A stretch of DNA of 36,300 bases, taken from assembly GCA_003696105.1 (NCBI GenBank), contig RFGE01000124.1, positions 1 to 36,300 of the forward strand, read 5' to 3'. A program made the position numbers and the translations under genes. This document shows positions 1 to 36,300 of the stretch, in pieces. The notes beneath the pieces are model-generated. The model had not been told where the DNA came from and did no database searches. It saw only the letters and a list, made by a program, of their open reading frames with translations. The DNA comes from Deltaproteobacteria bacterium. Lineage in GTDB: Bacteria > Myxococcota_A > Polyangia > Haliangiales > J016. Position 1 is the stretch's first letter, and each line of letters begins with the position of its first letter.

Positions 1-119
1 ACGTCCGTGACCGCCGCGGGGTAGGCGTACAGCGTCCGGACCGCCATCACCAGCCACACCACCGCGGTCGGCGCGCTCAACGCGACCGCGCGCGCGACAT
101 TCCGCCTGTCCTTCGACAT
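1..119 (-). CDS. Partial membrane protein, N-terminus only
   Basis: Only the first 39 codons are inside the window; the gene continues past the left edge. The ATG at 119 is preceded by AAGGAG with a 7-nt spacer, a good ribosome binding site. The visible protein begins MSKDRRNVARAV and then has a hydrophobic stretch (about residues 13-29, LSAPTAVVWLVMAV), which fits a membrane anchor or first transmembrane helix after a basic cytoplasmic start. A strong sigma-70-like promoter lies about 65 bases upstream. The function cannot be judged from this fragment. Confidence 0.6.
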   Translation of the reverse strand, partial: MSKDRRNVARAVALSAPTAVVWLVMAVRTLYAYPAAVTD

Positions 120-185
120 GCTCGGACTCCTTGCCACGTTCGGGCTGAAGGGGGGCGCGACGCGGACCGTCGCGGCTTGCCGCGC

Positions 186-215
186 ATGCTACCCAATTGC
201 CGCGCGCCGTGTCAA
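186..215 (-). promoter_or_regulatory. Sigma-70-like promoter for the left-edge membrane protein
   Basis: Read on the minus strand, a perfect TTGACA (215-210) is followed after 18 bases by TAGCAT (191-186), a 4/6 match to TATAAT. Transcription would start near 179 and give a leader of about 60 bases carrying the AAGGAG ribosome binding site. A consensus -35 is uncommon in DNA this GC-rich. The rest of the 120-335 gap holds nothing else I recognise apart from a short GGACC triplication next to the stop of the upstream gene. Confidence 0.5.
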
Positions 216-335
216 CCCCCGGCGCGCCGCATCGATCCTGCGCGCTGTTCGCGCGCGTGCGCGAGCCGCCAACGACCGGCGAGCCGCGCCGGTTCGGTCG
301 ACGGCGCGCGGCGCGGACCGGACCGGACCGTTCGG

Positions 336-2150
336 TCAGCGCGCCTCGATCAGGTCGAACAGCGCGCGCCGCGCCTCGACCCACCGCGCTCCGTCGCGCG
401 GCCACGCGGGCGCACCGCGAGTGCCCGCGTCGGTGAAGCCGCGCCCGATCAGACCGCGCGCCACGCGGTCGGCGGACGCCGCGTCCACCCGCCGCGCGAG
501 CGCGAGATAGCCGGCGTCCTGGATGCCGCGCCGCCACTGCTTGAGCCGGATCGACGGAAGCACGCCGGCAAACCCGAGGGACGTGTCCGGGTACCGCGGC
601 TGCCGCCCGGGGTAGACGAGCACGCCGTCGCCGTTGGCGACGTCGCCGTCGTCGTTGTGAAACGTGATCGCGCGCGTCCACGGGTCGTACGGGCCGCGGC
701 CGCCGCGGTTGTCGTCGTCCCAGAACACCGACTCCCAATAGAACCATCGCTCGACGCCGTACACGGCCTGCAACCACGCGTTGGCGCGCAACGACAGGGG
801 ATCGCCATCGGTGAGAAACGAGCCGGTGCGCGGCAGCCGGCCGTTGTAGACCCACACGCGTTTGCCGCCGGCGATCGCGGTGGCGGCGAGCGCCGGGTCG
901 TACGTCCACGACGGCACGATCGCCAGGTCGACCGGCTGCGCCGCCGGCGGCCGGTCACAGGTGTGCGCCACCAGCAGCCGGCGCACCGCCGGCACGGCGC
1001 TGCGGTCCAACAGCGCGCGCCACCGCGGTGCGCGATCGCTGTCGCACTGCTCGTCGACGGCGTAGACGAACGCGTCGCGGCCGGCGAGCAACCCGTCGCG
1101 GTCGAGCGCGGTGACGGCGGCTTCGACCGCGGCGAGCGCGCGCGGTCCCGGCTCGCCGAGCGAGCCGTAGGTCCCGATCGCGATCACGTCCTGGCCGCGG
1201 CCGGCGCCGGGGCCGCGGTAGCCGCGCGCGGCGGTGAACAGCTCGCCCGACAGCTGCGGCGCGCGCTCCGCGGCTTCCGCGGCCGAATTGATGCGGAACA
1301 CCGGCGTGATGTGATGCCGGTGCACGAGTTGCAAATACTGCGCGATCGCGGCATCGCCTGCGCGGCGCCGGATCGCGTCGGGGTGGTAGACCAGCATCGT
1401 CTTGACGGCGGCGTACGGGAGCCGGTGCCGGCCGACGCGCACGCGCACCGGGATGTCCGCCAGCGGCGCGCCGGCGGCCGCGACGCGCACGGTGCCGCGG
1501 TAGTCGCCGGCGGGCGCGTCGTCGGCCAGCGCGAGATCGATCCAGACGAGGCGGTGCTCTCCCGGTTGTACCGTCATCGGATAGTCGCACCACGCGGGGG
1601 CCAGGTCGACCGGGATGAGCGGGTCGGGCACGAGGCCGCGGTTGCCGCGGTCGGGAGGCCGTGCGCCGGGGTACCAGCCGAGCGATTCGGCCGGATCCCG
1701 CCCGTGCGATCGTGGCTCCACGACCAGGTCGTGCACGACGAATCGCTCGATCGGGCGGCCGGACGCGGGGGCGGCCCCGACCGGATTGCGCAGGCCGGGC
1801 GCGCCGTCGGGGCCGTCGAGCCGCTCGAGGTCGACGGTCACGCTCGCGAGGCCCCCGGCGGGCGCCGTGATCCCGACCTGCAACGCGATCGTCTCGCCCG
1901 GCAGCGCGAACAGATCGACCGCACCGCCCGGCGCCCACACCGGGTTGCCCTCGCCCGCAAACTCGGGGCGCGGCCCGTCGCGCCGGCCGACGCGCACGCT
2001 GTCGTCGACCACCCACACCTGCGCCGCCGCCGGCACCGGCGGGGCGGGCTGCCGCCACGCGCGATCCGGCTCGCCCGGCCGCCCCCGCCCGCAGCTCGCG
2101 GCGACGGCGGCGGCGACGGCGGCGTTAGTTGCGGCGCGAACGAACCGCAT
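336..2150 (-). CDS. DUF4091 lipoprotein, glycoside-hydrolase-like
   Basis: A 604-residue protein with an N-terminal lipoprotein-type signal (hydrophobic alanine/valine run ending AASC, Cys20), so probably exported and lipid-anchored. Residues about 60-250 look like an N-terminal beta-sandwich. The C-terminal part carries the DUF4091 signature, with SIRLKQWRRGIQDAGYL near residue 550, and a Trp/Tyr-rich segment WFYWESVFWDDD as in carbohydrate-active barrels related to GH123. DUF4091 proteins are inferred to act on glycans, but the substrate cannot be read here. The ATG at 2150 lies 26 bases inside the 3' end of the upstream galE-like gene, so the two are probably co-transcribed and translationally coupled. 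That pairing supports a role in surface or extracellular carbohydrate metabolism. Confidence 0.8.
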   Translation of the reverse strand: MRFVRAATNAAVAAAVAASCGRGRPGEPDRAWRQPAPPVPAAAQVWVVDDSVRVGRRDGPRPEFAGEGNPVWAPGGAVDLFALPGETIALQVGITAPAGGLASVTVDLERLDGPDGAPGLRNPVGAAPASGRPIERFVVHDLVVEPRSHGRDPAESLGWYPGARPPDRGNRGLVPDPLIPVDLAPAWCDYPMTVQPGEHRLVWIDLALADDAPAGDYRGTVRVAAAGAPLADIPVRVRVGRHRLPYAAVKTMLVYHPDAIRRRAGDAAIAQYLQLVHRHHITPVFRINSAAEAAERAPQLSGELFTAARGYRGPGAGRGQDVIAIGTYGSLGEPGPRALAAVEAAVTALDRDGLLAGRDAFVYAVDEQCDSDRAPRWRALLDRSAVPAVRRLLVAHTCDRPPAAQPVDLAIVPSWTYDPALAATAIAGGKRVWVYNGRLPRTGSFLTDGDPLSLRANAWLQAVYGVERWFYWESVFWDDDNRGGRGPYDPWTRAITFHNDDGDVANGDGVLVYPGRQPRYPDTSLGFAGVLPSIRLKQWRRGIQDAGYLALARRVDAASADRVARGLIGRGFTDAGTRGAPAWPRDGARWVEARRALFDLIEAR

Positions 2151-3093
2151 CTTCCACGATGGTGGCGAGGTCCGAGCGGCGCGGGCGCCAGCCGAGCCGC
2201 TCGGCCGCCGCGCGCGCGTCGGCGACGAGCGCGGTCGGGTCGCCCGCCCGCCGCGCCGCCACCCCGTGCGGCACCGGCGCGCCGAGCACGTCGCCGGCCG
2301 CGTCGATCACCTCGCGCACGGAGCTGCCGCGCCCGGTGCCGAGGTTGACCGGCCCGATCGTCTCGCCTGCCGCGAGCCGCTCGAGCGCGCGCAGGTGGGC
2401 GTCGGCCAGATCGCACACGTGCACGTAGTCGCGAATGCACGTGCCGTCGGGCGTGTCGTAGTCGTCGCCGAAAATCGAGATCGGCCCGCGCCGGCCGAGC
2501 CCCGCGTCGACGACGAGGGGAATGAGATGCGTCTCCGGGTCGTGGGCCTCGACCAGCGTGCCGTCCGGCCGCGCGCCGGCCGCGTTGAAGTAGCGCGGCG
2601 CGCACCAGCGCAGCCCGTGCGCCGCCGAATAGCCGGCGAGCGCGTGCTCGAACGCGAGCTTCGACGCGCCGTACGGGTTGATCGGCTCGGTGCGCGCGGT
2701 CTCGGGGATCGGCACCGCGCGCGGCTCGCCGTAGACCGCCGCGGTCGACGAAAACACGAACGACTCCACGCCCGCGGCGACCGCGGCGTCGAGCAGGCGC
2801 AGCGCCCGAACGAAGTTGACGTCGAAGTACAAACCCGGGTTCCGCACGGATTCGCCGACCTCGATCTTGCCGGCGAAGTGGACGATCGCCTCGGGCCGAT
2901 GGCGCGCGAGCAGATCAGCGACCCGCTCCGCATCCCCGACGCAGCCGACGACGACCTCGACGGCGTCGGGCAGTCGCGGTCGCCCGGCGGCCGACTGGTC
3001 GTCGAGCACGACGACGCGAAGCCCCGCGTCGGCGGCGGCCCACACGAAATGCGAGCCGACGAAGCCGAGCCCGCCCGTGACGAGAACGGTCAT
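2125..3093 (-). CDS. galE: UDP-glucose 4-epimerase (GalE-type extended SDR)
   Basis: A 322-residue extended short-chain dehydrogenase. It has the N-terminal NAD-binding GGLGFVG, the FSSTAAVYG segment with the catalytic Ser/Thr, and YGASK supplying the Tyr and Lys. The GalE-specific YFNAAGA and GTCIRDYVHVCDLA blocks are also present. GalE interconverts UDP-glucose and UDP-galactose (or the N-acetyl forms) in the cytoplasm and supplies precursors for polysaccharide. I chose ATG 3093 over GTG 3096 because GGAGG at 3105-3101 sits 7 bases upstream. Length is slightly below the usual 330-340. Exact substrate specificity is not decided by the motifs. Confidence 0.93.
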   Translation of the reverse strand: MTVLVTGGLGFVGSHFVWAAADAGLRVVVLDDQSAAGRPRLPDAVEVVVGCVGDAERVADLLARHRPEAIVHFAGKIEVGESVRNPGLYFDVNFVRALRLLDAAVAAGVESFVFSSTAAVYGEPRAVPIPETARTEPINPYGASKLAFEHALAGYSAAHGLRWCAPRYFNAAGARPDGTLVEAHDPETHLIPLVVDAGLGRRGPISIFGDDYDTPDGTCIRDYVHVCDLADAHLRALERLAAGETIGPVNLGTGRGSSVREVIDAAGDVLGAPVPHGVAARRAGDPTALVADARAAAERLGWRPRRSDLATIVEDAVRSRRN

Positions 3094-3168
3094 CACGCCC
3101 CCTCCATAGCACTCATCGACGCCCCCGCGACACGCGCCGCGGCCGCGGCCGTGCGGTCGACCGGCGCA

Positions 3169-4098
3169 TCACCGCCCCGTTCCCGGGCCGGGCCACCCGG
3201 CGAGCCGCGCCGCCAGCACCCACAGCGCCATTCCCTTGCGGTAGCAGTTGAAGCAGTGCGTGTGGCTCCACTCGCTGCACTTGCGACACGTGTCGCCGCA
3301 GCAGCCTCCCGGCGCGGCCGGACCGCAGTCGTGCACCGCGCACCACGACTCGCACCATTCGCACCGGTCGGTGCCGTCGGCGTGGAGCTGCCCGCTCGGG
3401 TCGCGCAGCTCCATGTCCTCGACGTCGAACAGCACCTTGCCGCGCTCGATCGCGTAGCGGCGAATCTGGTCGTTGCGGGCGCGCATGTGCCCGTCCGGGT
3501 CGCGCCAGGTCGGTGCGGGGCCGGTCGCGTACACGAATCGCACCGACGGAAAGTCGCGCTCGAGTTGCTCCATCTTCGCGAGGTACTCGGTCGCGACGTG
3601 CCGCTCGTCGACCTTGTCGGGCTTGCCGAGCCAGCTGCTCCACGCCCACAGAACCACGTTGTAGTCGCCGCGCGCGAGCGCCGCGCGCGTGGCCGGCTCC
3701 CACGCCGGCGTGTCCGGCCGCGGATCGAGGGACGAGTAAAACGGGTGCAGGAACCGATCGCCGTACGCGTAGCGGCCGTCGCTGGCAGCGAGCAGATCGA
3801 GCCCGTGGATGACCTGGTCGCCGTGCGACAGCCGGCCGTAGAAGATGCGCAGGTGGGATCGCGCCGCGTCGAGCCAGCGGTCGTCGATGGCGCCGAACTC
3901 GGCGATCGCGCGCCCGTCGACCACGAACGCCGGCGGCGCGGCGCCCGGCCCCGCCGGCGGCCCGGCGCCCGGGTCCGCGACCGGCGTCGGGCGCGGCCCG
4001 CGCCGGCCGCCCGCGCCGTCGGCACACGCGGCGGCCGTCGCGACGGCACACGCGGCAGCCGCGAGCCAAAACCGGGGGCGGGACGCGCGAGCGATCAT
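3169..4098 (-). CDS. Cys-rich SGNH-hydrolase-like lipoprotein
   Basis: A 309-residue protein with a lipoprotein signal peptide (ending TAAAC, Cys25) and a Pro/Gly/Ala linker to about residue 57. The body resembles the SGNH/GDSL-hydrolase fold: a SHGDQVIHGLDLL segment, a central VVLWAWSSWLG strand-helix, and a final SHTHCFNCYRKGMALWVL helix where SGNH proteins carry a late catalytic His. The textbook GDSL motif is not evident, so activity is uncertain. Residues 246-285 contain ten cysteines (CEWCESWC, CC, CRKC, HCFNC), suggesting disulfides or a metal site in an exported protein. A weak -10-like TAGATT lies 9 bases before the ATG with no obvious ribosome binding site. It is downstream of the metalloprotease gene but separated from it by a terminator. 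Confidence 0.65.
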   Translation of the reverse strand: MIARASRPRFWLAAAACAVATAAACADGAGGRRGPRPTPVADPGAGPPAGPGAAPPAFVVDGRAIAEFGAIDDRWLDAARSHLRIFYGRLSHGDQVIHGLDLLAASDGRYAYGDRFLHPFYSSLDPRPDTPAWEPATRAALARGDYNVVLWAWSSWLGKPDKVDERHVATEYLAKMEQLERDFPSVRFVYATGPAPTWRDPDGHMRARNDQIRRYAIERGKVLFDVEDMELRDPSGQLHADGTDRCEWCESWCAVHDCGPAAPGGCCGDTCRKCSEWSHTHCFNCYRKGMALWVLAARLAGWPGPGTGR

Positions 4099-4178
4099 CG
4101 CGCCTGCAATCTACACCACGCGCGGCGCGCGCGGGCGACAACGGACGCGCGCCGCAGCCGCGACGCGCATCGCACGCG

Positions 4179-4207
4179 AAAAAAAGGGCGGCCCGCAGGG
4201 GCCGCCC
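4179..4207 (-). terminator. Rho-independent terminator of the M6-type protease gene
   Basis: On the minus strand a perfect 9-bp GC stem (4207-4199 paired with 4194-4186) with a 4-base loop is followed directly by seven T residues (4185-4179). It starts 22 bases after the protease stop codon, so it closes that transcript and separates it from the SGNH-like lipoprotein gene. It is the clearest intrinsic terminator in the window. Confidence 0.92.
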
Positions 4208-4229
4208 CGTTCGCGTAACGACGGCTCGA

Positions 4230-6197
4230 TTAGCGGACGTGGACCTCCGCGCGGTTCGACTCGGTGCCCGCTCCGGCGCCGCGCACGCGCAACGTGTAGT
4301 CGCCGGGCGCCAGGCCCGCCGGGATGTCCACGGTGATGCCGCCCTCGGGCAGCCACTGCCGCACCGCGAGGGTGCCGCCGAGCGAGGCGGCGTCCGCGAG
4401 CTCGACGACGCGTGCGCCCTCGAGGCCGAAGACGCCGGGGATGTACAGCGGCGCGCCGCGCGTCGCCACCAGCCGCGGCGCGTCGATCCGAGCGCGGAAC
4501 GTGGCGTCGCCGCCGATCTGCACGAAGCCGACGGTGCGGCTGGCTCCCTGCCACGCGAACGCGACCGCGTCCACCGCCGTCGTGCCGTCCGACCAGCGCA
4601 GCGCGAGCGCGCCGTCCCCGGGGCGGAAGAACCGGCCGGTGCCGGCCCGCGGCCCGGTGTTGCCGTCGCGGTCCGGACCGTGGAACAGGCGGACGCCGAA
4701 GATGTGCTCGATCGCCGGATCGGAATCGGCCTGGAACCGGATGTCGGCCGGGGACAGATCGGCCTTCAGGTTGACGAGCCAGACCGCCATGCCGTCGTCG
4801 GCCACGTCCGAATCGTACGCGCCGTCGGTCGAGCGCGCTTCGAGCACGAAGAACTCGCGGGTGCCGCGCGCGGGATCGAACAGGATGACGGGACGTTTGC
4901 CCTCGTAGCCGTAGGTGCCGAACGCGCCGGGGGTGTACAGCGTCTCCACCGTGGCCGGCTGGCCGATGGCGACCACGCGCGGGCGGATCCAGCCCCAGTG
5001 CATCTTGTGCCACGCGTCGAACTGGAAGCTCCGGGTGTCGTTGCTCCCGGTGCAGGTGGCGGCGGCCGTCGACGCCGCGGCGTTCCACCGCGCCCCCGGA
5101 CCGTAGATGTCCCACATGGTCAGTTGATGCGCGATCTCGTGCGCGATGGTGGTCAGGTTGGCCAACTCCCCCACGAAGCTGACGCTCGACAGGCACACGT
5201 TGGCGCTCGCGCCGGCGGGGCGCACGCACGACACCGGGCGGGTCTGCCCGCAGCCCTGGCCGTCTTTGTTCACCACGACGACCGTGAGTTCGTCAGACGT
5301 CACCGTGCCGTCGCCGTTCCGGTCGTACCGGTCGAAGGCAAAGCCGGCCGCGGCGGCCGCCTGGATCGCGCTGGCGTCGTTGGCGGTCGGCGTGACGACC
5401 TGCACGACGCCGGCCTGGGCGAACGTGAACTTCCCGTACGAGTTGGCGCGGAAGAACCCCGGGATCGTCTTTGGTCCGGGGCCGAAGACCAGCTGGCGGT
5501 AGAAGGCCGCTCCCTGGCTGGTCGCCGGCACGATCGCCGACGCGGTGCGGACGATGACGAGCAGCGGCCGCGTCCCCTCGACCGGGTTGCGGTTGTACCC
5601 GAACGCCTCGGGCTCGGGTGTCGTCTCCATCCAGAAGCCGGGCGGGAAGATGTAGCCGAGCGTGCGCCAGCGCCGGTAGCCGGCCTCGTCCCACGTGGGG
5701 TCGGCGGTGGCGGCGTAGTCGTCGCTGCTGTAGACGAAGTCGAGCGCGACCGTGCCGGCCAGCGGCGTGTCGGCCGCGTAGCCCTCGAGCCGCACGCGGC
5801 GATAGCCGGCGCGCGTCAGCCAGCCGTCGGAGCTCGTGCCCGCCACCAGGACGTTGTCGCGCCGCGCGCCGTTCCACCACAGGTACAGCGGCGTGGTGTC
5901 GAGAGGCTGCGGGCCGTCGGGCCGCCACACTCGCCCTTCGACGCGGACGAACTGGTAGTCGGGGCTGCGGGTGTCCCCCGGGCTGCCCGCCCACGCCGCC
6001 TGGGTCGTGGTGAAGTAGTCGCGACGGCTCGGGCTGTACCAGGTGTACAGCGTCGCGAGTTGCGAGCTGCTCGGCGCGACGGTGCTCGCTTCGGCCTCGT
6101 CGCCCAGCGACTCGCCGTCGAGCGCGACCTCCGGGGATAGACAGCCCGCGCCCACCTGGAGCGCAATCGGAATGAACACTGCGTGGAAGAGCTTCAT
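4230..6197 (-). CDS. Secreted M6-type metalloprotease with DUF5648-like N-terminus and EF-hand
   Basis: I start at ATG 6197 because MKLFHAVFIPIALQVGAGC gives a signal peptide, probably a lipoprotein signal although the -3 residue is atypical; an upstream in-frame start adds only 15 non-signal residues. The product is 655 residues. Residues about 45-190 resemble the DUF5648 repeat (LYTWYSPSRRDYFTT, PLYLWWNGARRDN). Residues 353-363 are HEIAHQLTMWD, the zinc-binding HExxH and later Asp of the M6/immune-inhibitor-A group, with Thr in place of the usual Gly. Residues 292-303 (DRNGDGTVTSDE) form a perfect EF-hand loop just before the catalytic helix. The C-terminus looks like an IPT/TIG-type beta domain. 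Likely role: a calcium-stabilised extracellular protease for prey or nutrient breakdown. The gene is a single unit with its own terminator. Confidence 0.82.
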   Translation of the reverse strand: MKLFHAVFIPIALQVGAGCLSPEVALDGESLGDEAEASTVAPSSSQLATLYTWYSPSRRDYFTTTQAAWAGSPGDTRSPDYQFVRVEGRVWRPDGPQPLDTTPLYLWWNGARRDNVLVAGTSSDGWLTRAGYRRVRLEGYAADTPLAGTVALDFVYSSDDYAATADPTWDEAGYRRWRTLGYIFPPGFWMETTPEPEAFGYNRNPVEGTRPLLVIVRTASAIVPATSQGAAFYRQLVFGPGPKTIPGFFRANSYGKFTFAQAGVVQVVTPTANDASAIQAAAAAGFAFDRYDRNGDGTVTSDELTVVVVNKDGQGCGQTRPVSCVRPAGASANVCLSSVSFVGELANLTTIAHEIAHQLTMWDIYGPGARWNAAASTAAATCTGSNDTRSFQFDAWHKMHWGWIRPRVVAIGQPATVETLYTPGAFGTYGYEGKRPVILFDPARGTREFFVLEARSTDGAYDSDVADDGMAVWLVNLKADLSPADIRFQADSDPAIEHIFGVRLFHGPDRDGNTGPRAGTGRFFRPGDGALALRWSDGTTAVDAVAFAWQGASRTVGFVQIGGDATFRARIDAPRLVATRGAPLYIPGVFGLEGARVVELADAASLGGTLAVRQWLPEGGITVDIPAGLAPGDYTLRVRGAGAGTESNRAEVHVR

Positions 6198-6211
6198 GTC
6201 CGTCAACGTGC

Positions 6212-6228
6212 CGCGGCCCCGGGCCGCG
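6212..6228. promoter_or_regulatory. 17-bp GC palindrome before the M6 protease start
   Basis: An 8-bp inverted repeat (CGCGGCCC and GGGCCGCG) around a single central base lies 14 bases upstream of the protease ATG. It could be a protein-binding site or fold in the leader RNA over the translation start. In DNA of this composition a chance palindrome is possible, so confidence is low. Confidence 0.3.
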
Positions 6229-6354
6229 CACCATTCGCACAATCATGCGAGGGCGCGGCCGGCGAGCGCGGTCCGGGGCCCGCCCCGCCCGCGGTCGCGG
6301 GCCGGCCGCCCCGATCCGCCGGCCGCCGGCGGCGCGAGGCTGGGGCAGTCGTCG

Positions 6355-6378
6355 GGTAACGGCGTGATCTGCGTTACC
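6355..6378. promoter_or_regulatory. Perfect dyad, candidate operator upstream of the biosynthetic cluster
   Basis: GGTAACG (6355-6361) and CGTTACC (6372-6378) are perfect 7-bp arms separated by 10 bases, in the divergent gap between the protease and the NadE-like gene. The arms are A/T-containing in a GC-rich gap, and the spacing puts their centres 17 bases apart, as for a dimeric regulator touching neighbouring major grooves. The regulator is unknown and is not encoded nearby. Confidence 0.45.
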
Positions 6379-6406
6379 GCCGCACGCGCCCGCCGTGGTA
6401 AACACC

Positions 6407-6445
6407 GGGGCGCGCGGGCCCCGGTTGCCCCCGGACGCGCGCCCC
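6407..6445 (+). promoter_or_regulatory. Leader hairpin before the NadE-like gene
   Basis: GGGGCGCGCG (6407-6416) and CGCGCGCCCC (6436-6445) are perfect 10-bp complementary arms around 19 bases, ending 33 bases before the ATG at 6479. If transcribed they would form a very stable leader stem. No T-run follows, so it is not a standard terminator. It could be a leader control element or a chance product of GC-rich sequence. Confidence 0.3.
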
Positions 6446-6478
6446 TTCCCGCCTACCCCTGCCACGGATACCGCACGC

Positions 6479-7492
6479 ATGTTCTCCGCCAGCGTCCTCC
6501 ATCTCGACCCGGCTGCCGAAGTCGCGCGCATCACGGAGGCCATTCGCCGCCAGGTCCGCGGCGAGCTGCGCCGCCGCGGCGCCGTGCTCGGCCTGTCCGG
6601 CGGCATCGACAGCTCGGTCGTCGCCGCCCTGTGCGCGCGCGCCCTCGGCGCCGACAAGGTCCTCGGGCTGTTCATGCCCGAGCGCGACTCGTCGCCCGAC
6701 TCGCTTCGCCTCGGCCGCATGGCCGCGTCCGCGATCGGCATCGAGGCGATCGTCGAGGACATCTCGCCTGCGCTCGAGGGCATCGGTTGCTACCAGCGCC
6801 AGCAGGAGGCGATCCGGCAGGTGTTCCCGGACTACGGCGACGGGTGGAAGTGCAAGATCACGCTGCCGTCGATCCTGGACCGCCAGCGGCTCAACGTGTT
6901 CCGGCTCACGGTCGAACGCCCCGACGGCGAACGCCGCACCGAACGCATGCCGCTCGGCGCCTACTTGCAGCTCGTCGCGGCGACCAACTTCAAGCAGCGC
7001 GTGCGCAAGATGACCGAGTACTACCACGCCGACCGACTCAACTACGCGGTCGCCGGCACGCCGAACCGGCTCGAGTACGACCAGGGCTTCTTCGTCAAGC
7101 AGGGCGACGGGACGGCGGACTTCAAGCCGATCGCCCACCTGTACAAGACGCAGGTCTACCAGCTCGCCGAGTACCTCGGCATTCCCGACGAGATCCGCGC
7201 CGCGCCGCCGACCACCGACACCTATTCGCTCGAGCAGACGCAAGAGGAGTTCTACTTCGCGCTGCCGTACGACCGCATGGACCTGTGTCTGTACGCGTAC
7301 AACCACGGCATCCCGGCGGCGGAGGTCGCCGGTGCGGTGCAGCTCACGCCGGAACAGGTCGACCGGGTGTATCGCGACATCGCGGCCAAGCGGCGCGCGA
7401 CGCGGTACATGCACCAGCCGCCGCTGTTGGTCGAGCCGATCGAGGGCGTCGCGGCCGCCGGCGCGGGCGCGGCCCCGGAGGCGGGGCACTAG
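6479..7492 (+). CDS. NadE-like ammonia-dependent ligase (NAD+ synthase family)
   Basis: A 337-residue PP-loop ATP pyrophosphatase of the NAD+ synthase family. LGLSGGIDSS (38-46) is the ATP-binding loop; NFKQRVRKM, AGTPNRLEY, FFVKQGDG and LYKTQVYQLAEYLGIP (170-236) are the NadE core blocks. NadE adenylates the carboxylate of deamido-NAD and replaces it with ammonia. There is no glutaminase domain, so ammonia or a partner must supply nitrogen. It is longer than typical ammonia-dependent NadE (about 275), with an insertion around residues 103-165. I start at ATG 6479 because upstream in-frame residues are Pro/Ala noise. The AsnB-like gene begins 5 bases after its stop. It may be the house NAD+ synthase or a paralogue that amidates another carboxylate; the operon favours the latter. 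Confidence 0.85.
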   Translation: MFSASVLHLDPAAEVARITEAIRRQVRGELRRRGAVLGLSGGIDSSVVAALCARALGADKVLGLFMPERDSSPDSLRLGRMAASAIGIEAIVEDISPALEGIGCYQRQQEAIRQVFPDYGDGWKCKITLPSILDRQRLNVFRLTVERPDGERRTERMPLGAYLQLVAATNFKQRVRKMTEYYHADRLNYAVAGTPNRLEYDQGFFVKQGDGTADFKPIAHLYKTQVYQLAEYLGIPDEIRAAPPTTDTYSLEQTQEEFYFALPYDRMDLCLYAYNHGIPAAEVAGAVQLTPEQVDRVYRDIAAKRRATRYMHQPPLLVEPIEGVAAAGAGAAPEAGH

Positions 7493-7497
7493 CCGCG

Positions 7498-9561
7498 ATG
7501 TGCGGCATCGCGGGGATCGCGAGTCGCCGCGGCGCGAGTCCGCCGCCGCCGCGCGACGCGCTCGTGCGGATGGCGCTCGCCCTGCGCCACCGGGGCCCCG
7601 ACGAGATGGGCGTGTTCCGCGACCGTCGCTGCGGCCTGGCGCACGCGCGGCTGTCGATCATCGACCTGGCCACCGGCCAGCAGCCGATGGGCACGGCCGA
7701 CGGGCGCTACTGGATCGCGTTCAACGGCGAGATCTTCAACTACGTCGAGCTGCGCGACGAGCTCGTCGCCGCCGGGCGCGCGTTCCGCACCCGCAGCGAC
7801 ACCGAGGTCATCCTGCACGCGTACGCGGAGTGGGGACTCGACGCGTTCGAGCGGTTGAACGGCCAGTGGGCGATCGCGCTGTGGGACCGCGCGCGCCGCG
7901 AGCTGGTGCTGGCGCGCGACCGCGTCGGCATCCGGCCGCTGCACGTGTGCGAGCGCGGCGACCGCGTCTACTTCGCCAGCGAGGTCAAGGCGATCTTCGC
8001 CGCCGACCCGGCCATTCCGCGGGCGCTCGACCCGCGCGGTCTCGACCAGACGTTCACGTTTTGGAGCCCCGTGCCGCCCGACACGGCGTTCGCCGCCGTG
8101 CGCGAGGTGCGGCCGGGCCACGTTCGTGTCTACCGCGACGGCGACGTGGTCGAGCGGCCGTACGACGCGCCGCGGTTTCCGACCGGGCCCGGCGACGGGT
8201 ATTCCGGCTCGCTCGACGAGGCGGTCGCCGCGGTGCGCGCGGCGCTCGAACGCGCGACGTCGCTGCGGATGTTGCGCGCCGACGTGCCGGTCGGCAGCTA
8301 CCTGTCGGGAGGCCTCGACAGTTCGTTGGTCGCCGCGCTCGGCCGCAGAGCGATCGGCGACCGCTTTCACACGTTCTCGCTGCGATTTGCAGACGCCGAG
8401 TACGACGAGACCGAGTATCAACGGACGATGGTCGCCCGCCTCGGCAGCGACCATCACGAGATCGTGGTGTCGCGGCGCGACGTGGCCGACGTGTTCCCGG
8501 CGGTCGTCGCGCACACCGAGCGCCCCGTGCTGCGAACCGCTCCCGCGCCGCTGTTCTTGCTGTCGCGGCTCGTGCGCGATACGGGCATCAAGGTCGTCCT
8601 CACCGGCGAGGGCGCCGACGAGATGTTCGCGGGGTACGACCTGTTTCGCGAGGGCGTCGTCCGCCGCTTCTGGGCGCGCCAGCCCCAGTCGAGGCTGCGC
8701 CCGTTGCTGCTGCAAAAGTTGTATCCGTACCTGGCGCGGTCGCCGGTGTCGCAGCAGGCGATGGCGCGCCGGTTCTTCGGCCGCAATCTCGACCGCTGGC
8801 GCGAGCCCGACTTCACTCACGACACCCGGTGGCACACCACCAGCGGGCTCAAGCGGTTGTTTTCCGCCGACCTGCGCGCGGCGCTCGCCGGGGTCGACGC
8901 GGTCGCCGAACTCCTCGCCGACCTGCCGCCGGAGTTTTCGCGGTGGTCGTATCTCGCGCGCGATCAGTACCTCGAGATTCGCACCCTGCTGGCCGGCTAT
9001 CTGCTGTGCTCCCAGGGCGACCGAATGCTGATGGCCCACTCGGTCGAGGGCCGCTTTCCGTTTCTCGACCCCGACGTCGTCGCGCTGGCCCACTCGCTGC
9101 CGCCGGAGTACAAGCTGCGCGTGCTCGACGAAAAGCACGTGCTCAAGCGGGCGGCAGCCGACCTCGTGCCCGCGGCGATCCGGACGCGCCCGAAGCAGCC
9201 GTACCGCGCACCGGACGCGCTGGCGTTCGTCGGCGACGGCGCGCTTCCCGACTACGCGGCCGAGTGCTTGAGCGAGCGCGCCATCGTCGAGGCCGGCGTG
9301 TTCGACCCGAAGGCGATCGCGCAGCTCGTCGGCAAGTGCGTGCAACGCGCGGGCGCCGGCCAGTTCTCCAACGCGGACAACATGGCGATCGTCGGCGTGC
9401 TGTCGACGCAGCTTCTGCACGAGTGCCTGGTGCGCGCGGCGCCCGACGCCGGCGACCCGGACGCGGCGGTGCTCACGACCGACGTATCGATCGATTCCGA
9501 CGACGTGGACCCATCGGCGGCCGCCGGACCGGCGCGCCGCGACTGCGGAGGACACCGATGA
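7498..9561 (+). CDS. AsnB-like glutamine-dependent amidotransferase
   Basis: A 687-residue class-II glutamine amidotransferase. MCGIAGIASR gives the N-terminal Cys nucleophile after Met removal; RHRGPDE, FNGEIFNY and SDTEV are the glutaminase-domain blocks. SGGLDSS (270-276) is the synthetase PP-loop, followed by LTGEGADEMFAGYD and FPFLD. The family moves the amide nitrogen of glutamine to an adenylated carboxylate, classically aspartate to asparagine. Many homologues in polysaccharide and natural-product clusters amidate other substrates or form lactams. The gene follows the NadE-like gene by 5 bases and its stop overlaps the next start (ATGA). A poorly ordered acidic tail follows about residue 655. 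Assigning asparagine as the product would be unsafe given the neighbours. Confidence 0.9.
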   Translation: MCGIAGIASRRGASPPPPRDALVRMALALRHRGPDEMGVFRDRRCGLAHARLSIIDLATGQQPMGTADGRYWIAFNGEIFNYVELRDELVAAGRAFRTRSDTEVILHAYAEWGLDAFERLNGQWAIALWDRARRELVLARDRVGIRPLHVCERGDRVYFASEVKAIFAADPAIPRALDPRGLDQTFTFWSPVPPDTAFAAVREVRPGHVRVYRDGDVVERPYDAPRFPTGPGDGYSGSLDEAVAAVRAALERATSLRMLRADVPVGSYLSGGLDSSLVAALGRRAIGDRFHTFSLRFADAEYDETEYQRTMVARLGSDHHEIVVSRRDVADVFPAVVAHTERPVLRTAPAPLFLLSRLVRDTGIKVVLTGEGADEMFAGYDLFREGVVRRFWARQPQSRLRPLLLQKLYPYLARSPVSQQAMARRFFGRNLDRWREPDFTHDTRWHTTSGLKRLFSADLRAALAGVDAVAELLADLPPEFSRWSYLARDQYLEIRTLLAGYLLCSQGDRMLMAHSVEGRFPFLDPDVVALAHSLPPEYKLRVLDEKHVLKRAAADLVPAAIRTRPKQPYRAPDALAFVGDGALPDYAAECLSERAIVEAGVFDPKAIAQLVGKCVQRAGAGQFSNADNMAIVGVLSTQLLHECLVRAAPDAGDPDAAVLTTDVSIDSDDVDPSAAAGPARRDCGGHR

Positions 9562-11129
9562 CGACGCTCGAGTTGCACGGCGCAGTGCCTCAACTGCACG
9601 ACTACATCTTGCGCGCGGCGCGCCAGTGGCCCGACAAGGTGGCGGTCGTCTACGGCGACGACCGCGCGACGTTCGCCGACCTCGACGCGCGATCCAACGC
9701 GCTGGCGCACGCGCTCGCCGCTCGCGGCGTCGACCGCGGCGACCGCGTGATCGTGTTCGCCGACAACACCATCGAGACGGCCGTGGCGTTTTGGGCCGTG
9801 CTCAAGGCGAATGCGGTCGTGTCGGTCGTCAATCCGCTCACCAAGGCGGACAAGCTGCGCTACCTGGTCGACGACTGCCGTGCGGCCGCGTTGATCACGG
9901 ACGCCCACCTGCGGCGGGTGTTCGAGCCGGCGGTGGCGCAGGCCAAGTCCGTAAAGACCGTGATCGTGTCGGGCGATTACCCGGCCGGCGCCCTCGCGTC
10001 GCTGCCGGGCGGCGTCGCGTGGGCCGACGCGCTCGCCAGCGGCGACCCCGGAGCACCACCGGAGCGGCGCAACCACGAACTCGATCTGGCGTCCATCATC
10101 TACACCTCCGGGTCGACCGGCGAACCCAAGGGCGTGATGCTCACGCACCGCAACATGCTCACCGCGGCGACGTCCGTCGGCACGTACCTGGAGATCGCCG
10201 AATCGGACGTGATCCTGTGCGCCCTGCCGCTGGCGTTCGACTACGGCCTGTACCAGATGATCATGGCCGCGCGCTGGGGTGCGCGCCTGGTGCTCGAACG
10301 CAGCTTCGCGTTTCCCGCCAAGGTGCTGGCCAAGATGGCCGCGGAGCGCGTCACGGTGTTTCCGGGCGTGCCGACCATCTTCGCGTTGCTCGCGCAGTTC
10401 AAGCACATCGATCGCTACGACCTGTCCGCGATCCGCGCGGTGACCAACACGGCCGCCGCCCTGCCGGTCAAGCACATCACCATGCTGCGAGAGATGTTTC
10501 CCCAGGCGAAGATCTTTTCGATGTACGGGCTCACCGAGTGCAAGCGATGCAGTTACTTGCCGCCCGAGCTGATCGACGTCAAACCCGACAGCGTCGGGAT
10601 CGCGATCCCGAACACGGAGCTGTGGATCGTCGACGACGACGGCAACCGCGTCGGCCCCGGCGTGGTCGGCCAGCTCGTCGTGCGCGGCGCAACCGTGATG
10701 CGGGGCTACTGGGAAAAGCCGGAGGCGACCGCGAAGAAGCTGCGGCTGGGGCCGCTGCCGGGCGAGACCGTGCTGTACACCGGCGACTATTGCAAGATGG
10801 ACGAAGACGGCCACCTGTACTTCGTCGGCCGCATGGACGACGTCATCAAGTCGCGCGGCGAGAAGGTCGCGCCGAAGGAGGTCGAGCAAGCGCTGTACGC
10901 GATCGAGGGCGTTCAGGAGGCGGCGGTGATCGGCGTGCCCGACGACATCCTCGGCCAGGCGATCAAGGCGTTCGTCGTGGTCGCGGACGGCGTGCCCCGC
11001 GACCCGCGCTGGATCCAGCGCGAGTGCCAAAAGCGCCTCGAGAACTTCATGGTGCCCAAGTACGTCGAGTTTCGCGACGCGCTGCCCAAGGGCGCGACCG
11101 GCAAGATTCAGAAAACGGAGCTGGCATGA
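9558..11129 (+). CDS. AMP-forming acyl-CoA/acyl-ACP ligase
   Basis: A 523-residue ANL-superfamily adenylating enzyme. YTSGSTGEPKGVM (182-194) is the phosphate-binding P-loop; YGLTECKRC, YTGDY and GRMDDVIKSRGEKV are the later core motifs; KGATGKIQK near the end supplies the adenylation lysine (Lys516). It activates a carboxylic acid as acyl-AMP and passes it to CoA or a phosphopantetheine carrier. The opening LHDYILRAARQWPDKVAV resembles ligases of exopolysaccharide-type clusters, but no exosortase is present here. GGAGGA sits 5 bases before the ATG, which overlaps the AsnB stop by 4 bases. With ACP1 downstream, acyl-ACP formation is the natural guess; the acid is unknown. Confidence 0.88.
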   Translation: MTTLELHGAVPQLHDYILRAARQWPDKVAVVYGDDRATFADLDARSNALAHALAARGVDRGDRVIVFADNTIETAVAFWAVLKANAVVSVVNPLTKADKLRYLVDDCRAAALITDAHLRRVFEPAVAQAKSVKTVIVSGDYPAGALASLPGGVAWADALASGDPGAPPERRNHELDLASIIYTSGSTGEPKGVMLTHRNMLTAATSVGTYLEIAESDVILCALPLAFDYGLYQMIMAARWGARLVLERSFAFPAKVLAKMAAERVTVFPGVPTIFALLAQFKHIDRYDLSAIRAVTNTAAALPVKHITMLREMFPQAKIFSMYGLTECKRCSYLPPELIDVKPDSVGIAIPNTELWIVDDDGNRVGPGVVGQLVVRGATVMRGYWEKPEATAKKLRLGPLPGETVLYTGDYCKMDEDGHLYFVGRMDDVIKSRGEKVAPKEVEQALYAIEGVQEAAVIGVPDDILGQAIKAFVVVADGVPRDPRWIQRECQKRLENFMVPKYVEFRDALPKGATGKIQKTELA

Positions 11130-11974
11130 CCGCGGTCGACCACGAACACAAACGCGCGGCCGAGCAGGAATTGCGGCGGCGACTCGCGGACGCGGGCGCC
11201 GACAACCCGGAGCGCGAGGCGGCTCGACTCGCGCGGGCGGTCGACGCGCGGCCCGACCTCGACGTCGACGCCGTGATCGCGCAGCGCGCGCGCGGCGTGC
11301 CGCTCGGGATGATCCTCGGCACCGAGGAGTTCATGGGCATCGAGCTGGAAGTGGCCGCCGGCGCGCTCGTTCCGCGCGAGGAGACCGAGTTGCTGGGCCG
11401 CACGGCGGTCGCCCGGCTGCAGGAGCTGGAGCCCGGGCGCGCGCCGCGGGTGATCGACATGTGCTGCGGCAGTGGCAACCTGGCAGTGGCGATCGCCGTC
11501 CACGTCCCGGCCGCGCGCGTGTGGGCGGCCGACCTCACCGAACCGTGCGTGGCGCTCGCGCGCCGCAACGCCGCGCGCGCGGGCGTCGCCGACCGCGTCG
11601 AGGTCGTGCAGGGCGACCTGTTCGAGCCGCTGCGCGACCGCGGCCTCGAGGGCACGATCGACCTCGTCGTGTGCAACCCGCCGTACATCTCGACGTCGCG
11701 ACTGGAAAAGGGCGACCGCCGCGCGCTGCTCGATCACGAGCCACGCGAGGCGTTCGACGGCGGCCCGTTCGGGCTGTCGATCCAGCAGCGCGTCGTCAAG
11801 GTGGCGGCTGACTTCTTGCGGCCGGGCGGCTGGCTGATGTTCGAGTTCGGCCTCGGCCAGGATCGCCAGATGACCGCGCTGTTTCGCCGGGCGCGGGTCT
11901 ACGACCACATCGCGACCGTCCCCGACCCGGACGGCAACCCCCGCGTCGCCGTCGCGTCGAAGAAACCCCTCTGA
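11126..11974 (+). CDS. PrmC/HemK-like SAM methyltransferase
   Basis: A 282-residue class-I SAM methyltransferase of the HemK/PrmC group. Residues about 60-95 (GTEEFMGIELEVAAG, PREETELL) match the region just before the PrmC catalytic domain. IDMCCGSG is the SAM loop, with Cys-Cys where the family usually has Gly-Thr. NPPY (184-187) is the motif that holds a planar amide nitrogen. PrmC methylates the Gln side-chain amide of release factors and normally sits beside prfA. Here no release-factor gene is near and the start overlaps the ligase stop by 4 bases (GGAG 5 bases upstream), so it is probably dedicated to this pathway. Its target could be an amide made by the neighbouring amidotransferases; that is inference. 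Confidence 0.8.
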   Translation: MTAVDHEHKRAAEQELRRRLADAGADNPEREAARLARAVDARPDLDVDAVIAQRARGVPLGMILGTEEFMGIELEVAAGALVPREETELLGRTAVARLQELEPGRAPRVIDMCCGSGNLAVAIAVHVPAARVWAADLTEPCVALARRNAARAGVADRVEVVQGDLFEPLRDRGLEGTIDLVVCNPPYISTSRLEKGDRRALLDHEPREAFDGGPFGLSIQQRVVKVAADFLRPGGWLMFEFGLGQDRQMTALFRRARVYDHIATVPDPDGNPRVAVASKKPL

Positions 11975-11993
11975 CCCTTCTGCCGATCGGACC

Positions 11994-12239
11994 ATGGACA
12001 CCAAACAGCAGATCCGCGAGTTCATCACGTCGAACTTCTACGTCGCCGACCCCGGCGCGCTCACCGACGACGCGTCGTTGCTCGACGCGGGCATCATCGA
12101 CTCCACCGGCGTCCTCGAGGTGATCGGATTCATCGAGGACACGTTTCAAGTCGAGGTCGACGACGAGGAGATGATTCCGGAAAACCTCGACTCGGTAAAC
12201 GCGATCGCGGCGTTCGTGGAGCGCAAGCGCGCCGGGTGA
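11994..12239 (+). CDS. Acyl carrier protein 1 (ACP1)
   Basis: An 81-residue acyl carrier protein of typical length. LLDAGIIDSTGVLEVIGFIE contains the DS motif, so Ser37 should carry the phosphopantetheine arm; the strongly acidic helix II/III region (EVDDEEMIPENLDS) is typical. It follows the methyltransferase by 19 bases in the same direction as the acyl ligase, the likely loading enzyme. It differs clearly from ACP2 further along the cluster, so the two probably carry different cargo. It is unlikely to be the fatty-acid synthase ACP, because no fab genes are near. Confidence 0.88.
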   Translation: MDTKQQIREFITSNFYVADPGALTDDASLLDAGIIDSTGVLEVIGFIEDTFQVEVDDEEMIPENLDSVNAIAAFVERKRAG

Positions 12240-12359
12240 CGCCCGATCGCGGCGCCGCGCTCCGACCCCCGGCGGTGCGGGCGCCCCGCCGGCGGCGCGG
12301 TCTGCCACCGTGGACGGAACGATGGCGCGCCCCCGCACCGCCCATGGTAGGGTTGCGCC

Positions 12360-12953
12360 GTGTTGGTGTTCGCGCGCGAGGTGTACGTGTGTCTGTGTCC
12401 GACGGACGTGGCGCCGCGCAGCCCCGCCGAACTCGAGCTCGACGCGCCGGTTCGGTTTCGCCGCGGCGCCGCCGACGATCTGGCCCGCCTCGACCGCGAC
12501 CACCACGACGACGCGCACCTGTCCGAGCTGGCCGAGCGGCTCGACCGGGGGGAATACTGGCTGCTCGCGGAGGTGGACGGCGAGGTCGTCGGCTACACGT
12601 GGCTGCACGCGCGGCCGACGGCGTCGTACCCGTCCCTGCCCGGCTGCACGATCGCGCTCGGCCCCGACACCGGCTACGGCTACGACGCGTGGACGGCGCC
12701 GTCTCACCGCGGCCGCGGCGTGCGGCGCGCCGGCTTCGTCGAGGAGCTGCGCGTGCTCGCCGGCTGGGGCAAGCGGTGGGAGGCGAGCTTCTTCGTCAAG
12801 CACCAGCTCGACGGCGCCACGCGGTCGCTCGCGGCCGCGGGCATCGCCGTGATGCCGATCTGGCGCATCTATCTGGCCGAGGACAGGACGCTCGCCGCCG
12901 AACAACTCGCGGAGTCCGACGCCGTGCGGCCGACGTTCGTAACCGCCGCGTAA
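12360..12953 (+). CDS. GNAT-family N-acetyltransferase
   Basis: A 197-residue protein starting at GTG 12360. The GNAT fold is shown by WLLAEVDGEVVGYTWLHA (beta strands 2-4, about 67-84) and by APSHRGRGVRRAGFVEEL (113-130), whose RGRGV is the acetyl-CoA/acyl-CoA pyrophosphate loop. GNAT enzymes transfer an acyl group from CoA, or sometimes from a carrier protein, to an amine. Set between the two carrier proteins and 2 bases before the next acyltransferase, it probably modifies an intermediate of this cluster. The 120-base gap before it holds only GC-rich sequence. The N-terminal 30 residues are not part of the fold, so the true start could lie slightly downstream. Confidence 0.75.
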   Translation: MLVFAREVYVCLCPTDVAPRSPAELELDAPVRFRRGAADDLARLDRDHHDDAHLSELAERLDRGEYWLLAEVDGEVVGYTWLHARPTASYPSLPGCTIALGPDTGYGYDAWTAPSHRGRGVRRAGFVEELRVLAGWGKRWEASFFVKHQLDGATRSLAAAGIAVMPIWRIYLAEDRTLAAEQLAESDAVRPTFVTAA

Positions 12954-12955
12954 CG

Positions 12956-13678
12956 ATGGCCGCCCTCGATCGGATCGTCGACGACCTGCTGCTGCGCGTC
13001 CGCCGCGGCGACTCCGCCGCGGCGCGCGCGGCGCGCGACGTGTATCGCTGGGCCTTGCGCTGGAACATGCCGGACACGCGCCTGACGCGGCCGCTGTTCG
13101 CGGCGCTGTATCGCGCGCACGACGGCTGGATCGCCGCGCGCGAGTTCGCGGCCGCCAAGCTGTTGATCGAGCCGATGGTGCGCGCGCGGTTCGACCGCGT
13201 CGGCGCCCGCCTGCACGTGACGTCGCTGCCGTACGTCGTCGGCCACGCGCGCATCGTGGTCGGCGACGACTGTCACTTCGGCTTGTTCTCGGTCAAGAGC
13301 GGGCGATTCTGCGACCGGCCGGAATTGATTTTCGGCAACCGCGTGTCGATCGGCCACGGCGTGCGCTTCGTGGTCAACCGGCGCGTCGCGATCGGCGATC
13401 GGGTCGGCATCGCCGCCGATTGCTGGATCGGCGACTCGGACGCCCATCCGACGGATCCGGACGCTCGCGCCGCGGGCGTGACCGAGCTACGCCCCGACGA
13501 CATTCGCCCGGTGCGGATCGAAGACGACGTGTGGCTGGGGATCGGCGCCAAGGTGCTCAAGGGCGCAACGATCGGCCGCGCCGCCGTGGTCGCCGCCGGC
13601 AGCGTCGTCACCGGCGATGTTCCGGCCGGGGCGCTGGCGATGGGAGTCCCCGCGCGCATCCTGAAGCGACCCTGGTGA
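12956..13678 (+). CDS. Left-handed beta-helix (hexapeptide) O-acyltransferase
   Basis: A 240-residue protein. About 95 N-terminal residues are helical; the rest is a left-handed beta-helix of hexapeptide repeats (IGHGVR, IGDRVG, IEDDVWLGIGAKVL, IGRAAVVAAGSVV) ending in GALAMGVPARILK, as in the maltose/galactoside acetyltransferase and WbbJ group. The DAHPTD loop (from about 159) provides the His expected for catalysis. The family transfers acetyl or other acyl groups to sugar hydroxyls or amines from CoA or ACP. It starts 2 bases after the GNAT stop and ends 5 bases before ACP2, so it may use an ACP2-bound group as donor. The acceptor is unknown. Confidence 0.82.
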   Translation: MAALDRIVDDLLLRVRRGDSAAARAARDVYRWALRWNMPDTRLTRPLFAALYRAHDGWIAAREFAAAKLLIEPMVRARFDRVGARLHVTSLPYVVGHARIVVGDDCHFGLFSVKSGRFCDRPELIFGNRVSIGHGVRFVVNRRVAIGDRVGIAADCWIGDSDAHPTDPDARAAGVTELRPDDIRPVRIEDDVWLGIGAKVLKGATIGRAAVVAAGSVVTGDVPAGALAMGVPARILKRPW

Positions 13679-13683
13679 ACGAC

Positions 13684-13962
13684 ATGACCGTCGACGCAAC
13701 ACATTCCGGTTCCGGCGGCACGCCGGACGCAAGCGATCTCGATCGCGTACGCGCGATCGTCGCCGGCATCGCCGGCCTGTCCGACCCGAGCGCGATCAAC
13801 CCTCGCGCCGACCTGTACCGCGACGTCGGCGTCAAGTCGGTCCGCGCGCTCGACCTGCTGCTGTCGCTCGAAGACGCGTTCGGCGTCCAGATCCCGGACG
13901 AGGCGTTCGGCGACGCGCGCACGGTCGAGGCGCTCGCCGACCTCGTCCGCCGACTGCGCTAG
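13684..13962 (+). CDS. Carrier protein 2 (ACP2), probable amino acid carrier
   Basis: A 92-residue carrier protein. LYRDVGVKSVRALDLLLSLE places the phosphopantetheine serine at Ser52, but the usual Asp before it is replaced by Lys (VKS instead of DS), and the protein is less acidic around helix II than ACP1. That is a feature to expect in a carrier recognised by an unusual ligase. Start is ATG 13684, or GTG 13675 directly at the stop of the preceding gene. It faces the amino acid:[carrier protein] ligase gene across 230 bases. Ligases of that family are known to charge a carrier encoded beside them, which makes ACP2 the best candidate partner. Confidence 0.83.
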   Translation: MTVDATHSGSGGTPDASDLDRVRAIVAGIAGLSDPSAINPRADLYRDVGVKSVRALDLLLSLEDAFGVQIPDEAFGDARTVEALADLVRRLR

Positions 13963-14192
13963 GCGGCTGTGGCGCACGGCCACCGGCTGCGGTCGCGATC
14001 TGCGGGCGATCGTCGGCGTACGTCCTCGCGCCCTTCGGTTCCGTATGTGGATACGCGCCGTCGAGCGCTGCGGGCGTGCGCCGAACCTCGCCTCGCAGCT
14101 CGCAACCTCGCTGGCGCGCCGAGTTGCAACAGCCACTTAGCGGCTGTCCGGCCGCCTGCGACGGCCCCGTGCCACGCGCGCCGATCGAGCGG

Positions 14193-15392
14193 TCACAGAC
14201 ACGACAGATTGCGCGACGCCACGAACGCGCACACGGGCTCGGGCCAGCGCGCCGGGTCGAGGCCGTGTTGCGTCGCGAACGCGTAGACGAACCGCTCGAC
14301 CCCGAACGCGGTGCAACCCGTGTCGGCCGGTTCGCCGCCCGCGAGCGACAGACCGAACGCGCTGCCAAAGAAATCGTGGTGGACGTTGAACGAGCCGAGC
14401 GCCAGCGGCCGGTCGCCGCCCGGGTCGTCCACCAGCAGCTCGAACTTGGTCTTGTTGGCGAGTTGGAAGTACGCCTGCGGGGCGAAGCGGTCGATGAAGA
14501 ACGGGTCCGTCGCCGTCTCGATCCAGTAGCGCATACCGAGTTCGTCGAGCCAGCGCGTGACCCGGTCCACGCTGTCGGCGCGGGCTCGCGCGACGCGATC
14601 GCGATCGCCGATGAAGATGATCTCGCGCATGTGGAAGTCCCACAGGCGCGCCGCACAATCGAGCCGATCGCGTTCGTGGCGAAAGCAGTTGCCGATCGCG
14701 GTGGCGCAGACGAGCTCGCCGGGCGCCAGCCGCCGGCCTCGCACCGCCTCGTAGCAGTGAATGCACACCGTCGGACTGAGCACGTGGTCCGGCTCGGCGG
14801 CGCTGGCCAACCGCGATCCGCCGCCGGCGACACTGCGGCGGAAGGCGTCGATCGCCGCGGAATCGCCGCGCAAGGGCGGGGCGAGCGTGATGTGGTGCGG
14901 AAACGACTGCAGGTACTCGGCCCTCTCGAGCGTCTCGATCGAGATCAGCGTCGGGAACGCCGCGCGCGCCGCGCCGAACTCCGCCGCGATCGCCTCGAAC
15001 TGCTCGTCGAAGTAGTCGTACAACGCGAGCGCGGGGCCCTGCAGCGCGACGCGCCCGGCGTCGAACGGGACGAGCCAGCGCCGGGCGATCAGATCGTCGA
15101 GCACCGGCCGGGACGGCGGGGCCGCCCGATCGCGCCGGTCGACCCACACCTCCGTCGGAACGCGAAACGCGCCGCGCGCGATCGCCGCGTACAGCTCGGC
15201 CAATCGCGCCTCGACCGCGGCGCCGTCGCCGCCCGGCCGCAGCCACACGTCGACGAACGCGCGCCCGGCCACATCCGGAGCGAACCGCTCGATGTCCGGC
15301 GAACAGTACGGCAGGCGGTCGACGAACGCGCGATACGCCGGCTCGGTCGCCGGCGACGGGAGCGCGAACCGAAACGATGGCGGACGCACCAC
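14193..15392 (-). CDS. Amino acid:[carrier protein] ligase (atypical SerRS-like)
   Basis: A 399-residue class-II aminoacyl-tRNA-synthetase-like protein without a tRNA-binding domain. ATAIGNCFRHERDRLDCAA contains motif 2 (Arg238-His-Glu240), DFHMREIIFIGD follows, and CTAFGVERFVYA is motif 3 with Arg367. Cys210 (or Cys213), Glu257 and Cys360 fit the Cys/Glu/Cys zinc triad of the family, which descends from methanogen-type seryl-tRNA synthetase. Such enzymes adenylate a small amino acid such as glycine or alanine and load it onto phosphopantetheine of a carrier protein. The protein is longer than the usual 310-330 because of an N-terminal extension of about 80 residues. It starts at GTG 15392 and is convergent with ACP2. 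The amino acid cannot be read from sequence. Confidence 0.85.
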   Translation of the reverse strand: MVRPPSFRFALPSPATEPAYRAFVDRLPYCSPDIERFAPDVAGRAFVDVWLRPGGDGAAVEARLAELYAAIARGAFRVPTEVWVDRRDRAAPPSRPVLDDLIARRWLVPFDAGRVALQGPALALYDYFDEQFEAIAAEFGAARAAFPTLISIETLERAEYLQSFPHHITLAPPLRGDSAAIDAFRRSVAGGGSRLASAAEPDHVLSPTVCIHCYEAVRGRRLAPGELVCATAIGNCFRHERDRLDCAARLWDFHMREIIFIGDRDRVARARADSVDRVTRWLDELGMRYWIETATDPFFIDRFAPQAYFQLANKTKFELLVDDPGGDRPLALGSFNVHHDFFGSAFGLSLAGGEPADTGCTAFGVERFVYAFATQHGLDPARWPEPVCAFVASRNLSCL

Positions 15393-15493
15393 GCCACGCT
15401 AGCAAACCGGCCGGCGCCGCTCAAACGCGCGGCCGGACGCCGCGCGGGCCGCGCGCCGTCCCGTGCGACCGCGCGCACGCGGACACAATGCAG

Positions 15494-15523
15494 TTGCATC
15501 CCGCCGCCGGGACCCACTACAGT
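15494..15523 (+). promoter_or_regulatory. Possible promoter for the four-helix membrane protein
   Basis: TTGCAT (15494-15499) and TACAGT (15518-15523) are separated by 18 bases; each matches the sigma-70 consensus at four of six positions. The start codon follows 40 bases later with a strong ribosome binding site. No transcript evidence is available from sequence alone. Confidence 0.35.
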
Positions 15524-15562
15524 CGCGACCGGGTGGCCGGACCGGAGGATCAGGAGGACTGA

Positions 15563-16183
15563 ATGGACCCGAAGGACCGAGATCGCGACGTCATCGCCCC
15601 GCTGGGGACTCCCGGCGCGGCGCCGGCGGCAGCGACGCCGTCGACGGCGTCCGCGGACGCGGACGCTCCCGTGGCCGCCGCCCCGGTCGTCGCGCCGGCG
15701 CCGCCGTCGCTGCCGCTCGCCGCGATCGGGGCCGCGCTGGGCGCGGCCGCCGGCGGCCTGCTGTGGTTCGCGGTCGAGTACTTTCTTCACTTCCAGGTGG
15801 GGTGGATCGCGATCGGCTGCGGAGTCGCGGCCGGCTGGGTCGCAGCGGCGCTCGGTCGCGGTCACGCACCGGCGATCGGCCTGCTCGCGGCCGTGTTCGG
15901 TGCCCTCGGCGTGTTCGGCGGCAGCTATGCGAGCTTCCGCGCCCAGACGAGCGACGCGGCGCTGCGCGCCGAGGCGGCCAAGGTCGTGCCCGGCTACACG
16001 GAGGCGACGTCCGCCGAGCAGGACGCATTCATCGCGGGCGTGCGCGAAGCGGTCGACGAGCGCGGCTACGTCGGGTTCTTGATGGACGACACCAAATCGC
16101 TGGTGTGGATGGTGCTGTTCGGCGCGATCGGCCTGTACTACGGCTACCGGGTCGGCGCGGGCACGCCCCAGCCCTCGGCGTAG
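15563..16183 (+). CDS. Four-helix membrane protein of unknown function
   Basis: A 206-residue protein I do not recognise. A charged start is followed by an Ala/Pro-rich linker to residue 48, then predicted transmembrane segments at about 50-72, 78-97 and 103-122, a soluble alpha-helical stretch (125-176, with Glu/Asp/Ala-rich sequence) and a final helix at 179-197. AGGAGG lies 5 bases before the ATG, the best ribosome binding site in this part of the window. It stands alone between the ligase gene (divergent) and the folate enzyme gene 42 bases downstream. The layout resembles small inner-membrane proteins whose loop faces the cytoplasm or periplasm; no catalytic motif is visible. Confidence 0.7.
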   Translation: MDPKDRDRDVIAPLGTPGAAPAAATPSTASADADAPVAAAPVVAPAPPSLPLAAIGAALGAAAGGLLWFAVEYFLHFQVGWIAIGCGVAAGWVAAALGRGHAPAIGLLAAVFGALGVFGGSYASFRAQTSDAALRAEAAKVVPGYTEATSAEQDAFIAGVREAVDERGYVGFLMDDTKSLVWMVLFGAIGLYYGYRVGAGTPQPSA

Positions 16184-16225
16184 CGGATCGCGCATGGCGG
16201 TGTGCATGCTGTACACTGCCGCGCC

Positions 16226-17854
16226 ATGCGACCGCTCGTCGACGTCGCGGCCGACCTGGGCATTTCGCCGGCCGCGCTGCAGCCCTATGGCAACTTCGCG
16301 GCCAAGGTCGATCCGGCCCGGATCGACGCGCCCGCCCCGGCCGCGCCGAAGCTGATCCTGGTGTCGGCGATCACGCCGACGCCGGCCGGCGAAGGCAAGA
16401 CGACCACGACGATCGGCCTCGGGGACGCGCTCGCGCGCCTCGGTCACCGCGTGTGCATCGCGCTGCGCGAACCGTCGCTGGGCCCGTGCATGGGCATCAA
16501 GGGCGGCGGCACCGGCGGCGGCCGCGCCCAGGTCGTGCCGTCGGACCGCATCAACCTGCACTTCACCGGCGACTTCCACGCGATCACGTCGGCCCACAAC
16601 CTGATCGCGGCCGTGCTCGACAACCACATCCACTTCGACCGCGAACCGGACATCGATCCGCGGCGCGTGCTGTGGCCGCGCGTGCTCGACATGAACGACC
16701 GCGCGCTGCGCCACATCGTGCTCGGACTCGGCGGCAAGGCCAACAGCATCCCGCGCGAAGGGGGCTTCGACATCACCGCCGCGTCGGAGTTGATGGCGAT
16801 CCTGTGCCTGGCCGAGGACGCGGATGATTTGCGGCGCCGAATCGACCGGATTCTCGTCGCGTTCGCCCGCACCGGCGAGCCGGTGGCGGCCGCGGCCCTG
16901 CGCACCACCGGCGCCGCCCTCGCGCTGCTGCGCGACGCGATGTTCCCCAACCTCGTCCAGACCCTCGAGGGAACACCGGCGCTCGTCCACGGCGGCCCGT
17001 TCGCCAACATCGCGCACGGCTGCAACAGCGTGATCGCGACGAAGCTCGGCCTGCGGGTCGCCGACTGGGTGGTCACCGAGGCCGGGTTCGGCTTCGACCT
17101 CGGCGCCGAGAAGTTTTACGACATCAAGTGCCGCAGCGCGGGCCTCGACACCGCGGCCGTCGTGCTCGTCGCGTCCGTACGCGCGCTCAAACTCCACGGC
17201 GGCGTCGCGGTCGACGCCCTCGATCGCCCGAACCCGGACGCCGTCGACCGCGGCCTGCCCAACCTCGAAAAGCACATCGAGAACATCCACATGTTCACGG
17301 AGCTGCCGGTCGTCGCGCTCAACCGGTTCGGCGCCGACACCGATGAGGAGATCGACGTCGTCCGTCGGTTCTGCAGCGACCGCGGCATCGAGTTCGCGGT
17401 CGCCGAGCACTTCGACCGGGGCGCGGAGGGCGCGGTCGACCTCGCGCGCGCGGTCGTGCGCCAGGCCGAGCGCGATCAGACCCGGTTCCGCCCGCTGTAC
17501 GAGCTGGCGCAGTCGGTGCCGGACAAGATCCGCGCGGTCGCGACGCGCATGTACGGAGCGTCCGACGTCGCCTTCACCAAGCAGGCCGAGCGCGACCTGG
17601 CCGACATCGCGCGGCTCGGCTACGACAAGCTGCCGGTGTGCATCGCGAAGACGCACAGCTCGCTGTCTGACGATCCCAAGCTGCGCGGCCGACCGCGCGA
17701 CTTCGACGTGACCGTGCGCGCGATTCAGATCAACGCCGGAGCCGGCTTCCTGGTCGTGCTCACCGGCGACATCTTGCGCATGCCGGGGCTGCCGCGGACT
17801 CCGCGCGCCGAATCGATCGATCTTCACGGCCAGGACGTCGTGGGGCTGCAGTAG
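16226..17854 (+). CDS. fhs: Formate-tetrahydrofolate ligase
   Basis: A 542-residue protein matching formate-THF ligase over its full length (family about 555). PTPAGEGKTTTTIGLGDAL (from residue 51) is the ATP-binding loop; EPSLGPCMGIKGGGTGGG, NRFGADTDEEI and LPVCIAKTHSSLSDDP are family signatures. It makes 10-formyl-tetrahydrofolate from formate, THF and ATP in the cytoplasm, supplying purine and formyl-Met synthesis or C1 assimilation. ATG 16226 is preceded by the -10-like TACACT at 16212-16217 and no ribosome binding site, so the transcript may be leaderless. Its last 31 bases overlap the 3' end of the convergent glycosyltransferase gene. Confidence 0.96.
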   Translation: MRPLVDVAADLGISPAALQPYGNFAAKVDPARIDAPAPAAPKLILVSAITPTPAGEGKTTTTIGLGDALARLGHRVCIALREPSLGPCMGIKGGGTGGGRAQVVPSDRINLHFTGDFHAITSAHNLIAAVLDNHIHFDREPDIDPRRVLWPRVLDMNDRALRHIVLGLGGKANSIPREGGFDITAASELMAILCLAEDADDLRRRIDRILVAFARTGEPVAAAALRTTGAALALLRDAMFPNLVQTLEGTPALVHGGPFANIAHGCNSVIATKLGLRVADWVVTEAGFGFDLGAEKFYDIKCRSAGLDTAAVVLVASVRALKLHGGVAVDALDRPNPDAVDRGLPNLEKHIENIHMFTELPVVALNRFGADTDEEIDVVRRFCSDRGIEFAVAEHFDRGAEGAVDLARAVVRQAERDQTRFRPLYELAQSVPDKIRAVATRMYGASDVAFTKQAERDLADIARLGYDKLPVCIAKTHSSLSDDPKLRGRPRDFDVTVRAIQINAGAGFLVVLTGDILRMPGLPRTPRAESIDLHGQDVVGLQ

Positions 17855-18918
17855 CGGCGGCGCGCGGCTGCGGCCGCGGCGGTGCCGAGCGCGATCGCCC
17901 GGTCCGGATCGCGCGCCAGCGCGGCGACGGCCTCGGCCAGCACGACCGGGTCGCGCGGCGGCACCAGCACGCCAGTCACGCCGGGCTCGACGTGGTCGAC
18001 CAGCGCGCCCGCGGCCGTGGCCACGACCGCGCGGCCGCGGCACATCGCCTCCACCGCGGTGAGACCGAACGTCTCGAACCAGCTCGGCACGACCACGATC
18101 GACGCGCCGGCGTAGTGGCGCGCGAGGGCATCGCGGCCGAGCCAACCGACGAGTTCGGCCTGCGGCGCGCTCGCGGAAAACCGCGCGCGCCAGCGAGCAT
18201 CGGCCCGCGGGTTTTCCGGGACGCCGCCGGCGACGACGAACCGAGCGCGCGGGCACGCGCGCGCGACGGCCGGAATCGCGGCGATCCACTCGGCGGTGCC
18301 GTTGACGTCGGAGAACCGCCCCGCGTACAGGATCGGGCCGCCACGGGCCGGGGGGCCGGCCGCCGCGAGCGCCGCCGCGCAGTCCGGCACCGGCAGCGCC
18401 GCGACCCGCAGGCGAGACGCACACTCCGGCACGTCGGCGGCCAGCGCGTCGGCCGCCGCGCGCGACGGCGCGATCACCTCGTCGGCGGCGCGAAGCAGCG
18501 CGCGCTGGGCGGCGACGCTGCGCGGTACGCTGCGGACGCCGCGCAGGGCGGCCTGCACCGCCTGGCACACGTGCGCCACGGCGACGACGCGCGCGCCGAC
18601 GCGACGGCACGCGTCATCCACTTCGGACCACAGTGTGCCATGGTGTAGATACACCACATCTGGCGCGAACGCGACGATGCGCGCGCGCGCCTCGTCGGCC
18701 GAGGCCGCGCCGAGCACGCGGACGATCCAGCCGCCGGCCCCGTCCTGTCGCACGCGAGGGGCGACCGCGCCGGCCGCGCGCGCGCGATAGCCGTCGAAGG
18801 ACACGACGCCGACGCACCAGCCGGCGTCCCGGTGGATCGCGACGATCGCGTCGACCGCGGTCGACATCCCGCCGATGCAGCGGGGCGGAAACCCGCGCGT
18901 AACGTGAACGACCCGCAT
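17824..18918 (-). CDS. GT4-family glycosyltransferase
   Basis: A 364-residue GT-B glycosyltransferase. The N-terminal Rossmann half begins MRVVHVTRGFPPRCIGG; the C-terminal half has ILYAGRF, and SWFETFGLTAVEAM gives the EX7E donor-binding pair (Glu282, Glu290) of GT4. It should transfer a sugar from a nucleotide donor with retention of configuration. The C-terminus stops soon after the usual ARRRY helix and reads into the overlap with fhs, so it is shorter than typical by perhaps 20 residues. The ATG overlaps the stop of the deacetylase gene by one base (TGATG). With that deacetylase it could make an amino-sugar glycoside; the acceptor is unknown. Confidence 0.88.
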   Translation of the reverse strand: MRVVHVTRGFPPRCIGGMSTAVDAIVAIHRDAGWCVGVVSFDGYRARAAGAVAPRVRQDGAGGWIVRVLGAASADEARARIVAFAPDVVYLHHGTLWSEVDDACRRVGARVVAVAHVCQAVQAALRGVRSVPRSVAAQRALLRAADEVIAPSRAAADALAADVPECASRLRVAALPVPDCAAALAAAGPPARGGPILYAGRFSDVNGTAEWIAAIPAVARACPRARFVVAGGVPENPRADARWRARFSASAPQAELVGWLGRDALARHYAGASIVVVPSWFETFGLTAVEAMCRGRAVVATAAGALVDHVEPGVTGVLVPPRDPVVLAEAVAALARDPDRAIALGTAAAAAARRRYCSPTTSWP

Positions 18919-19646
18919 CACACGTCGAGCCCGGCGAACGGATCGGCCGCGCCCGGCGGAAGCGGCGGCCCCGCGGCGACCGCGAACGCTTCGGTCGCGA
19001 GCAGCCGGTCCACCACGCCGGGCCACAGGAACGTGCGCGGATCGCCGCCGGCGAGCTGCGACGTGTGCGCCGCGAGCGCCGCGAGCTTGCGCGCGCGCAC
19101 CGGCGCGACGTCGACCACGAGCTGCGGCGCGCGCGGAGTCGGCGGCAGCGGATCGACGACCGGCGACGGCCGCAGCCGCCGCAGCGCGGCCCATACCGGG
19201 GTGAGCAACCCGGTCGGAAACACCGCGTGCAGAACGCGCACACCGGGCCCGACCGCCTCGGCCACCCCGCGGCTCACGGCGATGTGGTCGCGGTGGCCGT
19301 AGCCGCCGTCCGGGCCGAAGGTGACCACGACGTCCGGCCGCGCGCCGGCGAGCCACCGGCGCGCGGCGAGCGCGACGTCGCCGGCGGTGACCGCGCCGTC
19401 CGGCAGCCCCCACACCGTCGGCGGCGCCGCGCCGATCGCGCGGCACGCGGCGGCCAGCTCGCGCACGCGCACCGCCGCGAGCGGCCCGGCCACCGGCTCT
19501 CGCGCGCGCCCCGCCTCCCCTCGCGTCGCGCACACCACGTCGACGCGCGCGCCGCGCAGGGCGGCGAGGGAGAGCAGTCCGGCGGCCGCAAACGACTCGT
19601 CGTCCGGGTGCGCCCAGATGCCCGCGATCCGCACCCGGCGCCTCAC
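18918..19646 (-). CDS. LmbE/PIG-L-type zinc deacetylase
   Basis: A 242-residue LmbE-like N-deacetylase. AHPDDE (12-17) and GYGHRDH (115-121) give the His/Asp zinc ligands and catalytic Asp. RPDVVVTFGPDGGYGH is close in style to MshB of mycothiol synthesis. The family removes acetyl from GlcNAc groups on small glycosides or lipids. GTG 19646 overlaps the previous stop by 4 bases, and the stop overlaps the GT4 start, so expression is coupled. A GT4 plus LmbE pair is the arrangement that starts low-molecular-weight thiol pathways (mycothiol, bacillithiol), but no cysteine ligase is present here, so glycolipid or polysaccharide roles remain equally possible. Confidence 0.88.
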   Translation of the reverse strand: MRRRVRIAGIWAHPDDESFAAAGLLSLAALRGARVDVVCATRGEAGRAREPVAGPLAAVRVRELAAACRAIGAAPPTVWGLPDGAVTAGDVALAARRWLAGARPDVVVTFGPDGGYGHRDHIAVSRGVAEAVGPGVRVLHAVFPTGLLTPVWAALRRLRPSPVVDPLPPTPRAPQLVVDVAPVRARKLAALAAHTSQLAGGDPRTFLWPGVVDRLLATEAFAVAAGPPLPPGAADPFAGLDV

Positions 19647-20215
19647 AGCGCCAACGCGATCGCCAGCGCGATCGTCGCGCCGGTGGCGTCGGCGAACAGC
19701 AGAGCGTCGAGCGTGAGCCCGAACGCCTGGAACCTGGCGCGCCACGGCGCGCGCCGGCGCACCCGCTCCGTCGGGAGCGCCGATTGGCGAAGTCGTTCGG
19801 CGAGGTCGTCGAACCGCGCCCAGTCGCGCGCCGCCACGTACCAGGCGCCGCCGCGCCGCGACACCATCGCCACCGCGTCGTCGTACACGATCGCGCGCGC
19901 GAGTCGGTCCGTCCCCATACGAAAGCCGTACTGGCTCCACCCCCAGCGCACGCCGTCGCGATCGATCCGCAGTCGCGCGGCGCGCACCGCGTAACCGACG
20001 GCGGCCACCCCCAGGAACAACACCGGGGCGGCGAGCAGAATCTCGACCCCCGGCTGAAACTTTCGCCGCCACGCGAGCGTCCACGTGAGAACCGCGACGG
20101 CGAACACGTAGTAGAAGATCGCCTTCGCGCGGCGGCGCGCCGCCGGCCGCGCCTCGAACTCGCCGGCCGCCGCGCCGGCGAACTCCACCCCGGGCGGCGC
20201 GTCGACGGCGCTCAC
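19643..20215 (-). CDS. Small membrane protein with PH-like domain
   Basis: A 190-residue protein of unknown function. After a Pro/Ala/Glu start and a basic RPAARRRAKA segment come two predicted transmembrane helices (about 33-48 and 58-77), then a beta-rich stretch (LRIDRDGVRWGWSQYGFRMG and VAMVSRRGGAWYVAARDW) resembling bacterial PH-like domains, and a hydrophobic C-terminal end (about 170-190). GTG start overlaps the glnD stop, and its stop overlaps the deacetylase start, each by 4 bases, so it belongs to the operon. A similar hairpin-plus-beta protein is encoded at 30474-30956. Confidence 0.7.
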   Translation of the reverse strand: MSAVDAPPGVEFAGAAAGEFEARPAARRRAKAIFYYVFAVAVLTWTLAWRRKFQPGVEILLAAPVLFLGVAAVGYAVRAARLRIDRDGVRWGWSQYGFRMGTDRLARAIVYDDAVAMVSRRGGAWYVAARDWARFDDLAERLRQSALPTERVRRRAPWRARFQAFGLTLDALLFADATGATIALAIALAL

Positions 20216-22932
20216 CGGTCGGCCCCCTCGCGGCGCAGCGCGCGCTCGAGCGCCGCGCGGATGGCGCCGAGGCGGTCCGCGTCGTCGATCTTGCGCGGCG
20301 GCGTGCCCGCGGCGACGTAGAACGTGTCGGCCACGCGATTTCCCTCGGTAGCCACGCGCGACAGGAAGATATCGAGCCCCAACTCGGTGAGCGCGTTGGC
20401 GATCGTGTACAACACACCGACGCGGTCTTGGGTCACCACGTCGATGACCGTGTAGTCGTCAGACACGTCGTTGTCGATCGTGACCTGCGTCGGCACGGCC
20501 GGCTCGACCCGCGGCTTGAGCCCCGACGGTGGACGGCGGCGCGCGATGAGACGCCCCGCCTCGTCGACCCGCAGGCCGCGCTCGTCGAACAGCCCGCACA
20601 GGTCGGCGCGTACGCGGTCCCACCGCGGGTCGTCCTCCGGGATCGCGCGGCCCTGCGCGTCGCGCACGTAGAACACGTCGAGCGCCAGCGGATCGCCGCC
20701 GGGCGCGTCTCGCCGCGTGCCGACGACGGCGCCGAGAATGTCGATCCGGTGTGCCGCGAGCACGCCGGCGACCGCGGTGAGAAACCCCCGGGTGTCGCGG
20801 GACACGACCGCGGCTTCCGTGTGGCCGTGGCCCTTGCGGCGGTGAACCGACAGCTCCACCGGCGCGTCCGACCGCGCATACGCGCGCGCCAACCGGAAGT
20901 GCTCGACGATCTGCCGCTGGGCGAGCTGCGCGAAGTAGCGGTCCGGCAAGCCGGTAAAGAATGCGTCCACCTCGGCCTCGGTCCCGATCCCCTCGTCGAC
21001 GACCTGCATGCGCACGAGTTCGCGCAGCCGCCGCGCCGCGCGCTCCGCGTCGCCGTCGGCCGCCGCGTCCCCGCCGCGCAGATACGCGCGCGCCTTGACG
21101 TACAGCTCGCGCAACAGCTGGCCCTTCCACTCGGTAAGGTTGCCCGGCGCGGTCATCGCGGTGTCACAAAACGTGAGCACGAACAGCTGCGACAGCGTCT
21201 CCTCGTCGCCGATGCGGTCGGCGAATCGTGCGATCATCGCGTCGTCGGACAGATCCCGGCGCTGCGACAGGTGCGCCATCGTGAGGTGCTCGCGCACGAG
21301 CAGCGCCGTGCGATCCACGTCCTCGGCGTCGACGCCGAGGCGCTCGGCGATCGCGCGGGCCAGTCGCGCCCCCTTCTCGGCGTGGCCCTTGCCGAGCGGC
21401 TTGCCGACGTCGTGCAGCAGCGTCGCCAGATACAACGACACCGGCCGGCGGACCGCCCGCACGGCCTCGGTCACCGTCGGCGCGCGGTCGGCCAACTCGC
21501 CGCGCGCGATCCGCTTGAGCAACGCCACCGCGTACAACTGATGCTGGTCCACCGTGTAGACGTGGTACAGGTCGTGCTGCACGCGGCACGTGCACGGCGC
21601 CCATTCCGGCATCAGCGAGTTCAAGATGCCGAGGCCGTGCATCTGTTCGAGCAGCGATGGGCGGCGGTGATCGCGCGGATCGATGAGCGCGTCGACGAAC
21701 AGCCGCGAGGCCTCCCGATCGCCGGTGAGCAGGTCTGGACGTTGGGCGAGCCGCTCCGCGACGACATCGGCGGTGTGGGCATAGACGGGCATGTCCAGTT
21801 CGGCCGCGACGCGAAACAGCCGAACCATCTCCGACGGTCGCTGCGCAAATACGTCCGGATCCCGCGACGACAGCTTGCCATTGAATGCGACGAAGCTCGG
21901 ATCGATGCGCGCGATGCGAGGGCGCCGGCGCGGCGGCACGAGCGCGTATTCGAGCACGCGCTCGGCGATCTGCGTGACGGCGCGCGCGTGCAGGTAGTAG
22001 TCGCGCATCAGCGCCTCGACCGCGGGCGCCACCGCCGGCCGCGCGTCGCCCTCCGGCAGCGTCGCGTCCGGATACAGCTCCGGCGCGATCGCCTCCTGCA
22101 ACTCGAAGGTGAGCTGATCGGTCGCGCGCCCGGCCGCGAGCTGCACGCGCGCGCGCAGCTCGAGCAGCCGGTCGAGGGCGGCGGCCATCTGGCCCGCCTG
22201 GCGCGCCGACAACTCGCCCAGCGCGACCAGGTCGTCGAACGAGCGAACGCCCCACCGCGCCTGCGCCGCCCACAGAGCGGTCGCCAGGTCGCGCAGCGCG
22301 CCGATGCCCTGCTTGAGGTTCGGTTCGAGCAGGTACAAGGATGCGCCGAAGCGGTCGTGGCGCGCGCGCCGCTCGGCGGCGAGACGGTGGATGAAGTCGT
22401 TCGTGTTGCGGTCGCGCGCGACGGCGCGGGCGGTCGCGCGCGCCAGCTCGTCGGCGACAGCGCGGTCGCCGGCGAGCCAGCGCGCGTCGAGCAGCGCCGT
22501 CGCCGTGGGCAGGTCGTCGCGCGCGAGGCGGGCCGCGTCGCGCGGCGCGCGGATCGCGTGGCCGACCCGCCAGCCCGCGTCCCACATCGGGTAGAGCAGC
22601 GCGTCGGCGACCGCCCGCGGCGCGTCCGCCTCCGGCCGCGGCGCCAGCACGACGAAGTCGATGTCGGAAAAGGGGCACATCTGCTCGCGGCCCCACCCGC
22701 CGGTCGCGACCAACGCCAACCCCCGTGCCTCGGCGCCGGCGGCGCGCACCGCGTCGTCCCACAGCGCGCGAACCTCGTCGTCGTAGGCCCGCGACAGCGC
22801 ACGGCATGCCGCGAGGCCGCCGGCCCCGGCGTCGAGCCGAGCCGCCACGCCGCGGCGAGCGCGGTCGATCGCCTCGCGCAGGCGTGCCGCGCGGTCGCGC
22901 GGCGCGGCGGGCGGGGCGATCGGGTCGGTCAC
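20212..22932 (-). CDS. glnD: PII uridylyltransferase / uridylyl-removing enzyme
   Basis: A 906-residue GlnD with the full domain order. Nucleotidyltransferase: GGWGREQMCPFSDID (78-92), with the metal-binding Asp pair. HD phosphohydrolase: LLHDVGKPLGKGHAEKG (about 505). Two ACT domains: around 710 (TRGFLTAVAGVL) and 832 (QDRVGVLYTIANAL), which bind glutamine. GlnD adds UMP to PII when glutamine is low and removes it when glutamine is high, controlling nitrogen assimilation. It starts at GTG 22932, with a possible promoter placing the transcript start almost on the codon. It heads a four-gene operon with no other nitrogen genes, so the downstream membrane protein, deacetylase and glycosyltransferase may be co-regulated with nitrogen sensing or merely read through. 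Confidence 0.97.
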   Translation of the reverse strand: MTDPIAPPAAPRDRAARLREAIDRARRGVAARLDAGAGGLAACRALSRAYDDEVRALWDDAVRAAGAEARGLALVATGGWGREQMCPFSDIDFVVLAPRPEADAPRAVADALLYPMWDAGWRVGHAIRAPRDAARLARDDLPTATALLDARWLAGDRAVADELARATARAVARDRNTNDFIHRLAAERRARHDRFGASLYLLEPNLKQGIGALRDLATALWAAQARWGVRSFDDLVALGELSARQAGQMAAALDRLLELRARVQLAAGRATDQLTFELQEAIAPELYPDATLPEGDARPAVAPAVEALMRDYYLHARAVTQIAERVLEYALVPPRRRPRIARIDPSFVAFNGKLSSRDPDVFAQRPSEMVRLFRVAAELDMPVYAHTADVVAERLAQRPDLLTGDREASRLFVDALIDPRDHRRPSLLEQMHGLGILNSLMPEWAPCTCRVQHDLYHVYTVDQHQLYAVALLKRIARGELADRAPTVTEAVRAVRRPVSLYLATLLHDVGKPLGKGHAEKGARLARAIAERLGVDAEDVDRTALLVREHLTMAHLSQRRDLSDDAMIARFADRIGDEETLSQLFVLTFCDTAMTAPGNLTEWKGQLLRELYVKARAYLRGGDAAADGDAERAARRLRELVRMQVVDEGIGTEAEVDAFFTGLPDRYFAQLAQRQIVEHFRLARAYARSDAPVELSVHRRKGHGHTEAAVVSRDTRGFLTAVAGVLAAHRIDILGAVVGTRRDAPGGDPLALDVFYVRDAQGRAIPEDDPRWDRVRADLCGLFDERGLRVDEAGRLIARRRPPSGLKPRVEPAVPTQVTIDNDVSDDYTVIDVVTQDRVGVLYTIANALTELGLDIFLSRVATEGNRVADTFYVAAGTPPRKIDDADRLGAIRAALERALRREGADR

Positions 22933-22938
22933 GCGTCA

Positions 22939-22966
22939 GGTGTACACCGGCCGAACCGGCCGTCAA
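22939..22966 (-). promoter_or_regulatory. Possible glnD promoter
   Basis: On the minus strand TTGACG (22966-22961) and TACACC (22944-22939) are 16 bases apart; the -10 ends 6 bases before the GTG, so the message would be nearly leaderless. A GC dyad (CGGCCG at 22948-22953 and 22957-22962) occupies the spacer and could bind a regulator. Confidence 0.35.
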
Positions 22967-22970
22967 AGGT

Positions 22971-23000
22971 TTGACAACGCCTCTCGGCCTGGCGTAAGCC
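22971..23000 (+). promoter_or_regulatory. Possible promoter of the acidic-protein gene
   Basis: A perfect TTGACA (22971-22976) stands 18 bases from TAAGCC, which is a poor -10. The TTGACA and the opposite-strand TTGACG of glnD together form the dyad GTCAAA-GG-TTTGAC (22962-22975), so the two divergent -35 boxes are back to back. Confidence 0.4.
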
Positions 23001-23009
23001 CCAGAAGCT

Positions 23010-23528
23010 ATGGCCACCCTGGAGATCGGTCCCCTGACCAACTTCCTCGACGACGACGAGATCGCGGCGATCATGCGAGCGCTCGAGGAACACGGCGCGC
23101 CGGCGCTCGACGGCGACGGCGACGACGACGCGCACGTGATCGAGAGCAACATCGACGACGATCTGCTCGCCGACTTCCGCGATCAGCTCGAAGCCAACGA
23201 CGCGGGCTGCGATATTTACTTGCCGGTCGAGTTCGAGGATGTCTTCGAGGCCGCCGGCTACACCATCGGCTCGGCGCCCGCGCTGCTGCTCGCGCTGGCG
23301 AACATGCAGGACGACATCGGCATCGACGAGGACGACGAGGACGACGACGACGTCGACGACGACGACTTCGATGACGACGACATCGGCCCCGAGCCGCTCG
23401 GGTTCGACGACGACGCGAATGCGATCGATCTCAAGGACCAGCACATGCGGCACCTGTGGCGCGCGTTTCACCGCGGCGCCAATGCCGCCATCCACCGCAA
23501 CGTCCCCCTGTTCGTCCGGATGGACTGA
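23010..23528 (+). CDS. Highly acidic protein of unknown function
   Basis: A 172-residue protein I cannot assign. It begins with an amphipathic helix region (residues 1-30), has an Asp-rich patch near 36-52, a folded-looking middle (DIYLPVEFEDVFEAAGY, then an Ala/Leu helix), and a run at 106-124 in which 17 of 19 residues are Asp or Glu. The C-terminal 30 residues turn basic and aromatic (LWRAFHRGANAAIHRNVPLF). No signal peptide or membrane segment is seen, so it is probably cytoplasmic. Codon use matches the neighbours. A metal-binding or nucleic-acid-mimicking role would suit the composition but is speculative. It is transcribed divergently from glnD. Confidence 0.72.
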   Translation: MATLEIGPLTNFLDDDEIAAIMRALEEHGAPALDGDGDDDAHVIESNIDDDLLADFRDQLEANDAGCDIYLPVEFEDVFEAAGYTIGSAPALLLALANMQDDIGIDEDDEDDDDVDDDDFDDDDIGPEPLGFDDDANAIDLKDQHMRHLWRAFHRGANAAIHRNVPLFVRMD

Positions 23529-23529
23529 C

Positions 23530-23543
23530 CCGGCTTGCGCCGG
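23530..23543 (+). terminator. Weak stem-loop after the acidic-protein gene
   Basis: CCGGC-TTGC-GCCGG begins 2 bases after the stop codon. The stem is only 5 bp and no T-run follows, so any terminator activity would be Rho-assisted at best. The remaining gap to 23749, where the convergent GpsA-like gene ends, shows nothing else recognisable. Confidence 0.25.
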
Positions 23544-23749
23544 ACGGCTCGCCGCGAAACGTCGGCGGCGGTGGCGGTGACCCCTGTGATCGCCGGCAAG
23601 ACGCCGCCGCGCGGGCCGGCGGTGCGATATGGCGCTACGAACGCCCCGGGGTACGCTGGCGGGCCGTTTCGATACAGGCCATCGCCGTCCGCGGTTCGGC
23701 CAGTCGGTCGGTCCTCGCGCCGGTGCGGCGGCGCGCGGTCCGCAGGCGG

Positions 23750-24742
23750 TTACTCCTCGGCGGCGACGGATTCGGCGATGGTCTGCGCGGCCTCGGCCGG
23801 CGTGAGTTCGCCGCGCACGACCGCGTCGACCCCGCGCAACAGCGGCACGTGCACGCCGAACTGGTCGGCGATGCGGACCGCGGCGGCCGCCGCGCGGACG
23901 CCCTCGGTGTGCTTGGCGCGGGGCACGACGCCGCGCCGGCCGAGTTCCAACCCGAGCAGGTAGTCGCGCGCGTGCGCCTCCGGGGTGGTGCGCACCAGCA
24001 GGTTACCGAGCCCCGCGAGGCCCGCGAACGTGCGCGCCTCGCCCCCGACCGCCTCCCCGAGGCGCGACGCCTCGGCGACCGCGCGGCAGATCATCACCGC
24101 GCGCGGCCCGGGGCCGACGTCGAGCGCGTCGGCCATCGCGACCGCGACCGTGTGCGCGCCCGACAGGGCGGCCGCAAACTCGGTGCCGATCAGGTCGCGA
24201 CCGCCGTAGACGCGCAACACGGGCGGCACGCCGAGCAGTCGGCGGCCCTCGGCGACCACGTTGTCGAACCGGGATGCGACGACCATCGACGCGTACTGCC
24301 GGCGCACGAGGTCGTTGGGCAACGCCGGGCCGGCCAGCACTCCGACCATCTTGACCGGTGTCTCGTCGCGCACGACCCGACTGACCCGATCGTCGCCCGG
24401 CGTCGCCAGCGCGCCGTTGGCGTGCACGACCATGTGGCTGCCGTCGAGTACGTCGCCGAGTTCGCGGACGCGCGCGCGCACTTCGGTCGACGCGATCGCG
24501 AGCACGATGAAGCGCGCCGACGCAGCGAGGTCGGCCGGGTCGACCGTAGCGCGCAACGACGGCGCGAGCCGAACGCCGGGCAGCCGGCCGGCGTTCGTGC
24601 GATCGGTGTTGATCTCGTCGGCGACCTCGCGGTTGGACGTGAGCAGGACGACGTCCCGACCGGTCGACGCCACCAGATTGGCCAGCGCCGTCCCGAACCG
24701 GCCCGCGCCGACGACTCCAAGAGTTTCGTGTCGCTCTGCCAT
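23750..24742 (-). CDS. GpsA-like protein (glycerol-3-phosphate dehydrogenase family) with altered active site
   Basis: A 330-residue protein with the layout of NAD(P)-dependent glycerol-3-phosphate dehydrogenase: the GxGxxG loop at 12-17 (GAGRFG), VLAGPALPND at the usual GP motif, FAGLAGLGNLLVRT, and a TEGV motif near the end. GpsA reduces dihydroxyacetone phosphate to glycerol-3-phosphate for phospholipid synthesis. Key residues are changed: the Lys of the usual KG motif is Asn109 (HANGAL), the Lys of ALKN is Ser194 (AALSGAH), and the Asp of GLGDL is Asn247. It may therefore be inactive, regulatory or specific for another substrate. Its ATG overlaps the stop of the PlsB-like gene by one base, so the pair is coupled. 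Confidence 0.8.
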   Translation of the reverse strand: MAERHETLGVVGAGRFGTALANLVASTGRDVVLLTSNREVADEINTDRTNAGRLPGVRLAPSLRATVDPADLAASARFIVLAIASTEVRARVRELGDVLDGSHMVVHANGALATPGDDRVSRVVRDETPVKMVGVLAGPALPNDLVRRQYASMVVASRFDNVVAEGRRLLGVPPVLRVYGGRDLIGTEFAAALSGAHTVAVAMADALDVGPGPRAVMICRAVAEASRLGEAVGGEARTFAGLAGLGNLLVRTTPEAHARDYLLGLELGRRGVVPRAKHTEGVRAAAAAVRIADQFGVHVPLLRGVDAVVRGELTPAEAAQTIAESVAAEE

Positions 24743-26325
24743 CAGTAGTCCCTCAGGTGCGCCGACCGGTTGCGATAGTAGTAGACGAGTCGCGGCGCGC
24801 CGATCTGCAGCGCGTCGCCGGCGCGCACGGCGACCGGTCGCGTGTGGTACCCGCCCAGCGCACGCAGCGCATCGTCGACGATCTGAGATGGTGTCATCCG
24901 CTGCACGCGATCGTGCACCCGTCCCACCTCCGGCCGCGCCGCGATCGCGCGCCGCAAACGATCGATCCGCTGCTCTACCGCCGCCACCGGCACTCGCAGT
25001 TCGTGCCGCGGGACGCGCAGCAGCCGGTAGACGTCGTGCGTTCCCGCGGCCGCGACGAGTTCGTCGAACAGCGCGCGCGCGGTGAGGTGCGAGGTCAGGA
25101 ACACGGTCTCGCGGCGATAGGCGTGGACGAGTTCCTCGCCGAGTTCCCGCGTGTACTGGGCGTCTCGCTGGGGGTCTTCCGCGACCTGGCCGCGCGCGTC
25201 GCACAGGTAGCGGCTCGGATCGACGAGGCGACCCCGCCGATCGCGCGACCGGCCGTCGTCGTCCACCTCGTTGCCGAACGGATCCATCGGCCGGCCGAAC
25301 CGCAGCACCACGGACTCCTCGAGCGACAGCACACGGCGCAGAAACTGGACGATGCGGCCGACCTGCGAGAACTCGTCGTCCTCGATGATGTAGCGCTGGC
25401 GGCCCTGTTCGGCCAGGTGGTCGTCGACGAGCGTCTCGGCCTCGAGGACGAGGTGGTAGTTGATCGTCACCGGCACGACGTAGATCGGCCGCAGCGTGTG
25501 CGCAAACGCCTGCACGGACGTGCCGAGCAGGCCGAGTTTGAGCTTGCTCTCGACGTGGTTCGACCGGCAGCGCGTGCCGCCGGGGAAGAACAGCGAGTGG
25601 TAGCCATGCTCGAGCAGTACGGTCGAGTACTGCTTGAGCACATCTTTGTACAGCGAGAACTTCAGGCGCCGGTCCACCCTGTAGGCACCCAGGTTGTGCA
25701 TGAAAAACGAGATGAGCCGGTTGGAAAACAGGTTCTTGCCGGCGCCGTACGTACACGGCGGCAGCCCCGACGTCTCGAGCGCGAAGCCGAGCACGATCGA
25801 ATCCATGTTCGACGAGTGCGTCGGCGCGACGACGAGCGTTCCGTGTTCGGCGCACGTGCGCACGACGTCGACCGCGCCCTGGACTTGCACGCGATCTGCC
25901 AGGCGCGAGAGCCCGCCGAGCGCGTCGGCCCCGCCGAGCGGCGTGAAGGCGAGCCCGAGTGCCGTCGGCAACACGCCGCTGGCGAACCGGTAGACCCGCG
26001 GGTTGAAGTTGCCGACGACGTCGAGCGCGTAGTGGCGGGCGAGCCGCTCGAGTTCGCGGCGCTTGTCCGCCTCCGACATCGTGCCCAGGCGCGCCGCGAG
26101 GTCGTGCCAGCGGGCGTAGGCGCGCTGCGACTTCCGATCGGTGTACGCGGACAGGCGGCTCATCTCGCAGTAGGCCACCTCGTTGAGCACGTACTCGATC
26201 GATCGGTCTCCTCCCGCGGCGGCCGCGGCGAGCCGATCCGCGACCACTCGCCGGACCACCTCGTCGACGAGAGCGTCGCGATCGCGATTGAAGTGGACGA
26301 GACGGTTTTCCACGGCTCCCGGCAC
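24742..26325 (-). CDS. PlsB-like glycerol-3-phosphate acyltransferase
   Basis: A 527-residue acyltransferase of the PlsB/PlsC superfamily. APTHSSNMD holds the catalytic HX4D (His170, Asp175). GAYRVDRR (213-220) is the glycerol-phosphate-binding motif. FFPGGTRCR (246-254) is motif III, with Gly where most members have Glu. VVPVTINYHLVLEAE is motif IV, in PlsB style. A helical N-terminus and a long C-terminal part also recall PlsB. The reaction expected is acylation of glycerol-3-phosphate or lysophosphatidate at the inner membrane. It begins at GTG 26325, 3 bases after the previous stop, behind a GGGGGAG ribosome binding site. Placed beside a GpsA-like gene, it suggests a second or specialised phospholipid route. 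Confidence 0.82.
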   Translation of the reverse strand: MPGAVENRLVHFNRDRDALVDEVVRRVVADRLAAAAAGGDRSIEYVLNEVAYCEMSRLSAYTDRKSQRAYARWHDLAARLGTMSEADKRRELERLARHYALDVVGNFNPRVYRFASGVLPTALGLAFTPLGGADALGGLSRLADRVQVQGAVDVVRTCAEHGTLVVAPTHSSNMDSIVLGFALETSGLPPCTYGAGKNLFSNRLISFFMHNLGAYRVDRRLKFSLYKDVLKQYSTVLLEHGYHSLFFPGGTRCRSNHVESKLKLGLLGTSVQAFAHTLRPIYVVPVTINYHLVLEAETLVDDHLAEQGRQRYIIEDDEFSQVGRIVQFLRRVLSLEESVVLRFGRPMDPFGNEVDDDGRSRDRRGRLVDPSRYLCDARGQVAEDPQRDAQYTRELGEELVHAYRRETVFLTSHLTARALFDELVAAAGTHDVYRLLRVPRHELRVPVAAVEQRIDRLRRAIAARPEVGRVHDRVQRMTPSQIVDDALRALGGYHTRPVAVRAGDALQIGAPRLVYYYRNRSAHLRDY

Positions 26326-26328
26326 GAT

Positions 26329-26925
26329 TCACTCCCCCTGGCGGCCCTCGATCGCCATCAACAACAAGACCGCGGCCATCCCCAGCCGGCGGTCGAGCGT
26401 GCGCTGCGGGTCCATGCTGAAGTCGACCTCCGCCTTGTACACGAACGGATTCCAGCTGCGGCGCACCGTGCCGGCGATCCCGGCCGGCGTGGCGATCTCG
26501 TACCGTTGCGGAACGATCCCGACCAATCGCCGCAACCACGCCCAGCCCGCTTCGGTCGCGCGCCCGATCGGTTGATCGTCCGCGTCGAGGATCTCCCACG
26601 TGTCCCGCACCAGTGACCGCCAACCGCGGCGGCGCAATGCGCCGACCTTCTCGCCGCGCTGCGCATCGACCACGTCGTAAGCCGCCGAGAAGTCGATGAT
26701 GTTGCGGGCGCGAATGTGCAAAATGAGGTGCTTGCCGTCGCGATCCGCGTACGCGCGAATGTCCTCCCGCAGGCGAAACAGCTTTTGATGGCAGTACAGC
26801 AGCAGCCGCCCATCTGGGTCGAAGAACTCGTATTTCGGCGCGATCGCGAGGACTTTCCGGCGGACGACCACTCGGTCGACGGCCCACCACACCGGCCGGT
26901 CGAGCGCCGCGCTCCGGTGTTGCAT
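26329..26925 (-). CDS. LURP-one-related / scramblase-fold protein
   Basis: A 198-residue protein whose pattern of short beta strands fits the LURP-one/Tubby-like fold: KYEFFDPDGRLLLYCHQK, a DGKHLILHIRARNI strand pair, YDVVDAQRGEKVGALRRRGW, and WEILDADDQPIGRATEAGW. The fold is shared with phospholipid scramblases and usually binds lipids or membranes. A hydrophobic segment (MAAVLLLMAIEG) closes the chain. It is the first gene of a three-gene operon with the PlsB-like and GpsA-like genes, which fits a lipid-related role. The start is ATG 26925; a -10-like TAGATT lies 8 bases upstream, with no ribosome binding site. Fold assignment is by pattern only. Confidence 0.65.
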   Translation of the reverse strand: MQHRSAALDRPVWWAVDRVVVRRKVLAIAPKYEFFDPDGRLLLYCHQKLFRLREDIRAYADRDGKHLILHIRARNIIDFSAAYDVVDAQRGEKVGALRRRGWRSLVRDTWEILDADDQPIGRATEAGWAWLRRLVGIVPQRYEIATPAGIAGTVRRSWNPFVYKAEVDFSMDPQRTLDRRLGMAAVLLLMAIEGRQGE

Positions 26926-26933
26926 CGCCGCGC

Positions 26934-26962
26934 AATCTAGTGCAGATTCGGCGTGGCGTCGA
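26934..26962 (-). promoter_or_regulatory. Possible promoter of the LURP/plsB-like/gpsA-like operon
   Basis: TCGACG (26962-26957) and TAGATT (26939-26934) are 17 bases apart on the minus strand, each matching the consensus at four of six positions. The -10 ends 8 bases before the ATG, which implies an almost leaderless message. Confidence 0.35.
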
Positions 26963-26992
26963 GGCTGTTCGTCGCCCGGAAGCCGGGGCCTG

Positions 26993-27001
26993 TGCTATGG
27001 T
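26993..27001 (+). promoter_or_regulatory. Possible extended -10 for recQ
   Basis: TGC followed by TATGGT makes an extended -10 element about 120 bases before the recQ start. No good -35 precedes it. The leader would include the CAGGGA dyad at 27089-27103. Confidence 0.25.
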
Positions 27002-27088
27002 CGAAGGGACGTCGGCTCGCGGCAGGCCTCGCACGCCCGCCCGTCCTCTCCGGTTGGCCGAAGCGCTCGGGCGAGCGCAGCACCGTCC

Positions 27089-27103
27089 CAGGGAGCGTCC
27101 CTG
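27089..27103. promoter_or_regulatory. Short dyad upstream of recQ
   Basis: CAGGGA-GCG-TCCCTG is a perfect 6-3-6 inverted repeat ending 19 bases before the recQ ATG. It could be a repressor site or a small hairpin near the translation start. It does not match a LexA box that I recognise. Confidence 0.3.
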
Positions 27104-27122
27104 ACGAGGCCGCAAGCGAACG

Positions 27123-30100
27123 ATGAACCCCCGCGCGGTGCGGACCACGCGAACGACAACTCCGGTGTCCACGAAACAGACAACGCCCTCGCCGGACGAA
27201 CCGGCTCCCGATGCCCGCGGGACCGCACAACGCGCGACCGGCGGAAAGAAGACCGCGCGCGGCGGGCGGGCGCGCGCGGCCGGTGCCGACGGGGTAGCCG
27301 CGGTCGAAGCCGATACGACGGCGGCCGACACGACGGGCAAGGCGCGTCCCCGCGCGGCGTCGAAGGGCGCGCGTGCGAAGGCGACCGCGGCGAAGGCGAC
27401 CGCGGCGAAGGCGACCAAGGCAAAGGCGACCGAGGCAAAGGCGACGAGGGCGAAGGCGACCGAGGCAAAGGCGACCGCGGCGAAGGCGACCAAGGCGAAG
27501 GCGACGAGGGCGAAGGCGACCGAGGCAAAGGCCACCGAGGCGAAGGCGACGAGGGCGAAGGCGACCAAGGCAAAGGCCACCGAGGCGAAGATCGCCGAGG
27601 CGAAGGCCGCCGAGGCGAAGGCCGCCGGCGCGAACGCGGCCCGATCGAGCGCCGCCGGCGGCGGCGCGGCTGCCGACGCCGCGGTTGAGCCGATCGGCGC
27701 CCCCCCGACCGATGCGGCGGCGAGCGGGCGCGCCGATCTCGCTGCGCCCGCGTCGCGCGGCGCGAAGGCCGCGCGCCCGCGCCCCGACGTCCCCGACGAG
27801 GTCAAGCGCGGGCGCTCGGACCGCCTCAACGCGCTGGTCGACGTCGCCCGTGCGCGGCTGGGCATCGACGATCTTCGCCCCGGCCAGGCGGAGGCGCTCG
27901 AACACATCCTCGCGGGCCGCGACGTCATCGCGGTCATGCCGACCGGCAGCGGCAAGTCTCTGCTGTACCAACTGCCGTCGCTCGCACTGCCCGGCCTCAC
28001 CGTCGTCGTGTCGCCGTTGATCGCGCTCATCAAAGATCAGATCGACAAAATGGAGGCACTCGGCGTGCCGGTCGCGCGGATCGACTCGACGCTCACCACG
28101 CGCCAGCGCCGCAAGATGGACGACCTCATCCTCGCGCCCGGCGGCAAGCTCGTGCTCACGACGCCCGAGCGAATGGCCGACCCCGAGTTTCGCGCGTTCT
28201 TGCTGCGCGGCGCCGGCGGCGTGGGCGTATCCCTGTTTTGCGTCGACGAGGCCCACTGCGTGTCGCATTGGGGGCACGACTTCCGCCCGTCGTACCTGGT
28301 GCTCAAGCGCGCCATCCGGGATCTCGGTCGCCCGCAGGTGCTGGCGACCACGGCGACCGCGCCGCCGCACGTGCGCGAGGACATCAAGGAACAGCTCGAG
28401 ATCCCGAACGCCGAGATCGTCACCACGACGTTCGACCGGCCGAACCTCCATTACGAGGTCATCGCGCTGCCCGGTGAGGACGACAAGAAGCGCACGCTGA
28501 TCTCGCTGCTCAAGAAGCTGCCGCGCCCGGGCCTCGTGTATTGCGCGACGGTCCGCGCGGTCAAACAGCTCACCGAGGAGGTGGCCCGCCACGGCGTGCC
28601 GGTCGCGATGTACCACGGCCGCATGACCAAGAAGGAACGCACCGAGCAGCAGGAACGGTTCATGCCGCTGCGCAGCGACCTGGTCATGATCGCGACCAAC
28701 GCGTTCGGCCTCGGAGTCGACAAGCCCGACATCCGCTACGTCATGCACTACCACGTGCCGGGGTCGCTCGAGCAGTACGCGCAGGAGGCCGGCCGCGGCG
28801 GCCGCGACGGCAAACCGACGCGCTGCGTGCTGCTGTTTTCGCCCGACGACGTCGCGATCCAGGAACACTTCCTCAAGGGCACCTATCCGAGCCGGCGCCA
28901 GGTGTGGGCGGTCATCCGCGCGCTCGAAGCGTGGGACGACCAGGAGGCGCGCGCACAACTGCTCGGCGGAGAGGTCGACCCGTCGGCCGCCAAACCGACG
29001 CTGGCGAACATCGCGATCGCCAGCAAGGTCGGCGCGCAGCGCACGCGCACGGTCCTCAACCTGCTGCAGGGCGAGGGCTGGGTCACCGAGAGCGACGACC
29101 ACCTGTTTTCGCTGGCCGATCCGCCGCCCGACCCGAAATTGGTCAATGAACGGGCCAAGCAGTACGAGGCGAGGCGCATCGCGGACCGCCGTCGCCTCGA
29201 GGCGCTGCTCGATTACGTCGCGGCACCCGGCTGCCGCAGCCAGGTCATCCTCCGCTACCTCGGTGAGCCGGACCCGCCGGTCTGTGGCCGGTGCGACAAC
29301 GACCTGCGGTCGAAGGAGGCGGCGCTCGCGGCGGCGCGCGAGGCGCTCGGACTCGAAAAGCGCGTCGTCGCCCACCTCGACGCGGAGGAACCGGTCGACG
29401 ACAAGCCCAAGCGCGTCGTGCGGACCCGCGTGATCGACCTCGACGCGCTCGAGGCCGAGCAGACCGCGCAGCGGACCGCCGAGGCGAAGGCGGCGACGAG
29501 CGCGGCCGGCGCAGGCGATGCGACCGCTCCCTCGCCGACACGGCGCGCCGACGACGAGTTGCAGCGGCTGATCGCCGAGCAGGCGGCCGATGCCCGTGCC
29601 GACGGCGCCGCCCCCGCCCCGGCCAGCGCCACGGAGGCGGACGACGACTACGAGTACGAGTACGTCGACGAGGACGAGGAATTCGTCGACGAGGACGGTT
29701 ACGAGTACGGCGAAGTCGAGATCATCGACCGGACGGCGGCCGAGATCGCCGAGGACGACGACGAACTTCCCGACGCCGAGATCACCATCCTCAAGCGCAA
29801 ACACCGGGACAAACCACCGAAGCAGGCGGCGCCGCGACCGGACGACCGGCCCAAAAAGAAGAAGCGCCGGCGCCGGCGGCGCAAGAAGCCAGCGGGGATG
29901 CCGGCCGCGGACCAGTTCACCAGCCCGGTGATGGACAGCGAGGGCGCCGCACTGCACCGGCCGGTGCAGCTCGCGGAACCGGCCGAGGGCGCCGGCGGGC
30001 CGCTCGTCGAATACGTGCGTGGATCGCTGCGGATCAACTCGCAGCCGGTCGCGTCCGCTGCACCGACCGACTCGCCCGGCAAACGCAAGCGGCGCCGCAA

Positions 30101-30422
30101 GAAGCCGGGCCGGCCGCAGCCGTTCGCAGCCGGCGGTTCCGGCGGTCCGCCCCCCCGCGGCCCGGGCGCACTGCCCGCCGGTTCTGGAACTCCGGCGCAC
30201 GCCTTCGGGGGCGACGGCGATGCGCAGCCTCGACCGAAGCGAAAAAAGAAGCGCCGCCGCCGGCGCCGCAACGGTGCAGGCGCGGCAACGGACGGGCCCG
30301 TGTCGTTCTTTTCGATCGCCCCGCCGCCCGGCAACGGCAACGGCACGTCGCCTCGCAAGAAACGGCGGCGGCGCCGCCGCGGCCCGCGCCCCGGCGCCCC
30401 GGCCGAACCGCCGGCCGAGTGA
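27123..30422 (+). CDS. recQ: RecQ-family DNA helicase with H1-like repeats and charged tails
   Basis: A 1099-residue protein. Residues 1-84 are low-complexity. Residues 85-169 are 17 pentapeptides, 14 of them AKATx, resembling histone-H1/AlgP-type DNA-binding tails. The RecQ core runs from about 235 to 730: motif I MPTGSGKS (272-279), DEAH (375-378), ATTATAPPHV, and QEAGRGGRDG (from 554). A winged-helix-like part and a zinc site follow, where Cys704, Cys721 and Cys724 remain but the fourth ligand is Asp727. No HRDC domain is seen; instead come an acidic stretch (about 840-890) and four Lys/Arg clusters (KKKKRRRRRRKK type) to the end. RecQ unwinds DNA 3' to 5' in repair and recombination. Core length is normal, so the tails are true additions. 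Confidence 0.93.
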   Translation: MNPRAVRTTRTTTPVSTKQTTPSPDEPAPDARGTAQRATGGKKTARGGRARAAGADGVAAVEADTTAADTTGKARPRAASKGARAKATAAKATAAKATKAKATEAKATRAKATEAKATAAKATKAKATRAKATEAKATEAKATRAKATKAKATEAKIAEAKAAEAKAAGANAARSSAAGGGAAADAAVEPIGAPPTDAAASGRADLAAPASRGAKAARPRPDVPDEVKRGRSDRLNALVDVARARLGIDDLRPGQAEALEHILAGRDVIAVMPTGSGKSLLYQLPSLALPGLTVVVSPLIALIKDQIDKMEALGVPVARIDSTLTTRQRRKMDDLILAPGGKLVLTTPERMADPEFRAFLLRGAGGVGVSLFCVDEAHCVSHWGHDFRPSYLVLKRAIRDLGRPQVLATTATAPPHVREDIKEQLEIPNAEIVTTTFDRPNLHYEVIALPGEDDKKRTLISLLKKLPRPGLVYCATVRAVKQLTEEVARHGVPVAMYHGRMTKKERTEQQERFMPLRSDLVMIATNAFGLGVDKPDIRYVMHYHVPGSLEQYAQEAGRGGRDGKPTRCVLLFSPDDVAIQEHFLKGTYPSRRQVWAVIRALEAWDDQEARAQLLGGEVDPSAAKPTLANIAIASKVGAQRTRTVLNLLQGEGWVTESDDHLFSLADPPPDPKLVNERAKQYEARRIADRRRLEALLDYVAAPGCRSQVILRYLGEPDPPVCGRCDNDLRSKEAALAAAREALGLEKRVVAHLDAEEPVDDKPKRVVRTRVIDLDALEAEQTAQRTAEAKAATSAAGAGDATAPSPTRRADDELQRLIAEQAADARADGAAPAPASATEADDDYEYEYVDEDEEFVDEDGYEYGEVEIIDRTAAEIAEDDDELPDAEITILKRKHRDKPPKQAAPRPDDRPKKKKRRRRRRKKPAGMPAADQFTSPVMDSEGAALHRPVQLAEPAEGAGGPLVEYVRGSLRINSQPVASAAPTDSPGKRKRRRKKPGRPQPFAAGGSGGPPPRGPGALPAGSGTPAHAFGGDGDAQPRPKRKKKRRRRRRNGAGAATDGPVSFFSIAPPPGNGNGTSPRKKRRRRRRGPRPGAPAEPPAE
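27375..27629 (+). repeat. 15-bp tandem repeat inside recQ
   Basis: Seventeen in-frame 15-base units (GCGAAGGCGACC plus a variable codon) encode AKATx, where x is Ala, Lys, Glu or Arg in the order A A K E R E A K R E E R K E, then AKIAE, AKAAE and AKAAG. The variable codon and synonymous changes (gcg/gca, acg/acc) show that the array has drifted since expansion. Its length may vary between strains by slippage without breaking the frame. Confidence 0.92.
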
Positions 30423-30473
30423 CGCCGCGCCGCCTGGCCTCGCACTGCGATCCGCGGCGCGCCGCCCGGCGGC

Positions 30474-30956
30474 CTACGCACCGGCGTCGTACTCGAGCCG
30501 CACCTCGGCCACCTCGGCGACCGCCTCCGCCATGCGCATCAGGCGAGCGACCCGGCGCGCCTCGTCCAGATAGATCGGCTCGCCGACGCGGCGCTCGATG
30601 AACGCCACGTAGCGCGACCTCACGCCCGGCTGCGCCGCGACCACGACGGCGCGCAAGTGAAACAGCGGCACGCGCTCGGCGCGGCGCAGACCGGCCACCC
30701 GGTGTTCGTACACCAGCGTGCCGGCCTCGCGGTCGAGGACCAGCCGGCGCTGGAGCGTCGCAAGCACCGCGCCGAGCGCGACGGCGGCCGCGGGCGCGAT
30801 CGTCCACCAGGGATCGATCGCGTGGGCCGCGGGCAACGCCGCGGCACCGAGCGCGAGCAGTCCCCAGCCGCACGCCCGGGTAGCGCGCGACAGCTCCAGC
30901 ACCACGCGGCGGTCGCTCCGCTCGGCCATGCGCAGCGATCCGATCCAATCGCTCAC
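30474..30956 (-). CDS. Small membrane protein with PH-like domain
   Basis: A protein of 160 residues from GTG 30956, or 151 from ATG 30929; neither start has a well-placed ribosome binding site. Two hydrophobic segments form a hairpin (GWGLLALGAAALPAAHA and IAPAAAVALGAVLATL), followed by a beta-rich domain (LVLDREAGTLVYEHRVAG, VPLFHLRAVVVAAQ, RYVAFIERR) and a C-terminal helix. The plan resembles bacterial PH-like membrane proteins and the one at 19643-20215. It is convergent with recQ across 51 bases, where no clear terminator is seen. Function unknown. Confidence 0.65.
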   Translation of the reverse strand: MSDWIGSLRMAERSDRRVVLELSRATRACGWGLLALGAAALPAAHAIDPWWTIAPAAAVALGAVLATLQRRLVLDREAGTLVYEHRVAGLRRAERVPLFHLRAVVVAAQPGVRSRYVAFIERRVGEPIYLDEARRVARLMRMAEAVAEVAEVRLEYDAGA

Positions 30957-31001
30957 ACTCCGAGAGTAGCAGCCGGGGCCGCTTCGAGGTACCGTGCCCG
31001 C

Positions 31002-31604
31002 ATGTCCGGTGCGTTCGTTCGCTTGGCCTGCGCCGCGCTGCTCGCGGCGAGCACGGCGTGTGGCTCCCGGGAGTCCTCCGAGCCGGCCCAGTCGGCGGCG
31101 GGAACACCACAGACGGCGTCCAGCGAGTTGGTCGGCGTCCATCCGACGGTGTTCCAGTGCGACTCGATCACGCCGGCGGACGCGATCGGCCGCGCCGTCG
31201 GCGGCCGCGTCGAGGCGATGCCGCCGATGTTCGAACCGCCGCGGGGAACGCCGAAGCCGTGCGACTACCGCCAGGTCGACGCCCCGCCGGCCGCCGTACA
31301 GGACGGCGCTCCCGCACCCGCGCAGCGGATGTGGAGCATCCGCTACGACTGCCGAGACGACTTCGTGCCGATCACCGAGCGCGAAATGAAGCGTCTCGTC
31401 GACGCCGAGGGCGCCACGCGCGTGCAGGTCGGCGCGTGGGGCGTCGACCATCGCGACGCGGCTCTCGTGTTCCGCGACGACGACGCGCCGTGCACCGTCC
31501 GCATCGTCGGCCCGGGCGCGGCCGAACGACTCGCGATCGCGCAGCTCGTCGCCCGCGGCCTCACGCCGAAGACGGCGCCGATGACGCCGCGCGCCGCCCG
31601 CTGA
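31002..31604 (+). CDS. Lipoprotein of unknown function
   Basis: A 200-residue protein with a clear lipoprotein signal: a short basic start, a hydrophobic core LACAALLAAS and the lipobox STAC (Cys20). A Ser/Gln/Ala linker follows. The mature part has four further cysteines (VFQCDS, KPCDY, YDCRDD, APCTV), spaced as for two disulfide bonds in an exported protein. No enzyme motif is seen. It is divergent from the small membrane protein, with only 45 bases between the starts. TACCGT lies 6 bases before the ATG, so the message may be leaderless. The downstream gap (31605-31747) is featureless GC-rich sequence. Confidence 0.75.
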   Translation: MSGAFVRLACAALLAASTACGSRESSEPAQSAAGTPQTASSELVGVHPTVFQCDSITPADAIGRAVGGRVEAMPPMFEPPRGTPKPCDYRQVDAPPAAVQDGAPAPAQRMWSIRYDCRDDFVPITEREMKRLVDAEGATRVQVGAWGVDHRDAALVFRDDDAPCTVRIVGPGAAERLAIAQLVARGLTPKTAPMTPRAAR

Positions 31605-31747
31605 CCCGTGCCCGCGGCCGCCGCTCGCGGTTGCGATCCTCGATCGCGCCGGCGGCACCGCGGCCGATCCGTTGCGATGCGCAGCCGCCCGCCCGCCGAC
31701 CCGACCGCCGCGATCCCGCCGCGAGGATTTGCGGCCGCGGTGCCCGC

Positions 31748-33070
31748 GTGACCGTCCGACACGAACTGCGTGCGCTCGGTCGGCTCGCCGCGCCGATCGC
31801 GCTGGCCAACCTCGGCGGCCAGTTGCTCGCGTTCGTCGACATGGTGATGCTGGGCCGCTACCACAGTGCGGCGCTGGCGGGCGCGGGGATCGCGAGTACG
31901 GTCATCCTGATGGTGCAGGTCGTCGGCATGGGCGCGGTCCTCGGCCTCGACACCCTCGTGCCGCAGGCGCTCGGCGCCGGGGAGGCGGGGCGCGCGCGCC
32001 GGCTGCTGTGGGCCGGCATCCGGGTCGCCGTCACCGTCGGCGTGCCCCTCACCGCAATCGCCGGCGCGACCGTCGCGATCTACCCGCGGTTCGGCGTCGC
32101 GCCGGCCGTCGCGACCGACGCCCGGCTCTACACGCTGTGGCGGCTGCCCGCGCTGTTGCCGATGTTGATCGTGACCGCGCAGCGCGCGTACCTGCAAGCC
32201 GCCGGCACCACGCGCCCGATCCTCGTCGCGATTGCGGCCGCCAACGCGCTCAACGTCCCGCTCAACGCAGCGCTCATCTTCGGGTTGCCGGAGGTCGGCC
32301 TGCCGCCACTCGGCGTCGCCGGCGCGGCGCTCGCGACCGACGTCGTGTCCATCGCGATGGCGGGCATCCTCGCGCTGGCGATCCGCGGCGTCGCGGCGCC
32401 GCCGTCGCGCGAGCCGATTGCGCCGCTCGCGCGCAAGACCCTGCGCGTCGGCCTGCCGGTCGGCCTCCAGTACGGCGCCGAGGTGGGCGCGTTCGCGCTG
32501 GTCGGCGTGCTCGCGGGAGCGATCGGCGAGCGGGCCGCGGCCGGTCACCAGGTGGCGCTCACGCTCGCGTCCGTCGCGTTCAACGCGGCGCTCGGCCTCG
32601 GCTCGGCCGCGGCCGTGCGGGTCGGCCAGGCGGTCGGGCGCGGCGATCCGGCGGGCACGCGCCGCGCCGGTGCGACCGCGCTCGCCGCCGCCCTCGGCGT
32701 GATGTCCATCTCGGCCGTCTGCCTGGTCGCGGTGCCGCACGCCCTCGCCCGCTGGGTCACCGACGATGTGGCGGTCGCGGCGACGGCGGTCCCGCTGATC
32801 CGCATCGCGGCGCTGTTTCAACTGTCCGACGGCGCTCAGGCGGTCGGCGCCGGCGTGCTGCGCGGCTGCGGCGACACCCGCGCGGCGTTCGCCGGCAACG
32901 TCGCCGGCCACTACGCGGTCGGCATTCCGCTGGCCATCGCACTCGCGTTCGGCGCGGGCTGGGGAGCGGTTGGACTGTGGTGCGGACTGTCGGCCGGGCT
33001 CACGGCCGTCGCGCTCGCGCTGTGGGTGCGCTTCTTTTCCCGAGCGAAAACCCCGATCGCACGCGCGTAA
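31748..33070 (+). CDS. MATE-family efflux transporter
   Basis: A 440-residue polytopic membrane protein with about twelve transmembrane helices in two MatE halves. The N-terminal half has APIALANLGGQLLAFVDMVMLG, LDTLVPQALGAG and RAYLQAAGTTRP; the second half repeats the pattern (GLQYGAEVGAFALVG, AGVLRGCGDTRAAF). MATE pumps export drugs, toxins or metabolites in exchange for sodium ions or protons at the inner membrane. The start is taken at GTG 31748; no ribosome binding site is obvious, and the first helix begins about 15 residues later, as expected. The peptidase gene starts 19 bases downstream. Substrate unknown. Confidence 0.93.
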   Translation: MTVRHELRALGRLAAPIALANLGGQLLAFVDMVMLGRYHSAALAGAGIASTVILMVQVVGMGAVLGLDTLVPQALGAGEAGRARRLLWAGIRVAVTVGVPLTAIAGATVAIYPRFGVAPAVATDARLYTLWRLPALLPMLIVTAQRAYLQAAGTTRPILVAIAAANALNVPLNAALIFGLPEVGLPPLGVAGAALATDVVSIAMAGILALAIRGVAAPPSREPIAPLARKTLRVGLPVGLQYGAEVGAFALVGVLAGAIGERAAAGHQVALTLASVAFNAALGLGSAAAVRVGQAVGRGDPAGTRRAGATALAAALGVMSISAVCLVAVPHALARWVTDDVAVAATAVPLIRIAALFQLSDGAQAVGAGVLRGCGDTRAAFAGNVAGHYAVGIPLAIALAFGAGWGAVGLWCGLSAGLTAVALALWVRFFSRAKTPIARA

Positions 33071-33089
33071 CCCGGGCCATACTCACGGC

Positions 33090-34748
33090 GTGCGCTTCCG
33101 AGCGATTGGATGGATGGCGGCCGCCATCGCGACCGCGGGCTGTGGCGCCGACGCCGACGCGCCCGCGGGCCCGATCGGTTATCGCGTCCTGCGCTACGAC
33201 TACACGGTCGACGTGCGCACCCGCGAGGCGCACGCCGTCGTGGACCTCGCGATCGACACCGGCGGCGACTGCCTGTCGATCCCGCAGCGAGCCGCCGGGC
33301 TGGCGAACGTCACCCTCGACGGCGAACCGATCCGCGCCGGCTCCCTCGCGGATGGAGTGCTCACCGCGTGCGGCGCCGGATGGTTCGCCGGACAGACCGC
33401 GACACTCGCCGCCGACGTCGTCGTGCCGGACGAGACCTGGGGTGACTCGCAGGTCGGCTTCTCCGTCACGGAGGATCTCGAGGGCCGGCCGTTCACCTAC
33501 CTCGTGAGCTGGGTCGGCGGCTGCGACCGGTTCGGCCCGTGCGATTCGGCGCCCGACCGGTTCGCGCGCTACCGGTTCGAGGTCCACCACGCGCCGAGCG
33601 CGACCGCGCTGTGTCCGGGACGCGTCGAAGCCGCCTCCGAGGACGTCACGGTGTGCACCTTCGACTTCGACGGCGGCCCGACCTATTCCACCTTCGGCAT
33701 CGCCGTCGGCGAAAGCTGGACGGCCACCGACCTGGGCGAGTGGAACGGCGTGCGGGCGACACTGTACGACTCGGCATCGACCGGAATCGCGGCGGCGGTC
33801 GACGCCGATCGCGTCGCCGCGTTCGTCGATTGGATGGCGGCGCACTTCGGTCCGTACCCCTACGGCGACGAGCTGCGCCTGTTTACCGGGCCGACGTACT
33901 GGAACGGGTTCGAACACCCCGGCAACATCGCGCTCAGCGACGGTCTCGTGCGCGGGTTCGGGTCGCTGTACGCGCGGCCGCTCGAACACACCATGTTGCA
34001 CGAGATCGCGCACCAGTGGGCCGGCGACCAGACCACGCTCGCGACGCCATACGACTTCGTCTGGAAGGAAGCCATGGCCGAGTACCTCGCGTTCGCGTTC
34101 GAGGACGTGGACACGCCGGACGTCGCGGTCCGCACCGCTCGCGCGTGGCGCGCGTTCGCACAGCGCGCCGAGTACTACCCCGTTCCCGACGAGCGCCCGC
34201 CGCTGCTCGACTACTACGGCGACGTGTACGGGGCCGGTCCCATGGTGCTGTTTCGCCAGATCGAGGCGATGTTCGGCCGCGACGCGGTGCTCGCCGCGCT
34301 CGCCGACCTGCTCGGCCGGCCGCGCGCGATCGGCGTGGCGGACGTGCGCGCGGCACTCGAGGCGGCGACCGGCGCCGACCTGAGCGGCTACTTCGACGCG
34401 TGGGTGTACGGCGCGGGCGCGCCGCAGTGGCCGCGCGTGACCATCGTCGTGGACGACGACGGCACGGGCGTGACCGTCACGGCCACCCAGGTGACCGGCG
34501 GCCGCGTGTTCGGCGTCGCGTTCCCCGTCCGCCTCGCCGGCGACGGCGAGGGCGACGCGGTCGACGTCTGGCTCGACTTCGGCGTCGACGGCGCGCGGGT
34601 CGCCCGCGCGACCGCCAGCCCTGGCTTTGCCGTCACCGGCTGGCAGGTCGATCCGGACGCCTACTCACTCGTCATCGAGGATGCCGGCGCGGCCGCACCG
34701 CCCGCCGCGCCGCGTAATCCATGGCTGGCCGCGCGGCCGAGCCGCTGA
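33090..34748 (+). CDS. M1-family (gluzincin) metallopeptidase, lipoprotein
   Basis: A 552-residue peptidase. From GTG 33090 the protein has a signal peptide ending IATAGC, so it is likely lipid-anchored outside the cytoplasm. HEIAHQW (304-310) with Glu327, exactly 19 residues after the second His, gives the M1 zinc site. NGFEHPGN (about 271) stands where aminopeptidases have GAMEN, with a conserved Glu but otherwise altered, so exopeptidase specificity may differ. The N-terminal beta-saddle (residues 25-210) and a C-terminal beta domain (RVTIVVDDDGTGVTVTATQ) complete the M1 plan. Probable role: peptide trimming on the cell surface or in the periplasm. It is convergent with the TonB-receptor gene, with only 10 bases between stops. 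Confidence 0.88.
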   Translation: MRFRAIGWMAAAIATAGCGADADAPAGPIGYRVLRYDYTVDVRTREAHAVVDLAIDTGGDCLSIPQRAAGLANVTLDGEPIRAGSLADGVLTACGAGWFAGQTATLAADVVVPDETWGDSQVGFSVTEDLEGRPFTYLVSWVGGCDRFGPCDSAPDRFARYRFEVHHAPSATALCPGRVEAASEDVTVCTFDFDGGPTYSTFGIAVGESWTATDLGEWNGVRATLYDSASTGIAAAVDADRVAAFVDWMAAHFGPYPYGDELRLFTGPTYWNGFEHPGNIALSDGLVRGFGSLYARPLEHTMLHEIAHQWAGDQTTLATPYDFVWKEAMAEYLAFAFEDVDTPDVAVRTARAWRAFAQRAEYYPVPDERPPLLDYYGDVYGAGPMVLFRQIEAMFGRDAVLAALADLLGRPRAIGVADVRAALEAATGADLSGYFDAWVYGAGAPQWPRVTIVVDDDGTGVTVTATQVTGGRVFGVAFPVRLAGDGEGDAVDVWLDFGVDGARVARATASPGFAVTGWQVDPDAYSLVIEDAGAAAPPAAPRNPWLAARPSR

Positions 34749-34758
34749 GCCGCGCGCG

Positions 34759-36300
34759 TCAGAAGGTGACGCGCAGCCCGAATCGGATCGACTGCGATGC
34801 GTACCGCGCGACCGGATTGCCGAAGTTGAGGTTGCGCGTGACCGGATCCGTGGTCGGCGTGCCTTCGGCCAGATCGGCCGCCTTCAGGTACACGAGGTCC
34901 TCGTACCGCCCGCCGACGATCGGGTTCGCGTTGTCGAGCGTGTAGGCCTCGTCGACCGCCGCCGTCTGCTCTTGGTTGAACAGATTGAAGATGTCGACGA
35001 ACGCGCTCACGTCGTAGCCGTACGCGAGTTTGCGCCCGTAGCTGAAGTGCAGGTCCGTGCCGGTCACGAACTCGGTGCGGCCGAAGTACCCGCGCGGCAG
35101 CAGGTAGCTCTCGTTGAAGCCGTACAGGTAGTGGGCGCCGAGCACGTCGATCGGCGTCCCCGAAAACGCGCGGAACCGAACGCCGGCGGTGACTTCTCCC
35201 GCCTCGCGCAAATCCCACAGGTAGTAGCCGTCGAACTTGATGTAGTGGGTACGGTCCTGCGGCAGCGGCCCGTCACGGTTGGGCAGAAGCTCGATGAGGT
35301 CGTATTGGGTGGAGATGTTCGGCAGCGCCGCGCCGTTGTCCTCGTTCAGCAGCCCCGGGTAGTTGCCCTCGGTGCGCGACAGCGTATAGCTGCCCTGGAC
35401 GTAGAAGTTCCGACTGAACCGCTTGATCGCGGTGAACTCCAGCGCGTTGTAGACCCGGCGCGGCTTGTCGAACGTGCGCACGGCGCGGAACTGCTCGAGC
35501 CGCTGTTCGAGCCGCGCGCGGTCGGGATCGTCGGGATCGAGCGCGGCGATCTGCGCCTCCAACGCGGCCTCCTCGGCTTCGGGGAAGCCGTCAGGGCCGG
35601 GGTTCGCGACGATGTACGTATCCGCCGCGTCGATCGACACGTCCTCGATGACGCGGCCGAGGCTGCGCCGCTTGTACGCAAGTCCCAGGCGCAGGTCCTC
35701 CAGCAGCTCGTACTGGACGCCGACGACCGCCTCGTCGAGGTATTGCGCCTTCGTGCCCGGCGTCACGAGAGTGACGCCGCCGCGGTAGACGTCTCCGTCG
35801 CCGGGACGCTCCTCCTGGGTGACGCGCTCCGGGCAGTTTGCCGGGTGCGGCGCGGCCAGGTTCGGGTCCTTCCATTGGCCGCGGTTGCCGCTGGTGCACT
35901 GCGAAAACTGCCAGAACGCGCCGTACAGGGCGTCGCCCGAGAACGAGAAGTCGTTGATCGTCATCGGGATGGACTCGTAAAAGCGCCCCCACGACGCGTA
36001 CAGCTTCGACCTTCCCTCCTTGGTCCAGTCGTAGATCACGCCGAATCGCGGCGCCCACATGTTGCGGAGCGTGAGCGCATTCTTGCCGAGCGGCTCGTCG
36101 GTGAACGGGTCGATCGTGCCGCGCAAGTGCTCCGCGTAGCGCAATCGCTGCTCCTCGTAGCGGACGCCGTAGTTCAGCGTCAGATTGGGCTGCAGAGACC
36201 AGGAGTCCTGAGCGAATGCCGCCCAGTTGAACGTATTGCCGGTCACCGGCGACTCCGTCAGATACTCGCAGTTGTTGGGCACGAAGTTGCCGTTTTCGTC
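34759..36300 (-). CDS. TonB-dependent receptor, C-terminal part (cut by right edge)
   Basis: The open frame runs off the right edge, so only the last 513 or so codons are present, without the plug domain. The visible part is outer-membrane beta-barrel: alternating aromatic strands such as WAAFAQDSWSLQPNLTLNYG, FYVQGSYTLSRTEGNY and SAFVDIFNLFNQEQ, ending in the terminal Phe (FGLRVTF) that outer-membrane proteins need for assembly. The DSW, NLFN and GVRYE blocks are typical of TonB-dependent receptors, including the large Oar-like kind of Myxococcota. An insert (about residues 235-275 of the visible part) is rich in Glu, Ala and Leu and probably forms a helical extracellular loop. Ligand unknown. 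Confidence 0.9.
   Translation of the reverse strand, partial: DENGNFVPNNCEYLTESPVTGNTFNWAAFAQDSWSLQPNLTLNYGVRYEEQRLRYAEHLRGTIDPFTDEPLGKNALTLRNMWAPRFGVIYDWTKEGRSKLYASWGRFYESIPMTINDFSFSGDALYGAFWQFSQCTSGNRGQWKDPNLAAPHPANCPERVTQEERPGDGDVYRGGVTLVTPGTKAQYLDEAVVGVQYELLEDLRLGLAYKRRSLGRVIEDVSIDAADTYIVANPGPDGFPEAEEAALEAQIAALDPDDPDRARLEQRLEQFRAVRTFDKPRRVYNALEFTAIKRFSRNFYVQGSYTLSRTEGNYPGLLNEDNGAALPNISTQYDLIELLPNRDGPLPQDRTHYIKFDGYYLWDLREAGEVTAGVRFRAFSGTPIDVLGAHYLYGFNESYLLPRGYFGRTEFVTGTDLHFSYGRKLAYGYDVSAFVDIFNLFNQEQTAAVDEAYTLDNANPIVGGRYEDLVYLKAADLAEGTPTTDPVTRNLNFGNPVARYASQSIRFGLRVTF

Follow-up and report, generated by a model that had tools for sequence, protein, structure and literature searches.

Where does a carrier-protein ligase deliver its amino acid, and what is the additional domain that some of these enzymes appear to carry at the N-terminus? 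Both questions are raised by a gene in the 36,300-nucleotide stretch of a deltaproteobacterial contig (RFGE01000124.1) that was analyzed here and is called the window (Table 1). The carrier-protein ligases have been described as relatives of aaRS without the former tRNA-binding domain, with biological roles that are unclear (PMC9437257). The window belongs to a genome of 5.34 Mb, 98% complete, in which the ligase is a single-copy protein, two PPTase-superfamily matches are present, and a weak match to TIGR00415, on a different contig, is taken to be the organism's ordinary SerRS.

Table 1. Positions of the features discussed, in the window and in the homologous unit of G285, a genome of the same class but another family (contig L137)
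Feature	Sequence	Position	Strand	Remark
Predicted N-extended amino acid:[carrier protein] ligase	window	14193..15392	minus	399 aa, GTG start at 15392
Extra N-terminal domain, residues 1-95	window	15108..15392	minus	collinearity with the N-terminal region of archaeal-type SerRS over residues ~44-95
Cys210 codon, zinc-ligand candidate	window	14763..14765	minus	invariant in 112 aligned domains
Glu257 codon, zinc-ligand candidate	window	14622..14624	minus	Glu in 110 of 112, Asp in 2
Cys360 codon, zinc-ligand candidate	window	14313..14315	minus	invariant in 112
Class II motif 2 (FRHE), residues 237-240	window	14673..14684	minus	R238 and E240 in 112 of 112
Class II motif 3 (GVERF), residues 364-368	window	14289..14303	minus	G364 and R367 in 112 of 112
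ACP2, likely cognate carrier	window	13684..13962	plus	92 aa; Pfam PP-binding, 49.2 bits
Putative phosphopantetheine Ser52 (GVKS) of ACP2	window	13837-13839	plus	
ACP1	window	11994..12239	plus	81 aa; Pfam PP-binding, 28.5 bits
Left-handed beta-helix (LbH, hexapeptide) acyltransferase	window	12956..13678	plus	240 aa; Pfam Hexapep; 5 nt before ACP2
GNAT-family acyltransferase	window	12360..12953	plus	197 aa; Pfam Acetyltransf_1; 2 nt before the LbH gene
ACP	L137	15550-15798	same as ligase	52% identical to ACP2
Ligase	L137	14354-15553		overlaps the ACP gene; 38% identical to the window ligase
LbH	L137	13636-14337		directly behind the ligase; G285 LbHs 44-46% identical to the window LbH
Second LbH	L137	12882-13634	same as ligase	in the same row
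GNAT match	L137	9223-9798		52% identical to the window GNAT
Polysaccharide flippase gene	L137	7696-9162		

The assignment of the enzyme as an N-extended amino acid:[carrier protein] ligase is supported by its predicted fold, its catalytic residues and its genomic context. In phmmer searches of the PDB, residues 122-387 match Bll0957 (E 2.7e-37, ~30% identity) and residues 97-389 match the SerRS of M. kandleri (3w3s; E 3.9e-27), and Pfam recovers PF00587. The AlphaFold2 model of the full-length protein, computed from 35 sequences (pLDDT 90), matches Bll0957 (3PZC) in Foldseek with E 1.4e-25 and a TM-score by target of 0.89, a likeness far beyond chance that bears out the identity proposed in the first-pass annotation; the charging reaction itself we infer. 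The protein misses the curated cut-off of the family model NF005479 (163.8 against 357 bits), and other N-extended relatives tested score 116-174 bits; the cut-offs of the archaeal-type SerRS models are missed as well (PRK00960, 90.9 versus 611 bits; TIGR00415, 66.5 versus 489.55 bits).

Motifs 2 and 3 and an intact zinc triad, all claimed before any comparison, hold up when 112 catalytic domains, Bll0957 and two archaeal-type SerRS among them, are aligned; R249 and F253 are invariant too. The earlier choice between Cys210 and Cys213 as zinc ligand falls to the former, because position 213 is Cys in only 11 of the 112 domains and Cys210 never varies; Cys213 was dropped as a candidate. In two loci (L024, L026), Asp replaces the zinc-ligand Glu, giving C-D-C. 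The Cys/Glu/Cys residues suggest that the active site contains zinc. Their spacings are 47 and 103 residues in the window ligase versus 45 and 103 in Bll0957, so that the Glu-Cys distance given in the first-pass annotation was right, and the corresponding distances in the two SerRS are 110 and 106. Two positions separate the ligases from the SerRS: R256 is present in 108 and K316 in 110 of the 112 domains, whereas both SerRS have I and S/T there.

The additional N-terminal length is genuine. In the 318-aa model NF005479, position 18 corresponds to residue 93 of the ligase, which leaves ~75 extra residues, close to the 80 estimated at first, and many relatives share the region in conserved form; a false extension from a wrong start codon was therefore dropped from consideration. 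An in-frame TAG lies two codons upstream of the GTG start. The extension is not peculiar to the window protein but marks a widespread set: searches of related genomes and of GTDB contigs recovered a comparable extension in about 40 ligases from at least eight phyla, with named records in Myxococcota/Deltaproteobacteria, Acidobacteriota, Verrucomicrobiota, Planctomycetota, Zixiibacteriota together with GN15, Pseudomonadota, Actinomycetota and Bacillota. The comparison of sequences thus supports the view that these N-extended ligases have the N-terminal domain as a conserved component. Our search of the available literature for a described group of this kind, or for an aaRS-like ligase associated with an MBOAT, found none, although this does not prove that there is none. 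The first-pass annotation suggested that the extra region may serve carrier docking or regulation; carriers are charged by short ligases such as Bll0957, which lack the domain, so it is dispensable for carrier charging in general.

In the model of the full ligase, residues 7-85 of the extension are arranged in the order beta-alpha-beta-beta-alpha-beta, with strands at 7-10, 34-39, 46-51 and 82-85 and helices at 17-25 and 57-74. Modeled alone, the domain reaches a pLDDT of 82 and loses the last strand, and Foldseek finds no match for it at E <= 0.001, the best being S6-like and ferredoxin-like (E > 0.04); a known fold module was dropped as an explanation on this ground. Archaeal-type (methanogen) SerRS are mentioned as having a large tRNA-binding domain (PMC10817482), and the earlier statement that the extension has no tRNA-binding look is doubtful, because residues ~44-95 follow the N-terminal region of that SerRS collinearly; in the first ~43 residues we find no SerRS signal. 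Two SerRS sequences were compared, those of M. kandleri and M. barkeri (the latter identical to 2CIM), and the N-extended profile aligns to them beginning at profile positions 54 and 50, respectively. With the full profile, hhalign places window residues 44-160 on SerRS 126-249, and residues ~44-95 of the extension on SerRS ~126-185. PRK00960 matches three relatives (L050, L065 and L066) from residues 54-65 at a near-constant offset of 91-105. When columns 1-95 are shuffled, the profile-profile score drops from 54.5 to 44.0 on average (sd 1.4), with 0 of 200 shuffles as high, and shuffling columns 1-43 alone does not lower it. This collinearity, together with the drop in the score on shuffling 1-95 and not 1-43, points to a probable homology between residues ~44-95 and the last part of the N-terminal region of SerRS. 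Extending that homology to the whole domain was rejected, the domain-only hhalign comparison with SerRS being not significant, although in the same register as the full profile, and the signal being confined to residues ~44-95. The full tRNA-binding region that precedes the SerRS core is not present, the extension spanning only ~95 residues: the first ~100 SerRS residues are missing from the N-extended ligases, which keep ~50 residues matching the final part of that region in collinear order.

Conceivably, the domain was instead acquired separately, as a ferredoxin-like docking or regulatory module without descent from SerRS. The insignificant fold and profile matches of the isolated domain, and the silence of its first 43 residues, are compatible with such an origin, against which stand the collinearity of residues 44-95 beyond the level of the shuffles and the near-constant offset in several relatives; on balance, we regard a separate origin as possible but somewhat doubtful. 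The second half of the domain probably descends, in trimmed form, from the N-terminal region of archaeal-type SerRS and is missing in the short, Bll0957-type clade. In quick trees rooted on SerRS, with SH-aLRT support and long branches, the short ligases form one clade (support 98 in the full tree and 95 in a reduced set); the window ligase falls outside it and in the full tree groups with those of three genomes of the same class (L019-L021; support 97). In the full quick tree, the short clade sits inside the N-extended ligases. However, monophyly of the latter is not rejected by the AU test (p 0.395), and their status as a proven basal grade was accordingly dropped. A set of ligases retaining part of the SerRS N-terminal region makes the step of tRNA-domain loss testable.

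The genomic neighborhoods link the N-extended ligases to carrier proteins, and this association is well supported at the level of sequence and gene order. An ACP is encoded within 1.5 kb, in most cases within ~350 bp, at 25 of 41 N-extended loci, against a background of none in 413 kb of distal flank, a count that does not amount to 25 independent cases, since several loci are near relatives and the ACP profile was built partly from ACPs at the same loci. In four proteins, the ligase is fused to an ACP: one from Paenibacillus hunanensis (L084, 9686-11119) combines N-domain, ligase and C-terminal ACP, and in two from Gemmatimonadetes and one from an unidentified bacterium (L074, L075, L077), the ACP is at the ligase N-terminus. 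Nine proteobacterial loci combine the ligase with GNAT and LbH and have no adjoining ACP.

In the window, the partner is most likely ACP2. This carrier is 52% identical to the ACP whose gene overlaps that of the ligase in G285, and clusters with ACPs beside the Zixibacteria/GN15 ligases, homologies that support the pairing with ACP2 over ACP1. Counting against it, the ligase gene is convergent with, not co-transcribed with, the ACP2 gene, with 230 nt between the stop codons. The f16 genomes, which hold the nearest relatives of the window ligase, have no close ACP2 match, and no ACP lies near the ligases of L044 and L045, both of which look like contigs of two f16 genomes. No counterpart of ACP1 was found in the G285 locus. 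ACP1 stands in a row with NAD-synthase-like, AsnB, AMP-binding ligase and PrmC-like methyltransferase genes (6395-12239), possibly a separate acyl-activation module, and its partner is more likely the AMP-binding ligase (9558-11129) than the class II ligase. A scan for promoters and terminators gave nothing clearly above chance.

The enzymes next to ACP2 suggest where the amino acid might go: the LbH acyltransferase is a candidate user of aminoacyl-ACP2, and the GNAT a candidate second user. Acyl-ACP is a known substrate of LbH enzymes, LpxA for example, and of some GNATs. In G285, genes homologous to those for ACP2, the ligase and LbH lie on one strand as a single ACP-ligase-LbH-LbH operon. 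Strong matches to the window GNAT occur in only two of 289 other genomes of the class, one of them 4.5 kb from this operon. The Zixibacteria/GN15 loci likewise combine ACP, ligase, GNAT and LbH.

Elsewhere, other enzymes take the place of these transferases. At six loci (L062, L064 and L068-L071), genes for an MBOAT and a GxS/DxxH protein precede the ligase and an ACP gene follows it, with a PPTase gene in addition in Phyllobacterium leguminum (L064). All six MBOATs end in FXYXXF, described as the acyl-shuttle motif of DltX and PatA, and MBOAT/SGNH pathways other than Dlt operate without a carrier protein (PMC12148441); these loci could possibly encode a Dlt-like aminoacyl-envelope pathway of Gram-negative bacteria in which an aaRS-type enzyme replaces DltA. 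Five further loci (L046-L049 and L051) encode a shorter protein of the MBOAT BLAST cluster from which FXYXXF is absent, the L051 copy being assigned by this clustering because it has no Pfam match, and a GNAT is also found in L046, L047, L049 and L051. Two actinobacterial ligases (L058 and L076) adjoin NRPS genes, so that the acceptor is not the same throughout the group. Across N-extended loci, the receiving enzyme therefore differs and the carrier protein recurs; the recurrent pairing of ACP with LbH, GNAT or MBOAT translates into concrete predictions of the destination of the amino acid. It is tempting, if speculative, to regard the N-extended form as the earlier of the two layouts, an intermediate that connects archaeal-type SerRS with the short carrier-protein ligases; it would have kept a shortened tRNA-side N-terminal piece and would charge carriers for several unrelated types of acyltransferase (LbH/GNAT, MBOAT with the GxS/DxxH protein, NRPS), including Dlt-like aminoacylation of Gram-negative envelopes with an aaRS-type enzyme doing the work of DltA; we put this scenario forward as a tentative one.

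For the window, we consider it likely that the ligase loads a small amino acid on a carrier, most likely ACP2, for the LbH enzyme, with or without GNAT, in the decoration of a surface sugar. The ligase would adenylate the amino acid, by family analogy glycine, alanine or serine, with ATP at the zinc class II active site; the aminoacyl group would then move to the phosphopantetheine thiol of the carrier, and aminoacyl-S-ACP2 would serve as donor for LbH, perhaps together with GNAT, which would transfer the amino acid to a surface polysaccharide or glycolipid, or to a precursor, with a sugar as the attachment site. The supply of aminoacyl-ACP2 to LbH, and possibly GNAT, is the most economical reading of the neighborhood; sugar acceptor, amino acid and the role of the N-terminal domain are extrapolations. 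The short ligases have been proposed to serve amino acid ligation to a cell-surface sugar (PMC2922099), which fits; the NF005479 score, far under the curated cut-off, the proteobacterial loci without an adjoining ACP and the NRPS neighbors of two N-extended ligases are points against.

The aminoacyl-ACP might, instead, feed a small secondary metabolite or peptide, perhaps with the upstream AsnB, AMP-binding ligase, methyltransferase and ACP1, the genes of which adjoin GNAT-LbH-ACP2 on the same strand. The N-extended ligases beside NRPS genes lend this some color, but there is no NRPS or PKS among the window genes scanned, and G285 retains ACP, ligase, two LbH and GNAT without those upstream genes, with a polysaccharide flippase instead, so we judge a metabolite to be an unlikely product. 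A still less probable scheme dispenses with the carrier altogether, the aminoacyl-adenylate passing straight to an amino sugar or some other small compound, as in mycothiol synthesis, where MshC, a relative of class I CysRS, works with a glycosyltransferase, a PIG-L deacetylase and a GNAT. On the minus strand of the window, which is that of the ligase, ORFs for a glycosyltransferase (17824-19533) and a PIG-L deacetylase (18918-20417) lie 2.4 kb away and further, recalling such pathways by analogy only, and a GNAT is at hand; yet the class of MshC differs, many relatives have an ACP gene beside the ligase gene or fused to it, and neither ORF has a match in the G285 locus, all of which makes direct transfer highly improbable. 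Finally, the significant likeness to archaeal-type SerRS, which reaches part of its N-terminal region, and the nearby GNAT recall VlmL, which supplies VlmA, and a tRNA-charging SerRS paralog delivering aminoacyl-tRNA to the GNAT might be envisaged. Such a role we hold to be scarcely credible in view of the ~100 absent SerRS residues, the ligase-type residues at 256 and 316, and the association and fusion with ACP.

Among the known systems nearest to it are the Bll0957-type ligases (3MEY, 3MF1, 3PZC, 4H2S; NF005479), with which the window ligase shares the core, motifs 2 and 3, the Cys-Glu-Cys set with its Glu-Cys distance, a carrier protein gene nearby and the lack of a full SerRS tRNA-binding domain, and from which it differs in the conserved N-terminal domain, the modest identity and its position outside the short clade. 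With archaeal or methanogen-type (type 2) SerRS (2CIM, 3W3S), it has in common the zinc class II core and the collinear residues ~44-95, but it lacks the preceding N-terminal residues, carries R256 and K316 in place of I and S/T, and sits in a carrier-protein context. The AlmE-AlmF-AlmG system of V. cholerae and Dlt esterify lipid A or teichoic acid with aminoacyl groups through a carrier (PMC4790380, PMC12148441), and the proposed logic, in which an acyltransferase would pass a carrier-loaded amino acid on to a molecule of the envelope, would be shared with both; unlike these systems, the putative pathway described here would rely on a class II aaRS relative rather than an ANL-type adenylation enzyme for activation, and on LbH and GNAT, rather than AlmG or an MBOAT, as candidate transferases.
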